This document shows, one piece after another, positions 1 through 64,000 of a stretch of DNA of 64,000 bases; positions within the stretch are counted from its first letter, which is position 1; each line of letters begins with the position of its first letter. The stretch lies in assembly GCA_022652545.1 (NCBI GenBank), contig JALCRM010000005.1, positions 1 through 64,000 of the forward strand, read 5' to 3'. The DNA is from Lachnospiraceae bacterium. GTDB taxonomy: Bacteria > Bacillota > Clostridia > Lachnospirales > Lachnospiraceae. The notes beneath the pieces are model-generated. The model saw nothing but the letters and a program-made list of their open reading frames with translations, ran no database searches and had not been told where the DNA came from. The position numbers were made by a program, and so were the translations under genes.

Positions 1-114
1 ACGCGCTTCCTCCTTGCGGTCGAACAGGTCATCGATGCGCAGTCCCCTTGCATGCATGTCTTCCGGCGTTATGATGCAGTTGATCGTATGGTTGTCTATC
101 CTCTTAAATGTCAT
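1..114 (-). CDS. mecA: MecA-like adaptor protein, N-terminal fragment
   Basis: Only the first 38 codons lie in the window; the gene runs off the left edge. The translation begins MTFKRIDNHTINCIITPEDM and continues with a short acidic and Arg-rich stretch. This resembles the N-terminal substrate-binding domain of MecA, the adaptor that delivers proteins to the ClpC-ClpP protease. In that family the opening strand is followed by a 'T-x-E-D-L/M-x-x-R-G' segment, which is visible here. The ATG at 114 is preceded by GAGG with 7 nt spacing. It lies just downstream of the tsf terminator, so it probably has its own promoter. Family assignment rests on fewer than 40 residues and is tentative. Confidence 0.55.
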   Translation of the reverse strand, partial: MTFKRIDNHTINCIITPEDMHARGLRIDDLFDRKEEAR

Positions 115-134
115 CCCTTTACCTCGTACAGCCA

Positions 135-143
135 AGTATAACA
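135..143 (-). promoter_or_regulatory. Candidate extended -10 promoter for the MecA-like gene
   Basis: On the minus strand the sequence reads TG-T-TATACT, an extended -10 element. It sits between the tsf terminator and the ATG at 114. No convincing -35 is present because the expected position falls inside the terminator stem. Confidence 0.35.
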
Positions 144-146
144 TGG

Positions 147-182
147 ATATAAAAGGGCGGGAACAAAATTTCTCCCGCCCTT
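147..182 (-). terminator. Rho-independent terminator of rpsB-tsf
   Basis: A perfect 10-bp inverted repeat (AAGGGCGGGA / TCCCGCCCTT, arms 153-162 and 173-182) has a 10-nt loop. Its minus-strand transcript continues into TTTTATAT. It lies 55 bases past the tsf stop codon. Confidence 0.85.
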
Positions 183-237
183 CACTGTATCTGTCGTATT
201 GACTTAAAAGCCCGGCACTTCCGTCAGTCCTTCAGAA

Positions 238-1188
238 TCAGGCCTTGTGTGCCTGCGCCATGACTTCTTCGGCAAAATTCTCCTGTTTCTTTTCCATACC
301 CTCGCCGACTTCATAGCGGACAAATTTTGTGATGGTGATCTGGGTGCCGTTCCTGCGTCCGACCTCATCCAGGAACTGGGAAACCGTCTGCTTTCCGTCC
401 TCTGCCTTGACATAGATCTGGTCGTTGAGGCAGATCTCCTTGAGTTCCTTGTTCAGTCTTCCGATCAGCATCTTCTCAAGGATCTGCTGCGGTTTGCGCT
501 TTCCTTCGGGAAGTTCTTCATTTTCCTTGACTGCCTGTGCAAGCAGAATTTCCTTCTCGTGGTCCTTCTCCTCCTCCGGAACATCCTTCACATCGATGTA
601 TTTCGGATTGAGAGCAGCTACCTGCATAGCCACGTTACGGACTGCTTCGCTGACTTCATCGTTGACGACTGCCGTTTTGGCTACAACCACAACGCTGATC
701 CTGCCGCCGTCATGTACATAGGTGGCAAGCAGTCCTTCCGGTGCTTCGATCTTCTCGAAACGGCGGATGCTCAGCTTTTCGCTGATGACAGCGATCATGT
801 TTACGAGCTGCTCCGAGACCGTTACGGAAGGATCATCCTCCCATTTCTCAGCCATGAAGGCATCCATATCAGCGACGTTTGTATCAAGCGCCTGCTTTGC
901 GACCTTCTCGACATAGTTAATGAACTTCTCGTTTTTGGCTACGAAATCGGTCTCCGAATTAACTTCGACGACTGCCGCCTTTTTGTTCCCGTCTGCGGCA
1001 ATGCGGGTCAGGCCTTCCGCTGCAATGCGGTTTGCCTTCTTCTCCGCCTTGGCCTGTCCGTTCTTTCTCAGGAATTCAACGGCCGCATCCATATCGCCGT
1101 TAGATTCCGTGAGCGCTTTTTTGCAGTCCATCATGCCTGCGCCCGAAATGTCTCTGAGTTCCTTTACCTGTGCAGCTGTGATCGCCAT
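238..1188 (-). CDS. tsf: Translation elongation factor Ts
   Basis: EF-Ts is the guanine-nucleotide exchange factor that recharges EF-Tu with GTP in the cytoplasm. The 316-residue product starts MAITAAQVKELRDISGAGMM. That is the UBA-like N-terminal domain, with the invariant 'T-G-A/S-G-M-M-D-C-K-K-A-L' type motif seen as ISGAGMMDCKKAL. The EF-Tu contact signature TDFVAKNEKF follows around residues 80-90, and the dimerisation core fills the rest. Length is normal for Firmicutes. The ATG follows GGGAGG by 5 nt. It lies 101 bp downstream of rpsB, the conserved partner, with a small hairpin between them and a strong terminator after it. Confidence 0.98.
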   Translation of the reverse strand: MAITAAQVKELRDISGAGMMDCKKALTESNGDMDAAVEFLRKNGQAKAEKKANRIAAEGLTRIAADGNKKAAVVEVNSETDFVAKNEKFINYVEKVAKQALDTNVADMDAFMAEKWEDDPSVTVSEQLVNMIAVISEKLSIRRFEKIEAPEGLLATYVHDGGRISVVVVAKTAVVNDEVSEAVRNVAMQVAALNPKYIDVKDVPEEEKDHEKEILLAQAVKENEELPEGKRKPQQILEKMLIGRLNKELKEICLNDQIYVKAEDGKQTVSQFLDEVGRRNGTQITITKFVRYEVGEGMEKKQENFAEEVMAQAHKA

Positions 1189-1235
1189 GTTTTCCTCCCT
1201 GCAATAATATCTGCCCGGTGTATGTTTTCATAAAG

Positions 1236-1264
1236 ACAGCCCACCTGTTGTTCGGATGGGCTGT
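1236..1264 (-). other. Intercistronic hairpin between rpsB and tsf
   Basis: ACAGCCCA (1236-1243) pairs with TGGGCTGT (1257-1264), and two more C:G pairs follow across a one-base bulge. The transcript then reads CTTTATG, a poor U-tract. Partial termination or processing between the two cistrons is possible, and full termination is unlikely because tsf has no obvious promoter. Confidence 0.4.
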
Positions 1265-1289
1265 ACCGCGTTACATATCAGTCAGAAGA

Positions 1290-2069
1290 TCAGATGGTTC
1301 CTTCCTTGACTTCCTCCTGCTCGCTGGCAGCTGATTCCGCAGCAATGGCTGCATCGTCCGCGCCTTCAGCCGGCTGTGCGTTTTCTTCACCCTGCTTTGC
1401 TTCGATGACTGCATCTGCAATGACGCCTGTAAGCAGTTTTACCGCACGGATGGCATCGTCGTTGCCGGGGATAATGTAATCCAGTTCATCCGGATCGCAG
1501 TTGGTATCGCCGATACCGATAAGGGTAATGCCCAGAGTCTTGGCTTCCTTTACGCAGATCCTTTCCTTCTTGGAATCCACTACGAAGATGGCGTCCGGAA
1601 TATTCTTCATTTCCTTGATGCCGCCCAGGTTCTTTTCCAGCTTTTCCTGTTCCTTCTGCAGCTTTGCAACTTCCTTTTTGGGAAGTACATCAAAGGTCCC
1701 GTCCTGGGACATCTTGTTGATCTTGTTCAGTCTGTCGATACGGCTGCGGATCGTCTTGAAATTGGTGAGCATGCCGCCCAGCCATCTCTGATCCACATAA
1801 TACATGCCGCAGCGCTCTGCCTCGGACTTGATCGCATCCTGTGCCTGCTTCTTGGTGCCGACAAACAGGATGGTGCCGCCCTGCTCTACGATCTCAAATA
1901 CTGCCTTGTAGGCTTCATCGACCTTAACAACTGACTTCTGAAGGTCAATGATGTGGATCCCGTTGCGCTCCGTAAAGATATAAGGAGCCATCTTGGGGTT
2001 CCAGCGTCTGGTCTGGTGACCGAAGTGCACGCCTGCTTCCAGCAGCTGTTTCATGGATACTACGCTCAT
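1290..2069 (-). CDS. rpsB: 30S ribosomal protein S2
   Basis: S2 binds the 30S subunit near the S1 site and is needed for initiation. The product (259 aa) opens [20 protein letters not shown], the family signature, and contains [18 protein letters not shown], and the second signature around [12 protein letters not shown]. The conserved core ends near residue 225. It is followed by an Ala/Glu-rich tail of about 35 residues, a common but variable extension. The ATG at 2069 follows GGAGG by 7 nt. The gene is first in rpsB-tsf, driven by a near-consensus promoter about 150 bp upstream. Confidence 0.98.
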
Positions 2070-2217
2070 TTTTTCTTCCTCCGAAAGATTGTTTGTACTT
2101 CCGCATTCTCACCGCAGAACGGACGGACCGGAGATCCGTGGCCGTGATCTTCCTCTGCCACCCGAAAGGGCACCGGCAGCTGCTGAAAATGCGTGCTTTA
2201 TAGTCGCAACGAAAGAA

Positions 2218-2246
2218 ATTTTACCACAGACAGCATTGTCAGTCAA
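2218..2246 (-). promoter_or_regulatory. Promoter of rpsB-tsf
   Basis: On the minus strand, TTGACT (2241-2246) and TAAAAT (2218-2223) are separated by exactly 17 nt, a sigma-A type promoter. The resulting leader is about 140 nt, long enough to carry an autoregulatory structure, although I could not match it to a known ribosomal-protein leader. Confidence 0.75.
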
Positions 2247-2258
2247 CAGAAAACTGCC

Positions 2259-3026
2259 TTATACAGGCATTCCCGGGCCTTTGCCGTCCGATTTCTCCCT
2301 GCCGGAAAGCGAGAACTCCAGCAGGCTTTCCCTGACCTCCCGCCCGTACTTCCTGCTGACAGGTATCTCCGCGCCGTTTTTCATGCGGATCGTGTTTTCC
2401 GTAAGTCTGTCGACATATTTCCAGGATACGGCGTAACTCTTGTGGCACTGAATGAATTGCCCGGGAGTGAGTTTCGTCAGCAGCCTGTCCATGTTTTCAG
2501 ATGTTGCGACAGGTTCTGTCCTGTTCAGCATGTGAATATAGGTGGTACGCAGACGGCGCTCCATATAGATGATCTCAGCCTGCGAAAGGAACAGGATGCT
2601 GCGGCCTGCGGTAGTGATGGCCAGGTTCTTTTCCGTATCCTTTGAAATTTTCTCCAGGGTACGCCGCAGCGCTGCCGGCAGCCGCAAATCCATTTCGGAT
2701 TTCAGTACGAAGCCCGTATGCTCCACATCGTAAACATCCTGGGCATACTTGTCATAAGACGTCAGGAACAGGATCCGGCATTCAGGGCAAAGCTGCAGCA
2801 GCGACTGGCCGAGGTCTATGCCGCTGTCGTTTCCGGACAGTTCTATGTCCAGCACCGCGATCGAAAAATCATCTTCCGCTGCTGCCCGGAGAAGATCTTC
2901 ACTGCAGCTAAAGACTTCTGTCTTGTGAGGCAGTTCGGAAAGTGCACGGTTTGTCAGTCTCTCCGTCTCTTTCAGTAAAATTGTATTGTCATCGCAGATT
3001 GCGATCTTCAGAAATGCCCTGGCCAT
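2259..3026 (-). CDS. LytTR-family response regulator (AgrA/ComE type)
   Basis: This is a 255-residue two-component regulator. A receiver domain covers residues 6-125, with acidic pocket CDD at 11-13, likely phosphoacceptor D60 (AVLDIELSG) and the LTSYDKYA switch region. A LytTR DNA-binding domain covers about 140-245 (RSILFLSQAEIIYMER... QCHKSYAVSWKYVD). LytTR proteins bind paired direct repeats upstream of target promoters, often in peptide quorum-sensing circuits. The start overlaps the 3' end of the cognate kinase gene by 38 nt, so translation is probably coupled. No AgrB or AgrD gene is nearby, so the signal and targets are unknown. Confidence 0.9.
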   Translation of the reverse strand: MARAFLKIAICDDNTILLKETERLTNRALSELPHKTEVFSCSEDLLRAAAEDDFSIAVLDIELSGNDSGIDLGQSLLQLCPECRILFLTSYDKYAQDVYDVEHTGFVLKSEMDLRLPAALRRTLEKISKDTEKNLAITTAGRSILFLSQAEIIYMERRLRTTYIHMLNRTEPVATSENMDRLLTKLTPGQFIQCHKSYAVSWKYVDRLTENTIRMKNGAEIPVSRKYGREVRESLLEFSLSGREKSDGKGPGMPV

Positions 3027-4317
3027 CTTCTTTTCCTGCGTCCATGATCACATGTACCCTGTAGATGCCGTCTGTTTCCGTGTGCTCATAGATCCCGTTG
3101 TACCTTCTCACTATCTCGGCTATGATCTTTGTTCCGTACCCGTGTCCCGCCCGGTCAGGGCTTTCCGTCCCGTGTCCTGCGTTTTCCACATCTGCCAGGA
3201 ACTGTCCGGAAACCTCGGAAAGACGGCAGGTGACCCAGGCTTCTCCATCAGCGTTCCCGGCCGCCGCGTTGATGGCATTATCGAGTATATTGAACAGCAG
3301 GGACGACAGTTCTTCCGGCGCGATCCCTATTTTTTCCGGAAGCGTTTCTTCCACACTGAACCGGATATTTTCCCCTTCGCAGCGCAGGGAAGCGTCTGCC
3401 AGCACGGCATCTGCCACCTTGTTTGCTGAAAATCGCGCCGCTGTCCTCTCGTTGGTTCCGATGAGGCCGCCTACATACTCGGCTGCCGTTTTTGTCTCAT
3501 TGCGTTCCAGCAGCATACGGATCGTCAGCAGATGGTTCTGCTGGTCGTGCTTCAGTTTCCGAAGAGCGTCCAGGTTCCGTTCCTGGATCTGCATCGTCTT
3601 ATATTCCAGATTCTTCTGCTCCCGGATGATCTCCAGTTCCCTGCTGAGGCGCGCGTCTTCCATATGGCTGAGGAATACATAGAACACTGCCGCACCGAGC
3701 ATGGCGATGAGGAACATCACACCGATATGCCAGAACTCTGCTTCCCTGGGCACCGACATAAGAGCGTCGATCGTGGTAAAAAGACCCGCGGCCTCGATCA
3801 GATAATATACCATCATCAGGGCCGTCGCCAGCGTTCTGCGGTTTTTGTACTTCATGGAGCAGAAAGATTTTTGAAAGCGCCCGATGACCGCAATAAGAAG
3901 CACTATGAATATGTAATAGATGACTGCCCACAGGCAAAGGATCAGGATGCTGTAAAGAGGGACCGATGTCCGGTCCAGGAGTTTCGAGGAAAAATAGACG
4001 ATCGGCAGCGCAGGGATCGTCTGCAGGAACATCACCATACAGAAGACGAACATCTTCTCCGGCAGATCTTCCTGAAAAAGCATGAGAACCAGGAAAAGAA
4101 GCAGAAAATCATCGGCTATCGTAAGAATATTGAGATACGGAAGTGTTTTTACCAGTACACTGTAGGCCATCAGGCCTACCTTGCACTCCTGCTGCAGGAT
4201 ACAGATCATGAGAAACGCCGGCCGGGAAATGCGCAGCGTCAGAAGGCGGCCGAAAAAGAAGTAGATCGTCGCCGGATAGATGAATGCAATGCCTATGTAG
4301 AACCAGACGCTGTGCAT
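2989..4317 (-). CDS. GHKL-type sensor histidine kinase (AgrC-like)
   Basis: This is a 442-residue membrane kinase. The N-terminal half (residues 1-215) is strongly hydrophobic, with about six or seven membrane segments, as in AgrC-type receptors for peptide signals. A coiled-coil linker (221-250) leads to the phosphoacceptor region LKHDQQNHLL with H257 the likely phosphorylated histidine. A GHKL ATPase domain follows, with N-box DNAINAA and G-box GHGYGTKI. The ATG at 4317 follows GAGG. The gene starts 14 bp after the codY stop and overlaps its response regulator, so it is probably cotranscribed with topA and codY. No dedicated signal-peptide gene was found in the window. Confidence 0.9.
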   Translation of the reverse strand: MHSVWFYIGIAFIYPATIYFFFGRLLTLRISRPAFLMICILQQECKVGLMAYSVLVKTLPYLNILTIADDFLLLFLVLMLFQEDLPEKMFVFCMVMFLQTIPALPIVYFSSKLLDRTSVPLYSILILCLWAVIYYIFIVLLIAVIGRFQKSFCSMKYKNRRTLATALMMVYYLIEAAGLFTTIDALMSVPREAEFWHIGVMFLIAMLGAAVFYVFLSHMEDARLSRELEIIREQKNLEYKTMQIQERNLDALRKLKHDQQNHLLTIRMLLERNETKTAAEYVGGLIGTNERTAARFSANKVADAVLADASLRCEGENIRFSVEETLPEKIGIAPEELSSLLFNILDNAINAAAGNADGEAWVTCRLSEVSGQFLADVENAGHGTESPDRAGHGYGTKIIAEIVRRYNGIYEHTETDGIYRVHVIMDAGKEDGQGISEDRNLR

Positions 4318-4331
4318 GGTATTGCCGTTCC

Positions 4332-5132
4332 TCAGTTTTTCCCGTTGTTTGCCAACTGCTGCCGGATCCTGTCGATCTCGGAATAAACCGCATCATTCAG
4401 GACCTTGATATAGGTGCCCTTCATGCCGGAAGAACGGGACTCCAGTACTCCTGCCGACTCAAATTTGCGCAGTGCGTTCACGATCACGGAGCGGGTGATC
4501 CCTTCCTTGTCGGCGATCTTGCTTGCGACCAGGATCCCTTCCCGGCCCTGCAGTTCTTCGAAAATATGTACGATGGCTTCCATCTCCGAATAGCTGAGTG
4601 TGCTGATCGCCGATTTTACGACGGCGATCTTCCTGCTTTCCTCTTCGTTCTCTTCCGTAACGGCACGCAGCATCTCCAGACTCACCACGGTGGTGCCGTA
4701 TTCGCAAAGGATGATGTCATCGATCTCATACTGGCCGCCGTGACGGTACATGAAAACTGTCCCGAGCCTTTCGCCGGCTATTTCGATCGGTGCCACAAAA
4801 GCACTGCAGTCTTTGATCTGGCTTCCGTCAAACCCGAGTATCGCGAGATTTACGTTCTCCTTGGTCGACAGAATCGAAAGCAGCCTTTCATCCAGATCCG
4901 CATCGATAAAGCTTCCCACGCCCGCGGTGATCAGTTCCGGTCCCGTATGGCCCGGATCCGCGAATGCCATTCCCAGCACTTTGCCTTTTCTGGAAATGAT
5001 ATAGATATCGGACTGCATGATATCGGCCAGGACTGCACAGATGTCATTGAAAACAACTTTTCCGGTGCTGTTGTTGTGCAGCAGTTTGCCGATCTTTCTT
5101 GCCTTGTCCAGCAAAACCACATTATTGTTCAT
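4332..5132 (-). CDS. codY: GTP-sensing transcriptional regulator CodY
   Basis: CodY is the global repressor of Firmicutes that binds DNA when charged with branched-chain amino acids and GTP. It controls peptide transport, amino-acid synthesis and nucleoside uptake. The 266-residue product has an N-terminal GAF domain (about 1-155, beginning MNNNVVLLDKARKIGKLL). A linker and a C-terminal winged helix-turn-helix (about 200-260) follow, with recognition segment ASKIADKEGITRSVIVNALR. Length is typical. The start codon overlaps the topA stop as ATGA, a sign of translational coupling. I found no convincing CodY box in the window. Confidence 0.97.
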   Translation of the reverse strand: MNNNVVLLDKARKIGKLLHNNSTGKVVFNDICAVLADIMQSDIYIISRKGKVLGMAFADPGHTGPELITAGVGSFIDADLDERLLSILSTKENVNLAILGFDGSQIKDCSAFVAPIEIAGERLGTVFMYRHGGQYEIDDIILCEYGTTVVSLEMLRAVTEENEEESRKIAVVKSAISTLSYSEMEAIVHIFEELQGREGILVASKIADKEGITRSVIVNALRKFESAGVLESRSSGMKGTYIKVLNDAVYSEIDRIRQQLANNGKN

Positions 5133-7252
5133 TGTTCTTCCGTTCCTTCCGAAGGCTTATCCATAATATGGCCGCAGTCCGGATTCCAGCAGACCAGCTT
5201 TTTCCCCTTTTCCAGCATCAGGCTGCCGCACTCCGGGCAGCGCACGGGGGAAGGTTTCTGCCAGACCATGAAATCGCAGTCCGGATTTCCCATACAGCCA
5301 TAGTACTTCCGGCCTTTCTTCGTCTTCTTGACAACGATATCCTTCCCGCACTTGGGGCAGGCGATACCGATCTTTTCAAAATAAGGTTTCGTATTGCGGC
5401 ATTCCGGAAATCCGGGACAGGCCAGAAACTTGCCGTGAGGTCCGTATTTAATGACCATCCTGCGCCCGCATTTATCGCAGATCTCGTCGGTCTCTTCGTC
5501 GGCGATCTTTACCTCCGCCAGCTCCTTTTCCGCTGTTTTGACGGCTTCGTCCAGATCCGGATAGAAGTTCTCGATGACCGTTTTCCACCTGACCGTGCCT
5601 TCGGCCACTCCGTCCAGCAGGCTTTCCAGATTGGCCGTGAATCCGGGATCCACGATGGACGGGAATGCCTTCTTCATCATATCATTTACGACTTCGCCCA
5701 TTTCCGTCATGTACAGATTTTTTTCTTCCTTGCTGACATAACGGCGGGCCAGGATCGTCGTGATCGTCGGGGCATACGTCGAAGGCCGTCCTATGCCCTG
5801 TTCCTCCATTGCCCTGACCAGCGAAGCTTCTGTATAGTGCGGCGCCGGCTGTGTAAAGTGCTGCTGTGCATCAAAGCTTTTGAAGGTCAGCACCGACTTT
5901 TCATCGAGGCCCTTCGTCATCCCCGCGTTGATCCCTTCCTCTTCCTCATCGGTATAGGCGCTCATAAAGCCGTCAAACAAAACATGAGAAGCGGCGACAG
6001 TGAAGATATGGTCCTGTTTCTTTCCCGATCCCGAGATCTTTACGGAAGTCGTTTCATATCTGGCAGCGCTCATGCGGCTCGCTGTAAATCTCTTCCAGAT
6101 AAGCTGGTAGAGCCTGAACTGGTCTCTTGTCAGAGATTCCTTCACCATGGCCGGCGTACGGTTGATATCTGTAGGACGTATGGCCTCATGCGCGTCCTGG
6201 ATCTTGGCGCCGCCCTTCCTGGCGTTTTCTTCCACCGCCACATATTCGGCGCCGAAGGTGGATGTAATGTAGTCTTTGGCCGCTGCCTGGGCTTCTTCAG
6301 ATACACGCGTGCTGTCTGTACGCAGATAGGTGATGATACCTACAGATCCGCTGCCTTTTACTTCCACGCCCTCGTAAAGCTGCTGGGCGATACGCATCGT
6401 CTTCTGCGTTGAATAATTCAGTACCTTGCTGGCCTCCTGCTGCATGGTGGAGGTCGTAAACGGAAGAGGCGGCTTTTTGGTTCGTTCGCTCTTCTTCACC
6501 TCGGTCACCTTGTAGGAAGCGCCGCGGAGATCGGCCTGGATCGCAGCTGCCGTTTCCCTGTCCCCGATTTCCTGCTTCCTGATGCTGCCGCTGCTTCCGG
6601 AAGTGCCGTAATATCTCGCCGTAACGGGCTTGTTTTCTCCCCGCACCGAGAGCACGGCATCGAGTGTCCAGTATTCCTGAGGGATAAAGGAATTGATCTC
6701 GTCTTCCCTGTCCCCGATCATACGCAGCGCCACAGACTGTACGCGCCCCGCCGAAAGACCCCTTTTTACTTTTGCCCACAGCAGCGGGCTGATGCGGTAG
6801 CCGACCATGCGGTCCAGAATGCGTCTTGCCTGCTGCGCATCCACGAGATCCATATCGATCTCGCGCGGATTTTTAAGGGATTCCCGGACTGCGCCTTTAG
6901 TGATCTCATTGAAGGTGATACGGCTGACCTTGTTCTCCTGTGCCTTGTCCTGCAGGTTGAGCGCGGTCATAAGGTGCCAGGAGATCGCTTCTCCCTCACG
7001 GTCAGGGTCCGTTGCAAGATATACTTTATCTGCTTTTTTTACTAGTTTCCGGAGGTTGGCCAGCAGCCCTCCCTTTCCGCGGATCGTAATGTACTTCGGC
7101 TCGTAGTCATTTTCAATGTCGATCCCCATCTGGCTCCTGGGCAGGTCGCGCACATGCCCGTTGCTTGCGGCCACTTCGTAATTGGGGCCCAGAAACTTCC
7201 GTATTGTTTTTACTTTGGCAGGTGACTCCACGATCACAAGATATTTTGCCAT
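5129..7252 (-). CDS. topA: DNA topoisomerase I (type IA)
   Basis: The enzyme relaxes negatively supercoiled DNA through a transient 5'-phosphotyrosine link. The 707-residue product has the TOPRIM domain at the N-terminus (MAKYLVIVESPAKVKTI... TDPDREGEAISWH). The active-site region GIITYLRTDSTRVS lies near residue 300, its Tyr being the nucleophile. Three C-terminal zinc ribbons are visible as CDKCG...CPGFPEC, CPKCG...CMGNPDC and CPECG...CWNPDCG, the usual Bacillota architecture. The ATG at 7252 follows GGAAG. It is first in an apparent topA-codY-kinase-regulator operon; topA next to codY is a common clostridial order. Confidence 0.98.
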   Translation of the reverse strand: MAKYLVIVESPAKVKTIRKFLGPNYEVAASNGHVRDLPRSQMGIDIENDYEPKYITIRGKGGLLANLRKLVKKADKVYLATDPDREGEAISWHLMTALNLQDKAQENKVSRITFNEITKGAVRESLKNPREIDMDLVDAQQARRILDRMVGYRISPLLWAKVKRGLSAGRVQSVALRMIGDREDEINSFIPQEYWTLDAVLSVRGENKPVTARYYGTSGSSGSIRKQEIGDRETAAAIQADLRGASYKVTEVKKSERTKKPPLPFTTSTMQQEASKVLNYSTQKTMRIAQQLYEGVEVKGSGSVGIITYLRTDSTRVSEEAQAAAKDYITSTFGAEYVAVEENARKGGAKIQDAHEAIRPTDINRTPAMVKESLTRDQFRLYQLIWKRFTASRMSAARYETTSVKISGSGKKQDHIFTVAASHVLFDGFMSAYTDEEEEGINAGMTKGLDEKSVLTFKSFDAQQHFTQPAPHYTEASLVRAMEEQGIGRPSTYAPTITTILARRYVSKEEKNLYMTEMGEVVNDMMKKAFPSIVDPGFTANLESLLDGVAEGTVRWKTVIENFYPDLDEAVKTAEKELAEVKIADEETDEICDKCGRRMVIKYGPHGKFLACPGFPECRNTKPYFEKIGIACPKCGKDIVVKKTKKGRKYYGCMGNPDCDFMVWQKPSPVRCPECGSLMLEKGKKLVCWNPDCGHIMDKPSEGTEEQ

Positions 7253-7354
7253 TCTGCACTCTTCCTTTGATTTTTTTTAGACTGGATCCATATAACGGCC
7301 GCGGATCAGCGACGGATCAGCTTTCTTTCCGGCATCTTCTGAAGAGACCCGCGT

Positions 7355-7380
7355 GCAGTTTGCAATATATCGCAAACTGC
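7355..7380. promoter_or_regulatory. Perfect palindrome overlapping the topA -10 element, candidate operator
   Basis: GCAGTTTGC and GCAAACTGC form a perfect 9-bp inverted repeat around an 8-nt AT-rich centre that contains the -10 hexamer. No T-run follows on either strand, so a terminator is unlikely. The position suits a repressor or supercoiling-dependent cruciform. Confidence 0.55.
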
Positions 7381-7392
7381 CGGAATTGACAA
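7364..7392 (-). promoter_or_regulatory. Promoter of the topA-codY operon
   Basis: On the minus strand, TTGTCA (7387-7392) and TATATT (7364-7369) are separated by 17 nt. The -35 lies just past the hemZ stop codon. The leader to the topA ATG is about 105 nt. Confidence 0.7.
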
Positions 7393-7398
7393 GCGCTT

Positions 7399-8862
7399 TC
7401 ATTTTTTGCTGTTACCTTCCTGTTCGGCAATCCCGGAAAAAAGTTTTTCCCGCCGCGCCAGCATTTCGTCGAGATTTTCCATATAAGTGGCTACATCCTT
7501 GCAGTTGTCGCACCTTTCAATGCGCCCGTCCGGGAAAACAGCCTTGGTCACCGCGCCGGCACCGATCGCGAAAACAGTCTGCACCTCTTCCATGATAAGG
7601 ATATTGTAGATCCCGTATTTTCCCGGCTTTGCGTAGCCAACATTTTCAAAATTGCCCGCCATATTCTTCTGCCTGTACAGGTAGTACGGGAAAAGTCCCA
7701 TGTTCTTTGCCGCGTCTGCCGCGATCGCCATGGTCGCATCCGTGTTGACCATGACAGGCATGCCGTTTTTGGCGATCCACTCCGCCAGGCGCGATGCCCG
7801 CTTGATCGCAAGTGAATGCACGGTCAGGTCGTCCGGGCCCAGCGCGGAGATCTCCTCTGTCGTGTGACGCACGTCAGTTTCGTCTTCTCCCGGAAGCCCC
7901 AGTATGATATCCATGTTGATATTGTCAAACCCGGCCTCGCGCGCGAGGTGAAACGCGTCGATCACCTGCGCGGCAGTGTGCCGCCTGCCGATGAGCTGCA
8001 GCGTGCGGTCGTTCATGGTCTGCGGATTCACGCTCATCCTGGAAACGCCGTGTGCCTTCATGACCTTCAGTTTATCTGCCGTTATACTGTCTGCTCGGCC
8101 CGCTTCCACCGTGTATTCGAGCAGCCCCTCCACCGGGAAGCAGTCTGCCACGGAATCCAGCAGCACCTCCAGTTCCTCAGCCGACAGGGAAGTAGGCGTG
8201 CCGCCGCCTATGTAGATCGTATCCGGTCTTCTGCCATGCATGAGCGTAGCCGCCTGTTCCATCTCCCTGCGAAGGCACTGCAGATACCGGGCAATGCTCT
8301 CCTTCCAGGCTGCCGCCGGGAAGGATGTGAAGGAGCAGTACAGACAGGTCGTCGGACAGAACGGAATCCCGATATAGAGACTGTATCCGTCTTTCGTATT
8401 GATCCTCGAAAGTACGCTTTTTTCGCGTTCGGCGATGGCGGCAGACAGGCTTGCTTTGCCCCTGCTCACCCCGTATGTGCGCTGCATGTACGAGGCTGCC
8501 TCCTCTGCGGAATCACCTGCATCCAGCCGCTGCATGGCGATCTTCGTAGGCCGTATGCCGATGAGTTCCCCCCAGGGCAGCGTCCTGCCTGTGCGTGAGC
8601 ACAACACTTCGTAAAGCAGATGCTTCAGGGCTGTCTTGCATGCCCTTCCCTTGCGGGAAAGATCCTCTCCTTCTGCCGCCTCTGCCCGCCTGTCCGCGAT
8701 CCGTATCGCATCCGGCGCAAAAAAGACCGACAGAAAAGGCGCCGGCATCTCGGTTTCCGGCGCCGTCACCTCTACTTTTACTGTTTCTTCCGGATAGAAT
8801 TCTTTGATCAGAGAATGGATCTCATAGCGGTACAGATCCAGATTTACAGTCGCTGTCAGCAT
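7399..8862 (-). CDS. hemZ: Oxygen-independent coproporphyrinogen III oxidase-like radical SAM protein HemZ
   Basis: HemZ-family radical SAM enzymes are related to HemN, which decarboxylates coproporphyrinogen III anaerobically, but the precise role in anaerobes without a full haem pathway is unsettled. The product is 487 aa from the ATG at 8862. I preferred that start because AAAGGG lies 6 nt upstream and the longer reading frame would run into the preceding gene. The iron-sulfur motif CPTTCLYC (CxxxCxxC) precedes the SAM-binding GGGTPTS. A roughly 150-residue N-terminal region and the radical SAM barrel match the HemZ layout. It starts 10 bp after the metallo-hydrolase stop, in the relA operon, a common clostridial arrangement. 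Confidence 0.92.
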   Translation of the reverse strand: MLTATVNLDLYRYEIHSLIKEFYPEETVKVEVTAPETEMPAPFLSVFFAPDAIRIADRRAEAAEGEDLSRKGRACKTALKHLLYEVLCSRTGRTLPWGELIGIRPTKIAMQRLDAGDSAEEAASYMQRTYGVSRGKASLSAAIAEREKSVLSRINTKDGYSLYIGIPFCPTTCLYCSFTSFPAAAWKESIARYLQCLRREMEQAATLMHGRRPDTIYIGGGTPTSLSAEELEVLLDSVADCFPVEGLLEYTVEAGRADSITADKLKVMKAHGVSRMSVNPQTMNDRTLQLIGRRHTAAQVIDAFHLAREAGFDNINMDIILGLPGEDETDVRHTTEEISALGPDDLTVHSLAIKRASRLAEWIAKNGMPVMVNTDATMAIAADAAKNMGLFPYYLYRQKNMAGNFENVGYAKPGKYGIYNILIMEEVQTVFAIGAGAVTKAVFPDGRIERCDNCKDVATYMENLDEMLARREKLFSGIAEQEGNSKK

Positions 8863-8872
8863 CCTGTCCCTT

Positions 8873-9529
8873 TCATTGCCCGGCGGCAAAATATTCGTTG
8901 TACGCCTTTTCATCGCCCAGCACTGTCTCCGCACCATGCCCCGGGCAGACCACCGTGTCGTCAGGCAGCGGCAGTAGCCTGTCGTGCAGGGATCTAACCA
9001 GCGCGCTCATGGAGCCTGTCGGAAAGTCCGTACGTCCCACGGAGCCCTGGAAGAGCGTGTCTCCGCTCAGGAGGATGTGTCCTCCGCCTGCCTCGCTGTC
9101 GTCGATATAGTAACAGCAGCTGCCTTCCGTATGTCCCGGCGTGGACAGCACCCTGAAGGCAATATCCGCCGCTTCGGCTTCCTCCCCGTCTTTCAGCCAT
9201 ATATCCGGCTTTACGGTACAGGCCCTCCCGTACATGGCTGACAGATTGTCCTGCGCGTCCGCGCAGAGATGTTTTTCGCCCTCGTAGGCATAAACCGGAG
9301 CTCCGGTGTGTTCACGCAGCGCAGCCAGTCCCCAGATGTGGTCAAAATGCGCGTGTGTCAGAAGGATCGCACGGACAGTCAGCTTCTCCTTTTCGAGTTC
9401 CGCAAAGATCCCGTCGCCGTGTGCTCCCGGATCCACCGCGATCGCATCGGCGGAACCTTCCCTGTGCAGAAAATAGAAATTGGTCGGCAGCATGCCGACC
9501 TCCATACGCCCTATCAGTATTTTGCCCAT
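8873..9529 (-). CDS. MBL-fold metallo-hydrolase (glyoxalase II-like)
   Basis: This 218-residue protein has the full metallo-beta-lactamase metal set. HAHFDH gives H-x-H-x-D-H, STPGHTEGS supplies the next His, SGDTLF the bridging Asp and CPGHG the last His. Such small cytoplasmic enzymes hydrolyse thioesters or related compounds; this subgroup is usually left as 'MBL fold hydrolase' and its substrate is not known. The ATG at 9529 (MGKILIG) follows GGGAG by 6 nt and is preferred over an upstream in-frame ATG at 9559. It sits between relA and hemZ, 39 bp after relA, in a probable three-gene operon. Confidence 0.9.
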   Translation of the reverse strand: MGKILIGRMEVGMLPTNFYFLHREGSADAIAVDPGAHGDGIFAELEKEKLTVRAILLTHAHFDHIWGLAALREHTGAPVYAYEGEKHLCADAQDNLSAMYGRACTVKPDIWLKDGEEAEAADIAFRVLSTPGHTEGSCCYYIDDSEAGGGHILLSGDTLFQGSVGRTDFPTGSMSALVRSLHDRLLPLPDDTVVCPGHGAETVLGDEKAYNEYFAAGQ

Positions 9530-9568
9530 GGAAACTCCCGATCTGCTGCGGACCCGCAAAACAGTCCG

Positions 9569-12049
9569 TCAGCCCATTGCTCTCGAAACATCGATCACAC
9601 TGCGCACGGAATGCAGCCGTTCAATGATCGCGTTGAGTTCCGCTTTGCCCTTGATGCGGAAGACCACATTCATCGTCACGTTGCCCTGCTTGCCCGTGCG
9701 TGTGTTGACGTCCAGAATATTGATCCCCTGCTCGGTGAACAGCCTGGAAACATCGTTCAGGAGGCCGCTGCGGTCATCCGCATAGATCACGATCTCCGCC
9801 TCAAAGGATTCGTCGCTCGTCGTATCGGCGCCTTCTTCCCAGTCTGCGTCGATCAGGCGGGCACGGTCAATCTCCGGCAGCGACATCATATTGACGCAAT
9901 CGGTGCGGTGTATGGTAACGCCCCTGCCTCTCGTCACAAAGCCTACGATCTCGTCTCCCGGCACCGGATTGCAGCATTTGGCAAACCGCACCGCCACGTC
10001 GTGGATACCCTTCACCACGATCGCGTTGCCGCCCTTGCTGCGGGCATGCACGGCGTTGTCTTCGATCTGCTTCAGGACCTCTTCGTCCGTCAGGACCTTC
10101 TCGTGGTCCTTTTCGTAGAGCTCCTGCAGCTTGTTGACGACCTGCCCTTCCTTGAGTCCGCCGTGTCCTACCGCGGCAAGAACCGCCTCCCAGTCGTGGA
10201 AGCCGTACTTCTGTACGATGATCTTCTGGTATTTCGGCTGGCTGAGGTCGGAAAGTTCAAGTCCCTTGGCCCTGCAGTACGCCAGGATCAGCTCCTTACC
10301 CCGCTCTACGTTCTCTTCCTTGCTCTCGTTCTTGAACCACTGGTTGATCTTGTTGCGGGTCTGCGGACTGCGCGCCACATTCAGCCAGTCGCGGCTCGGT
10401 CCCTTTGAATTCTGCGATGTGAGGATCTCGACGCGGTCGCCGTTCTGGATCTGGTAATCGATGTTGACCAGTTTGCCGTTCACGCGGGCACCGATCATTT
10501 TATTGCCCACTGCCGTGTGGATCGCATAGGCAAAGTCGATCGGCGTAGAACCCACGGGCAGGGTTTTTACCTCCCCGTTCGGCGTGAAGCAGTAAACATC
10601 GTCTGAAAACAGGTCCAGATTGCTCTTGAGCCCGTCCATGAAGGTTTTGTTGTCCGGCATATCCTGCTGCCATTCGAGGATCTGGCGCAGCCAGGAGAGC
10701 TTTTCCTCTTCCTGGGAATCGACCGCCATGCCGTTGCTGGCTTCCTTGTATTTCCAGTGCGCGGCAATACCGTATTCCGCCTCTCTGTGCATTTCATAAG
10801 TACGGATCTGTATCTCAAACGGCTGCCCCGTCGTGCCTACCAGCGTCGTATGGAGCGAGCGGTAGTTATTGGGCTTGGGCATGGCAATGTAATCCTTGAA
10901 CCTGCCCGGCATCGGCGTATACATCTCATGGATCACGCCCAGCGCGGCATAGCAGTCCTTGACGGTATTCACAATGATGCGGACTGCGAACAGGTCATAG
11001 ATCTGGTCAAGGCTCTTACCCTGGTTGATCATCTTCTTGTAGATGCTGAAGAAGTGCTTTACACGCCCGTCCACTTCAGCCTCAATGCCGGCCTCCGTCA
11101 TCTTCGTGCGCACTTCCTCGGCGATCTCCTGTACGTACTTTTCCCTTTCCTGCTTGCGCTGCGTGACCTTCTTTACAAGGTCATAGTAAACTTCCGGCTT
11201 CAGATACTTAAGGGAAAGGTCGTCCAGTTCCACCTTGATCCTGCTGATACCGAGTCTCTGGGCTATGGGAGAATAAATATCCAGCGTCTCCTGCGCGATG
11301 CTCTGTTGTTTTTCCGGAGGCTGGTGGTCCAGGGTACGCATGTTGTGCAGGCGGTCCGCCAGCTTGATCAGAATGACCCGGATGTCCTTGGCCATGGCCA
11401 GGAACATCTTGCGGAGGTTCAGCGCCTGATACTCCAGCTGTTCCTGGGTCTTTTCCTTATAGTTTTTGGCAAACTGCAATTTGGAGAGTTTTGTCACGCC
11501 GTCTACGAGAAGGGCTACTTCCGGGCCGAACTCCTCCAGAATCTCCGCCTGGGTGAGGATCGTATCCTCGACAACGTCGTGCAGCAGTCCTGCTGCGATC
11601 GTTTCCTTGTCCATTTCGAGATCAGCCAGGATGATCGCCACATACAGCGGATGTATGATATAAGGCTCGCCAGACTTGCGCAGCTGTCCCGCATGCGCCT
11701 TGTCCGCGACGTGATAGGCCTTCTCGATCATGGTGATATCATCGGAAGGATGATATTCCCGTACTCTTTCGATCAGATCCCTGTACAGGGTCTCGGGAGG
11801 CACATACTCTTCGATCTCTTCGATCCGGCCGTCGTCAAAACCGATCCCCGCCCTGCCGGCTGCGGTGCCCAGTTCGTGGTCGATGCGGTGTTTTTCCTCC
11901 TGTGTCAGTCTTCCCGACACTCTCGGGATCTTGGCAGGATCTGCGGGCACGGGCATTTCCGCTGCCAGCGGCACCGTTCTCTCGGGATCGATATACAGGA
12001 GATCAGACTTATCCGGTCTGGCCTCTGTGTCTTTTCTGAGTTCTGACAT
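9569..12049 (-). CDS. relA: Bifunctional (p)ppGpp synthetase/hydrolase RelA/SpoT
   Basis: This protein makes and degrades the stringent-response alarmone. The product is about 826 aa. An HD hydrolase domain follows the N-terminus (AGLLHDVVEDT, then LIKLADRLHNMRTL). The synthetase domain contains FKDYIAMPKPNNYRSLHTT, with the RFKD motif typical of bifunctional enzymes. Next come a TGS domain (VYCFTPNGEVKTLPVGSTPI), a helical region and a C-terminal ACT domain. The first 80 residues are a Pro- and charge-rich extension longer than usual. I chose the ATG at 12049 because GGGAAGG precedes it; an in-frame ATG at 12064 is possible. It is first in relA-MBL-hemZ. Confidence 0.96.
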   Translation of the reverse strand: MSELRKDTEARPDKSDLLYIDPERTVPLAAEMPVPADPAKIPRVSGRLTQEEKHRIDHELGTAAGRAGIGFDDGRIEEIEEYVPPETLYRDLIERVREYHPSDDITMIEKAYHVADKAHAGQLRKSGEPYIIHPLYVAIILADLEMDKETIAAGLLHDVVEDTILTQAEILEEFGPEVALLVDGVTKLSKLQFAKNYKEKTQEQLEYQALNLRKMFLAMAKDIRVILIKLADRLHNMRTLDHQPPEKQQSIAQETLDIYSPIAQRLGISRIKVELDDLSLKYLKPEVYYDLVKKVTQRKQEREKYVQEIAEEVRTKMTEAGIEAEVDGRVKHFFSIYKKMINQGKSLDQIYDLFAVRIIVNTVKDCYAALGVIHEMYTPMPGRFKDYIAMPKPNNYRSLHTTLVGTTGQPFEIQIRTYEMHREAEYGIAAHWKYKEASNGMAVDSQEEEKLSWLRQILEWQQDMPDNKTFMDGLKSNLDLFSDDVYCFTPNGEVKTLPVGSTPIDFAYAIHTAVGNKMIGARVNGKLVNIDYQIQNGDRVEILTSQNSKGPSRDWLNVARSPQTRNKINQWFKNESKEENVERGKELILAYCRAKGLELSDLSQPKYQKIIVQKYGFHDWEAVLAAVGHGGLKEGQVVNKLQELYEKDHEKVLTDEEVLKQIEDNAVHARSKGGNAIVVKGIHDVAVRFAKCCNPVPGDEIVGFVTRGRGVTIHRTDCVNMMSLPEIDRARLIDADWEEGADTTSDESFEAEIVIYADDRSGLLNDVSRLFTEQGINILDVNTRTGKQGNVTMNVVFRIKGKAELNAIIERLHSVRSVIDVSRAMG

Positions 12050-12112
12050 ACGTCCTTCCCTCATTGTCCTTGCGCAGCCTGTATACAGTCCGGCCGCCGC
12101 AACATAACCTAT

Positions 12113-12141
12113 ATCTTAATGTCTGTGCGGAAAAACGTCAA
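12113..12141 (-). promoter_or_regulatory. Promoter of relA
   Basis: On the minus strand, TTGACG (12136-12141) and TAAGAT (12113-12118) are 17 nt apart. The -35 overlaps the stop codon of the DUF3810 gene, so relA probably starts its own transcript. Confidence 0.65.
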
Positions 12142-13328
12142 TTGCGGGCCTGCACTCCTTCCCTGCTTTCTCTGTCGTAATACCAGTCGAGCAGCTGCCT
12201 GACGACCAGATCATAGCTGTTCCACCCTTCGCTGATCCCGTTTGCCCGGATCTGTGCATCCGTAAAGTTCTTTGTCGTCCTGGTCGCCGTCTCGGTATCG
12301 ATCACCGAGTTCTTTTCCACTTCTTTCCAGGCTTCGTCGGACAGAAAACGGTTATCGGAGATGACCTGGTCGGAAATCAGCACATGTGACCTGTAAACCG
12401 CTTTGTCCTTGCCGATGGAGGTATAGAAATCGTTGTCGACATAATTCAGCACGCCCAGATAGCCGCTGTATACGAACGCGGGGTCATCCGAGCCCATACA
12501 GGCCAGGAATGCCAGCATGTTACAGTCGTCCTCCTTCATATAGCCTTTCAGGTGCGAAAGTTCGTGACAGAAGGTAAACGGCATGTTCATTTCGCACATT
12601 TTTGTATTGTAATTTGCTTCCATGGAAAACGGGAAATAGTAACCCTGCATGTGCATCTGACTCATGAGGCCGGAAAAAAACAGGCCCTTGGGTTCCGGAT
12701 AATAGCCGGAAAGCCGCGGAAACTGTTCCGAAAGTTTTTTCATGCAGGCGACAGCCTCCTGTTTCCTGTCCGCGCTGAATACTGCATTTCCATCCCCGTC
12801 GCGCTTTACGGCAGCGGCGTAGGAATCTGCCTGCCGTACGATATAATCCCGCAGACTTGTCAGCTGTTTCTGCGAATAACGGGCCGTGGCCGATTCGGTG
12901 TCTTCCGCGGCGCCGTATGACAGGCCTTCCGCCTGCCAGGGTATATAGCAGTTCAGGGTCATGACCATCAGCACGATGGACAGCATCCATACGGTGGCCT
13001 TCAGGAAAGACACACAGGGCGGGTGCTTTCTTCGCAGACAAAACACGGCATCAGTAACAAGTATGGCTGCAGCCGCCGCGATCCAGATCACGCCGACAAC
13101 CAGCAGCAGTTCCCCGACCGAAAAGGGGACCGATCCTGTCAGGCGCCCGTAGCTTTCTTCCCACAAAGGGAAGATTCTTTCCGTGTAGCGGTCGCTGAAA
13201 TCGCGGCTGAACCTGGCCGCCAGATTGAGAAGGAGTGCCGCAAAAGAAATCACTGCCGGTATGGCCAGGCCGGCTTTCCTGTGTTTCCCCGGCCTTTCAT
13301 GCTTTTTTTCGAAGTTTTCCGCATTCAT
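12138..13328 (-). CDS. DUF3810-family membrane protein with a zinc-protease-like HExxH motif
   Basis: This is a 396-residue protein. Three hydrophobic segments occupy about residues 20-40, 65-90 and 103-125, followed by an extracytoplasmic or soluble domain of about 260 residues. That domain carries FCHELSHLKGY, an HExxH zinc-binding motif, followed by DDCNMLAFLAC. This matches the DUF3810 family, whose function is unknown; peptidase activity is an inference from the motif. No Shine-Dalgarno is visible before the ATG at 13328. Instead a -10-like TAGAAT ends 11 nt upstream, so the message may be nearly leaderless. It stands alone between the groEL terminator and the relA promoter. Confidence 0.82.
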   Translation of the reverse strand: MNAENFEKKHERPGKHRKAGLAIPAVISFAALLLNLAARFSRDFSDRYTERIFPLWEESYGRLTGSVPFSVGELLLVVGVIWIAAAAAILVTDAVFCLRRKHPPCVSFLKATVWMLSIVLMVMTLNCYIPWQAEGLSYGAAEDTESATARYSQKQLTSLRDYIVRQADSYAAAVKRDGDGNAVFSADRKQEAVACMKKLSEQFPRLSGYYPEPKGLFFSGLMSQMHMQGYYFPFSMEANYNTKMCEMNMPFTFCHELSHLKGYMKEDDCNMLAFLACMGSDDPAFVYSGYLGVLNYVDNDFYTSIGKDKAVYRSHVLISDQVISDNRFLSDEAWKEVEKNSVIDTETATRTTKNFTDAQIRANGISEGWNSYDLVVRQLLDWYYDRESREGVQARN

Positions 13329-13355
13329 AGTTACAGTTTATTCTATCCGGGGCAA

Positions 13356-13394
13356 TAAAAAAATCCCGGCCGGCGAAAAAATGCCGGTCGGGAT
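13356..13394 (-). terminator. Rho-independent terminator of groESL
   Basis: A 12-bp stem with one mismatch (arms 13363-13374 and 13383-13394, GC-rich ATCCCG..CCGGC) has an 8-nt loop. On the minus strand it is followed by seven T. It lies 34 bp past the groEL stop. Confidence 0.9.
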
Positions 13395-13428
13395 CTCAAT
13401 ATCTGCACTCTATGGCTTCAGGACCTGA

Positions 13429-15388
<1,960 letters not shown>

Positions 15389-15426
15389 GACAATGCCTCC
15401 TTGAATAGGGAATTTGTTTTTTATTG

Positions 15427-15453
15427 TTAGCACTCATTTGCTTTGAGTGCTAA
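15427..15453. promoter_or_regulatory. CIRCE operator (HrcA binding site)
   Basis: A perfect TTAGCACTC-N9-GAGTGCTAA inverted repeat matches the CIRCE consensus exactly. It lies between the groES promoter and start codon, so HrcA bound here would block transcription. The hrcA gene itself is not in the window. Confidence 0.97.
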
Positions 15454-15465
15454 ACTCTGTTACGT

Positions 15466-15494
15466 ATAATATGTTTTGACGGTAGCGAATGCAA
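15466..15494 (-). promoter_or_regulatory. Promoter of groES-groEL
   Basis: On the minus strand, TTGCAT (15489-15494) and TATTAT (15466-15471) are 17 nt apart, immediately upstream of CIRCE. The transcription start would fall at the edge of the operator. Confidence 0.75.
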
Positions 15495-15576
15495 CCGAAA
15501 CAATTTGCCGTTACATAGTATTATTCTCTTTAATTCTCGCTGATTCTCGTTTTTTCTCTTTTTTTGATATGCATGT

Positions 15577-15605
15577 CTGATTTTATACATTGTTTATAAA
15601 ATCAG
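15577..15605. repeat. 11-bp perfect inverted repeat downstream of the FMN dehydrogenase gene
   Basis: CTGATTTTATA and TATAAAATCAG surround a 7-nt loop. The stem is AT-rich and no T-run follows on the minus strand, so it is a weak terminator at best; it could also be a protein-binding site. The rest of 15389-15659 holds the groESL leader, CIRCE and promoter. Confidence 0.4.
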
Positions 15606-15659
15606 AAAGCATCTGCAAAGCCTGTTCCCGTGCGTCAAAACATGGACACGGGCCGGCCT

Positions 15660-16679
15660 TTACGAATTCCAGAGTTGCTCCTTTGTAATTCCGGAAAGGC
15701 TGGATACACCGCACATCCGCATGGTATCGCGCAGTTCGCTGCCAAGCTTTTCCGTATAGACATGCACGCCTTCCGCCGCGCCGCCGTATACGGCCGTGAC
15801 ATAGGGACGGGCGACCAGGACGGCATCGGCTCCCAGCGCCAGTGCCTTGAAAATGTCGGTTCCGCTGCGGATACCGCCGTCCACGAACACCAGCATACTG
15901 CCTTTGACTGCCTCCGCAATGGACGGAAGTACCTCTGCGGTCGCGGGACACTGATCCAGCACACGGCCGCCGTGATTGGAAACAACGATGGCGGAAGCTC
16001 CTGCCTCCCTGGCCTTCAGGGCACCCTTTACCGTCATGATGCCCTTAACGATAAACGGCTTTCCTGCCTCTTGGATGATCTCCCTGAGTTCCTCCACGGT
16101 CTTGCTGCCGGCCGGAGGATCCAGATGCTGAAGGAACGGGAGTCCTGCCGCATCCACATCCATTGCGACAGCCATGGCGCCGGAGGCCTTTACAAGTTCC
16201 ATCTTCTCCTGCAGTGTTCTGACATCCCAGGGCTTTACGGTAGGAATGCCGTATCCCTTCTGTGCCGCGATCGCCTTCGTGGCTGCCTTCATGACCTCGG
16301 GATTCGTCCCGTCCCCGGTAAATGCTGCAATACCCGACTCCGCGCAGGCGGATACCAGAATGTCGTTGTAGGCGATATCATCCAGCTTATCGCCGTAGTG
16401 CAGGTTGACCGCCCCGACAGGACCAGCCAGGATCGGATATTTCAGACTGTGGCCGAAAAAGTCAAAGGCAGTGTCCGGCTCCCTGTTTTCCGAGATCGTA
16501 TCCATATTGATGCGGATCTTCTTCCAGGCATCGTAGTTTCTCACTGCCGTGTCGCCGATCCCCTTGGCTCCGGGCCCGGGCATCGTACTGCCGCACGCTT
16601 TTCCGTTGCACTCCGGGCACACCTTGCAGAATGGTCCCATACATGTTCTGGCTGTTTCGAGTATCTCTTTGTAATTCAT
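15660..16679 (-). CDS. FMN-dependent alpha-hydroxy-acid dehydrogenase family protein
   Basis: This 339-residue flavoprotein belongs to the family of lactate oxidase, lactate dehydrogenase LldD and type 2 isopentenyl isomerase. The C-terminal half has the FMN phosphate and catalytic signatures: PFIVKGIMTVKGA (Lys), SNHGGRVLDQCPAT (the His of the catalytic base), and VDGGIRSGTDIFKALALGAD. The N-terminus has a Cys cluster (C-x4-C-x2-C-x2-C-x4-C within residues 12-28) that is common in clostridial members and may bind metal. The ATG at 16679 follows GGAGG. It begins 58 bp after the carboxypeptidase stop, so cotranscription is likely. The substrate cannot be read from sequence. Confidence 0.85.
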   Translation of the reverse strand: MNYKEILETARTCMGPFCKVCPECNGKACGSTMPGPGAKGIGDTAVRNYDAWKKIRINMDTISENREPDTAFDFFGHSLKYPILAGPVGAVNLHYGDKLDDIAYNDILVSACAESGIAAFTGDGTNPEVMKAATKAIAAQKGYGIPTVKPWDVRTLQEKMELVKASGAMAVAMDVDAAGLPFLQHLDPPAGSKTVEELREIIQEAGKPFIVKGIMTVKGALKAREAGASAIVVSNHGGRVLDQCPATAEVLPSIAEAVKGSMLVFVDGGIRSGTDIFKALALGADAVLVARPYVTAVYGGAAEGVHVYTEKLGSELRDTMRMCGVSSLSGITKEQLWNS

Positions 16680-16703
16680 ACCTACCTCCATAAAATGGGC
16701 AGC

Positions 16704-16724
16704 CGGTGCCGCTCTCTGGCACCG
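16704..16724. other. Intercistronic hairpin
   Basis: CGGTGCC and GGCACCG, a perfect 7-bp repeat with a 7-nt loop, lie between the carboxypeptidase and FMN dehydrogenase genes. No U-tract follows directly, so it is more likely an RNA-stability element than a terminator. Confidence 0.35.
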
Positions 16725-16737
16725 TTGCCGCGGTTTT

Positions 16738-18222
16738 TCAGTTTCCCTCGTTCCCCGCACCTGCCGATGAGCCGTCGGAAGAGCTTCCGCCCTCCGAGTC
16801 TGCCGGCACTGTATCCGATTCTGATGCGTTTTCTGTCGTTGCCGGTTCAATGGTGCTGTCCGGTTCAAACATCATTTTATACAGGGCCACGTGGTCATAA
16901 ATGGCGCGCCAGCCGCTCGATGCGTCCGCCGTGACTGCAAGGTATTCCTTGCCGTCTGCTCCCGTGGCATAGCTGACTGCACAGCTCCCGGACTGTTCCA
17001 CGTAACCGGTCTTTGCACAGACCACCGTTCCCCCGCAGTCCTTGTCTTCGATGCGCCTCAGGAACCAGTTAGATATGGTCAGCCCGTCCGGATGCTCTGT
17101 CGTCTTTGTCGTAGTATAGACATGCGCCGACATCACTTCCCTGCAGGTCTCGTTCTGCAGGGCTGCTTCCATGATCATCGCCATGTCATAGGCTGTGCAG
17201 TAATGGTCCGCATCGTAGATCCCCGCGTCGTTCGTAAAATGTGCAGATCCTGAAAGTCCCAGTTCTTCCAGCTTGCTGTTCATGAGCGTAACGAAGTCGT
17301 CCATCGAACCGGCAGTGTAATTGGCAATGGCGGAAGCGGCATCGCCGCCGGAGGACAGGATCAGTCCGTAGAGCAGATCCTTCACCGTCACAGTCTCGCC
17401 GGGTTCGAAGCCGACCTGGCTGCAGCCGTTCACATAGCTGAAGTCCGTATCCTCGTTTGTGATCTTATACGTTGCATCCAGATCCTTGATGTTCTCCACC
17501 GCCACCAGGCAGGTGAGCACCTTGGTCATCGATGCCGGGTTGATCCTCGTTTCGGCGTCTCTGTCGTACAGGATGTTGCCTGTGGCGAGATCTATCAGCA
17601 GCGCATATTTGCTGCCTACGCCGACACCCGGATCCTTCGTCGAATCCGTCTTCTGTGCGCTGAAAGGAACGGCTGCCTGTGACGTCGCAGCGGCCGCCGC
17701 TGTTGCGGCATCTGTCGCCTGCGTCACCGTTGCCGCTTCGACCGCGGTGGAAGCCTCTGCCTTTGCGGAGGATGCCTTTCCGCCGCTTCTTGCTGTAGCA
17801 AAAATGACCGCTGCCAGCAGGATGATGATGCCTGCCGGAAGCAGTACGCGCAGCATAAAACGGCGCCGCCTTTCCTGACGCAGCTTCTCGGCACGCATCT
17901 GCTGCATCAGGCGACGGTGTTTGCGCTCGCGCTCCTCATCGTATACCCTGCGCTGGTAACTGCTGTCATCGTATGAACTGTATCTGTCATATCTGTCGTA
18001 TGTTCTGCGCTGGCTGCCTCTGTCATCCTGTCCGCCGCGCTGGCCCGCATTGCTGCTGTATGTCCCGCGCTGACGGCCTGTGCTGCCATCGGATCTTCCC
18101 TGCCGTTCTGTCCGGGGGGAATCACGGCGATCGTCTACGCCGTCCTCGTCCTCGTCATCGTAATAATACCGGCTGCCCTGCAGAGCATCGAGATTGAAGT
18201 CGTCACGATATCTCTGATCCAT
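16738..18222 (-). CDS. Membrane-anchored D-alanyl-D-alanine carboxypeptidase (PBP5/DacA family)
   Basis: This penicillin-binding protein trims the terminal D-Ala from peptidoglycan pentapeptides outside the cell. The 494-residue product has an unusual layout. A cytoplasmic N-terminus of about 120 residues is rich in Arg, Asp, Tyr, Gln and Gly. A membrane segment lies at 124-143, an Ala/Thr-rich linker to about 190, and then the peptidase domain. S231 and K234 form the SxxK motif (SMTK) and K404-T-G the KTG motif. The middle SxN motif reads S291-G-G293, so the usual Asn is missing. The N-terminal anchor replaces the signal peptide and C-terminal helix of classical DacA. It has its own promoter region. 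Confidence 0.88.
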   Translation of the reverse strand: MDQRYRDDFNLDALQGSRYYYDDEDEDGVDDRRDSPRTERQGRSDGSTGRQRGTYSSNAGQRGGQDDRGSQRRTYDRYDRYSSYDDSSYQRRVYDEERERKHRRLMQQMRAEKLRQERRRRFMLRVLLPAGIIILLAAVIFATARSGGKASSAKAEASTAVEAATVTQATDAATAAAAATSQAAVPFSAQKTDSTKDPGVGVGSKYALLIDLATGNILYDRDAETRINPASMTKVLTCLVAVENIKDLDATYKITNEDTDFSYVNGCSQVGFEPGETVTVKDLLYGLILSSGGDAASAIANYTAGSMDDFVTLMNSKLEELGLSGSAHFTNDAGIYDADHYCTAYDMAMIMEAALQNETCREVMSAHVYTTTKTTEHPDGLTISNWFLRRIEDKDCGGTVVCAKTGYVEQSGSCAVSYATGADGKEYLAVTADASSGWRAIYDHVALYKMMFEPDSTIEPATTENASESDTVPADSEGGSSSDGSSAGAGNEGN

Positions 18223-18270
18223 ATATACCGTATTCCCGTTGTATTCAGATCCGCCGTATCCGGATCAAAC

Positions 18271-18306
18271 TGATCTTTACACGCACATTTACATGTACAT
18301 TTACAC
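18271..18306 (-). repeat. Three tandem imperfect 12-mers in the carboxypeptidase leader
   Basis: On the minus strand, GTGTAAATGTAC, ATGTAAATGTGC and GTGTAAAGATCA follow each other without gaps, between the -10 element and the start codon. They could be regulator-binding repeats or a simple-sequence expansion. Confidence 0.5.
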
Positions 18307-18318
18307 ACATATTTTCAC

Positions 18319-18347
18319 ATTATAATCCGAATTCCGGCGTTCCGAAA
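18319..18347 (-). promoter_or_regulatory. Candidate promoter of the carboxypeptidase operon
   Basis: A perfect -10 TATAAT (18319-18324) sits 17 nt from a poor -35 (TTTCGG, 18342-18347). The weak -35 suggests an activator or an alternative arrangement. A 9-bp inverted repeat (GCATACTGC/GCAGTATGC, 18369-18403) lies upstream. Confidence 0.45.
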
Positions 18348-18456
18348 CCCATTATTTGTGAACATTTCGCATACTGCTTTTTACCCGTCGCACTGCAGTA
18401 TGCACCATCCTCCGCTGCTGCATGGAAAGAATCAGGGCTCTGTACAGCATCCTGGT

Positions 18457-21285
18457 CTACTTTTTCGCCGTCGTGCAGACAGCTTTGTACAGGGTCTTAT
18501 AGAGCAGATCCGGGTCTATCGGTTTTGAAATATGCGCATTCATACCCGCATCGAAAAATCTCTTTGTGTCCTCTGAAAATGCATCGGCTGTCATTGCGAT
18601 AATGGGTACCTTCTGTGCATCGGGCCGTCCGAGTGAACGGATCGCCTTCGTCGCTTCGCAGCCGTCCATCACCGGCATACGGATGTCCATCAGCACAGCG
18701 TCGTAATAATATATCGCGGAACGCCTAAAGTGCCCGACGCCGGTCTCTCCGTTCTCGGCAATATCGACGAGCATTCCCTTTTCCTCGAGAAGCGTCCTGG
18801 CGATCTCCTGATTCAGGGGATGGTCTTCACAAAGCAGAATGTGTTTTCCCTGCAGCATCTGCAGAGCGTCTCCGGGATCTTCAGCCGGCAACTTACGTCC
18901 GGCATTTTCCGCTTCGATGTACCCGCATTCAACTATAAAAACAAACTCTGTGCCTTCTCCGAGCCTGCTCTTGACGGATATGGTTCCTCCCATCGCATCA
19001 ATGATCTTTTTCACGATTGCCAGGCCCAGACCCGTGCCGTGCATTTCGGTGCTTCCGCTGCGATGTTCCTGTGAAAACGGATCAAACACAACCTTCTGAA
19101 ACTCTTCACTCATACCGATTCCGTTGTCGCGGATCGAGCCCGTGATGCGCATCTTATCCCCCGGTATCAGGCATTCACAGACACTGACCCTGATCTCACC
19201 GCCCTCCGGTGTGAACTTTACCGCATTGGAAAGCAGATTGAAGTAAATCTGGTTGGTGCGCAGAATATCCAACTTCGGAACCACATTGCCGAGGGGCTGG
19301 GCCTCCAAAACAAGCTTCTGATTTTTGCCGTCGCACAGCGGTCTGATCACGGCGTCGATGTAGCTTCTGAAATCATCCACATAATAGGGTTCCGGATGAA
19401 GTTCCATCTTTCCGCTCTCGGCCTTCGCCATATCCAGGATCTCATTGACAAGACCGAGAAGAAATTTGGAAGAGGTATCTATTTTGTCCAGGCAGTCTGT
19501 CGTTGCCGGCGGATTCTCCTGCCTGCGTGCGATATATGTCATTCCGATGATGCCGTTCAGCGGCGTGCGGATATCGTGGCTCATGCGGGACAGAAAATCC
19601 GTCTTGGCCTGGTTTGCAGCCTCGGCTTCCGCCTTGGCTTCTGCCAGCACCAGATTTCTGCGCTTACGGACCCCGGCTGAAAACATAAATACAGCCATGA
19701 GACACAGCAGAATGCTGAAGGTACAGACTGCGGCCGTTGTCTGCAGCGGGTACCGGCGCATCAGGACGGCCGGGGAAAGCGCCTCCTGCTGCACGGAGTT
19801 CTGGCTCAGGATACTCTGCACTTCTCCCGAGGAAAGCTTCTCCAGGGATTTGGACAGGATCCCCAGAAGATTCGGATCAGACTCTCTGGTAACTCCCAGC
19901 GCTATGCTCTGTGTGATTGCTTCGACCGGCTGATAGCTGAAATTTCCGAAAGCACTCATGGTGCGGTAGTAATTGGCCTGATAGTAATTCAGAAAAGTAC
20001 AGTCCGCGGCGCCGCGGCTGACCGCATCCATACATTCTTCAAAAGTAAGGCATTCGACCGGCGTCAGTTTCGGATATTTTTTTCTGATCTCGTTTTCCAG
20101 ATACCCGCCCGCGGCCACTGCAACCGTTCGGGGCATCACATCCGGACTCTTCGTGACCCTCATGACGGAGCCGTTCACATATGGCTGCGTCACAAGCAGG
20201 TCGTGGCTGTTTGCCCAAAGGTAATCGTAGCTCACAGCCATTACGGTATCCGTGGATCCTTCGCTCATCTCATCGTAGATCGCCTTTGTTGATGTGGACA
20301 AAACAAAGCGGAAGGTGATCCCGGTATCCCTCCCGATGGCACGCAGAATGTCCGGCGTGATGCCGGCGGCCACTCCGTCCTGATCCATTTCAAAGGGCGC
20401 CCAGTTCTCCTCATACGGTACGACCACGACCGGTTTCGTCTGCAGAAAAGCGAGTTCCTGCTGCGTAAAGCTTTCGCTCTGGGCGGTACTGCCCTCGAAG
20501 GATTTGCGGTAAAGATCCGTATTGAAGCTGGGATTGTAACTGAAAAGACGCGACATAGCGCTGTCAAGTTCCGTTTTGAGATCCGGATTTTTTTTGCTTG
20601 TAACGATATAGACCGGCGAAGGATCACATTTTGCAAGCACCACATGTCCGGAAGGAATGTCGATATAATTTGTCTGGATCAGTGCGTCGATTTGGCCGGC
20701 GTCCAGAGCGGTATACAGTTTCGAAGTGCTCTCATATGCTTCCGCCTGGAAAGAAAAGCCCATTGCCTTTGCATAATCGCGCAGGGAATCTACGATCGTA
20801 CTGCCGTCTTCATAACCGACCGTCATGCCATCGAAGGCAGCATAGTCGTCATAGCTCAGATCCGTGTCGCTGTTTGCCACAAGGCAGCACATCTCCGTGC
20901 CCATGGATTCATTGGAATAATCAAAATACTGCAGGCGATCCTCCGTCCTGCTGACATCAAGCAGGACATCGATCTCTCCGGATTTTGCCATGCGCAGACA
21001 GTCAGACCAGGACGCTTCCACATACTCATAATCCCAGTTTGCATATTCCGCGACAGCCTGCAGATATTCCTTCTGGAAAGTAACGGTCGCATCCCCGCCG
21101 TCGGATAAGGCTGCCATATCGGTATCCGGCAGGCCGACACGGACTGCCCTGCGCGCGGCAGCTTTCCCGGCGGCTTCTGCCGGCAGCGCTGTAAGCGTGA
21201 AAAGGCAGACTGCGGCAATAAGTCCTGCCGTCAGTCCGCAAAGTGCCTTTCGGTACATAACGGATATTCCGCCGTTCCTTTTCAT
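18457..21285 (-). CDS. Hybrid sensor histidine kinase with tandem SBP_bac_3 sensor domains
   Basis: This 942-residue protein resembles BvgS/EvgS-type kinases. A signal peptide ends near residue 39 (LPAEAAG). Two amino-acid-binding-protein (SBP_bac_3) domains span about 46-265 and 284-495, so ligand is sensed outside. A membrane segment lies at about 515-535. The HisKA dimerisation domain has H570 in SRMSHDIRTPLNG. The HATPase has NAVKFTPEGGE, RDNGIGMSEEF and GTGLGLAIVKK. A receiver domain (815-935) has the likely phosphoacceptor D867 in DAVLMDIRMP. There is no C-terminal HPt or DNA-binding domain, so phosphate must pass to another protein. It begins 27 bp after the broken CheB/CheR hybrid kinase gene, in the same operon. 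Confidence 0.9.
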   Translation of the reverse strand: MKRNGGISVMYRKALCGLTAGLIAAVCLFTLTALPAEAAGKAAARRAVRVGLPDTDMAALSDGGDATVTFQKEYLQAVAEYANWDYEYVEASWSDCLRMAKSGEIDVLLDVSRTEDRLQYFDYSNESMGTEMCCLVANSDTDLSYDDYAAFDGMTVGYEDGSTIVDSLRDYAKAMGFSFQAEAYESTSKLYTALDAGQIDALIQTNYIDIPSGHVVLAKCDPSPVYIVTSKKNPDLKTELDSAMSRLFSYNPSFNTDLYRKSFEGSTAQSESFTQQELAFLQTKPVVVVPYEENWAPFEMDQDGVAAGITPDILRAIGRDTGITFRFVLSTSTKAIYDEMSEGSTDTVMAVSYDYLWANSHDLLVTQPYVNGSVMRVTKSPDVMPRTVAVAAGGYLENEIRKKYPKLTPVECLTFEECMDAVSRGAADCTFLNYYQANYYRTMSAFGNFSYQPVEAITQSIALGVTRESDPNLLGILSKSLEKLSSGEVQSILSQNSVQQEALSPAVLMRRYPLQTTAAVCTFSILLCLMAVFMFSAGVRKRRNLVLAEAKAEAEAANQAKTDFLSRMSHDIRTPLNGIIGMTYIARRQENPPATTDCLDKIDTSSKFLLGLVNEILDMAKAESGKMELHPEPYYVDDFRSYIDAVIRPLCDGKNQKLVLEAQPLGNVVPKLDILRTNQIYFNLLSNAVKFTPEGGEIRVSVCECLIPGDKMRITGSIRDNGIGMSEEFQKVVFDPFSQEHRSGSTEMHGTGLGLAIVKKIIDAMGGTISVKSRLGEGTEFVFIVECGYIEAENAGRKLPAEDPGDALQMLQGKHILLCEDHPLNQEIARTLLEEKGMLVDIAENGETGVGHFRRSAIYYYDAVLMDIRMPVMDGCEATKAIRSLGRPDAQKVPIIAMTADAFSEDTKRFFDAGMNAHISKPIDPDLLYKTLYKAVCTTAKK

Positions 21286-21312
21286 GGCGATCGTTTCCTC
21301 TCGTCTGCAGCG

Positions 21313-21966
21313 TTACTGTCCCGCTTTCGGTTCCTCTTTCAGATATTTTGAAAGAACGTCCCTCAGGAGGATCATGTCCACGGGTTTATACACAAAGTCG
21401 GTAGCTCCTGCCTGGAGCAGATCCGTGCGGTCTTCCGCGAAAACATCGGCCGTCATGATAATGATCGGGATCGTCTGTGCATCAGGCCGCTTTTGTGCGC
21501 GTATTGAAAGTGTGGCCTCCCGCCCGTCCACTACCGGCATGCGGAGATCCATCAGGACAGCACTGTAATATCCCTGCTTTGAATTTCTGAACTTTTCGAT
21601 CCCTTCCCGTCCGTTTGCACAGATCTCTCCCTGCATTCCGAAATGTTCCAGCATGCTTTCGGCAATTTCCGCATTGATCGCCTGGTCTTCACAGATCAGT
21701 ACGCGTTTGCCGGTCAGGATCTTCAAGGCTGTCTTTTCAGATTCATTTTCAGTCGGTATTTCTCCCGTACATACATCATAATCCAGCGATACGGTAAACG
21801 TTGTTCCCTGTCCTTTTGTGCTGGCGCAGCTGATCCTGCCGTCCATTGCGTCAACAAGATACTTGACGATATACAGACCAAGGCCCTGCCCGAGTGAACG
21901 GCTGCGGCTGAATTCCGATTCCTGTTCAAAAGGAGCAAACATCTTCTTCTGGAATTCCTCGCTCAT
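21313..21966 (-). CDS. Detached C-terminal part of the CheB/CheR hybrid kinase: ATPase end plus receiver
   Basis: This 217-residue open frame starts at MSEEFQKKMFAPF, a phrase that in intact kinases lies in the middle of the HATPase domain just after the D-N-G-I-G-M box. It carries GQGLGLYIVKYLVDAMDG (G2 box) and then a full receiver domain with phosphoacceptor in SAVLMDLRMPVVDG. It lacks the kinase N-box and half of the ATP pocket, so it cannot be a kinase by itself, though the receiver could fold if the frame were translated. The apparent ATG is the internal Met of the ancestral gene, and no Shine-Dalgarno is evident. It is best read as the 3' half of the frameshifted gene at 21313-25012. 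Confidence 0.7.
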   Translation of the reverse strand: MSEEFQKKMFAPFEQESEFSRSRSLGQGLGLYIVKYLVDAMDGRISCASTKGQGTTFTVSLDYDVCTGEIPTENESEKTALKILTGKRVLICEDQAINAEIAESMLEHFGMQGEICANGREGIEKFRNSKQGYYSAVLMDLRMPVVDGREATLSIRAQKRPDAQTIPIIIMTADVFAEDRTDLLQAGATDFVYKPVDMILLRDVLSKYLKEEPKAGQ

Positions 21967-21994
21967 GCCGATCCCGTTGTCCGCTATGGTGTAT

Positions 21995-24900
21995 TCATGC
22001 CTTACTTTTCCGTTCTTCAGCTTTCTGCACGAAACGATAAAGTCGACTTTCCCCCCCCTCAGGCGTATATTTGATCGAATTTCCTATAAGGTTCACAAGA
22101 ATGCGGGATACATGGTCTGCATCCATCATCAGGGAGCGTTTCGGAAGCTTGGGGATCGACGTGGTCAGTGTGATCGCCCGCTGCTCCGCATCTGCAAGGA
22201 CAAGCGGTACAATGCCTTCCAGAAAGCTCTCTTCGTTTGTAGGAATTGCGCGTATTGCCATGTGCCCTGCGCTGATCCGGCTGGTCTCAAGGATATCGTT
22301 GAAAATTCCCAGCAGATAATTCACGTTGGTCTTGATCGTGCTGATCTGCTCATGGAAATTCTCGGACTCCTCCGAAGTTTCCATCAGCTGGGCTGTCCCG
22401 AGGATCGCATTGAGCGGTGTCCGCACGTCATGGCTGATCCGGGAAAGGAAACTGTCTTTTTCATGGTTTTCCCTCTGCTGCTGTTCAAGCTCCGCGCGTA
22501 TGTGATCGGTCGACTTGTCATTCTTTATCTGCTCACTCATATCCACGAAGGTAAGGACCAGCCCCACGATCTTTTTTTCATTTGTCCGGTAGGGGGCGAC
22601 ACGCATAAAATATCGTTTGCCGCCGACTGAAATAACCTCGTTCTCTTCGGGAAGAAGCTGCGCGGCTACACGTCTGCAGACTTCCACAAGCTCGATATTG
22701 ACAAAATTATAGGCAATGAAACGGATGGGACGGCCGATATCCTGTTCCTGTACGGAAAACTCCTTGGATACATATTCCGTATAGCGCCGGATCTGGAGCT
22801 TGTCATCCAGGAAAATGATGCCGACCATCGTGGAGGCAAGGAAATTGGAAATATCGTTGTTCAGGGAAGTCACTTCTCCGAGCTTCTCCTGATATTCCGC
22901 ATTTACGGTGTAGAGTTCCTCGTTCACCGACTGCAGTTCCTCGTTGGAACTTTGCAGCTCTTCGTTGGCCGTCAGCAGTTCTTCATTGGTCGCCTGCAGT
23001 TCCTCGTTGACGGTCTCCAGTTCGCTGACTGTCTTTTTAAGATTTACCTGGGACTGCGCCAGATCGTTTTCCAGATCGCTGATGCGCCTTGAAGCGGCTT
23101 CGTTGACTTCATAGACTTCGCCGCCTTCCGGTTCCGCCTGCCTGCCATTTTCGAGAAACAGGACTGCAAAATAGGACGTGTTGCCGTAGTCGTGCCCGCT
23201 GACCGGGGACACGACGATGGAGATGCTGGTGCGGTCCACCATGCCGCGGACCGGGACATCCTTGTAGGTGACGCGGCGGTTCTCATCGCGCGCCGTTTTC
23301 AGGGCAGTGGAAACCGCAATACGCAGATCATCCGCCAGCATCAGGAAAATATTGAGTTCGCCCTTGCCGGCCGGCACATGAAGATAGTTGTTGCAGTCGC
23401 CGAAAACATGCCGGATCAGATTCTGTTCATCGATCAGCAGACACGGCGGCATGAATTTTTCCAGGACCTCCAGGCGAAGCACTTCTGCGCTGTCTTCTTC
23501 CTGGGCGGACGACTCGGCATGAGGCTGCGGAGCAACAAAGTCGCCGTCGATCGGCGGCACATGGTACCGGATGTTCATATCCTTGGGCGCATGCCCGGAA
23601 GCATTGTGGATAAAGATCTTCTCGTTCTGACAAAGCGGCGTGTAAATGTCTCCGCAGCCGCTGATGGCTTCGCTCCGTCCGAGGAACAGATAACCTCCGT
23701 CGTTCAGCGCAAGATGGAAAATTGCGAACAGATCCTTCTGGAGATTGTTCTGGAAATAGATCATCATATTGCGGCAGGAAATGAGGTCCAGTTTTCCGAA
23801 AGGCGGATCCTGAAAAACATTCTGCGGCGCAAACACGACCATTCTGCGCAGATCTCTCGATACGATATAACTGTTGTTCTTCTTGGTAAAGAAACGTGCC
23901 AGCCTCTGCGCGCTGACATCCTCAATGATATTCTCCCCATATTGCCCCTTGCCGGCGGCAATAACAGCTTCCTTGTCGAGATCCGTGGCAAAGATCTTGA
24001 CGGGCGGATGCATGTCCAGTTCCTCTTCCGCTTCCGAAAACAGCATGGCAATGGAGTAGGCTTCCTCTCCCGTGGAACAGCCGGCGACCCAGACGCGGAT
24101 CGCGGGCCCGCTTTCATTCTTCTGGATCAGGGCTTTGACGACGCGTTCCTTGAGCGCTTCAAAGCATTCCGCGTCACGGAAAAAGTTTGTGACGCCGATC
24201 AGGACATCCTTGGCCAGAATGGCCGCTTCATCGTTGTTTGACAGCAGGAAATTTACGTAGTCGTAGAGATTTTCAATGTGATTGACGACCATGCGGCGTT
24301 CGATCCGGCGCGTCACCGTGGTCTGTTTATAGTATGTATAGTTGACGTTGGATACCCGTTTGAGGATAGAGTAAATTTTATTGAGCAGTTCTTCATTCGT
24401 CATGCCGGACGGTTCCGAAGACATGCTTTCCGCAATGTGCGTCAGTTCTTTTGCGATATCGGCGGGTGAAAGGACCATGTCCGCAAAGCCTGTCTGCAGT
24501 GCAGAACGGGGCATGCCGTCGAATTTGGCCGTTTCCGGGCGCTGTACCAGGATCACGCCGCCCTGCTCTTTGACCGCGCGGATACCGTTTGATCCGTCTG
24601 AGCCGGTCCCGGAAAGGACGACCGCCACAGCGTGCGATTCATATTCCTTGGCAAGCGACCGGAAAAAGATATCGATCGGATGATTGATCACGCGGGTGTG
24701 CACATAGGCATGCAGAATCAGTTTCCCCTTTTTCACTTCCATGTTGAATTTAGGAGGGATCAGGTAAACCGTATTGCGTTCAAGCGTCTGCCCGTTTTCC
24801 GCCTGCATGACCGGCATCATGGTGTACTCGCAGAGGATCTCCGAAAGCATGCTTTTGTAGTCAGGGGAAAGATGCTGGATAATGACGAAAGCCATTCCGG

Positions 24901-25012
24901 TATTGTCCGGCAGTTTACCCAGCAATTCCTGGATCGCTTCCAGGCCACCTGCGGAGGCACCGATCCCGACTACACAAAAAGGAGATTCTCCTTTTGACAT
25001 GCGCTCTTCCAT
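21995..25012 (-). CDS. CheB methylesterase-CheR methyltransferase-PAS-histidine kinase, truncated
   Basis: This 1,005-residue open frame contains several complete domains. A CheB-type methylesterase (about 11-195) has the triad S20 (GIGASAGG), H47 (IIQHLSP) and D139 (GTGSDG). A CheR methyltransferase (about 205-470) has SAM motif VWVAGCSTGEEAYSI. A long coiled coil repeats N-E-E-L units (645-715), followed by a PAS domain (720-830) and HisKA with H861 (SRISHDVRTPLN). The HATPase starts with NLIGNSIKYTPEGG but shifts frame after residue 987 and ends 18 residues later. I chose the ATG at 25012, preceded by AGGGGG. Similar CheBR hybrids regulate non-chemotaxis pathways; the targets here are unknown. 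Confidence 0.88.
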   Translation of the reverse strand: MEERMSKGESPFCVVGIGASAGGLEAIQELLGKLPDNTGMAFVIIQHLSPDYKSMLSEILCEYTMMPVMQAENGQTLERNTVYLIPPKFNMEVKKGKLILHAYVHTRVINHPIDIFFRSLAKEYESHAVAVVLSGTGSDGSNGIRAVKEQGGVILVQRPETAKFDGMPRSALQTGFADMVLSPADIAKELTHIAESMSSEPSGMTNEELLNKIYSILKRVSNVNYTYYKQTTVTRRIERRMVVNHIENLYDYVNFLLSNNDEAAILAKDVLIGVTNFFRDAECFEALKERVVKALIQKNESGPAIRVWVAGCSTGEEAYSIAMLFSEAEEELDMHPPVKIFATDLDKEAVIAAGKGQYGENIIEDVSAQRLARFFTKKNNSYIVSRDLRRMVVFAPQNVFQDPPFGKLDLISCRNMMIYFQNNLQKDLFAIFHLALNDGGYLFLGRSEAISGCGDIYTPLCQNEKIFIHNASGHAPKDMNIRYHVPPIDGDFVAPQPHAESSAQEEDSAEVLRLEVLEKFMPPCLLIDEQNLIRHVFGDCNNYLHVPAGKGELNIFLMLADDLRIAVSTALKTARDENRRVTYKDVPVRGMVDRTSISIVVSPVSGHDYGNTSYFAVLFLENGRQAEPEGGEVYEVNEAASRRISDLENDLAQSQVNLKKTVSELETVNEELQATNEELLTANEELQSSNEELQSVNEELYTVNAEYQEKLGEVTSLNNDISNFLASTMVGIIFLDDKLQIRRYTEYVSKEFSVQEQDIGRPIRFIAYNFVNIELVEVCRRVAAQLLPEENEVISVGGKRYFMRVAPYRTNEKKIVGLVLTFVDMSEQIKNDKSTDHIRAELEQQQRENHEKDSFLSRISHDVRTPLNAILGTAQLMETSEESENFHEQISTIKTNVNYLLGIFNDILETSRISAGHMAIRAIPTNEESFLEGIVPLVLADAEQRAITLTTSIPKLPKRSLMMDADHVSRILVNLIGNSIKYTPEGGESRLYRFVQKAEERKSKA

Positions 25013-25151
25013 TGTATTACCCCCTGATGCCATAAACCATTTTATTTATATTTATTTTTAGACGGGTGCGGATATGAATTTATAATTCGGCATTGTACAG
25101 AAAATGCGATCATTGCACCGGATCCTTTTAAGACAGCGATATTATAATTTC

Positions 25152-25180
25152 AGTATATCCTGCAGTCGGTTTTCGTTCAA
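25152..25180 (-). promoter_or_regulatory. Promoter of the two-gene sensory operon
   Basis: On the minus strand, TTGAAC (25175-25180) and TATACT (25152-25157) are 17 nt apart. The leader to the ATG at 25012 is about 130 nt and AT-rich; no clear structure was seen in it. Confidence 0.65.
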
Positions 25181-25195
25181 GAAATTGTTTCCGTC

Positions 25196-25224
25196 AAAAA
25201 GAGCACTGCCCGAAGGCGGTGCTC
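25196..25224 (-). terminator. Rho-independent terminator of ppdK
   Basis: GAGCACCGCC pairs with GGCAGTGCTC (one mismatch) around a TTCG tetraloop (25201-25224). The minus-strand transcript then reads TTTTTGAC. It lies 32 bp past the ppdK stop. Confidence 0.9.
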
Positions 25225-25256
25225 TCTCCGATCACTGACAGAAAATTTTAAAAAGA

Positions 25257-27899
25257 TCAGGCTTTCTTCTCGGCTGCATGAGAGGCCCTGATGGCCGCCT
25301 GCGCCGCTGCCAGTCTTGCGATCGGCACGCGGAAAGGCGAACAGGAAACATAGGTAAGACCCACGCGGTGGCAGAAATCGATCGATGCCGGATCTCCGCC
25401 GTGTTCTCCGCAAATGCCGAGTTTGATATCCGGGCGTACCTTGCGTGCTTTTTCGGCTGCCATCTCGATCAGCTGTCCTACGCCGTTCTGGTCAAGGTGT
25501 GCAAACGGATCCTGCTCGTAGATCTTGCTCTTGTAGTAATCCTGCAGGAACTTGCCGGCGTCGTCGCGGGAGAAACCGAAGGTCATCTGTGTCAGATCGT
25601 TGGTGCCGAATGAGAAGAACTCGGCTTCTTCGGCGATCTGGTCTGCCATCAGGGCAGCTCTCGGGATCTCGATCATCGTACCTACATGATAGCGGATATC
25701 GGAGTTTTTCTCTTTCTTGACCTCTTCCGCCGTATCCACGATGACCTTCTTGACAAAGGAAAGTTCCTTCTTGTCGCCGACGAGCGGGACCATGATCTCA
25801 GGCTCGATCGCATAGCTTCTTTCCTTGTTCACTTCGATGGCGGCTTCAATGACAGCTCTGGTCTGCATCTTGGCGATCTCGGGATAAGTGACGGAAAGGC
25901 GGCAGCCCCTGTGTCCCATCATGGGATTGAACTCCCTCAGGGCGTTGCAGCGTGCTTTGACTTCTGCCACGGAAAGATTCATATCTCTGGCAAGACCCTC
26001 GATCTCATCCTCTTCGGTGGGCACGAATTCATGAAGCGGCGGATCCAGGAAACGTATCGTCACCGGGCGCCCTTCCATAACTTCGTACAGGCCCTTGAAA
26101 TCGCCCTTCTGGAACGGGATCAGTTCATCCAGCGCCGCCTGTCTTTCCTCGGTGGTGTCGGAAAGGATCATCTTGCGGATCTTCGGAATACGGTCGGGCG
26201 CAAAGAACATGTGCTCCGTGCGGCAAAGGCCGATGCCTTCCGCTCCCAGGCGCACCGCGTTCGCGGCATCGTCCGGCGTATCTGCATTGGTACGGACCTT
26301 CAGTGTACGAAAACTGTCAGCCCATTTCATCATGCGTTCAAAGTTGCCCGAAATAACAGCTTCCACGGTCGGGATATCGCCGAGGTAGATCTTGCCGGTG
26401 GAGCCGTCCAGGGAAATATAGTCGCCTTCCCTGACCGTAGCATTGCCAAGCGTGAAGCAGTGCTTCTCTTCGTCCACTTCCATATCGCCGCAGCCGGAAA
26501 CGCAGCAGGTGCCCATGCCGCGCGCCACGACAGCCGCGTGGGACGTCATTCCTCCGCGCATGGTCAGCACGCCTTCCGCTGCGTGCATGCCTTCAATGTC
26601 TTCGGGCGAAGTCTCCTGGCGCACCAGTACGACTCTCTGGCCGGCTGAATGTGCCGCGATCGCATCGTCGGCGTTGAAATAAACGCGGCCGGCCGCTGCT
26701 CCCGGAGATGCGGGCAGTGCCTGCCCGATCACTCTGCCGTTCTTGAGAGCTGTCTGGTCAAAATTCGGATGCAGCAGCTGATCGAGCGACTGTGCCTCGA
26801 TGCGCATGACTGCTTCTTCGGGTGTGATCATCTTCTCATCCACGAGATCGCAGGCGATCTGGATGGCGGCCTGCGCCGTCCTCTTGCCGCTGCGGGTCTG
26901 CAGGAAATACAGCTTGCCGTTCTCGATGGTGAACTCCATATCCTGCATGTCGCGGTAATGATCTTCAAGTTTTCTTGCGCTGTCCATGAACTGGCGGTAC
27001 ACATCGGGCATCGCGTCCTGCAGTGTGGTGATGGTCAGCGGTGTACGAATGCCGGCCACGACATCTTCGCCCTGCGCATTGATCAGATACTCACCGTATA
27101 TGCCCTTGGCGCCTGTGGAAGGATTCCGTGTAAACGCCACGCCGGTGCCGGAGGTGTTGCCCATGTTGCCGAACACCATGGCCTGTACGTTGACGGCAGT
27201 GCCCCATTCGTAGGGAATGTCATACATCCTTCTGTACGCATTGGCACGCGGGTTGTCCCAGGAACGGAACACAGCCTGGATGGCTTCCATCAGCTGAACC
27301 TTTACATCCTGCGGGAAGTCGGTGCCCATTTTTTCCCTGTAGATCGCCTTGAAGCTGGAAATGACCGTCTTCAGATCGTCAGCCGTCAGCTCGTAATCAT
27401 ACACATATCCCTTCTTCTTGCGCGTATCCTCCAGGATACTGTCAAAGAAGGTCTTGCTCATCCCCATGACGACGTCAGAGAACATCTGGATGAAGCGGCG
27501 GTAGGAATCATAGGCAAAACGGGCATTGCCGGTACTCTGTGCAAAGCCTTCCACGGAAACATCGTTCAGGCCCAGGTTCAGGATCGTATCCATCATACCC
27601 GGCATGGAAGCGCGGGCTCCGGAACGCACTGACACAAGCAGCGGGTTCTGCGTATCGCCGAATTTCTTGCCCTGCTTTTCCTCCAGCCATGCGAGCGCTT
27701 CAAAGATCTGCCTCTGCGTATCCTCATTGATGGTCTTGTTCTCGTTGTAATAGTCTGTGCAGGCTTCCGTCGAGATCGTGAACCCGTTGGGGATCGGGAG
27801 ACCGATGTTGGTCATCTCGGCGAGTCCGGCACCTTTGCCGCCCAGAAGGTTGCGCATACCTGCATTGCCCTCTTCGAACCGGTATACCCTTTTGCTCAT
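25257..27899 (-). CDS. ppdK: Pyruvate, phosphate dikinase
   Basis: The enzyme interconverts pyruvate, ATP and phosphate with PEP, AMP and pyrophosphate. In anaerobic clostridia it replaces or supplements pyruvate kinase. The 880-residue product has the nucleotide-binding domain at the N-terminus (GGKGAGLAEMTNIGLPIPNG). The swivelling domain carries the phosphohistidine in GGMTSHAAVVARGMG. The PEP-binding TIM barrel has GLCRTEHMF and the catalytic Cys in GICGEHGGDP near the C-terminus. Length is standard. The ATG at 27899 follows AAAGGG. It is monocistronic with a strong terminator; no regulatory kinase/phosphorylase (DUF299) gene is adjacent. Confidence 0.98.
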   Translation of the reverse strand: MSKRVYRFEEGNAGMRNLLGGKGAGLAEMTNIGLPIPNGFTISTEACTDYYNENKTINEDTQRQIFEALAWLEEKQGKKFGDTQNPLLVSVRSGARASMPGMMDTILNLGLNDVSVEGFAQSTGNARFAYDSYRRFIQMFSDVVMGMSKTFFDSILEDTRKKKGYVYDYELTADDLKTVISSFKAIYREKMGTDFPQDVKVQLMEAIQAVFRSWDNPRANAYRRMYDIPYEWGTAVNVQAMVFGNMGNTSGTGVAFTRNPSTGAKGIYGEYLINAQGEDVVAGIRTPLTITTLQDAMPDVYRQFMDSARKLEDHYRDMQDMEFTIENGKLYFLQTRSGKRTAQAAIQIACDLVDEKMITPEEAVMRIEAQSLDQLLHPNFDQTALKNGRVIGQALPASPGAAAGRVYFNADDAIAAHSAGQRVVLVRQETSPEDIEGMHAAEGVLTMRGGMTSHAAVVARGMGTCCVSGCGDMEVDEEKHCFTLGNATVREGDYISLDGSTGKIYLGDIPTVEAVISGNFERMMKWADSFRTLKVRTNADTPDDAANAVRLGAEGIGLCRTEHMFFAPDRIPKIRKMILSDTTEERQAALDELIPFQKGDFKGLYEVMEGRPVTIRFLDPPLHEFVPTEEDEIEGLARDMNLSVAEVKARCNALREFNPMMGHRGCRLSVTYPEIAKMQTRAVIEAAIEVNKERSYAIEPEIMVPLVGDKKELSFVKKVIVDTAEEVKKEKNSDIRYHVGTMIEIPRAALMADQIAEEAEFFSFGTNDLTQMTFGFSRDDAGKFLQDYYKSKIYEQDPFAHLDQNGVGQLIEMAAEKARKVRPDIKLGICGEHGGDPASIDFCHRVGLTYVSCSPFRVPIARLAAAQAAIRASHAAEKKA

Positions 27900-28051
27900 G
27901 TTTTTCCCTTTCTGTGCCAGTCCGGCACCACTTCATATGATCTGCCAAAACAGGAAGCAGGCCGGTTTTCTGTCCATCCGTCAGCTGCTTTCTGAATAAG
28001 CCCCTCTGCAGGACCTTCCCCGTTTACCGGCATTCTGCCGGGCGCCCGGAA
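27900..28051 (-). other. ppdK upstream region
   Basis: This 152-bp gap between ppdK and the glycerophosphodiesterase gene has no convincing sigma-A promoter. It holds a short hairpin CCGGCA-ttc-TGCCGG (28027-28041), which could end the upstream transcript although no T-run follows. A second hairpin, GTGCC-N5-GGCAC, lies close to the ppdK ribosome-binding site. Confidence 0.3.
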
Positions 28052-28975
28052 CTATGCTACATGTTCCCCTCCGTCTGCCTGCGCGGTATCTGCCGTGTCC
28101 GCCTTCCCGTCCTTTGTCCGGGTAAACTTTTCTTTCCATTCCGGAATGAAGCCGTCAAAAATGAAGACGTCGAAATTCTTCTTTGCATGCTCCAGCTGCT
28201 TCTGGCTTTTGATCGTCCAGGCCGCTGATTTGCAGTGGTACAGCACCCTGCACAGCACGTTGGAAGGATTGTCCTTGTATTTGTGGTTATACGAAACGAA
28301 GTCCGGCCTGGTCGCGAAGTTGCCGAGCAGCATCTGCAGGAAAAACACGCCGAAGAGCTTTCTTCCCCTGAATTCGCGATAGTGGATAAAGCCGTCAGAC
28401 AGCTGGCCGCGCATCACATCCGGATGCTTTCTCCGGTACCATAAGAGCGCCAGCGGATTGAAAGATTCGATACAGTAGATTCCTTTATAAGCGCGAAGCA
28501 GCGCGTCCGTGCCGATGCAGACGGAAAAGTCGAAGGATTCCATCTTGATCTCCACGATCAGCGGTACCCTGCCGTCCACCAGCTTCAGCACTTCCTCGAA
28601 AGTCGGTATCGTCTGTCCGCTGCCGCAAAGATGCATACCGGAAAGTTCCGCAAGCGTGCAGTCCCGGACTTTTCTGTCCTGGCCGCAGATACGCTGCAGC
28701 GAAAAATCATGAAAGACCACCGGTACATGGTCTGCGGACATCTGCACATCCAGTTCGATCCCGTAACCCTGTTCGACAGCCTTGCGGAATGCCGGCAGGG
28801 AATTCTCCGGCGCTTCCGTGGCGTTGTCAAACAGTCCGCGGTGCGCGAAAAGCCTGCAGCGGAATGCCGACCGATCAGGCCTGTGCAGTACCCTCGGCAT
28901 GATCATCAGCAGATAGAGAACGCCGAAGATGCCGGCAGCAATGAGAAGGATTTTCAAAGTCTGAATCGACAACAC
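28052..28975 (-). CDS. Membrane-anchored glycerophosphodiester phosphodiesterase
   Basis: GDPD enzymes release glycerol-3-phosphate from glycerophosphodiesters or lipoteichoic-acid-type polymers. The 307-residue product has one N-terminal membrane segment (about residues 6-25) and then the TIM-barrel signatures. These are FAHRGLFDNATEAPENS (catalytic His-Arg and Glu), GIELDVQMSADHVPVVFHD (metal Glu/Asp and second His) and VEIKMES. The C-terminal stretch has FVSYNHKY and the WTIKSQ segment typical of clostridial members. The frame opens with GTG at 28975; a TTG one codon later is equally placed relative to the AAAGGA site. It has its own promoter and appears monocistronic. Confidence 0.88.
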   Translation of the reverse strand: MLSIQTLKILLIAAGIFGVLYLLMIMPRVLHRPDRSAFRCRLFAHRGLFDNATEAPENSLPAFRKAVEQGYGIELDVQMSADHVPVVFHDFSLQRICGQDRKVRDCTLAELSGMHLCGSGQTIPTFEEVLKLVDGRVPLIVEIKMESFDFSVCIGTDALLRAYKGIYCIESFNPLALLWYRRKHPDVMRGQLSDGFIHYREFRGRKLFGVFFLQMLLGNFATRPDFVSYNHKYKDNPSNVLCRVLYHCKSAAWTIKSQKQLEHAKKNFDVFIFDGFIPEWKEKFTRTKDGKADTADTAQADGGEHVA

Positions 28976-29035
28976 TGATCCTTTCCTTAACGTTCCTTCC
29001 TGAATTGACAGAACCTTATTTCAAAATCTTATTCT

Positions 29036-29064
29036 ATTATACCCGCTGAAAAAATGCCGGTAAA
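29036..29064 (-). promoter_or_regulatory. Promoter of the glycerophosphodiesterase gene
   Basis: A perfect -10 TATAAT (29036-29041) lies 17 nt from -35 TTTACC (29059-29064) on the minus strand, about 60 bp before the start codon. Confidence 0.65.
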
Positions 29065-29099
29065 CAGGGAAAACGCAAGACAGTGTACAAATTTCAGCA

Positions 29100-30059
29100 C
29101 TATCTCCGCGCTTTGTCGTAAACCTCCCCGAGTGCCCGCGGGCTCTGGTTGTTTTTCGAGAAAAACATGAGCAGGATCAGCGTCAGCACATACGGCAGGA
29201 TCATGATGAGGTCGGAATAGGCGCTCGGCAGCCCCGCCATCTGTACCAGCTGATAGCCGGCCGATCTCGCAAAGCCGAAGATCATGCAGGCGCCCAGCGT
29301 CGGCAGTATGGTCCAGCTGCCGAAGATCAGCGCGGCGATGGAAAGGAAGCCGTAGCCGACGTACAGATCGCCGGAAAACTTTGCAAAGATCGAATAGGCA
29401 AAACTCATGCCGGCGATCCCGGAAAGAGCCCCGGAGACCATGACAGCCGTGAAGCGTATCCTGGCGACGTCCAGTCCCGCAGCATCCGCCGCGTGCGGAT
29501 TGTCTCCGCAGGCGCGCAGGTGCAGGCCGTAGGGCGTTCTGTACATCACGAACCAGGCGAGGAAGGCCGCCGCGACAATGATCAGCTCGAACGGATACAC
29601 ATCCGTGAAGAAAGCTCCGAGTACCGGGATATTCGAAATGCCGGGCACCGTATACCTGGCGGACACGCCCAGGTCGATCTTGTTGGAGGCTGCGCCGAAA
29701 GCCGCCTTATTGATCGATTTCGTAAGAAATACCGTGAGGGAAGTCGCCAGCAGGTTGATCACCACGCCGCTGATGACCTGGTTGGCCTTGAAACGTATGC
29801 AGAGCAGCGCATGCAGCATCGCATAGACTGCCCCGCCGATGATCGCAAAAAGAAACGCCAGATAATAGGCGCTGCCCTGCGGCATGCCGAAGCAGTTGAC
29901 CGCGATGTACGCGGCCAGCGCCCCGATAAAGGCACCCATGCCCTGCAGACCTTCAAGGGCCAGGTTGGTTATGCCGCTTCTCTCCGAATAAATGCCGCCG
30001 ATCGCCATAATGAACAGAGGCAGTGTAAAGGACATTCCGTCAATGATGATGCTGTTCAT
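29100..30059 (-). CDS. BMP/Nup-type nucleoside ABC transporter permease (NupQ-like)
   Basis: This is one of two inner-membrane subunits of a nucleoside importer. The 319-residue product is almost entirely hydrophobic with about eight to ten membrane segments. It shows the branched-chain-permease family signature around GIYSERSGITNLALEGLQGMGA and the conserved cytoplasmic loop LRACGDNPHAADAAGLDVARIR, which contacts the ATPase. In Bacillus subtilis the equivalent nupNOPQ system imports guanosine and is CodY-controlled; substrate here is inferred by analogy. Its start overlaps the other permease stop as ATGA. It is last in the operon. Confidence 0.9.
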   Translation of the reverse strand: MNSIIIDGMSFTLPLFIMAIGGIYSERSGITNLALEGLQGMGAFIGALAAYIAVNCFGMPQGSAYYLAFLFAIIGGAVYAMLHALLCIRFKANQVISGVVINLLATSLTVFLTKSINKAAFGAASNKIDLGVSARYTVPGISNIPVLGAFFTDVYPFELIIVAAAFLAWFVMYRTPYGLHLRACGDNPHAADAAGLDVARIRFTAVMVSGALSGIAGMSFAYSIFAKFSGDLYVGYGFLSIAALIFGSWTILPTLGACMIFGFARSAGYQLVQMAGLPSAYSDLIMILPYVLTLILLMFFSKNNQSPRALGEVYDKARR

Positions 30060-31183
30060 TGTGCGGCCTCCTTCCCCCGGTGCTGTTTTCTGGCTGCTGT
30101 GCGCGCATTCCGGAGCTTCTCTCCGATCTCCCCGTAAAACAGACCGCAGGCCGAGGAAAGCAGGATGACGGAAGTGATGACCGAAGCGATCTCCACTTCC
30201 AGCGTCTGCTGGGAGCTCATATAGGTCGCGCCCTTGTCTATGATCTGGATGACAATGGAGGCCAGGAAGATACCGCCCGGAGAATTATTCCCAAGTATGG
30301 AAACGGCGATCGCGTTGAAACCTACATCGGAAAGGGTCTTCGGTTCGATCGTCGCCACATAGCCCATGTAATATGTCACCCCTGCCAGTCCCGCCAGGAT
30401 ACCCGAGATCAGCATGGCTGTCAGGATGTTTTTACTGACATGTATGCCTGCGTAGCCGGATGCCCTGCGATTGGCGCCGACTGCCTTGAGATCATAGCCG
30501 AGGACCGTCTTGTCGAGGATAAAGGCAAGAAGGAGGGATGCGGCGACGGCCACGATGAATCCGAGCGGGATGTCGTATTTGATCCCGCTGATCTTTATTT
30601 CGCTGAGCGTCAGGCGGGATGCGTCCGACACAGGTCTGGACTGTCTCGAAATGGGATCCACGAACCTTGTCACGATAAAGAAGCTGACGATATATTCCAC
30701 GATATAGTTCAGCATGATCGAGGAGACGACTTCGTTGATGTTGAACTTATATTTCAGGTAGCCGATCAGTGCGCCTGCCGCGCCTCCGGCCGCCGCCCCG
30801 ATGAGAAGGACCAGCGGCTTGGCAATGCCCGCAGGCAGCGGACTGTAGCCCACGAGGACCGTGGCGGTGAACGCAGCCGTCAGCATCTGTCCGGAAATTC
30901 CGATGTTGAACAGGCCGGCTTTCATCGCGACAGCGACGGAAAGCGCCGCCAGGATCATGGGAGTAAGGTAGTCGATAAAACTGGACAGGTCGGAAAGCTG
31001 CGACCTGCCTCCCGCATATTTTTCCTTTTCCAGGAATCCGCAGCCCTGCAGCAGATTGTAGTAGGCGGTGAAGGGATTCTTTCCCAGTACGGCGATGACT
31101 GCCGCCCCGATCAGGAGCCCGAGAAGCAGGGATATCCCGGAGATCCGAAGATACTTCCAAGCACTCCCGCTATGCTTCTTCAT
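30056..31183 (-). CDS. BMP/Nup-type nucleoside ABC transporter permease (NupP-like)
   Basis: This 375-residue second permease partners the downstream one. An N-terminal cytoplasmic stub and first helix (about 13-30) are followed by the core with GLFNIGISGQMLTAAF, the family motif after the first periplasmic loop. The ATPase-coupling loop KAVGANRRASGYAGIHV is also present. About nine membrane segments can be seen. The ATG at 31183 follows GGGGGTG and lies inside the end of the ATPase gene (14-nt overlap), so the three cytoplasmic and membrane components are translationally linked. Confidence 0.9.
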   Translation of the reverse strand: MKKHSGSAWKYLRISGISLLLGLLIGAAVIAVLGKNPFTAYYNLLQGCGFLEKEKYAGGRSQLSDLSSFIDYLTPMILAALSVAVAMKAGLFNIGISGQMLTAAFTATVLVGYSPLPAGIAKPLVLLIGAAAGGAAGALIGYLKYKFNINEVVSSIMLNYIVEYIVSFFIVTRFVDPISRQSRPVSDASRLTLSEIKISGIKYDIPLGFIVAVAASLLLAFILDKTVLGYDLKAVGANRRASGYAGIHVSKNILTAMLISGILAGLAGVTYYMGYVATIEPKTLSDVGFNAIAVSILGNNSPGGIFLASIVIQIIDKGATYMSSQQTLEVEIASVITSVILLSSACGLFYGEIGEKLRNARTAARKQHRGKEAAQ

Positions 31184-32717
31184 GGTGTTTCACCCCCATC
31201 ATATATTCTCCGACCTCGTTCGTGGTCAGTTCGCCGGCAGGCGCCGTTTTCCCGATCTCGCCGTTGTAGATGACGGCGATCGTATCCGCCAGGTCCATGA
31301 TCTCGTCCAGCTCGAGAGAGATTAGCATAATGGCCTTTCCCTTGTTCCGCTCGCTCACGATCTGTTTGCGGATGTTTTCAATAGCCCCGATGTCCAGGCC
31401 GCGGGTAGGCTGCACAAAGATCGTCAGAAGCGCGTCCTGCTCGATCTCCCTCGCCACGATGGCTTTCTGCTGGTTGCCTCCGCTCATGGAGCGGACGACC
31501 GTATCGCCGCCCTGGCTGCTGCGTATGTCATATTTGTCGATCAGCTTCTCCGCATAGGAATCGAATTCCGGAGGCTGCAGGATCGAACGCACCGCAAAGG
31601 GAGCCCGGTAGTATTTGCGCAGGGCTTCGTTGTTTTTCAGGTTGAAATCCAGGATCAGACCGCAGTTCTGCCTGTCTTCGGGAATATACGCAAGGCCTGC
31701 CTCCGCGCGTCCGCGCACCGTTTCCTCGGTGATGTCCCTGCCGCCCAGTAGGATCCTGCCGGACGACGGCCTGACAAGGCCTGCCACGGCATCCGCCAGC
31801 TCCACCTGGCCGTTCCCGGCCACGCCCGCAATGGCGAAGATCTCCCCGGCATGGATGCAGAAGGAGACATTTTTTACCTTTTCGAAACGGTCTTCGTTAC
31901 GGACCGTCAGATTTTCCACCTGCAGGACTACTTTTCCGAAGTGCGCAGGCGGCTTTTCCGTGTCGAAGGAAACCTCTCGCCCGACCATCAGATTGGCCAT
32001 TTTCTTCGTGCTGGTGGCTGCGACATCGTAGACGCCGATCAGCCTGCCGCGCCTCAGGATCGCACAGCGGTCCGCCACCTGCTTGATCTCCTCCAGCTTA
32101 TGCGTGATCAGGATGATCGTCTTGCCGCCGTCCCGCAGTGTACGGATGATCTCCAGCAGCGAGCCGATCTCCTGCGGCGTGAGCACTGCCGTAGGCTCAT
32201 CAAAGATCAGGATCTCCGCTTCCCTGTACAGCATCTTCAGGATCTCCACCCTCTGCTGCACCGAAACGCCGATGTCGGAGATCACGTCTGTGGGGACGAC
32301 CTGCAGACCGTACTTTTCAGAAAGCGCGGAGATCTCCCTGTTGGCTTTTTTTATATCGACGACAGGGATGCAGCCGAGCACCTTGCGCACAGGTTCCATT
32401 CCCAGAATGATGTTCTCGGCGATCGTGTAATTGGACACCAGCTTAAAATGCTGATGCACCATACCGATATTCAGTTCTGTCGCATAGCTGGGCGATACGA
32501 TGTTCTCTTTCTTTCCGCGCACCCATATCTCGCCCTCATCCGGCTGATACATGCCGAACAGCATGCTCATCAGCGTGGACTTCCCGGCCCCGTTCTCGCC
32601 AAGCAGCGCGTAGATCTCGCCTTTCCTGACCTGTATCGAAACATCGTCATTGGCGACGATGTTCGGAAAGCGCTTTGTGACATGCTTCATTTCCACAATA
32701 TATTCGGTGTCCGACAT
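31170..32717 (-). CDS. BMP/Nup-type nucleoside importer ATPase (NupO-like, two ABC domains)
   Basis: This 515-residue subunit powers nucleoside import. Like sugar and nucleoside ATPases of the RbsA/NupO class it has two ABC cassettes in one chain. Domain 1 has Walker A GENGAGKSTL near residue 40 and Walker B ILIFDEPTAVLTPQE. Domain 2 is degenerate, with GVAGNGQVELADAVAGL in place of Walker A and a signature MSGGNQQKAIVARE. That asymmetry is normal for the class. The ATG at 32717 follows GGAGG. A terminator lies between this gene and the upstream binding-protein gene, so it is probably expressed at a lower level by readthrough. Confidence 0.93.
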   Translation of the reverse strand: MSDTEYIVEMKHVTKRFPNIVANDDVSIQVRKGEIYALLGENGAGKSTLMSMLFGMYQPDEGEIWVRGKKENIVSPSYATELNIGMVHQHFKLVSNYTIAENIILGMEPVRKVLGCIPVVDIKKANREISALSEKYGLQVVPTDVISDIGVSVQQRVEILKMLYREAEILIFDEPTAVLTPQEIGSLLEIIRTLRDGGKTIILITHKLEEIKQVADRCAILRRGRLIGVYDVAATSTKKMANLMVGREVSFDTEKPPAHFGKVVLQVENLTVRNEDRFEKVKNVSFCIHAGEIFAIAGVAGNGQVELADAVAGLVRPSSGRILLGGRDITEETVRGRAEAGLAYIPEDRQNCGLILDFNLKNNEALRKYYRAPFAVRSILQPPEFDSYAEKLIDKYDIRSSQGGDTVVRSMSGGNQQKAIVAREIEQDALLTIFVQPTRGLDIGAIENIRKQIVSERNKGKAIMLISLELDEIMDLADTIAVIYNGEIGKTAPAGELTTNEVGEYMMGVKHHEEA

Positions 32718-32771
32718 GATCGTTTGCCTCCGGCCCTCGATATGGCAGCTGTCTATATTTTATCGGAAACC

Positions 32772-32808
32772 AAAAAAAGCACAAGAGGGCTTCCCCTCCT
32801 GTGCTTTT
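32772..32808 (-). terminator. Terminator or attenuator between the BMP lipoprotein and its ATPase
   Basis: GCACAGGAGG pairs with CCTCTTGTGC (one mismatch), flanked by A and T runs. The minus-strand transcript ends in seven T. No promoter is apparent between it and the ATPase gene, so partial readthrough is expected. Confidence 0.85.
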
Positions 32809-32826
32809 CCTTTATGACTTTACGGA

Positions 32827-34050
32827 TCAGTCGAGACCTGTGAAGCTGTCCGGTTTCAGATCGTTGAAATTGGCGGCAGGGACGATCTCGCCGCTCTTGA
32901 CCTTGGCAAAGGCTTCGTCGATCTTGGAGATCGTGTCCGCGCTCAGCTGGCACCTGCCCTCTGTGCTGACATAGCCCGTCGAATCGGTATCTGCGCCGAG
33001 GAGCGCATTTTCACCCTTGAAGGTACCGTTCTTGATGTTGTTCAGCTGCAGTGTAACGTTCTTGTCCATGATCTTCAGGCCGGACGTCAGCACGATGTTG
33101 CTGTCGCCGTTTGCGCCGTCGTCATACTGGTCGACGTCGCAGCCGATGACCTTTACATCCTTTGCTTCCTTGGCCGCCGTGAACACGCCGTTGCCGGAAC
33201 CGCCGGCTGCCACGAACAGGATATCGCAGCCTTCGTCGATCAGGGCTTTGCCCACCACCTTGCCGGTGGCTTCATCGTTGAATGCGCCGATATAGTTTCC
33301 GCCGACTGCTGCGCCGGTCACATCCGTTCCTGCATAGGAAGGAAGTTCCACACATTCAGCCTTGGCTCCGCAGTGCTTCACTGCGTAATTGACGCCGCTC
33401 ATGAAGCCGTACTGATAGTTCACGTTGGACGGATATGCCATGCCGTTGACGACGGCTACCTTGCCGGTCTTCGTCTCAAGGGCTGCTGCCATACCTGCGC
33501 AGAAGCCGGATTCCTGCTCTTTGAATTGCATTGCGTAAACATTGTCGTAAACCTGTTCCTTGCCGTCCGCATCAGTCGGATAGCTGTCTACGAGGATGAA
33601 GTCCACGCTGGGATTTTCTTCAGCGAGGGTGCCGATCCCTGCAAACTGGAAGCCGCAGCAGACGATCACGTTGTAATCCGCTACGATATCGGAAACTGCC
33701 TGGATGGCCTTGGTAGTGTCCTCTTCCTGTACCGGTGTGACGGATGCATCGGGGTTCTCGGCGATGAAGTCCTGGATTCCCTTGTAGTTGTCCTGGTTGA
33801 AGGAACCGTCGTCGACGCCCGAAGGGGAACTGACGATCGCGATCTTCAGGCCGGCTGTCGCGGAAGTTGCCGCTGCCGCTGCTGCGGAGGTCGCTTCTGC
33901 CGCTGCGGAGGTAGCTTCAGCCGCTGCCGCAGAGGTTGCCGCTGCCGCAGAAGTCGCCGCGGCGCCTGTGCCTGTGGAGCTCCCGCAGCCTGCAAGCAGC
34001 GAGACCGCCATCACACAGCTTAATGCAATGCCAAGTGCGTTCTTTTTCAT
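32827..34050 (-). CDS. BMP-family nucleoside-binding lipoprotein
   Basis: This is the extracellular ligand-binding component of the importer. The 407-residue product has a lipoprotein signal peptide with lipobox LLAGC (lipidated C22). A 37-residue Ala/Ser/Thr/Glu low-complexity spacer (30-66) follows, then a periplasmic-binding fold of the BMP/PnrA class (ABC substrate-binding, nucleoside ligand). Recognisable pieces are KIAIVSSPSGVDDGSFNQ, VVNGMAYPSNVNYQYGF and a C-terminal INDEAFAKVKSGE-like stretch. The ATG at 34050 follows GGGAGG; a longer frame starting at 34113 has no ribosome site. It is first in the operon, with a strong promoter and a terminator immediately after. Confidence 0.92.
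   Translation of the reverse strand: MKKNALGIALSCVMAVSLLAGCGSSTGTGAAATSAAAATSAAAAEATSAAAEATSAAAAAATSATAGLKIAIVSSPSGVDDGSFNQDNYKGIQDFIAENPDASVTPVQEEDTTKAIQAVSDIVADYNVIVCCGFQFAGIGTLAEENPSVDFILVDSYPTDADGKEQVYDNVYAMQFKEQESGFCAGMAAALETKTGKVAVVNGMAYPSNVNYQYGFMSGVNYAVKHCGAKAECVELPSYAGTDVTGAAVGGNYIGAFNDEATGKVVGKALIDEGCDILFVAAGGSGNGVFTAAKEAKDVKVIGCDVDQYDDGANGDSNIVLTSGLKIMDKNVTLQLNNIKNGTFKGENALLGADTDSTGYVSTEGRCQLSADTISKIDEAFAKVKSGEIVPAANFNDLKPDSFTGLD
33853..33963 (-). repeat. Ala-Thr-Ser coding repeat behind the lipobox
   Basis: Codons for residues 30-66 of the BMP lipoprotein repeat variants of A-A-E-A-T-S and A-A-A-T-S using GCC/GCT/GCG Ala codons. The stretch probably forms a flexible tether; its length may vary between strains through slippage. 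Confidence 0.6.
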
Positions 34051-34120
34051 ATGTTTCCTCCCTGTGAACTTGTAAAGAAGTAAAGGTGGACAGTTGCAGA
34101 TCATTCGGAACACGACGTAA

Positions 34121-34148
34121 TTATTAGGACTGCCCTGTCATTTGTCAA
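34121..34148 (-). promoter_or_regulatory. Promoter of the BMP lipoprotein operon
   Basis: On the minus strand a perfect TTGACA (34143-34148) lies 16 nt from TAATAA (34121-34126); AATAAT at 17 nt is an alternative -10. The -35 lies in the last codons of the PHP-HAD gene. Confidence 0.7.
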
Positions 34149-35829
34149 GTGCCGTCAAAACATTTCGCAGCACCGGAGCCAGCCCGTCGTGGTCGTTGTC
34201 CGTCTCCGTGACAAGGTCCGCAGCCGCTGCCAGCGCGGGCATTTTTGCGACGCCGTTGCACATCGCGATCCCCGTTCCCGCGGCGCGGATCATGCTGACG
34301 TCATTTTCGGAGTCGCCGGCCGCAAGACTGTTTTCCGCGGGGATGCCGAGCATCCTGCAGAGCCTGCGGAGCGCCAGGCCTTTGCCTGCATAGACAGACA
34401 CGATCTCCAGATAGTTTTCATTGGAATAGAACGCCGCCACGTACTGCCCCATTTCGCTGTTCAGACGCTTCCGCAGCGTCTCCAGGCGCTGCGTATCCTC
34501 TGTCGCGATCGCAATGCACTTGCCCGGCTCCGAGGTCAGCTTTTCCGTCACATCGGCGGATTCGATCACCGGCATCTTTATGAATCTGCGGTAATAGTCT
34601 GTCTCCGGCGCAGCCTTCGGCACCACGATGCTTTCCCCGCTGTACGTCTGGCAGTAAACGCCGCACTCTGCCGCAAGGCCCATGACCCTGCGCACGACAT
34701 CCAGGGGAAGACCTTCACGGAACAGGACGGCTCCCGTGTCGCAGCTGCACATTTCCGCACCGTTGCAGCCGCCGCAGAAAACATGCTGCAGCCTGTCCAG
34801 TCCCAGCTGCGCGCATACCGCGCGGACATTGGACAGGGCCCTGCCGGACTGCAGCACCAGAAAGTTGCCGGCCTCTGTCCAGTCCTCCAGGACCTGCATC
34901 GTCAAAGGTGAGATCTGTTTGGAAGAATCGAGGAGCGTACCGTCGAGGTCCGCAAAGAAGATGCGGGTGCTGTCGCCCGTTCCGAAAAAGCGGTGTTTAA
35001 GGTCTGTCAGTACGCTCTCCGGAATCCGCAGCTTCCCGCCGAAGCCGGTCCCCAGTTCGAGGCCCGGTTTGTTGGTGCCGTGGAAATCGGAACCGCCGGT
35101 GACGATCAGCCCGTACTTTCCGGCCAGCTGCTGCATCTCCGAAGTTTCTGCCGGCGTATTCGTGGAATAGATGCATTCGAGACCGATCAGGCCCACGTCC
35201 TTCAGGGCGCTCACCAGTTCCTCCAGCGCTTCCTTTCCGAGATGATACTGCAGGGGATGCGCAAGCACCGGCACCCCGTGGTATTTCAGGATAAACCGGA
35301 CCGCGTCCTCCGGGGAGATCTTGCTGCGGGGCACAAAACACGGGCAGTTGTCGCCGATATAGCGCTGAAACGCTTCCGACATACTGTGCGTAATGCCGTG
35401 CCGCAGCATGTATTTTGCAAACTGGGCACGCGTAATGACTGCGTCCCCGAACTCTTCGACCAGTTTTTCATAGGGAACGTCCACACCGGCCGCCTGCAGT
35501 TTTTCACACATCCTGCGGTTGCGCAACACCCTGGCATCCGCGAATTTCCGGACTTCCACCTGGAACCCCGGAGCCTGATAGTCAAAATAGTACCCCAGCA
35601 GATGGATGTCCCGGCCGCCGCGCTCGGTCGAAAACTCTATGCCGGGAATGACCTCCAGCGGCGTCCCCTGTGCGGCGTGCATGGCTTCCGTCAGGCCGTC
35701 CGTTGTGTCGTGATCCGTGAGTGCAAAGGCGGAAAGGCCGGTCGCGATCGCTTTCCGGACAAGCTCCGCGGGAGTAAATGTGCCGTCCGACTTTGTGGAA
35801 TGTACGTGCAGATCGACCAGATTTTTCAT
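34138..35829 (-). CDS. PHP-domain phosphoesterase fused to a Cof-type HAD phosphatase
   Basis: This 563-residue protein has two hydrolase domains. The N-terminal half (about 1-285) is a PHP phosphoesterase with metal motifs DLHVHSTKSDG and ALTDHDTTDG, FSTE, a VLAHP motif and GGSDFHG. It resembles the YciV/RNase AM group, which removes phosphates or trims short RNAs. The C-terminal half (about 298-563) is a Cof/HAD-IIB phosphatase with FFADLDGTLLDSS, LQSGRAL and AAGDSENDVSM. Each half looks complete, including the metal ligands I can recognise. The ATG at 35829 follows AAAGGAAG. It starts 50 bp after the ABC-F gene. The biochemical reason for the fusion is unknown. Confidence 0.88.
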   Translation of the reverse strand: MKNLVDLHVHSTKSDGTFTPAELVRKAIATGLSAFALTDHDTTDGLTEAMHAAQGTPLEVIPGIEFSTERGGRDIHLLGYYFDYQAPGFQVEVRKFADARVLRNRRMCEKLQAAGVDVPYEKLVEEFGDAVITRAQFAKYMLRHGITHSMSEAFQRYIGDNCPCFVPRSKISPEDAVRFILKYHGVPVLAHPLQYHLGKEALEELVSALKDVGLIGLECIYSTNTPAETSEMQQLAGKYGLIVTGGSDFHGTNKPGLELGTGFGGKLRIPESVLTDLKHRFFGTGDSTRIFFADLDGTLLDSSKQISPLTMQVLEDWTEAGNFLVLQSGRALSNVRAVCAQLGLDRLQHVFCGGCNGAEMCSCDTGAVLFREGLPLDVVRRVMGLAAECGVYCQTYSGESIVVPKAAPETDYYRRFIKMPVIESADVTEKLTSEPGKCIAIATEDTQRLETLRKRLNSEMGQYVAAFYSNENYLEIVSVYAGKGLALRRLCRMLGIPAENSLAAGDSENDVSMIRAAGTGIAMCNGVAKMPALAAAADLVTETDNDHDGLAPVLRNVLTALDK

Positions 35830-35879
35830 TTGCTTCCTTTCCGTTCCGCCTACCGCAGTGGCTGCAGGCACAGCAGTGC

Positions 35880-37535
35880 CTACTCTTCCGTATCCTCCGG
35901 CTCGATATCGTCCTCATCCTGCGCAACGTAGACGGTGCGCTTCCTAGCATCCGCGTCCGCCTCCAGATAGCTGTCGTAGTCGGTGCGTTTGTCGATGAAG
36001 CTGCCGTCCGGAAGCAGTTCGATGATGCGGTTTGCCGTGGTCTGTACGACCTGGTGGTCACGGCAGGCAAAGAACTCGACTCCCGGAAAGCGTATCATGC
36101 CCTCGTTCAGGGCCGAGATGGACTCCATGTCCAGATGGTTTGTCGGTTCATCGAAGATCAGGCAGTTCGCGCCGCTGATCATCATGGCCGAAAGCTGGCA
36201 GCGCACCTTCTCACCGCCGGAGAGGATCTTCACCTTCTTTACGCCGTCATCGCCCGCAAACAGCATGCGGCCGAGAAACCCCCTGACATAGGTGATGTCC
36301 TTGATCGCGGAATAGCCCTGCAGCCATTCCGTGATATTGAGTTCGCTGCTGAAGAGGTCCGTATTGTCTTTTTTGAAATAGGCCACGGAAGTGGTAATGC
36401 CCCATTTCACGGTGCCTTCGTCCGGCTCGAGTTCCCCTGCGAGGATACGGAACAGCGTCGTCTTGGCCAGTTCCTGGCTGCCTACAAAAGCGATCTTGTC
36501 CCCGCGGCCGGTCACAAAGGAAATGTGATCCAGTACCTTTACGCCGTTGACCGTTTTGCTGAGATTCTCGACCGTCAGTACCTCGTTGCCGATCTCGCGT
36601 TCAGGGCGGAAATCGATCCAGGGGTACTTGCGGGAGGAAGGACGGATGTCGTCCAGCTGTATCTTCTCCAGCGCACGTTTCCTAGAGGTGGCCTGCTTGG
36701 ATTTGGAGGCATTGGCTGAGAACCGGGAGATGAACTCTTTCAGTTCCCTGATCTTCTCTTCCTTCTTCTTGTTGGCTTCCTTCATCTGGCGTACAAGCAG
36801 CTGGCTGGATTCATACCAGAAATCATAGTTGCCGGCGTACAGCGTGATCTTTCCGTAGTCGATGTCCGCAATGTAGGTGCAGACCTTGTTCAGGAAATAG
36901 CGGTCGTGGGACACCACGATGACAGTGTTCTGGAAATTGATGAGGAACTCCTCGAGCCACTGGATCGCGTCCATGTCCAGGTAGTTGGTGGGCTCATCCA
37001 GAAGGAGGATGTCCGGGCTGCCGAACAGTGCACGTGCCAGCAGCACCTTCACCTTGGCCGCCCCGTCCATCGTGCCCATGGGTTCACTGTGCAGTTCCGT
37101 ACCTATTCCGAGTCCGTTGAGCAGGGTCTCTGCGTCGGATTCCGCGTTCCATCCGTTCATGTCCGCGAATTCCGCTTCCAGTTCGCTGGCTTTCACGCCG
37201 TCCGCATCGGAAAAATCCTCCTTTGCATAGAGCGCGTCCTTTTCCTTCATGATCTCGTAAAGGCGCCTGTTGCCCTGGATCACCACGTCAAGCACCGGCA
37301 GTGCGTCGTATTTGTTATGGTCCTGTTCAAGAAAGGAAATACGCTGGCCCGGTGTGATCGTGACATTTCCGTTCGTCGTTTCAAGACGCCCGTCCAGTAT
37401 GCGCAGGAACGTGGATTTCCCCGCTCCGTTCGCACCGATGATACCGTAGCATTCACCTTCCACGAACTTGATGTTTACATCTTCAAACAGGGCTCTTTTT
37501 CCGAGCCGCAGCGTAACATTATTGCACTGAATCAT
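35880..37535 (-). CDS. ABC-F family ATPase (YbiT-like ribosome-associated protein)
   Basis: ABC-F proteins bind the ribosomal E site and act in translation control or antibiotic resistance; they have no membrane part. The 551-residue product has two ABC cassettes. The first has Walker A GANGAGKST, signature DGAAKVKVLLARALF and Walker B LLLDEPTNYLDM. The second has an atypical Walker A, GSQELAKTT, signature LSGGEKVRCQLSAMM and Walker B CLIFDEPTNHLDM. In the second cassette the switch motif that normally reads S-H-D is C491-R492-D, so the H-loop His is absent. The interdomain linker is rich in Lys and Arg. The ATG at 37535 follows AAGGGG. Members of this class are often housekeeping, so resistance should not be assumed. 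Confidence 0.9.
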   Translation of the reverse strand: MIQCNNVTLRLGKRALFEDVNIKFVEGECYGIIGANGAGKSTFLRILDGRLETTNGNVTITPGQRISFLEQDHNKYDALPVLDVVIQGNRRLYEIMKEKDALYAKEDFSDADGVKASELEAEFADMNGWNAESDAETLLNGLGIGTELHSEPMGTMDGAAKVKVLLARALFGSPDILLLDEPTNYLDMDAIQWLEEFLINFQNTVIVVSHDRYFLNKVCTYIADIDYGKITLYAGNYDFWYESSQLLVRQMKEANKKKEEKIRELKEFISRFSANASKSKQATSRKRALEKIQLDDIRPSSRKYPWIDFRPEREIGNEVLTVENLSKTVNGVKVLDHISFVTGRGDKIAFVGSQELAKTTLFRILAGELEPDEGTVKWGITTSVAYFKKDNTDLFSSELNITEWLQGYSAIKDITYVRGFLGRMLFAGDDGVKKVKILSGGEKVRCQLSAMMISGANCLIFDEPTNHLDMESISALNEGMIRFPGVEFFACRDHQVVQTTANRIIELLPDGSFIDKRTDYDSYLEADADARKRTVYVAQDEDDIEPEDTEE

Positions 37536-37579
37536 AAAGCGCGTCCCCTTCCGCAAATGGCAGTTCCGACAACTACCCA

Positions 37580-37608
37580 TTTGTATCAGAAAACGCGCTC
37601 TTTTGCAA
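37580..37608 (-). promoter_or_regulatory. Candidate promoter of the ABC-F gene
   Basis: TTGCAA (37603-37608) and TACAAA (37580-37585) lie 17 nt apart on the minus strand, each matching four of six consensus bases, 44 bp from the start codon. Confidence 0.45.
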
Positions 37609-37628
37609 TGTCCTGTCTGAAAAACAGA

Positions 37629-38795
37629 TCACACCGGTATATCCGTGATATCCCCGTCCTTCGTGATCGCGAAGAAAATGTCCGCCATTTCGCTCTCTCC
37701 GGCATAGGACGGCGCCGACAGCTGTCTGAGCTCATAGGAGCCGTACGGCAGCCAGCGGTCCGAGGAAGACCAGCCGCCGCTTCCGGTCGTGATCTGGTAG
37801 ATCACTTCTCCCGGTGCGTACTCCGCGCCGCTCACGGTCACGGGACTGTCGCCCCGGTTGATGATCTGATAGACGGCACCTGTGCCCGAGCTCTCGCTCT
37901 GCGGCCTGATGTCGATGCCGCCGTGCGCTGCCGTATCCGTGATCTTCCCGGCGCTGCAGACGATTGCCCTGCCGCTGCCTGCAAAGCTGACGAGCAGTTC
38001 ATTGCCGCGAAAAGCGATCCCTTCGCCTTCGCCGTATCCCCTGCCTATGAAATATGTTTTTACGAGATCGCCGTTCATGTCGTAGACATAGATCGTATTC
38101 GTGCCCGCACGGCTCGCGTCGAAGGTCCTCTGGTAGATCGTCTTTTTCCCCGCCTCGTACTCCAGCAGGTAGACCAGGCCGTTGTGCACGGTAAGTGCCT
38201 GCGAAGTCAGCGTGGAAGGTGCGGGAAACCAGCCCAGCATTTTTTTGCGGTCGGAGGCGTAGATAAAAGCGACGGCATAGCGGTTGTCGTGGTCCTTCTT
38301 GACGTTGCTCAGGCACACGTAGCTGTCTTCCGTGCTGTTGTAGGCATACGCGGAATATTTACGGTCCAGCCTGATCTGCGCTTTCCTCTCCAGCGTACCG
38401 GCATCCAGCACATCGATGTACTGCGTGCTGCCCTCGGAGACCAGGATCTCTTCCGTACTGCTGTTGTAGGACATGTCGTTGCAGTGCTTGAAATTGTAGG
38501 AAGTGACCGGATTGCTCTTCAGGCCGCTGACAGGCTCCAGCGTGTCGCGGTCGTAGATGTACAACTTTGTGTTGTGGTCATCGTCCTTCCAGAGCGACAG
38601 GATCATGTATTTGTCGGTGACCGTGAAGCCCTGTGTATGGAGGCCGCCCATGTTCTTGGAAAAAACCTTCGTGAGCGTAAGCGGTATCTCTCCCGCGGAA
38701 ATACCGGCCGCACGCACCCGTACCGCAGGCAGCAGCGCTGCTGTCAGTGCGGTAAGGAGCAGGCAGACCAAAAGGCGTTTCAGCGTTGAGATCAT
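37629..38795 (-). CDS. Secreted propeller-like protein with a SpaA-like C-terminal segment
   Basis: This is a 388-residue exported protein of unknown function. A signal peptide ends near VRVRA-AG (residue 30). The body (about 45-290) has repeated short strands with DKYMILSLWKDD, NTKLYIYDRDTLE, TEEILVSEGSTQYIDVLD and EGEGIAFRGNELLVSF. These are typical of beta-propeller or quinoprotein-like folds that read out a linear series of blades. The last 60 residues include WLPYGSYELRQLSAPSYAG, which resembles the Tyr-Glu-Leu-Arg stretch of SpaA/Cna-B-type domains. There is no sortase motif or C-terminal anchor. The ATG at 38795 follows GGGGGAAG. It starts 14 bp after the transglutaminase-like gene and closes the operon. 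Confidence 0.7.
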   Translation of the reverse strand: MISTLKRLLVCLLLTALTAALLPAVRVRAAGISAGEIPLTLTKVFSKNMGGLHTQGFTVTDKYMILSLWKDDDHNTKLYIYDRDTLEPVSGLKSNPVTSYNFKHCNDMSYNSSTEEILVSEGSTQYIDVLDAGTLERKAQIRLDRKYSAYAYNSTEDSYVCLSNVKKDHDNRYAVAFIYASDRKKMLGWFPAPSTLTSQALTVHNGLVYLLEYEAGKKTIYQRTFDASRAGTNTIYVYDMNGDLVKTYFIGRGYGEGEGIAFRGNELLVSFAGSGRAIVCSAGKITDTAAHGGIDIRPQSESSGTGAVYQIINRGDSPVTVSGAEYAPGEVIYQITTGSGGWSSSDRWLPYGSYELRQLSAPSYAGESEMADIFFAITKDGDITDIPV

Positions 38796-38809
38796 GTTTC
38801 TTCCCCCGT

Positions 38810-40276
38810 TCACTTTACCCTGCGATATTCCTCCACGGTGTGGAACGAATCGAACTCATAAATGTTGAGACCTCTGTCCCCGTACTCTGCTTCCCCGCTC
38901 TGGTTGTCGTACGGGTCTACGCGCAGGTACTTTTTGGGCGGCATGAACTGCTTCTGGAACGCTCCGTTAGCCGGCATGCGCCAGGGATCGATATTGCCGA
39001 AATAGAAGTTTCTCTTCTCGTCGTCCCCGCCGCGGTGAGCACCGCCACCGAAAGAGGGATCTGCAAACAGCCAGCCGAAGGGTGCGCAATAGAACTGCGC
39101 CCAGTCATGACATCCCGCTCCGGAGGGCGACATGTCCAGACCTGACTGCCACCTGGCCGGAACGCCGGCGATCCTGCAGAGCGTGATGAACATGAGCGCC
39201 TGGATACCGCAGTCTCCTTTGCGTCCGATCGCCGCATATTCGGAAAGATCCTCGATGGTAAAATACGTACGCACATAGGAATATTCCACGTTGTCCGTGA
39301 TATACAGATAGATCTTTCTGGCCTTCAGCAGGGGATCTGTCTCGCCGGCCGTGATCATTTCCGCCAGCGAACGCATATAGGGCGTGAAGCGTATATGCGG
39401 AAGCTGTTCACTGAGATCCTCCGGCAGCACGTCGCTGTATCTGCCTTCCGGTCCTATGTTTTCCGGCGTAAGCGCGGGAGCCTCGGCAGCCTTCTTTGCC
39501 GCTGTCTCGAGTCCGCTGCCCGGGTTCAGGTCCGTGTAGCGCGCCGTGTTTTCAAACTCATACTCCACAAAGAAATCGCGGTTCGAGGACAGTTCGGTCC
39601 GCAGACAGACCGTCCGCTGCGGGGCGTCGAAAGGAGCCGTCTGCACATCGTCCGCTTCCGAGGTGGCAAGAACCTCGGCATGTTCCACCTGCATGCACTT
39701 TACCGGTACGGGAAGATGCACCGTCACCCTGCCGGGACGGAATGCGGCATCCGTGATACGCAGTCCGCACTTCATCCTGAAATAATAGGTAACCGCGCCG
39801 TCCTTTTTCATCTGAGCGATCACGCCTCGCAGATCCTGGTCTTCCTTCACTTCCTCGGGATCCCGCTTTGCCTTCTGCGCATCCTCGAGGCCGGCCCTGC
39901 GGCGCACACCCGCATTCACGCGGAGCAGTACGGAAAGAAAGCGCAGAAAATAATGTTCCTCGCCGTTGATATAGATCCAGTCTATCTTGCCGTGGTCCTG
40001 CAGGTCATCGAATTCCTCCTCCGTAAAATCGGGGATCTTCTGCTGCAGCATGGCGAGCGCTTCGCTCTTTGTATAGGGATATTCCCCCGGCAGGATCTTC
40101 AGGATCTCCCTTTCCGTGCGGAGCTTGGCACGCAGTTTATCGGGAATGTCCTTCTCCAGCCAGATCCCGATGAGGCGGATCGCGCCTTCGAAATCTCCGT
40201 GCCACTTCCTCTTTTCGATCTCTTCGGGAAGTTTCACACAAAGTGCTTCGATATCGCTGAAATTATATTCTTCCAT
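38810..40276 (-). CDS. Cytosolic transglutaminase-like cysteine enzyme
   Basis: This 488-residue protein has no signal peptide or membrane segment. The C-terminal third is a transglutaminase-like (papain-fold) domain with an apparent catalytic triad of C356 (GRKGDCGIQALMF), H390 (GAGCHDWAQFY) and D406 (FADPSFGG). The first 350 residues are helical and beta-rich and I cannot assign them. Bacterial members of this superfamily more often act as peptidases or amidases than as cross-linkers. Placed behind a peptide importer and two peptidases, hydrolysis of imported peptides is a reasonable guess. The ATG at 40276 follows GGAGG. It starts 65 bp after the P1 peptidase stop, with the secreted propeller-like gene next. 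Confidence 0.8.
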   Translation of the reverse strand: MEEYNFSDIEALCVKLPEEIEKRKWHGDFEGAIRLIGIWLEKDIPDKLRAKLRTEREILKILPGEYPYTKSEALAMLQQKIPDFTEEEFDDLQDHGKIDWIYINGEEHYFLRFLSVLLRVNAGVRRRAGLEDAQKAKRDPEEVKEDQDLRGVIAQMKKDGAVTYYFRMKCGLRITDAAFRPGRVTVHLPVPVKCMQVEHAEVLATSEADDVQTAPFDAPQRTVCLRTELSSNRDFFVEYEFENTARYTDLNPGSGLETAAKKAAEAPALTPENIGPEGRYSDVLPEDLSEQLPHIRFTPYMRSLAEMITAGETDPLLKARKIYLYITDNVEYSYVRTYFTIEDLSEYAAIGRKGDCGIQALMFITLCRIAGVPARWQSGLDMSPSGAGCHDWAQFYCAPFGWLFADPSFGGGAHRGGDDEKRNFYFGNIDPWRMPANGAFQKQFMPPKKYLRVDPYDNQSGEAEYGDRGLNIYEFDSFHTVEEYRRVK

Positions 40277-40341
40277 AAATAACCTCCAGATCAGGCTTCC
40301 GGTATTTCTCCGGCATGGCCCTCTATTTGCGGCGTGATATT

Positions 40342-41385
40342 TTACTTTCTTACCAGAAAATCCGCCAGCGAACGGCAGACCTTTCCGTTCAGTTCCCTGT
40401 CATCTGCAGCGTTGACGAGCGAATTCAGCACTGCCTCTTCCACTGCCTCCGCGCACGGCACGAACACGCGGTCCATCCTGTCCTCCGGAAAACAACGCAC
40501 GGTCAGGAGCTCTTCGCTCTTTACGGCAGGAACGAAATTCCCGTTCGTAAATCCTATGAAAACGTCGCCGCTGCCGTGTCCCAGAAAGGATCCTGTCCGC
40601 ACGAGGCCTACAGCCGCTCGCTTCAGGACTCTCCGCAGCTGCCTCGCATCGAGCGGCAGGTCCGTGCCTATGATCACCATGATCGACCCGCGGTCATCGC
40701 TCTTCTCCGCGCGCAGCTCGCCGGCGATCCTTCTGCCGACCGGTTCCCCGCAGATCATCAGGTTTTCCATACTTCCGAAATTGGATTGTACGAGGGCGCC
40801 GATACAGTAGCTGTGTCCGCCGAAGCGCACGATCCGCGATGCGGATCCGATGCCTCCCTTAAGGCCGAAGCACACGGTCCCGCGCCCGGCGCCTACCGCG
40901 CCCTGTGCAAAGGTGCCGTCGCCCTCCATCGCCTGCGCAGCCGCGGCGCGAAGCTCCTTTTCACCGACCGCACGCGCGGAAATGCGGTTGATGCGGCTGT
41001 CGTTGGTCTCGCCCACTACGGCGTTCACGCTTCTTACTTCAATGCCGTGCGAAGCTTCCTCATCCAGGATATAGCCTACCAGGGCATCCATGACTCTGCC
41101 CACGTTCAGTGTATTGGTCAGCGCAATGGGACTCTCCAGGTAACCGAGTTCGTCGATCTGCACGAGGCCGGCTGTTTTGCCATAGCCGTTTTCCACAAAG
41201 GATGCTGCCACCGGCCTGCGCTCATACGCTGAGCCTTCGCAGGGGAACAGTATGCTCACGCCTGTGTGAGTGTCTCCGCTGTCAACAGTGCAGTGCCCCA
41301 CCCTGACGCCCGGCACGTCCGAAATAAGATCCAGCGGCCCCGTCCTCATGCTTCCGACCGTATACCCGAAATCACTTATCCTCAC
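40342..41385 (-). CDS. P1 (S58) family peptidase, DmpA-like aminopeptidase/esterase
   Basis: P1 peptidases (DmpA, BapA) are Ntn-type enzymes that cut themselves before a Ser to expose the nucleophile. They then release N-terminal residues from peptides including D- and beta-amino-acid types. The 347-residue product matches the family from ISDVPGVRVGHCTV through NTLNVGRVMDA, VVGETND and GLKGGIGSASRIV. The likely self-cleavage site is G233-S234 in DRGSIMVIIGTDLPL, with S234 the nucleophile. The frame begins with GTG at 41385; an AAAGGAG lies about 11 nt upstream. It starts 48 bp after the D-aminopeptidase stop in the peptide-import operon. Confidence 0.9.
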   Translation of the reverse strand: MRISDFGYTVGSMRTGPLDLISDVPGVRVGHCTVDSGDTHTGVSILFPCEGSAYERRPVAASFVENGYGKTAGLVQIDELGYLESPIALTNTLNVGRVMDALVGYILDEEASHGIEVRSVNAVVGETNDSRINRISARAVGEKELRAAAAQAMEGDGTFAQGAVGAGRGTVCFGLKGGIGSASRIVRFGGHSYCIGALVQSNFGSMENLMICGEPVGRRIAGELRAEKSDDRGSIMVIIGTDLPLDARQLRRVLKRAAVGLVRTGSFLGHGSGDVFIGFTNGNFVPAVKSEELLTVRCFPEDRMDRVFVPCAEAVEEAVLNSLVNAADDRELNGKVCRSLADFLVRK

Positions 41386-41433
41386 ACCGGATCACGCTCC
41401 TTTCGGAAAACACCGGAACACGGGCTGTCTTTT

Positions 41434-42261
41434 CTACAAAACAAAATACAGGAAACGCTCTACTTCCAGGAAGTCGTCCGTCGAATAGGAGATGCTTCTC
41501 GGGTCATCCCGCACGGCATCCTTATAGTTGGCCCCGTGAGCGGCTTTTGCAATCTCCTTGAAGCACACTTCCGCGTGGAAATGCGGAGGCAGTGCTGCGA
41601 CGCGGCTCCGCAGCCATTCCTTCTGCTCCGTGCCGGAAGACGGCATTCCTTCGAGTGCCTTGCGTGTGCCTTCCCGTATCATTTCGACCGCCTTCTGCGG
41701 CGTAACGGAGATCGCCGCCTCGCCCCGGCCTTCATTTACCGGCACCGTGACGATCCATGGCGCGAATTCCCGGGCCGTACGGCACAGGGCCGCGTCTCCC
41801 GTAAGAAGCAGCACGGGGATCCCGTAATAGGCGGCGAACCACGTGTTGAGCATGAACTCGCTCGCATAGGCACCGTTGATCTTCACGTACATGTTGCCGG
41901 TGTTCATCGTGTGGGACAGCGGGTTGCCGTCGGAATACGCCGCGGAGTGGTAGCCGGTCATAACAGCCGCGTCGCACTCCTGCACGCCGGCCATCATGTT
42001 GCCGAGCACATCGGCCCAGCCGCGCATGATCCTGGTATTTGCAGGGAGCATTGCCGCGTCGATGTTGCGGGCGTAGTCATGGGCATCCTTTACAAGAACG
42101 CCTTCCACATTGGCATTGCCGAAAGCAGTCTCGCAGACGGCTGCGACTTCCCTGGACATCTGCGCAGAGAAGCGGTCGTACCCGGGTTTGCCGATCTCGG
42201 TCTCATCCCAGGAACAGATGCCGCAGGTACCTTCAATATCTGCACTGACGAACAGTTTCAT
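41434..42261 (-). CDS. dppA: D-aminopeptidase, M55 family (DppA-like)
   Basis: M55 enzymes are zinc-dependent decamers that release N-terminal D-amino acids such as D-Ala from peptides. The 275-residue product begins MKLFVSADIEGTCG, with metal ligands D8 and E10. It continues with the VEGVLVKDAHDYARN, TGYHSAAYSDGNPLSHTM and YASEFMLNTW motifs carrying the remaining His and Glu ligands and catalytic His. The ATG at 42261 follows GGAGG and the stop of the transport ATPase overlaps the upstream part of the open frame. In B. subtilis dppA heads a dipeptide-import operon under CodY, while here it follows the ATPases; the association suggests use of wall-derived or D-peptides. Confidence 0.93.
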   Translation of the reverse strand: MKLFVSADIEGTCGICSWDETEIGKPGYDRFSAQMSREVAAVCETAFGNANVEGVLVKDAHDYARNIDAAMLPANTRIMRGWADVLGNMMAGVQECDAAVMTGYHSAAYSDGNPLSHTMNTGNMYVKINGAYASEFMLNTWFAAYYGIPVLLLTGDAALCRTAREFAPWIVTVPVNEGRGEAAISVTPQKAVEMIREGTRKALEGMPSSGTEQKEWLRSRVAALPPHFHAEVCFKEIAKAAHGANYKDAVRDDPRSISYSTDDFLEVERFLYFVL

Positions 42262-42287
42262 ATGTCTTCCTCCATGAAGTGAATCTC

Positions 42288-43214
42288 TCACGCTTCCACG
42301 ATCCTGCGGTACTCTTCGATCTCCTTTGCACTGCCGAGTGCAAAGTGGCCCGGCTCGATCTCCTCCCAGGCAGGCTTTTCCTTCGTGTAATCGTGCAGGG
42401 ACGGATCGTATACGATCAGCTGTTTTTTCTTCTCTTCCACCGGATCCGGCTGCGGGATCGCCGAGAGCAGCGCCCTTGTATAAGGATGCAGCGGATGTGC
42501 AAACAGTTTCTCGCTTTCGGAAAGCTCCACGATACGGCCCTTGTGTATAACGGCGATACGGTCGCAGATGAAACGTACGACGGACAGGTCGTGGGCAATG
42601 AAGAGATACGTGAGTCCCCGTTCCTGCTGCAGGTTCTTCAGGAGATTCAGCACCTGCGCACGGATCGAAACATCGAGTGCCGAGATCGGTTCATCGGCCA
42701 CGATGAATTTCGGATCCATGACCAGGGCGCGCGCAATACCGATACGCTGTCTCTGGCCGCCGGAGAACTCGTGCGGGAAACGGCTCGAAAATTCAGGGAG
42801 CAGCCCGACTTCCTCCATGGCCTTCTTCACTTTTTCGCGGCGTTCTTCCTCCGTAAATCTGTTGCCGGGCGCATACAGCCCTTCCGCCACGATGTATCCC
42901 ACCTTGGCACGTTCGTTCAGGCTGCTCATGGGATCCTGGAAGATCATCTGGATGTCGCGCGTCACCTGCTGGTCGTCCCTGTCGGACAGCCTGCCGGATA
43001 TTCTTTTTCCGTCAAAACGGATCTCGCCGGCCGAAATGGGATTCACGCGGATGATCGATCTGCCTATGGTCGTTTTTCCGGAACCGGATTCCCCCACGAG
43101 GCCGAAGATCTCGCCCTGATAAATGTCAAAGCTTACGTCGTCCACGGCGGTGAAGGGGTGGCGTCTGCTGCCGAACTGCACGGAGATGTGATCGACTTCG
43201 ACCAGTTTCTTCAT
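42288..43214 (-). CDS. Oligopeptide/dipeptide ABC importer ATPase, OppF/DppF type
   Basis: This 308-residue cytoplasmic ATPase pairs with the OppD-type subunit. It has Walker [13 protein letters not shown]-loop [13 protein letters not shown], signature [15 protein letters not shown], Walker [15 protein letters not shown] and the H-loop FIAHDLSVV. The C-terminal oligopeptide-type extension has [19 protein letters not shown], a motif specific to Opp/Dpp ATPases. Its start overlaps the upstream ATPase stop as ATGA. Substrate specificity (oligopeptide, dipeptide or another) is set by the binding protein and cannot be read here. Confidence 0.94.
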
Positions 43215-44302
43215 TGCGCCGCTCCTTTCTCCGCAGTCTCTGCGCCGGTACCCGTAAGGCCCAGTGCCCTGCCTTTATCGATCATGACGCGGATATGCTC
43301 CGGAGGCTCCATCCTGGGAGCGCGGGGATCCAGCAGCCACGTTCTTGCAAAATGCGTATCGCTCACTTTGAACATGGGCGGGCGCTTCACAAAATCGATC
43401 TTGAGCGGATGCGGGTTGCGGGCTGCGAAAGCGTCCCCGTGTATCTCCTGGAAAAGGTCCGGCGGCGTGCCCTGGATCGAATACAGCGGCTTCCCCTTGA
43501 TGCCGAGCTGCGGCAGGCTGGAAAGCAGCGCCCACGTGTACGGGTGCTTCGGATCGTAGAAGATCTCGTTGCTGGTGCCCACTTCCACGATGTCCCCCGC
43601 GTACATGACGGCCACGCGGTCCGCCACGTTGGCGACCACGCCCAGGTCATGCGTGATATAGACCACGGTCAGTCCGTATGTCTTCTGCATTTTTTTCAGG
43701 ATCCCGAGGATCTGCGCCTGGATCGTGACATCCAGTGCCGTCGTGGGCTCGTCGCAGATGAGGATCTCCGGTTTGCAGGCCACGGCGATGGCGATGACGA
43801 CACGCTGCCGCATGCCGCCAGAGAACTCGTGCGGGAACTGCTTATAGCGGCGTTCGGGTTCGCTGATCCCGACTTCCGTAAGAATGCGGCAGGCTTCCTG
43901 TTTTGCCGCTTCGCCGTGCAGGTCCTGGTGCAGGGCAAGAGCCTCGCAGATCTGCCAGCCTATGGTCTTGAGGGGATTCAGGGAAGTCATGGGATCCTGC
44001 ATCACCATGGCAATGCGGCTGCCGCGGATCGAATTCCATTCCGTCTCGTCCGTGATCTTCGCCAGGTCCTTGTCGCCGTAGAGAATGCTGCCTCCGGTTA
44101 TTCTGCCGTTCGATGCGTTGAGCCCCATGAGGTTTGCGACGAACACGCTCTTGCCGGAGCCGGACTCTCCCACGATGGCCAGACTCTCTCCTTTGAGAAT
44201 ATCGAGGGATATGCCGCGCAGCGCGTGCAGTGTCTGCCCGCGCAGCGTAAAGTCAAAACACAGATCCTTTATGGAAACAAGGACTTCTCTTTTCTCTGCC
44301 AT
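43211..44302 (-). CDS. Oligopeptide/dipeptide ABC importer ATPase, OppD/DppD type
   Basis: This 363-residue ATPase is somewhat longer than usual OppD because of a C-terminal tail of about 20 residues. It has Walker [13 protein letters not shown]-loop [13 protein letters not shown], signature [14 protein letters not shown], Walker [15 protein letters not shown] and H-loop YITHDLGVV. The Cys-free C-terminal motif [15 protein letters not shown] is followed by IQGTPPDL, both typical. The ATG at 44302 follows AAAGGAGC. It is adjacent to the permease genes (26 bp after OppC) and overlaps the OppF-type gene by 4 nt. Confidence 0.94.
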
Positions 44303-44328
44303 GGAAAAGCTCCTTTGCAGCGTCCTGC

Positions 44329-45354
44329 TTATACGTGATTTCTCGGATCAGCTGCATCCGCAAAAGAATTGCCGACTATATAGAGCGAGATCGTAATGAC
44401 AGCCAGCACTGCCGTAGGGAAAAGCAGCTGGTAGCGCAGACTCGGCTGGCTCATGACGAGCCGCCCTGCCTGTACGAGATTGCCCAGAGACGGAATGTCG
44501 GTCGGCAGGCCTATCCCGATATAGGTGACGAAGACCTCGTTGCCGATGGCGGACGGGATCGCCAGCGCCATGCGCAGCGTGATCACGGAGACCAGATAGG
44601 GAAGCAGGTTCTTGGTCACGATCCGGGCCGTGGAGGTTCCGAGACATCTGGAAGCCAGGTTGTAATCCCTGTCGCGGATGATCACGATCTGGTTGCGGAT
44701 AAAGCGGGCCATATCGAGCCAGCCGGTCAGACACAGGGCGAAAATGATCGTGCCCACGCCGGGGTTCATGATGTAGGAAATCAGGATCAGCACCAGGGTC
44801 TGCGGCACATTGTCGAAGATGTTGTACAGCTCCGTAAAGAAGGCATCCAGCTTGCGGACATACCCCCAGAGCACACCGACCAGCGTGCCGACGAGCGCTT
44901 CAAAGCAGGCCACCGCAAAACCGATGCCGAGCGACGTGCGGGTGCCGGCCCAGGTCCTGGCCCACAGATCCTGTCCGATCGAATTCGTACCGAACCAGAA
45001 TTCGGAATCGGGCGACCTGTTGATGATCTGGATCCCGGACGCATCGTTGTAGATCGTCTTCGGATCCTTCTGGTCGGGAAGGAGCGGCTGTATATAGGTA
45101 AACACGAGCGTCACTACGATGACCGCCAGGAAAAACACGGCGATCCTGTTTTTGAAGAAAGCCTGCAGCGTGGCGCCCCAGTAGGAATAGTTCGAGTACC
45201 CTCTGCGCTCCGCTGCGCTGCTGTCGAACTGCGCGGGCTGAAACAGCTCGTCTTCCGGCAGATCCCTGTATGCTTCGTACGGATCGCAGCTTTTCCTGAG
45301 TTCTTCTGAAAGAACACTGTCCAGTTGCCTGGTCTTATGATCGCGATAGTTCAT
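44329..45354 (-). CDS. Oligopeptide/dipeptide ABC importer permease, OppC type
   Basis: This 341-residue inner-membrane subunit has a long cytoplasmic N-terminus of about 75 residues, then six membrane segments. The OppC-type sequence shows FWFGTNSIGQDLWAR in the first external loop. The ATPase-coupling EAA-like loop reads GLPTDIPSLGNLVQAG. Its start overlaps the OppB stop as ATGA, giving coupled translation. Confidence 0.93.
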   Translation of the reverse strand: MNYRDHKTRQLDSVLSEELRKSCDPYEAYRDLPEDELFQPAQFDSSAAERRGYSNYSYWGATLQAFFKNRIAVFFLAVIVVTLVFTYIQPLLPDQKDPKTIYNDASGIQIINRSPDSEFWFGTNSIGQDLWARTWAGTRTSLGIGFAVACFEALVGTLVGVLWGYVRKLDAFFTELYNIFDNVPQTLVLILISYIMNPGVGTIIFALCLTGWLDMARFIRNQIVIIRDRDYNLASRCLGTSTARIVTKNLLPYLVSVITLRMALAIPSAIGNEVFVTYIGIGLPTDIPSLGNLVQAGRLVMSQPSLRYQLLFPTAVLAVITISLYIVGNSFADAADPRNHV

Positions 45355-46304
45355 CGGCGGGAACCTTCCTTTCCGGTGAAGCTGATGCGCGGGTCAAACA
45401 CGGCCATCAACAGATCCCCGAGCAGAAGGCCTGCAACGGAGATGATCGAATAAAGCACGACCAGTGCTTCCACCAGTGTATTGTCCTGGATCTTGATCGC
45501 CTGCACGAGCAGGCCGCCCATCCCGGGAATGGAATAGAGACTCTCCACATACAGGGAGCCCATCAGGGTAAACAGGATCGAATTGGGTATGTACTGTACA
45601 AGCGGCACGATCGCGTTGCGGAACACATGACTGCGGCTGATCTGTTTGGAGGGCACGCCCTTGGCGCGGGCGAGACGGATATAGTCCTTGTTGGATTCGT
45701 CGACCATGAAGCGGCGCAGCCACATCGCATAGTAGACAATATTGCCGAGAGACAGGGAAAAGATCGGAAGTAGCCAGGTCGTGATGTCGTCGCGGCTGAA
45801 CAGCATGGACACGCCGAACAGTTCACTGCCGTACAGCTGTATCAGAAGGTGGTAGACGGCGGAAGGGACTGCTTCCACGATGACGATGAGCACCGTGCCG
45901 AACCTGTCCCAGAACTTCCACTTCGTCTTTACGGAGTTTGCCATCGCGATGCCGAGCGGCAGGCCGACAAGCAGGGCCAGGCCTACACTAATCAGCCCGA
46001 TCTCGATGGAGATCGGCGCCTTCTGGGCAATGATCTTCGCAATGGAATACCCTTCCCGGTACTTGATCGAACGCCCGAAGTTGCCGTGCAGGAGCTGGAG
46101 CATGTAGTGCCCTACCTGTACGAAAAGCGGGTCCTGCAGACCCAGCTTCTTGAGCGTGACGGCGATCTGTGCCTTCGACACTTTATCGAAGTTGCTGAAG
46201 TAGCCTTCGATCGGCATCTGCCGCAGCAGCGCCAGTACGATGAAGATCACGATACACAGCGTGATCATGGAATGCAGAACACGTTTGACTATATATTTTG
46301 CCAC
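45351..46304 (-). CDS. Oligopeptide/dipeptide ABC importer permease, OppB type
   Basis: This 317-residue permease has a membrane segment at the N-terminus (about 9-30), five more, and the OppB-type LGLQDPLFVQVGHYMLQLLHGNFG external loop. The coupling loop reads YIRLARAKGVPSKQI. I chose the GTG at 46304 because AGGAAGG lies 10 nt upstream and covers the alternative TTG at 46325. It is separated from the binding-protein gene by 174 bp that contains a stable hairpin, so the permease message may be less abundant than that of the binding protein. Confidence 0.92.
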   Translation of the reverse strand: MAKYIVKRVLHSMITLCIVIFIVLALLRQMPIEGYFSNFDKVSKAQIAVTLKKLGLQDPLFVQVGHYMLQLLHGNFGRSIKYREGYSIAKIIAQKAPISIEIGLISVGLALLVGLPLGIAMANSVKTKWKFWDRFGTVLIVIVEAVPSAVYHLLIQLYGSELFGVSMLFSRDDITTWLLPIFSLSLGNIVYYAMWLRRFMVDESNKDYIRLARAKGVPSKQISRSHVFRNAIVPLVQYIPNSILFTLMGSLYVESLYSIPGMGGLLVQAIKIQDNTLVEALVVLYSIISVAGLLLGDLLMAVFDPRISFTGKEGSRR

Positions 46305-46411
46305 GTACGTTCTTCCTTCCTGCAATTTTTGCCGATGTCGGTATTATAAGCGCACGGAGCTGTCAAAACAACCGCCCCGGGGCAATAAAAGTGTTCCGTG
46401 CTCTTACAATA

Positions 46412-46443
46412 CCGGGCACAGGCGCCTGCGCGTCTGTGCCCGG
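46412..46443 (-). other. Stable hairpin between the peptide-binding protein and permease genes
   Basis: CCGGGCACAG and CTGTGCCCGG form a perfect 10-bp stem. Only TATTG follows on the minus strand, a weak U-tract. This suggests partial termination or protection of the upstream message from decay. Nothing else was recognised in 46305-46478. Confidence 0.6.
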
Positions 46444-46478
46444 CTGATATGACCTGCTGAATTTCGAAAAAACAATCC

Positions 46479-48407
46479 TTACTTGCTGCTCTCGGCGATG
46501 GACTTGGTCCTTGCGTCTTTCCATTCCTGCAGTGCCTTGTTGAACTCGTCCATGCTCATGGACTTGTCCTTCAGCGACTGGAATTTATATCTCTGCAGCG
46601 CCATGCCGTAAGGAGCGTACTCGCCTTCGAGGGAATTGATCTTGCTCACCTCGTAGCCGTTGTCGGAAATGCTGAACGGAACGATGATCGCGTTGCTGAT
46701 GAGGAGAGCTTCCGCTTCCGAGAAGTCCGTGAAGCGTTTCTCGTCATCATTGTAGATCGCGCTTGCATCCGCTACCTTGCCGCTCCATTCCGTGAAGAGC
46801 TTCTGGGTGTTCTCATCCGTGCTCTTGTCCCAGAAGTTATAGTTGTTGTCCGCCGTGAACGGTTCTGTCCAGGTCTGCGGATCCGCGTAGTCCGCGCCCC
46901 AGTTGCACTTCATGAACGCATACTTGCCTGAACGCCTTACTGCGGAAAGGAAACCTGTATCGGGGCCCGCTTCCACGATGATGTCGATGAAGTCCGTGCC
47001 GAGCACGCCTTCCATCTGCTGCTCCACGACCTGGCATTCCTTGTCCCAGTTCGTAACGGACGGGTTGTACGGCATAAGGACCTTGATGGGGAAGGTGCAG
47101 CCCGCAGCTGTCAGTTCCGTCTTTGCGGCGTCGCGGTACTTGACTGCCGCATCCGCATCGAAGCTGTCGCCGGCCGTGATATCCTTCAGTGCGTCGTACT
47201 GTGTGTAATCCTTGCCTGCCGCAGTCGTGAAGGCTGCGGGAGTCACCGTGTTGTTCAGGACAGCCTTGGCATTCTCTTCCTCGGGCTCGCTCACGGTGAT
47301 GGCCTTGATGCGGTCGAGGGCCGCCATCATGGCTTTACGGAAATTCAGGTTGTTGACTGCGATCTTCCAGTTGTCGGGTTCGTACTGTGCGTCGAACTCC
47401 GGATCAAAGTTGAAGGCGTAGAAATAGCTGTAGGAATTGTTGGGGCGTGTGCCGTGCACCTGGTCCTTGGTCGAAGCGTCCTGCAGCCAGGAATTGAGCA
47501 GATCCGCGCTGATCGAGGCTCTGTCGATCTGGCCGCTCTTGTACATGCTGGCTTCGACGGAACTGGCTTCGGCATTGTAGGTCGAGTCGATCTCATCGAT
47601 CTTCACGTTGTCCTTGTCCCAGTACAGCGGATTCTTCTTCAGGACGTGCTTTTCCTGCGGGGAGTAGGTCTTCAGGGTATAAGCACCGCAGTACAGCAGC
47701 GAATCGTTGTCCATTGCGAAGTTGTCGCCCTGCTGGTCCAGGAAATCCTTGTTGACCGGCAGATAGGATGCATAGGAAAGTACGCTGAGGAAGAAGGAGC
47801 AGGGCTGTTCCAGCGTATAGACCAGTGTGTAGTCGTCCGTTGCCGTTACGCCGATATCTTCTGCCTTGGCTTCTGATACGGGCGTCAGGTCGTTGCCGTC
47901 GGCGTCCTTCGTCTTCGTTCCGTTCTCGCTTGCGATCATGTAAGCCGTGTAATCGTAGTATTCCTGGGCGCCCTTTACGACCGCTCCCGTCGAATACATA
48001 TACTGCGTGCCGCTTTCATGTGCCGCATCGTTGACGTACTGTGCGGACGTGACCCAGTCGTTGGCCGTGACATCGGAAACGGCTTTGCCGTCCTTGTCGA
48101 CCCACTTGACGCCCTGGCGGATCTTGAACGTCCAGACCGTCATGTCGTCGTTCGATGACCAGCTTTCCGCAAGGCAGGGTTTGATGTTGCCGTACTGGTC
48201 GTACTCCACGAGGCTGTCTTCCACGTTCGCGGAGATCTCGGTATCCACCGCATTATCCGTTGTCAGATAATTCAGTGTGTTGACCTCGCCGGAATACAGC
48301 ATGCGGTAGGTCGAAGAACTGCCGCCCGACGAGCTGCCGCAGCCTGAAAGCATCGAAACTGCCGTGGCGGCGGTCAAAACAGTTGCCATGAGCCTTCTCT
48401 TTTTCAT
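46479..48407 (-). CDS. Oligopeptide/dipeptide-binding lipoprotein, SBP family 5 (OppA type)
   Basis: This 642-residue protein captures peptides outside the cell for the importer. A lipoprotein signal peptide ends at lipobox SMLSGC (lipidated C23). The family-5 solute-binding fold follows, with SGEVNTLNYLTTDNAV, ESWSSNDDMTVWTFKIRQGV and the DNWKIAVNNLNFRKAM hinge segment. Membership in this family is clear, but ligand preference is not. The ATG at 48407 follows GGAGGG. It is the first gene of the operon that continues through permeases, ATPases, dppA, the P1 peptidase, the transglutaminase-like gene and the secreted propeller-like gene. Confidence 0.94.
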   Translation of the reverse strand: MKKRRLMATVLTAATAVSMLSGCGSSSGGSSSTYRMLYSGEVNTLNYLTTDNAVDTEISANVEDSLVEYDQYGNIKPCLAESWSSNDDMTVWTFKIRQGVKWVDKDGKAVSDVTANDWVTSAQYVNDAAHESGTQYMYSTGAVVKGAQEYYDYTAYMIASENGTKTKDADGNDLTPVSEAKAEDIGVTATDDYTLVYTLEQPCSFFLSVLSYASYLPVNKDFLDQQGDNFAMDNDSLLYCGAYTLKTYSPQEKHVLKKNPLYWDKDNVKIDEIDSTYNAEASSVEASMYKSGQIDRASISADLLNSWLQDASTKDQVHGTRPNNSYSYFYAFNFDPEFDAQYEPDNWKIAVNNLNFRKAMMAALDRIKAITVSEPEEENAKAVLNNTVTPAAFTTAAGKDYTQYDALKDITAGDSFDADAAVKYRDAAKTELTAAGCTFPIKVLMPYNPSVTNWDKECQVVEQQMEGVLGTDFIDIIVEAGPDTGFLSAVRRSGKYAFMKCNWGADYADPQTWTEPFTADNNYNFWDKSTDENTQKLFTEWSGKVADASAIYNDDEKRFTDFSEAEALLISNAIIVPFSISDNGYEVSKINSLEGEYAPYGMALQRYKFQSLKDKSMSMDEFNKALQEWKDARTKSIAESSK

Positions 48408-48469
48408 ACTTTTCCCTCCATATTGAAGAATCTTCAGATCCTCCGGGTGTACAGCCTGTGTCGTCTTTC

Positions 48470-48517
48470 AAAAAAAGCCGGCCAGCCGCGCACCGCTTCG
48501 TGCGTCGTGTCTGCCGG
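48470..48517 (-). terminator. Terminator-like structure inside the leader of the peptide-import operon
   Basis: CCGGC and GCCGG (outer pair) enclose CGCAC-loop-GTGCG (inner pair). The minus-strand transcript then reads C followed by seven T. It lies between the promoter and the first start codon, so it is a candidate attenuator. The rest of 48408-48615 is leader plus promoter. Confidence 0.55.
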
Positions 48518-48566
48518 TTCATTTTGTACACCTGGATTACTTGCATTCACGTATACACTTGTTTGC

Positions 48567-48594
48567 ATTTTATCACGCAACGAGAATTGTGCAA
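48567..48594 (-). promoter_or_regulatory. Promoter of the peptide-import operon
   Basis: TTGCAC (48589-48594) and TAAAAT (48567-48572) are 16 nt apart on the minus strand. The leader is about 155 nt. No clear CodY box was found around it. Confidence 0.55.
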
Positions 48595-48615
48595 CCGTTC
48601 CGGGTATATTTTCTT

Positions 48616-49371
48616 CTACATTTTGGAGAAATATTCAAAGACTCTGGCACCGTCCGCAATTTCGGCAAGTGCGGCCGGATCTCCGGCAAGACCGCCGTGC
48701 AGACTCCTGTCGCGCTCTTCAAAGGAGATCTTTTCCGGATGCCACTGCAGCCCGATGACGGGGAGCCGTTCGTGCAGTATGGCCTCAATCACGAGATCGT
48801 CGCTGTACTGTACGGCATGCAGCCCTGCCCCCAGCCTGCCGCAGGCCTGATGATGGTAGCTGTTGATCAGAAGCTCGGGTCCGTAGATATCGTAAAGAAA
48901 GTTGCCGGGATCGATCGCGGAGCCGTGTGCCATTCCCTGCTTCCGCACGTTGTCATACTGGTGTCTGTCGTGGCTCGGGAGGTCCTGTATGACCGAGCCC
49001 CCGAAAAACACGTTCAGCACCTGGCAGCCCTTGCATATCCCGAGCACCGGCTTGCCCGCCTTCACAAAAAGGCCGCAGATCGTAAGCTGCGCAAGATCCA
49101 GCGCGCGGTCTATCCCCCTGCTGCCGTTCACCGCTTCCCCGAAGAGCGCGGGGTCCACGTCATCGCCGCCCGGCAGGATGAGTCCCTCATACCCTTCCGT
49201 GGCGGAGCGCGCCAGGTCCGCTCCGATCTCTCTGTACAGCGGTTCTCCTGCCCTCTCAGGCAGCCCGTCGGGAAGAGCGAGCGCTGCTGTCCATTCCAGT
49301 CCGAGATGGCGCAGTGCATTCTGGTAACACAGTGTTTCCTCCGGCAGGCCGGCGATCCATATCTTCTTCAT
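48616..49371 (-). CDS. Class I glutamine amidotransferase-like hydrolase (peptidase C26, PuuD-like)
   Basis: This 251-residue cytoplasmic enzyme has the C26 catalytic set: nucleophile C113 in GICKGCQVLN, H211 and E213 in LQWHPEK. PuuD-type enzymes split the gamma-glutamyl amide of gamma-Glu-GABA or similar compounds, and others in the family act on gamma-glutamyl peptides. No polyamine pathway genes are nearby, so the substrate stays open. It starts 1 bp after the stop of the small acidic protein gene and is the last gene of the polyphosphate operon, just upstream of the peptide importer promoter. Confidence 0.87.
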   Translation of the reverse strand: MKKIWIAGLPEETLCYQNALRHLGLEWTAALALPDGLPERAGEPLYREIGADLARSATEGYEGLILPGGDDVDPALFGEAVNGSRGIDRALDLAQLTICGLFVKAGKPVLGICKGCQVLNVFFGGSVIQDLPSHDRHQYDNVRKQGMAHGSAIDPGNFLYDIYGPELLINSYHHQACGRLGAGLHAVQYSDDLVIEAILHERLPVIGLQWHPEKISFEERDRSLHGGLAGDPAALAEIADGARVFEYFSKM

Positions 49372-49372
49372 T

Positions 49373-49642
49373 TCATCCTTCCACGATCAGATAGCGCCCG
49401 TCTCCTACATCGAAGACTTCGGACTCCTCCAGTATGGAGTCTTCGTCCTTTCCGTCGATGTCAGCGCCTTCCTCATCAAAATACGCAAGCACGGCCCGCG
49501 GGCTGTTCACCACCTGGGCCATGCAGTCGGTCAGAAATTCCTCGGCTTCTTCAGGAGTTTCCGCCACATGCTCCGGAAACAGCTGTTCCTGATTTTCAAG
49601 AAAGCAATTCAATACCGCATCGTCATAGATCTGCTCTTCCAT
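49373..49642 (-). CDS. Small acidic protein of unknown function
   Basis: This is an 89-residue, strongly acidic protein with no signal peptide, membrane segment or motif that I can name. It contains ETPEEAEEFLTDCMA in the first half, then YFDEEGADIDGKDED and a C-terminal EVFDVGDGRYLIVEG, likely a small alpha/beta fold. I recall similar uncharacterised proteins from Lachnospiraceae but cannot verify that. The ATG at 49642 follows GGGAGG. It lies 25 bp after ppk1 and 1 bp before the amidotransferase-like gene, so it is cotranscribed with polyphosphate metabolism genes. Confidence 0.75.
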   Translation of the reverse strand: MEEQIYDDAVLNCFLENQEQLFPEHVAETPEEAEEFLTDCMAQVVNSPRAVLAYFDEEGADIDGKDEDSILEESEVFDVGDGRYLIVEG

Positions 49643-49667
49643 ATGGCTGCCTCCCTTTTCTTACTGT

Positions 49668-51878
49668 CTACCTGTCTTCCGGTGCCTTTTCCGGCTGGAA
49701 AACTCTTGTATTGGCCTGCGCGGCCTGTTTTGCCGCCTCGACCTGTTCGTTGCAGAACTGCAGCTGCGAATTGACGATGGCTTTGCCTCTGCGGTCCACT
49801 CTTTCATATATGCCTTCTGCATTCATCACCTGCGCCTGTTCCGTATCCGCAAGTTCCGTCAGCAGGATGTGCATGGCCTTTGCGCGGATGTCCTCGTCTT
49901 CCAGCGGGAACATGATCTCCACGCGCCTGTCCAGATTGCGAGGCATCCAGTCCGCGCTCGATGCGTAATACTCCGGACGGCCGCCGTTCTCAAAGTAAAA
50001 GATACGGCTGTGTTCAAGGAAATTGCCCACGATGGAACGTACCGTGATGTTTTCGGATACGCCCGGTATCCCGGTGCGCAGGCAGCAGATGCCGCGTACG
50101 ATCAGCTCGATCTTCACGCCCGCAGCGCTGGCTCTGTACAGAGCCTCCATCACCTCCGGGTCGCACAGCGAATTCATCTTGGCGATGATATGGGCGGCTT
50201 CTCCGGCACCCGCGTGGTCCTGCTCGCGCGCGATGAGATACAGGAAACGGTCCTTCAGCCACAGAGGGGCGAGGGTCAGTTTGTTCCAGGTGCGGGGCTC
50301 GGAGTATCCCGACAGCATGTTGAAGACTGCCGTGGCGTCTTCCCCGAAGCTCTCCTTACAGGTAAACAGGCCCACGTCGGTATATAACTTGGCTGTGGAG
50401 TCGTTGTAGTTGCCTGTGGCCAGGTGCACGTACCGCCGTATGCCGTCCTCTTCCCTGCGTACGACCAGCGTGATCTTCGAATGCGTCTTCAGGCCCACGA
50501 GCCCGTAGATGACATGGCAGCCGGCTTTCTCAAGCATCTTGGCCCAGCCGATGTTGTGCTCTTCGTCAAAACGTGCCTTCAGTTCGACGAGCACCATGAC
50601 CTGCTTTCCGTTTTCCGCAGCCCTGGCCAGTGCGGCGATGATCGGAGAATTGCCGCTCACGCGGTACAGCGTCTGCTTGATGGCCAGCACATCCGGATCC
50701 GTCGCGGCCTGCGCCACGAAATTCACGACCGGCTGAAAGCTCTCATAGGGATGGTGCATGAAAACATCGCCCCTGCGGATGCATTCGAAAATATCGCTGC
50801 CGGCAGGGATCTCCGGCACGCTCTGCGGCGGCGCATACCGGTGCTCGCGAAAAGCGTCGAACCCTTCAAGTCCGTACAGCTTCATCAGGAAAGTCAGGTC
50901 CAGCGGACCGTCGATGCGGAAGATCTCGTTCTCCTGCAGGCGCAGTTCATTCACGAGGATCTTCAGCAGGCGCTCGTCGATCCCCTGCTCCACCTCCAGC
51001 CGGATCGCCTGTCCCCACTGCCGGCGTTTGAGCTGTTTCTCGATCTCCTTCAGAAGGTCTTCGGCTTCGTCCTCGTCGATCGAAAGGTCCGCATTGCGCA
51101 TCAGCCGGAACGGGCTCGCGCAGACCACGTCGTAATTCAGGAACAGCTTCGGCATATTGTGGCGGATGATATCCTCGAGGAAAATGACATGGATAGGCGC
51201 CCCGTCCTTCTGCGGCATCACCTTGTAGCGCGGCAGGCCGCTCGGTACCTGGACCGTAGCGAAATCCAGGTCCTCCTCGGCGTTTTCCTCGACCTTCTTT
51301 CTTTTCTGTCTCAGCAGGATGCCCTGGCCGGCACTGTTTCTGCGGCGCAGCAGCGCGCCCAGGTTCAGTGTCTTATTGAGAATGAGAGGGAACGGGCGCG
51401 AGGAGTCCACGGCCATCGGCGTCAGGACCGGATAGATCTCCGTTTCGTAATAGTCGTTGACGAATGCCTCTTCCTCCGCGCTCAGTTCCTCGTACCGGCA
51501 GATCTTCACGCCGGCGTCCTGCTCCAGCGCAGGCACAAGAGAGCGGTTGTAGACCGAGTACTGTTTGTCCACGAAATCGTGCGTGGATGCGAGGACCGCC
51601 GCGAGCTGCTCCGTTACCGTCATGCCGGCGATATCCGTCTTTCTGTAGTCGGCGTTCTCCATGTCCTTCAGGGAAGCCACGCGCACCATGAAAAACTCGT
51701 CCAGATTCGACGATGTGATGGAGAGGAACTTGAGACGTTCAAACAGCCTGTTGTCCCTGCGCCGCGCTTCATCGAGCACGCGCTCGTTGAACTGCAGCCA
51801 GGACAGCTCCCGGTTGATATAGTACTTCGGATCGGAAAAATCGATCTTTCTCTCAGCTTCCGTTTCTTTTGCAGCCAT
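49668..51878 (-). CDS. ppk1: Polyphosphate kinase
   Basis: PPK1 polymerises the gamma-phosphate of ATP into polyphosphate, a reserve and stress polymer. The product is 736 aa from MAAKETEAE. N-terminal and head domains include YINRELSWLQFNERVL, and the body has HHPYESFQPVVNFV. The first phospholipase-D-like half carries the catalytic His region (GLVGLKTHSKITLVVR), the second has ASSADWMPRNLDRRVEIMFP near the C-terminus. The ATG at 51878 follows GGGGGGCAGG; an ATG seven codons upstream is also possible. It is preceded 36 bp upstream by the exopolyphosphatase gene, so synthesis and breakdown enzymes are coexpressed. Confidence 0.97.
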   Translation of the reverse strand: MAAKETEAERKIDFSDPKYYINRELSWLQFNERVLDEARRRDNRLFERLKFLSITSSNLDEFFMVRVASLKDMENADYRKTDIAGMTVTEQLAAVLASTHDFVDKQYSVYNRSLVPALEQDAGVKICRYEELSAEEEAFVNDYYETEIYPVLTPMAVDSSRPFPLILNKTLNLGALLRRRNSAGQGILLRQKRKKVEENAEEDLDFATVQVPSGLPRYKVMPQKDGAPIHVIFLEDIIRHNMPKLFLNYDVVCASPFRLMRNADLSIDEDEAEDLLKEIEKQLKRRQWGQAIRLEVEQGIDERLLKILVNELRLQENEIFRIDGPLDLTFLMKLYGLEGFDAFREHRYAPPQSVPEIPAGSDIFECIRRGDVFMHHPYESFQPVVNFVAQAATDPDVLAIKQTLYRVSGNSPIIAALARAAENGKQVMVLVELKARFDEEHNIGWAKMLEKAGCHVIYGLVGLKTHSKITLVVRREEDGIRRYVHLATGNYNDSTAKLYTDVGLFTCKESFGEDATAVFNMLSGYSEPRTWNKLTLAPLWLKDRFLYLIAREQDHAGAGEAAHIIAKMNSLCDPEVMEALYRASAAGVKIELIVRGICCLRTGIPGVSENITVRSIVGNFLEHSRIFYFENGGRPEYYASSADWMPRNLDRRVEIMFPLEDEDIRAKAMHILLTELADTEQAQVMNAEGIYERVDRRGKAIVNSQLQFCNEQVEAAKQAAQANTRVFQPEKAPEDR

Positions 51879-51914
51879 TTCCTGCCCCCCTGCAGTCATG
51901 CGTCCCCGTCATGC

Positions 51915-53456
51915 TCACTGTTTTTTCTGCCGTATGACGGGCCTGATACCGAAGATCTCTTCAAAGAAATCCGCCCTGTTCCTGAACAGGCCGATCTCCA
52001 TCGTGAGATCCTGGTTCGTATTCATCGTGATCACGAGACGTCCGTCCCGCACGGCGATCCGGATATCGTCGCACTTCTGCATATGCGAACGCTCCAGCCC
52101 GTTGGCGATCCTCAGAATGGCCGTCAGTTTTGCAATGACGATGTAATCGTCCTTATCCAGATCGGTCTTTATTCTTGCCGACCCGAAATATTCGAAGGTG
52201 CTGTGGTTGTATTTGACGACATTGGCTACGATCTCCCGCTCAATATGCGAAAGACCGATGATCTCCGTCGACATGATGATGTCGTATGCACAGCCCCCGG
52301 AGTTGACCATGCTGATGTACTTCCCGCAGTCGTGCAGGAGCGCCGCGATCCGGAGCAGCAACCTTTCGCGCGCCCCCAGCCCGTGGTACTTCTTCGTCTC
52401 GTCGAAGATCTGCAGGGAAATGTTCTCCATGGCCGCGCCGCGGTCCGGCAGGCTCAGGTAGCGCTGCGCAATGTTCTTGGCGCAGGCCACGATGTCCTCG
52501 TCGAAATCGTGCGCCGGCTCTATGAAGCGGTTCTGTACCGCATAATCGTAGATGATGCCGTCGCAGAGGGTGACGCCGGGCGCCCAGAGCATTTCACAGT
52601 TCAGAGCCCGGATGATGCACTGGATCAGCATGCCCGAAACATAGAGCAGAGGCAGGTTGTCGTCCGCGATGCCGAGCTGTTTTGCCATTTCCTGCCTGCT
52701 CTGGCTGCGCACGTTCTCCATGAAATGCAGGAAGGCCCGCGTGTCCACGACGCCCGGTTCGCCGCCGGCGGCCAGGCGGTTCTGCAGAAGCGGCGAAACA
52801 TAGTCGTCCACGATGATCAGGTTCCTGACAGCGCGCTGCTTCAGGTACAGGTGCTGGAAGACCTTGAGCTGCGAATTGATGAGTTCCTCGATGACATAGT
52901 CCCTGTGCGTGCTTCCGGCATCGATCAGCTTCATCTGGTCGTTCAGGCGCAGCACGCCCAGCTTCATGTTTTCCGTGATGACCAGCCGGTCTTCGTCAAA
53001 CAGCGAAAGCTGGATGCTGCTGCCGCCGATGTCCACGATGGCGGTGCCTTTTTCGATGATGTGCGAGAAGCTCTCCGTGCGGGCCGCAATGGACTTGTAG
53101 TCCAGGAAGCGCTGCTCCGAATTGGACAGCACCTCGATGCGGATGCCGGTCTGCTGCTCGATCTCATCGAGCACGATGGACGCGTTGACCATCTCCCGGA
53201 TGGCGCTCGTGCCGCAGGCTTTGTACTCCTTCACGCCGTAATTGTCCATGATGGCACGGTATTCGGAGAGCAGCTTTTTCAGCTCCGCCACGTGTTCGTA
53301 ACTGATCTTACCCGTCAGGAACGTATCGGACCCCAGATTGATCCTGTGGCTTACCCTGTCGATCACGCGGATGCCCTTCTTTTTCGAGCACTCGCTGATG
53401 GTGAGTGCGATCTCGTAGCTGCCTACGTCGATCGCTCCGAACAGCTGAACCGCCAT
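51915..53456 (-). CDS. Ppx/GppA exopolyphosphatase with C-terminal HD domain
   Basis: This 513-residue enzyme removes terminal phosphate from polyphosphate or from pppGpp. The ASKHA-fold N-terminal part (about 1-310) has the phosphate loops AIDVGSYEIALTI and IVDIGGSSIQLSLF with the catalytic Glu region GTSAIREMVNA. The C-terminal part (about 325-500) is an HD-type domain with ALLHDCGKYISM, as in Ppx/GppA. Which activity predominates cannot be read; the adjacency to ppk1 favours polyphosphate, and relA elsewhere in the window makes a link to pppGpp possible. The ATG at 53456 follows GGAGG. Confidence 0.93.
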   Translation of the reverse strand: MAVQLFGAIDVGSYEIALTISECSKKKGIRVIDRVSHRINLGSDTFLTGKISYEHVAELKKLLSEYRAIMDNYGVKEYKACGTSAIREMVNASIVLDEIEQQTGIRIEVLSNSEQRFLDYKSIAARTESFSHIIEKGTAIVDIGGSSIQLSLFDEDRLVITENMKLGVLRLNDQMKLIDAGSTHRDYVIEELINSQLKVFQHLYLKQRAVRNLIIVDDYVSPLLQNRLAAGGEPGVVDTRAFLHFMENVRSQSRQEMAKQLGIADDNLPLLYVSGMLIQCIIRALNCEMLWAPGVTLCDGIIYDYAVQNRFIEPAHDFDEDIVACAKNIAQRYLSLPDRGAAMENISLQIFDETKKYHGLGARERLLLRIAALLHDCGKYISMVNSGGCAYDIIMSTEIIGLSHIEREIVANVVKYNHSTFEYFGSARIKTDLDKDDYIVIAKLTAILRIANGLERSHMQKCDDIRIAVRDGRLVITMNTNQDLTMEIGLFRNRADFFEEIFGIRPVIRQKKQ

Positions 53457-53504
53457 AACCCCTCCTGCTGCCGCCGCGCGACAGCCTTTCCGGCCTTTCC
53501 CCCG

Positions 53505-54848
53505 CTACAGGCTTCCCTTCGCCTGCTGTGTGCCGGATATATCCTCTGTGCCGAGCAGATGATCGATGAACTGCTGCGCCGTCCGCCCGGAAAGGCCTCC
53601 GTGCAGCATCTCCCAGCGCGTTGCCGCCAGCCGGAGCTCGTCCGGATCGGCCTCTATTCCGCTGCGTTCCGCCAGGACGCTCACGATGTGCTGGAATTCC
53701 TCCATGCCCGGCGATTCAAAACAGATCGTCACGCCGAACCGGTTCGACAGCGAAAGCTTCTCCTGCATCGTATCGCTCGCGTGTTTCTCCGAGAATCCCT
53801 GTCCGTCGCGGTCCGCAAAGCTCTCCCTGATGAGGTGCCGCCTGTTGCTGGTCGCATAGATCAGCACGTTGGAAGGTTTCTTTTCGAGGCCGCCCTCGAT
53901 CACAGCCTTCAGATATTTGTACTCCGTCTCAAAGTCCTCGAAGCTCAGGTCGTCCATGTAGACGATGAAGCGGTAATTTCTGTTCTTGATCTGCGCGATG
54001 ACATCGTTCAGTTCCTTGAACTGGTGGCGGTAGATCTCGATGATGCGCAGCCCGCGGTCGTAATACTCGTTGGCTATGGCCTTGATGCACGAGGATTTGC
54101 CCGTGCCGGCGTCGCCGTACAGCAGACAGTTGTTGGCGGGACGTCCTTCCACGAAGGCCGTCGTGTTTTCCACCAGTTTCCGCTTTGCGTTCTCATAGCC
54201 CACCAGGTCCTTCAGGCTCACGTGCAGGATGTTCAGGATCGGGTCGATGACGACCGTGCCGTCCTCCTCCCTGCGCACCCGGAAAGCCTTGTGCAGGCCG
54301 AAGCGTCCCACGCCGTAATCCTTGTAGAACTGCGTCAGCATCTCCTTCATCTCTTCCGCGGAGGCGCTTTCGTCAAAATGCGCCGAAAGATTGCAGATGC
54401 GGTCCCGTATCCTCGTGTTGTACAGGCAGCTCTTTTCCGAGCACGCCCTGTAGTCCAGCACCAGGTCAAACTCCGGTACATCGAGCGCCCTGCACAGGGG
54501 CTCGAAATCATAGGTGTAGAAATCCCGGAATATGCCGATGTCATGGAGAGCCGCTCCGTTGATCGAACCCTGTACCTCGCCCCGGATCTCAGTCGCCACG
54601 CTGTAGCTGTTCTCGTTGTTCACCAGCAGGTTCGTCAGATAGCATTTCCACAGATTCCCGTAGAATCCGCTGCTGCCCGCCAGTTCGATCAGTTTGTGGA
54701 TCACGTGGTACATGCCCGCGCGCGCCTTCGAGATCTCCTCCGGGCTGCCCGTGCGGGCTTCGATCCCGCTTTCCATGAGCGCATCCGTTTCGTACAGGAG
54801 CTGCGCGTCCTCAAGATGTCTGTATACGATCAGTTCGTCGGTCTTCAT
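53505..54848 (-). CDS. AAA-type ATPase of the DUF815 family
   Basis: This is a 447-residue cytoplasmic protein. The first 200 residues are helical and unassigned. The ATPase domain that follows has P-loop LLYGDAGTGKSSCIKA near residue 240, Walker B FIVYMDDLSFE, and sensor-like YATSNRRHLIRESF. This matches DUF815, a family of predicted ATP-binding proteins without a defined function, common in Clostridia. The ATG at 54848 follows a purine-rich GGAAGG. It has its own promoter and starts the operon with exopolyphosphatase, ppk1, the small acidic protein and the amidotransferase-like gene. Confidence 0.87.
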   Translation of the reverse strand: MKTDELIVYRHLEDAQLLYETDALMESGIEARTGSPEEISKARAGMYHVIHKLIELAGSSGFYGNLWKCYLTNLLVNNENSYSVATEIRGEVQGSINGAALHDIGIFRDFYTYDFEPLCRALDVPEFDLVLDYRACSEKSCLYNTRIRDRICNLSAHFDESASAEEMKEMLTQFYKDYGVGRFGLHKAFRVRREEDGTVVIDPILNILHVSLKDLVGYENAKRKLVENTTAFVEGRPANNCLLYGDAGTGKSSCIKAIANEYYDRGLRIIEIYRHQFKELNDVIAQIKNRNYRFIVYMDDLSFEDFETEYKYLKAVIEGGLEKKPSNVLIYATSNRRHLIRESFADRDGQGFSEKHASDTMQEKLSLSNRFGVTICFESPGMEEFQHIVSVLAERSGIEADPDELRLAATRWEMLHGGLSGRTAQQFIDHLLGTEDISGTQQAKGSL

Positions 54849-54883
54849 GTGCCGCCTTCCATGCTTACTGTATCCTGATTATT

Positions 54884-54911
54884 ATTTTACCTTTTTCTGT
54901 CACGATGTCAC
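54884..54911 (-). promoter_or_regulatory. Candidate promoter of the DUF815-ppx-ppk1 operon
   Basis: GTGACA (54906-54911) and TAAAAT (54884-54889) lie 16 nt apart on the minus strand, about 36 bp from the DUF815 ATG. Confidence 0.5.
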
Positions 54912-54950
54912 GAAAAACAATGGCCGGAGCCTCTCCTGCGGGGCTTTGGT

Positions 54951-55205
54951 TCAGTATTCCCGCAGCACGAGCTCGGTGATGCCCTGGTTTTCTCCCATCG
55001 TCACGCGCTTTACACGCGGCTCGCGTCCGTAGCAGTACTCCTCCCGGATCATTTCCGCGATCGCCGTACCGCCGTGGTACCCGTGGATCAGCCGGATCCG
55101 GTACACGGACGGCGGGCACCTGTCCAGCACGCTGTCGATCTTCTGCCTGGCCTCGGCCGTCCGGAGCCCGTGCAGGTCGACGACCACGATCCCCGCACTG
55201 TTCAT
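54951..55205 (-). CDS. Small Smr-domain protein
   Basis: This 84-residue protein consists of one Smr domain. It has VVDLHGLRTAEARQKID near the N-terminus (the D-L-H-G motif), then IRLIHGYHGGTAIAEMI, the G-x-G-type loop of the nicking/RNase fold. Stand-alone Smr domains can be nucleases, and this one is too short to be MutS2. The ATG at 55205 overlaps the stop of the HAD gene by four bases, and a GGAGACGG precedes it. I chose this start over a much longer frame beginning at 55334 that lies wholly inside the HAD gene. It ends the folate/pheA operon. Confidence 0.82.
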   Translation of the reverse strand: MNSAGIVVVDLHGLRTAEARQKIDSVLDRCPPSVYRIRLIHGYHGGTAIAEMIREEYCYGREPRVKRVTMGENQGITELVLREY

Positions 55206-55873
55206 GTTCCGTCTCCGTTTCCCTGCCCTGCAAGCAGCGGTACGATATCGTCCAGCGAAGTCACGCAGGCAAAGAGCAGTTTTTCGGTCTCCGCATCCGG
55301 TCCGTCGAGGTCCGGTACAAAGACCGGCAGGCACCCCGCCCTGCTGCAGGAAAGGATCCCGCTCGGGGAGTCTTCCAGCGCAATGCAGGCATCGGGCGGC
55401 AGGTCCAGCTTTTTTGCCGCAGCCAGGTAGATATCCGGCTCGGGCTTTCCCCTGCGCACCTCCGGGCCGTAAACAAAGGCGTCAAAACAGGGCAGCAGCC
55501 CCAGAGGGCCGAGGTATTTCCGCACACGCTCCTCAGGGCTCGCCGTCGCGAGCGCGGTGCGGTAGCCGAGTTCCCGGAGCCTTGAGGGAAGCTGCACGGC
55601 ACCCTTCTTCGGCTCCACGCCGCAGCGGTCCGTATACGCTTCCATCAGGACGCGCCTGCGTGCGCGCACTTCAAAGTAGTCAAAACCGGGCCCGAAGCGG
55701 CCGTGCAGATACTGCACCGCCACGTCGCTGTTTGCCGCGCGCAGGGCCAGCGCATCCGCTTTCGTCATATGGAACCCGAATTCGGCGGCTGCCTCCACCC
55801 AGAAACGGTTGTACAGTTTTTCCGTGTCGACGAGGACGCCGTCCATGTCGAACAGTACGCCCCGGATCATCAT
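55202..55873 (-). CDS. HAD-superfamily phosphatase, beta-phosphoglucomutase-like subfamily
   Basis: This 223-residue hydrolase has the HAD motifs: nucleophile in FDMDGVLVDTEK, Thr/Ser in ALATASPEE, Lys in GKPEPDIYL and the acidic pair in ALEDSPSGI. A cap domain lies between residues 15 and 80, which puts it with beta-phosphoglucomutases and sugar phosphatases. The conserved mutase features cannot be confirmed by eye, so a phosphatase is equally possible. Its start (ATGATG) overlaps the thrH stop and its stop overlaps the Smr gene start. Confidence 0.87.
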   Translation of the reverse strand: MMIRGVLFDMDGVLVDTEKLYNRFWVEAAAEFGFHMTKADALALRAANSDVAVQYLHGRFGPGFDYFEVRARRRVLMEAYTDRCGVEPKKGAVQLPSRLRELGYRTALATASPEERVRKYLGPLGLLPCFDAFVYGPEVRRGKPEPDIYLAAAKKLDLPPDACIALEDSPSGILSCSRAGCLPVFVPDLDGPDAETEKLLFACVTSLDDIVPLLAGQGNGDGT

Positions 55874-56478
55874 TGCAGGCCGGCGGCGGTGCGGATCGCG
55901 GCCGAAAGTTCTTCAAAGGTCTCAAAGGCGGGAATATCCGGATTTGCCGCCTTGATCGCCTCCGTGCTGCGGAAAAGGAAGCCTGCGCTGCCGGCCCTGA
56001 TCATATCCAGGTCGTTGTAGCTGTCACCGCTCGCAATGGTCTCGAAACCGATCTGCTGCAGCGCCTTCACCGTGTTCAGCTTGGAATCCCGGATACGCAT
56101 GCGGAATCCTGAGATCATGCCGTCTTCCCCCGCCTCCAGCGTATTGCAGAACAGCGTTGGATAGCCGAGTTTCTTCATAAGAGGCATCGCAAACTGCGTG
56201 AAGGTGTCGCTGATGATGATGACCTGCATTTCGGCGCGCAGGCCATCCAGGAATTCCTTTGCGCCCGGCAGCGGGTCGATCCCGGCGATCGTCTCCCGGA
56301 TCTCCTTCAGTCCGAGGCCGTGCTCGCGCAGTATGCCGAGCCGCCAGTTCATGAGCTTGCCGTAGTCGGGTTCGTCGCGCGTGGTCCTTTTCAGTTCCGG
56401 TATTCCGCTCGCCTCCGAAAAAGCGATCCAGATCTCCGGTACCAGCACGCCCTCCAGGTCCAGACAGGTAATATACAT
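55870..56478 (-). CDS. thrH: ThrH: phosphoserine phosphatase / homoserine phosphotransferase
   Basis: ThrH is a HAD enzyme that dephosphorylates phosphoserine and can move the phosphate to homoserine. The 202-residue product starts MYITCLDLEGVLVPEIW, where the nucleophile motif reads D-L-E, the variant typical of ThrH. Further motifs are IISDTFTQFAMPLM and GDSYNDLDMI, which close the active site. It follows pheA by 29 bp in an amino-acid and cofactor operon, so a role in serine or threonine supply is likely but indirect. Confidence 0.92.
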   Translation of the reverse strand: MYITCLDLEGVLVPEIWIAFSEASGIPELKRTTRDEPDYGKLMNWRLGILREHGLGLKEIRETIAGIDPLPGAKEFLDGLRAEMQVIIISDTFTQFAMPLMKKLGYPTLFCNTLEAGEDGMISGFRMRIRDSKLNTVKALQQIGFETIASGDSYNDLDMIRAGSAGFLFRSTEAIKAANPDIPAFETFEELSAAIRTAAGLQ

Positions 56479-56507
56479 GTTTTTATCCCCCTCTCCGCCT
56501 TCTGCGG

Positions 56508-57656
56508 TCAGTGATTTTCTGCTTTTTTGTAATTGCCGAGTATCTTCAGTTTCCGGGAATCGTCCCGCAGGCCGCGCAACGCATTCCGCACGCCCTCGTC
56601 CGAAAGACTGCCTTCAAAATCGATGAAGAACCGGTACTCCCAGTTTCTCTCCTCGATCGGCCGGCTCTCGATCTTTGTCATGTTGAGCCCGTTGTAGATA
56701 AAGTGGGAAAGGATGCGGTACAGGGAACCGCTGACGTGCGGGATCTCCACGATGATCGATATTTTGTCCGCCCCTTTAAGGAAGATCTTCTGGTTCGTAC
56801 AGACGACAAAGCGCGTGGAATTCGTTACGGACGTGCTGATCCCGCGGGCGAGGACCTTCAGGCCGTACACCCCGGCGCAGTACTCTCCGGCGATCGCGCC
56901 TTCTCCGGGATCCCTGTCCTCGGCCACTTTTCTCGCCGCAAAGGCGTTGTTCTGCATGGCGATCGTCTGCCACTGCGGGTGCGATTCCAGATACCGGTCG
57001 CACTGCATCAGCGACTGGGCATGCGAATAGATGCACTTCACGGTCTCCTCCGAAGCGCCTTCGCACCCCAGAAGGCAGTGCGCGATCGGAATGATCTCCT
57101 CCCCCACGATATAATTTTCATACTCCTCGAGAAGATCGTAATTCTGGCTCACGACACCGGCCGTGGAATTCTCGATCGGCAGCACCGCGTAGTCCGCCAT
57201 GCCTTCCTCGATCGATGTCATGGCATCGCGGAAGGTCGGCACCGCGCGGCTCTCGACTTTCTCCCCGAAGAATCTGCGGGTGGCTTCTTCCGAGTAGGAG
57301 CCCCGGTCGCCCTGGAACACAACGCGGCAGCCGTCGCCGAAAAGACTGTCCGCGGGTATGAACGGCAGGCGCTCTGCGATCCCCTGCTCCGTCAGCAGCC
57401 TGTACTGCTTTTTGCGGCTGACCGCCATGATCTGCTCAAAGAGCTCGCGGATCCCGAGCCTTGTGAACTCGTCGTCCGCCATGGCCTCCACCGAAAGGAG
57501 CTTCTGCTTCTCCCGCGCGGGGTCCAGTACCTTCCTGTGTTCGCGGATCTTGTATTCCGCTACTTTTTCAGAGACCTGCAGCCTCTTTTTGTACAGGTCC
57601 GTGATGCTTTTGTCGATCTCGTCGATCTGTCTGCGGTATCCGTCCAGTTCATCCAT
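56508..57656 (-). CDS. pheA: Bifunctional chorismate mutase/prephenate dehydratase (P-protein)
   Basis: This enzyme makes phenylpyruvate from chorismate. The 382-residue product has an AroQ-type chorismate mutase at residues 1-90 (GYRRQIDEIDKSITDLYKKR). The dehydratase follows at about 112-290 with VFQGDRGSYSEEAT, PIENSTAGVV and the STRFVV motif. A C-terminal ACT domain has the MTKIESRPIEERNWEY motif, which binds phenylalanine for feedback inhibition. The ATG at 57656 is weakly preceded by GAGGCG. It sits 43 bp after the folB-folK gene. Confidence 0.97.
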   Translation of the reverse strand: MDELDGYRRQIDEIDKSITDLYKKRLQVSEKVAEYKIREHRKVLDPAREKQKLLSVEAMADDEFTRLGIRELFEQIMAVSRKKQYRLLTEQGIAERLPFIPADSLFGDGCRVVFQGDRGSYSEEATRRFFGEKVESRAVPTFRDAMTSIEEGMADYAVLPIENSTAGVVSQNYDLLEEYENYIVGEEIIPIAHCLLGCEGASEETVKCIYSHAQSLMQCDRYLESHPQWQTIAMQNNAFAARKVAEDRDPGEGAIAGEYCAGVYGLKVLARGISTSVTNSTRFVVCTNQKIFLKGADKISIIVEIPHVSGSLYRILSHFIYNGLNMTKIESRPIEERNWEYRFFIDFEGSLSDEGVRNALRGLRDDSRKLKILGNYKKAENH

Positions 57657-57699
57657 GTAAGCGCCTCATCTGTTGTTTTTGAAACGGGCAGCCGCTGCG

Positions 57700-58539
57700 T
57701 CAGCACCTGTGCTGCAGGGCAGCCAGCAGCTGCGCCACTGTCTTTCCGCTCAGAGGGTCCCGGAAATTCGGATTGAGCGAAGCAACGGGCCCCAGCACGA
57801 ACTCCCTGTTGGCAAAATCCGGGTGCGGTATGGCAAGCTCCGGCGTCCCGATGATCTCGCTGTCATAAAACACAATGTCGAGGTCCAGGGTGCGCGGCCC
57901 CCAGTGTCTCTCCCTGCGGCGCCCTGCTTCGTTTTCGAGCCGGTGCAGCTGTGCGAGCAGCTCCGCGGGAGAATAAAGCGTCTCCAGAAGGACCGCGCAG
58001 TTCAGGAACGCCGGCTGGTCCGTCACGCCGTAGGGCGCCGTTTCAATGAGCTCCGAGCAGTCGGTGCGCCGGTCGTGCGGGTCCGCCCGCAGTTCTTCGA
58101 CTGCCTTTAGGATCGTGCCTTCGCGGTCTCCCAGATTGGCGCCCGCAGAAAGGAACACGCGGTGGTACGAGCGCTTCACGGACACGGAGACCGATTCGAA
58201 TTCCAGCCGGATCGGCGCCTCCGGCTTGCGTATCCGCAGTGTGCAGCTGTCCGCGGCCGGGAAGCGCATCAGCAGTTCCAGGCAGGCTTCCTGCGCGGCC
58301 TTCTCCAGCAGGCTGTAGGTATGCTCCGTGAGGAAAGAAGCGAGGAATTCCGCCGCTGTGCCGTAATTTACCGTGTCCCCGAGGTCGTCCGTAGACGCCG
58401 CCCTGTCAAAACAGGTCTCAATGACGGCATCGATCACAAAATGCTGTCCCTTTTCCGTTTCCTCCGGATACACGCCGTGGTGCGCAAAAATACGCAGTCC
58501 GTCGATCTGTATCCTGTCCCTGAAAACATCCCCGTCCAT
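57700..58539 (-). CDS. folK: Dihydroneopterin aldolase-HPPK fusion (FolB-FolK)
   Basis: This 279-residue bifunctional protein covers two consecutive folate steps. Residues 1-120 are dihydroneopterin aldolase (IQIDGLRIFAHHGVYPEE, with catalytic Lys region LEKAAQEACLELL). Residues 124-279 are 6-hydroxymethyl-dihydropterin pyrophosphokinase (VFLSAGANLGDREGTIL and WGPRTLDLDIVFYDSE). The ATG at 58539 shares a base with the folP stop (TGATG). I chose it over a longer frame starting at 58773, which lies inside folP. Confidence 0.96.
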   Translation of the reverse strand: MDGDVFRDRIQIDGLRIFAHHGVYPEETEKGQHFVIDAVIETCFDRAASTDDLGDTVNYGTAAEFLASFLTEHTYSLLEKAAQEACLELLMRFPAADSCTLRIRKPEAPIRLEFESVSVSVKRSYHRVFLSAGANLGDREGTILKAVEELRADPHDRRTDCSELIETAPYGVTDQPAFLNCAVLLETLYSPAELLAQLHRLENEAGRRRERHWGPRTLDLDIVFYDSEIIGTPELAIPHPDFANREFVLGPVASLNPNFRDPLSGKTVAQLLAALQHRC

Positions 58540-59396
58540 CAGGCTCTCCCTATGGCGGCCGCCATGGCCGCCGCGCGGGCGTTCCGCAGTACATTGTGCA
58601 CCCGCACGAACATACAGCCGCTCTGCACCGCGAGCACCGTCGTCACTTCCGTGCCTTCCTCGCGTTCTCCCGCCGGCAGGTCCAGCGTCTGCCCGATCAC
58701 GGACTTCCGGCTCGCTCCGAGGAGCAGCGGGCAGCCGTGTGCACGGAAGGCGCCGAGGCTGCCGAGAATCCACAGGTTCTCCCTGTACGTCCTCCCGAAA
58801 CCCACGCCCGGGTCCAGAATGATCTTCTCTTTACGGATGCCGGCCTTTTCTGCCTTCGCAAGCGATGCGGAAAGGCCGCTGTTCACTTCTTCAAGGAATG
58901 CCTCTCTGCTGCATTCCTCCTTCTCCGGCGCATAGTTTCCTTCCGTCTTTCCCGTGGCGTTGTCCATCAGGATACAGGGCAGGCCGCCCGAGGCGATCAC
59001 GTCCGCCATCGTGCAGCGCTGGTCTTCCTCCGGGTACCGCAGCCCCCAGATGTCGTTGATGAGGTCGGCCCCTGCCGCGATCCCGTCCTTTGCGACCTTC
59101 GCACGGAACGTATCCAGCGAGACCGGAATGTCAAAATTGTCCTTCACGAGGCGGATCGCCTCCGTCACGCGGCAGCTCTCTTCCTCCGGATCCACGTCCG
59201 CGTGCCCCGGCCTCGTCGACATGCCGCCGATATCCAGCATCGAAGCGCCGTCACGGATCATTTCTCCCGCGTGGTGCAGGATCGCGTCCTTCGTGACATA
59301 TCTGCCGCCGTCGGAAAAAGAATCGGGCGTCACGTTGAGGATCCCGAGGATGTATGTCGTACCTTCCGTTTCAAACTCCCTGTTCCCGATGCGCAT
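58539..59396 (-). CDS. folP: Dihydropteroate synthase
   Basis: FolP joins para-aminobenzoate to the pterin pyrophosphate, the sulfonamide target. The 285-residue TIM barrel begins [12 protein letters not shown]. It has the two family signatures ILGILNVTPDSFSDGGRY and DIGGMSTRPGHADV, plus KEKIILDPGVGFGRT later. I chose the ATG at 59396 (TGATG overlap with folE) over a frame extending to 59519 inside folE. Tight coupling with its neighbours places it in the folate operon. Confidence 0.97.
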   Translation of the reverse strand: MRIGNREFETEGTTYILGILNVTPDSFSDGGRYVTKDAILHHAGEMIRDGASMLDIGGMSTRPGHADVDPEEESCRVTEAIRLVKDNFDIPVSLDTFRAKVAKDGIAAGADLINDIWGLRYPEEDQRCTMADVIASGGLPCILMDNATGKTEGNYAPEKEECSREAFLEEVNSGLSASLAKAEKAGIRKEKIILDPGVGFGRTYRENLWILGSLGAFRAHGCPLLLGASRKSVIGQTLDLPAGEREEGTEVTTVLAVQSGCMFVRVHNVLRNARAAAMAAAIGRA

Positions 59397-59956
59397 CAGC
59401 GCTCCTCCAGCATGCGGAAAAACAGGTTCCGCATCTTTTCGTCCTTTTCGAATTCGCCTCGCACGGCGACCGTGGAGGTCTTTGTGCCCGGCTTCGAAAC
59501 ACCGCGCATGCTCATGCACAGGTGCTCCGCCGTCACATAGACCATGACGCCCCGCGCCGAGAGGCCTTCCATGACCGCATCCGCGATCTCCTCCGTCAGG
59601 CGCTCCTGCAGCTGCAGGCGCCGCGCATAGACTTCGACCGTGCGCGCAAGTTTTGACAGGCCCGCCACCTTTCCGTCCGGCAGATAGCCTATGGCCACCG
59701 TGCCGAAAAACGGCAGCAGATGATGCTCGCAGAGGGAATAGAACCGGATGTCCTTTTCCAGCACGATGCCCTTCGCAGCGGACGTGAACGTCTTCTGCAG
59801 ATACTCCCCGGGATCCCTGTCATACCCGGCCGCCAGTTCTCCGTACATGCGGGCGACGCGGTCGGGCGTCTCGCGAAGTCCCTCCCGGCCGGGATCCTCT
59901 CCGATACCTGCAAGGAGCATTTCCACAGCCTTCCTGATCTTCTCTTCATCTACCAT
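59396..59956 (-). CDS. folE: GTP cyclohydrolase I (FolE type 1)
   Basis: FolE opens the folate pathway by converting GTP to dihydroneopterin triphosphate. The 186-residue product has the zinc/substrate motif [14 protein letters not shown] near residue 75, then [15 protein letters not shown] and a second Cys in [11 protein letters not shown], as in type IA enzymes. Its start directly follows the folC stop (TAA then ATG), and it overlaps folP at its own stop. Confidence 0.97.
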
Positions 59957-61279
59957 TTATCCACGCCTCCGTGCAACAATGCGCCGCATTTCCCCGAGCC
60001 AGCTCAGGGAGCCGAATCCCACGACCGCGTCCCCTTTCGAGGCTGCCAGAAGCTCCGCCATCTCCAGCGCCTCTTCCGGCGAATCGGCCGCCGTCACTTC
60101 CGAACAATAGGACGCAGCGGTCTTAGCTAGCTCCAGGGCCGGCAGCGCCCGCCTGTTGCCGAGCGGCGTCAGCGTTACTATGGCATCCGCAAGGTCCGCG
60201 GTGTCTTTCAATACTTTATCATATTCCTTGTCCGCCAGTACACCGACCATGAAAATGAAGCGTCTGCCGGGCAAAACAGCGCGCAGGGATTCGGACAGCC
60301 GCAGCGCCGCCGCCTCGTTGTGCGCCCCGTCCAGAATGAGCAGCGGCTTTCTTGAGACCACCTCAAACCGGCCTGGCCAGGGCGAAGGGTCCGCCATGCC
60401 CGCGAGCAGCTGCCTGTCCGTGAACGGGAAGCCGTGCTCCCGGAGGTATTCCAGCACCGTCAGGGCAAGGGCCGCGTTGTCGATCTGGTAAGTGCCGGGC
60501 TCCGGGACCGACACGTGCAAATGCCGCGCGCTGCCCTGTTTATCCGGTCTTTCCCACGTAAAGGAAGAGCCGCCGAGACCTGTTTTCACATGGGCGGTGC
60601 GCCCTTTGACATCTGCCGTCACGAGGGGCGCGTGCATGGCTGCGGCGCGCTCCTTAAGGACCTGTGCCGCTTCCGGCTGCTGCGGCGCCGTAAAGCAGGG
60701 ACACCCCTGCTTGATGATCCCGGCTTTCTGACCCGCGATCTCCCGCAGGGTGCCGCCCAGGAATTTCATATGGTCCATCCCGATCGCGGTGATGACCGAA
60801 GCTGCGGGGCTCTGTACGATGTTCGTGGCGTCCAGGGCTCCGCCCATGCCGCATTCACAGACGACGGCATCGCAGCCTTCGTCTGCAAAATAGCGGAACA
60901 TGAGCCCTGTTTCCATTTCAAAAGCGGTGGGATGCGGAAAACCTGCGCCCGTGAGCCGGGCCGCGGCCTCCTTCAGAAGATCCAGATATTCATTGAGACG
61001 TCTTTTTGCAATGGGACGGCCGTTTATCATAAACCGGTCGCGGTATCCGTCTATCGTCGGCGACTGGTAGCAGCCCGTGCGGTATCCCGCAGCGTGCAGG
61101 ACACAGGACAGGAAGTGCGCGACGGATCCTTTTCCGTCCGTGCCCGCTATGTGGATGACCCGGAGCTTTTCCTGCGGTTCCCCGAGCTCGCTGCAAAGGC
61201 GCCGGACACTGTCCAGCCCCGGTACGATCCTGTAACTGTCCCACGACTCTATATATTCCTGCGCTTCCCTGTCCGTCAT
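59957..61279 (-). CDS. folC: Folylpolyglutamate/dihydrofolate synthase
   Basis: FolC adds glutamate to dihydropteroate and to folates. The 440-residue product is a Mur-ligase relative with P-loop IAGTDGKGSVAHFLS near residue 45, central region TAIGMDHMKFLGGT, and C-terminal DGAHNEAA. It lies 16 bp after prfA and directly abuts folE, so it starts the folate block within a longer operon. Confidence 0.96.
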   Translation of the reverse strand: MTDREAQEYIESWDSYRIVPGLDSVRRLCSELGEPQEKLRVIHIAGTDGKGSVAHFLSCVLHAAGYRTGCYQSPTIDGYRDRFMINGRPIAKRRLNEYLDLLKEAAARLTGAGFPHPTAFEMETGLMFRYFADEGCDAVVCECGMGGALDATNIVQSPAASVITAIGMDHMKFLGGTLREIAGQKAGIIKQGCPCFTAPQQPEAAQVLKERAAAMHAPLVTADVKGRTAHVKTGLGGSSFTWERPDKQGSARHLHVSVPEPGTYQIDNAALALTVLEYLREHGFPFTDRQLLAGMADPSPWPGRFEVVSRKPLLILDGAHNEAAALRLSESLRAVLPGRRFIFMVGVLADKEYDKVLKDTADLADAIVTLTPLGNRRALPALELAKTAASYCSEVTAADSPEEALEMAELLAASKGDAVVGFGSLSWLGEMRRIVARRRG

Positions 61280-61295
61280 GGGCCGGTGCCTCCCG

Positions 61296-62370
<1,075 letters not shown>

Positions 62371-62390
<20 letters not shown>

Positions 62391-63258
62391 AAAGTTTCCC
62401 GTCTCGGCGGCCTGTGCATTCGCCGCGTACCACGCGGTCCAGCCCGCCGTAATCTTTCCGTATACGCACGTCCCGAAAGCCGTTCTCTTCAAACAGCCGG
62501 GCCACAGCCGGGCCTTCGTCAAAACCCGTCTCGGTCAGCAGCGTGCCGCCGATGACCAGATGCCGTGCGGCGTCCGGCAGTATGCGTCTGTAAAAGGAAA
62601 GGCCGTCGTCCCCGCCGTCGAGTGCGATCCCGGGCTCCGCGTCCCTCACTTCTTCCGCGAGCCCCGCAATGTCTCCCGTCCGGATATAAGGCGGGTTCGA
62701 AACGATCAGGTCAAAACGGGGAGACCCGGGCGCGAGCGCGCCGTACAGATCGCCCCGGCAGAAATACGCCTGCTTTGAAAGCCCGAGGGAATCGGCATTT
62801 TCCAGCGCTACGGCCAGGGCCTTTTCGGAAATATCCGTGCCGGTGCCTGTGCAGCGGTTCGAATAATGCAGAAGGGACAGCAGTATACAGCCGCTGCCCG
62901 TGCAGAGATCCAGGATGCGCATGCCGTCATGTACCTCCGGCATGGCCTCTTCCACCAGGAATTCCGTGTCCTGGTTCGGGATCAGTACATCTGCCGTGAC
63001 CTTGAACGGCAGTCCCATGAACCAGGCCTGCCCGAGAATATAAGCGACAGGTTCGTGTGCGGCGCGGCGGCGGATGTACTGCCGGTAGCTCCGGTACTGC
63101 GCGTCCGTAACTTCGCGGTCTTCCTCCGCATAGAGCACCGCTGCGTCCGTGCCGCAGACCGCTTCCAGAAGGAGGCGGGCATCCAGCTGAGCTTCCGCAT
63201 TGCCGCTCTCTTCGAGCGCCCTGCGGCCTTCCTCAAATACCTGTCTGTACCTGTTCAT
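62371..63258 (-). CDS. prmC: Release factor glutamine methyltransferase
   Basis: PrmC N5-methylates the glutamine of the GGQ motif in release factors. The 295-residue product has an N-terminal helical bundle, SAM-binding [16 protein letters not shown] and the catalytic NPPY motif in [12 protein letters not shown]. The ATG at 63258 follows GGGAG. Its start overlaps the end of the DUF1385 gene by 26 bp and its stop overlaps prfA, the common order prmC-prfA. Confidence 0.96.
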
Positions 63259-64000
63259 CCGGCTCCCGGGCATCCAGTTCTTCTTCACTGTAACCGAATT
63301 CATTGCGCAGATATTTTCTCCAGTCGAAGATCGCTTCCACGGAGGCGATCGCCACTTCGATCATGTCGTCGTCCGGCTCTTTGGTGGTCAGGTGCTGCAG
63401 CCAAAGGCCCGGTGCGGACAGAATACGCACAACCGCGTTGTCGCTGCGTCCGGCAAGGCGGATGAATTCATAACTGATCCCCGCGATCACGGGGATCAGC
63501 AGGATGCGGAGCAGAAGGCGCATCGGCCTGCTTTCCACCCGTATGAAGAAAAAGAGCACGATGGAGACCAGGATGACAAACAGCAGGAAGGACGTGCCGC
63601 AGCGCTTGTGGAAGCGTTTGCTGCGCCGGACGTTCTCCACGGTCAGCATGCGTCCGCGTTCCACACAGTTGATGCATTTGTGTTCGGCGCCGTGGTACTG
63701 GTAAAGACGGCGGATATCCTTCATTGCCGTGATCGCCCAGAGATATAGCAGGAAGATCACAAGGCGGATCACGCCTTCGATGATCGCCATCAGCGATGTG
63801 TTGCGCACGTAGCTGCTCAGACGGTCTGCCGCATAGTAAGGGACGACCACGAAAAGGGCGATCGCAAGCAGAAAGGAAATGACCATGGTGAAGGCCATCA
63901 GGATCTTTTCCCCGTTGCCGCCGGAAATGCGGTCGAGGGCCTTGTCCAGTTTTGTGGGCTCCGCGTCCTCGTCCTCGTAGAACTGCGAAGAAAAATTCAG
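63233..64000 (-). CDS. DUF1385-family membrane protein, C-terminal part
   Basis: The open frame continues in phase through 64000, so the N-terminus is outside the window. The visible 255 residues start with a short polar segment rich in Asp and Glu. About four or five membrane segments follow, with a cytosolic loop YHGAEHKCINCVERG, which has a conserved His-x3-His-like and two-Cys cluster typical of DUF1385. The family is often found directly upstream of prmC and prfA in Clostridia, as here, but its function is not established. Metal binding by the His/Cys loop is a guess. Confidence 0.88.
   Translation of the reverse strand: MNFSSQFYEDEDAEPTKLDKALDRISGGNGEKILMAFTMVISFLLAIALFVVVPYYAADRLSSYVRNTSLMAIIEGVIRLVIFLLYLWAITAMKDIRRLYQYHGAEHKCINCVERGRMLTVENVRRSKRFHKRCGTSFLLFVILVSIVLFFFIRVESRPMRLLLRILLIPVIAGISYEFIRLAGRSDNAVVRILSAPGLWLQHLTTKEPDDDMIEVAIASVEAIFDWRKYLRNEFGYSEEELDAREPDEQVQTGI

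Follow-up and report, generated by a model that had tools for sequence, protein, structure and literature searches.

A hybrid histidine kinase gene that changes reading frame at a run of eight Gs in a Lachnospiraceae genome: recent slip, consensus error or phase switch?

Introduction

Does a run of eight Gs that divides a CheB/CheR hybrid histidine kinase gene inside its ATPase domain switch the kinase on and off, as an initial annotation of this locus had proposed, or is it a fixed mutation or a homopolymer error, the two alternatives named there? Here, we addressed this question in the window, a stretch of 64,000 nucleotides (C5:1-64000) of a genome of 2.67 Mb that is assembled in 27 contigs and is 81% complete, with a G+C content of 54-57% in the sampled contigs. 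A search of the literature on phase variation, Lachnospiraceae and homopolymers, judged by title and the opening of the abstract, revealed no evident report of such a switch.

Results

One frame change separates two intact halves of a hybrid kinase gene

The hybrid kinase gene is located on the minus strand and spans 25033 to 21313. Base-level reading of the window placed the run (C8 on the plus strand, G8 on the minus strand) at exactly 22051-22058, and the reading frame of the gene changes there, at the Gly-Gly following the kinase N-box (KYTPEGG). We take this place to be the Thr-x-x-Gly-Gly motif of such kinases. The upstream frame (21995..25033, minus strand) encodes 1012 amino acids and ends with YTPEGG, 18 further residues and a stop. 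According to Pfam, with coordinates converted from residues, it carries a CheB methylesterase domain (CheB_methylest, residues 22-197, 24443..24970), CheR_N and CheR methyltransferase domains (residues 218-266 and 281-460, 23654..24382), a PAS_10 domain (residues 729-832, 22538..22849) and a HisKA phospho-acceptor domain (residues 859-923, 22265..22459), all on the minus strand, and these are followed by the beginning of the ATPase domain. The downstream frame (21313..22056, minus strand; 247 amino acids and a stop) is offset by one base. It runs without a stop for 247 codons from the G8 run to 21313 and contains IADNGIG, MSEEFQKK and GQGLGLYIV. Pfam recognized in it the part of HATPase_c after the break (profile positions 30-109 of 111, 21778..22038) and a Response_reg receiver domain (21355..21702), again on the minus strand with converted coordinates; its first ATG-started ORF is 21313-21966 (minus strand, 217 amino acids). 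The initial annotation had described the same run, stop and one-base offset, CheB/CheR on the upstream side, and two intact halves with no second lesion, and all of this is borne out. On the 3' side, a second hybrid kinase gene on the same strand (18457-21285, minus strand) encodes SBP_bac_3, HisKA, HATPase_c and Response_reg domains, and its SBP_bac_3 sensor domains are presumably of the sensor type found in BvgS. A PEP-utilising, PPDK-like gene (25257-27899) is the 5' neighbour.

Homologues are open across the site and the downstream half has not decayed

We searched 62 genomes of the genus, including the window's own, and 30 of them gave a match at E ≤ 1e-150. The 31 homologues examined comprised one from the closest named relative (L001), a paralogue from the window's own genome and 29 from other genomes of the genus; two of the 31 are cut off by a contig end short of the site. 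The remaining 29 are CheB-CheR-PAS-kinase-receiver proteins whose open frames measure 1,159-1,365 codons, and every one of them is in frame across the site. The longest run at their homologous site is four Gs; conservation of the tract among related species, a supporting rather than essential feature of contingency genes, was thus absent from all 29. The paralogue (C7:112633-115614) is intact, with 66% identity and a frame of 1246 codons. The closest named relative is the MAG Lachnospiraceae bacterium isolate UW_DM_LCO1_1 (genome G078), 74% identical over the best segment in one scan, which may omit records very near the window's genome. L001 has its own, different frameshift near residue 86 in the CheB part (about 6180-6222 of L001), where 170 inspected bases contained no homopolymer of five or more.

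Base-shuffled versions of the downstream half had 12.7 stops on average, compared with zero stops in its 247 codons, so an open frame of this length with the missing domains is not chance. Using the paralogue as outgroup, the window and L001 had 19 v 19 unique residue changes in the downstream half; with three other outgroups, the counts were 11 v 19, 17 v 22 and 19 v 17. Identity between the window and L001 is 59% downstream of the break and 73% upstream, and the non-synonymous difference between L001 and the paralogue rises downstream in the same way, which makes the lower identity a property of the domain. The lack of stops and the numbers of unique changes similar to those of L001 indicate that both halves are under constraint, as expected equally for a recent slip and for an error. 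A decayed pseudogene was rejected: neither further lesions nor relaxed constraint were found beyond the break, and the degenerated gene that the initial annotation had considered as evidence against a switch was not seen. Given the open frames of relatives and the undecayed downstream half, the break is therefore recent, reversible or an error.

Long G runs are scarce in the genome and seven Gs recur at the Gly-Gly motif

In a 543-kb sample of the window's own genome, 19.0 runs of exactly eight G or C are expected under independent bases, and we observed a single run of eight and a single run of nine. Long G/C runs are thus avoided in this genome, and a G8 is unsurprising from base composition alone. 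The whole 2.67 Mb contains 11 G runs with a length of at least seven, and just four of these reach eight or more, namely a G12, a G9 in a permease gene, a G8 in an oxidoreductase gene and the G8 of the kinase gene. One of the three coding runs, the G8 at C4:156424-156431 inside a pyridine-nucleotide oxidoreductase gene, is in frame, and the other two (kinase G8 and permease G9) are out of frame. At the G9 (C2:57687-57695; 2188-2196 of L036), the frame of a BPD_transp_1 permease terminates; a piece of 50 codons continues in another frame, followed by a second permease gene and then a GH95-type glycosidase gene. A sugar permease gene looks split here. We read the 50-residue piece, which had no Pfam match, as the end of the permease. 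A search of the other 61 genomes of the genus returned no homologue of this permease at E ≤ 1e-60. A second split gene, at the G9, would be expected if long G runs were unstable or miscounted. The G12 (C1:255671-255682; 2172-2183 of L035) apparently lies between divergent MFS and solute-binding-protein genes. Among the seven runs of exactly seven Gs, three fall within long, uninterrupted frames, and by our reading the other four are near gene starts or ends.

Long G runs were also read by eye, unscored, at 20 sites with at least eight Gs that were hand-picked from six relatives among the matches listed. Judged by eye rather than by Pfam, a substrate-binding protein gene looks split at a G9 (2038-2046 of L125), a transposase gene looks split at a G/C run of eight (2073-2080 of L137), and a long G run in L141 is apparently in frame. 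The remaining sites are ambiguous, close to the end of a gene or next to N gaps.

We further searched the family, in 397 genomes taken from a larger group, for the Thr-x-x-Gly-Gly motif written with seven Gs. Eight genomes matched with at least seven: the window's, five with other kinases (assigned by motifs rather than Pfam) and two with loci that are non-kinase by their frames. All five other kinases have exactly G7 at the motif and are in frame; among the six kinases, the window's G8 is the one out of frame. At this motif, codon choice thus repeatedly produces G7, and the window's run is longer by a single G. Codon use predicts 20.8 occurrences of GGGGGG for Gly-Gly in 286 long frames of the own-genome sample, but just 4 were seen.

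Shorter homopolymers of this assembly stay in frame

Homopolymers of 5-7 bases in the 543-kb sample were assessed by a codon-usage frame test, for which the G8 itself falls below the scoring thresholds. The frame was kept at 157 of the 158 scored runs, and the lone exception looks like a gene junction. A frameshift scan against G078, the genome of L001, covered approximately 20,550 codons of the sample and yielded two candidates, the kinase break and one due to the frameshift of L001 itself; with the latter set aside, the kinase break is the sole candidate left. In the comparison genome, seven candidate frameshifts were found in approximately 23,930 covered codons, none of them at a G/C run, and at least one (contig 4, 41632) stems from an antisense query frame. 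Frameshifts at many homopolymers, which would mark a long-read artefact, were therefore not seen among the scored runs. A generally noisy assembly as the main account was rejected on the same counts. Searches for 16S and 23S rRNA found none in the window's genome; of 14 control genomes, 5 and 4 were likewise without a hit, which makes the absence a weak sign of a short-read bin. In one relative (G041), N gaps lie beside the G run at three of seven sampled tract loci (L127, L128 and L131).

Discussion

The account we favour is a recent copying slip that is present in real DNA, at a motif rich in Gs by nature; we put its chance at about even. The ancestral gene would have specified a protein of the usual CheB-CheR-PAS-histidine kinase-receiver type, roughly 1,240-1,260 residues long, for whose conserved Glu-Gly-Gly after the N-box this lineage came to use GAG GGG GGG, seven Gs in a row. 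The sequenced strain or population may then have gained one G by replication slippage. Translation would now stop within the ATPase domain; the cell could still make CheB, CheR, PAS and the phospho-acceptor helix, while the ATP-binding boxes past the N-box and the receiver would be lost. Such a kinase should be dead, with no autophosphorylation expected, and the 217-residue ATG-started ORF at 21313-21966 could yield a receiver fragment if translated. The change would be recent and could in principle slip back, and there is no sign of selection for it as a switch. We favour the slip because all spanning homologues are open with at most four Gs at the site, because the downstream codons have no stop and their unique changes are close in number to those of L001, because the family kinases with G7 are in frame and the G8 is not, and because nearly all scored shorter homopolymers of the same assembly keep frame. 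Against it, an error in the consensus would give an identical picture, miscounting would also leave two of three coding runs of at least eight Gs out of frame, and open frames for MutS (893 codons) and MutL (700 codons) in this genome should keep slippage rare.

A miscounted run in the consensus, with an in-frame run in the genome itself, is the rival that survives best, although we consider it rather unlikely. It would account for a downstream half without decay and for a second long G run, the permease G9, that is likewise out of frame. The N gaps beside G runs in G041 suggest that such runs may trouble assemblies, or the Ns may be of other origin. However, the assembly keeps frame at its scored homopolymers, shows no other break in the covered codons and has an in-frame G8 in the oxidoreductase gene. 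The lack of rRNA genes, which would fit a short-read bin, also speaks against this error, weakly, as several control genomes lack hits as well.

The phase switch of the initial annotation requires that the run slips often enough to toggle the kinase and receiver in the population, under selection. Its anatomy is that of a simple-sequence phase-variable gene, a G8 within a gene that parts two frames, each half intact. The closest precedent is Bordetella pertussis bvgS, a sensor kinase gene that is truncated when a G/C run changes by one base; its poly-C phase variation alternates between C6 and C7, and both lengths occur in strains and in a mixed culture (PMC1891110). Two lengths were seen there, whereas the window has one consensus only, and its protein has CheB, CheR and PAS domains. 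Campylobacter jejuni poly-G genes likewise have runs of seven or more Gs inside reading frames; a switching frequency of 0.004 is quoted for a G8 tract of this species, and in NCTC11168 the runs of 29 loci reach seven or more (PMC4965091), compared with the 11 such runs in the 2.67 Mb here. In the window's own genome, the permease G9 and the G12 apparently between divergent transporter genes add to this side. Nevertheless, the same-genus homologues, with the same domain series, have no long G run at the site, the five other kinases with G7 are all in frame, and the genome holds an intact paralogue, only four runs of at least eight Gs and fewer GGGGGG for Gly-Gly than predicted. The open MutS and MutL frames also speak against a switch and are a further difference, since C. 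jejuni, to our knowledge, lacks both proteins. The phase-switch reading gets no positive support, and we regard it as unlikely; the two alternatives of the initial annotation, a fixed mutation and a homopolymer error, are together likelier than a selected switch. Still somewhat more doubtful is a broader version, in which a switch acting on the kinase and receiver half alone would be one of a few G-run switches in this genome, together with the permease G9 and the G12, and the Gly-Gly motif would be a recurring slippage hotspot.

Recoding, whereby slippage of the ribosome or RNA polymerase at the G8 makes some full-length protein, is highly improbable: RNA polymerase could slip on a G8 and both halves are kept, but a +1 (or -2) shift is needed, not the -1 shift that is the common kind of frameshift in recoding, and the frame is unsplit here in all 29 spanning homologues.

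If the hotspot reading were true, histidine kinases would lose catalysis at this motif yet keep their upstream domains. Coexistence of the two run lengths in the population would extend sensor-kinase phase variation of the bvgS type to a Lachnospiraceae-type bacterium. Otherwise, the gene illustrates that GGG GGG codons for Gly-Gly can mimic a switch and that, where one assembly shows a frameshift at a long G run, reads are required to call a switch.
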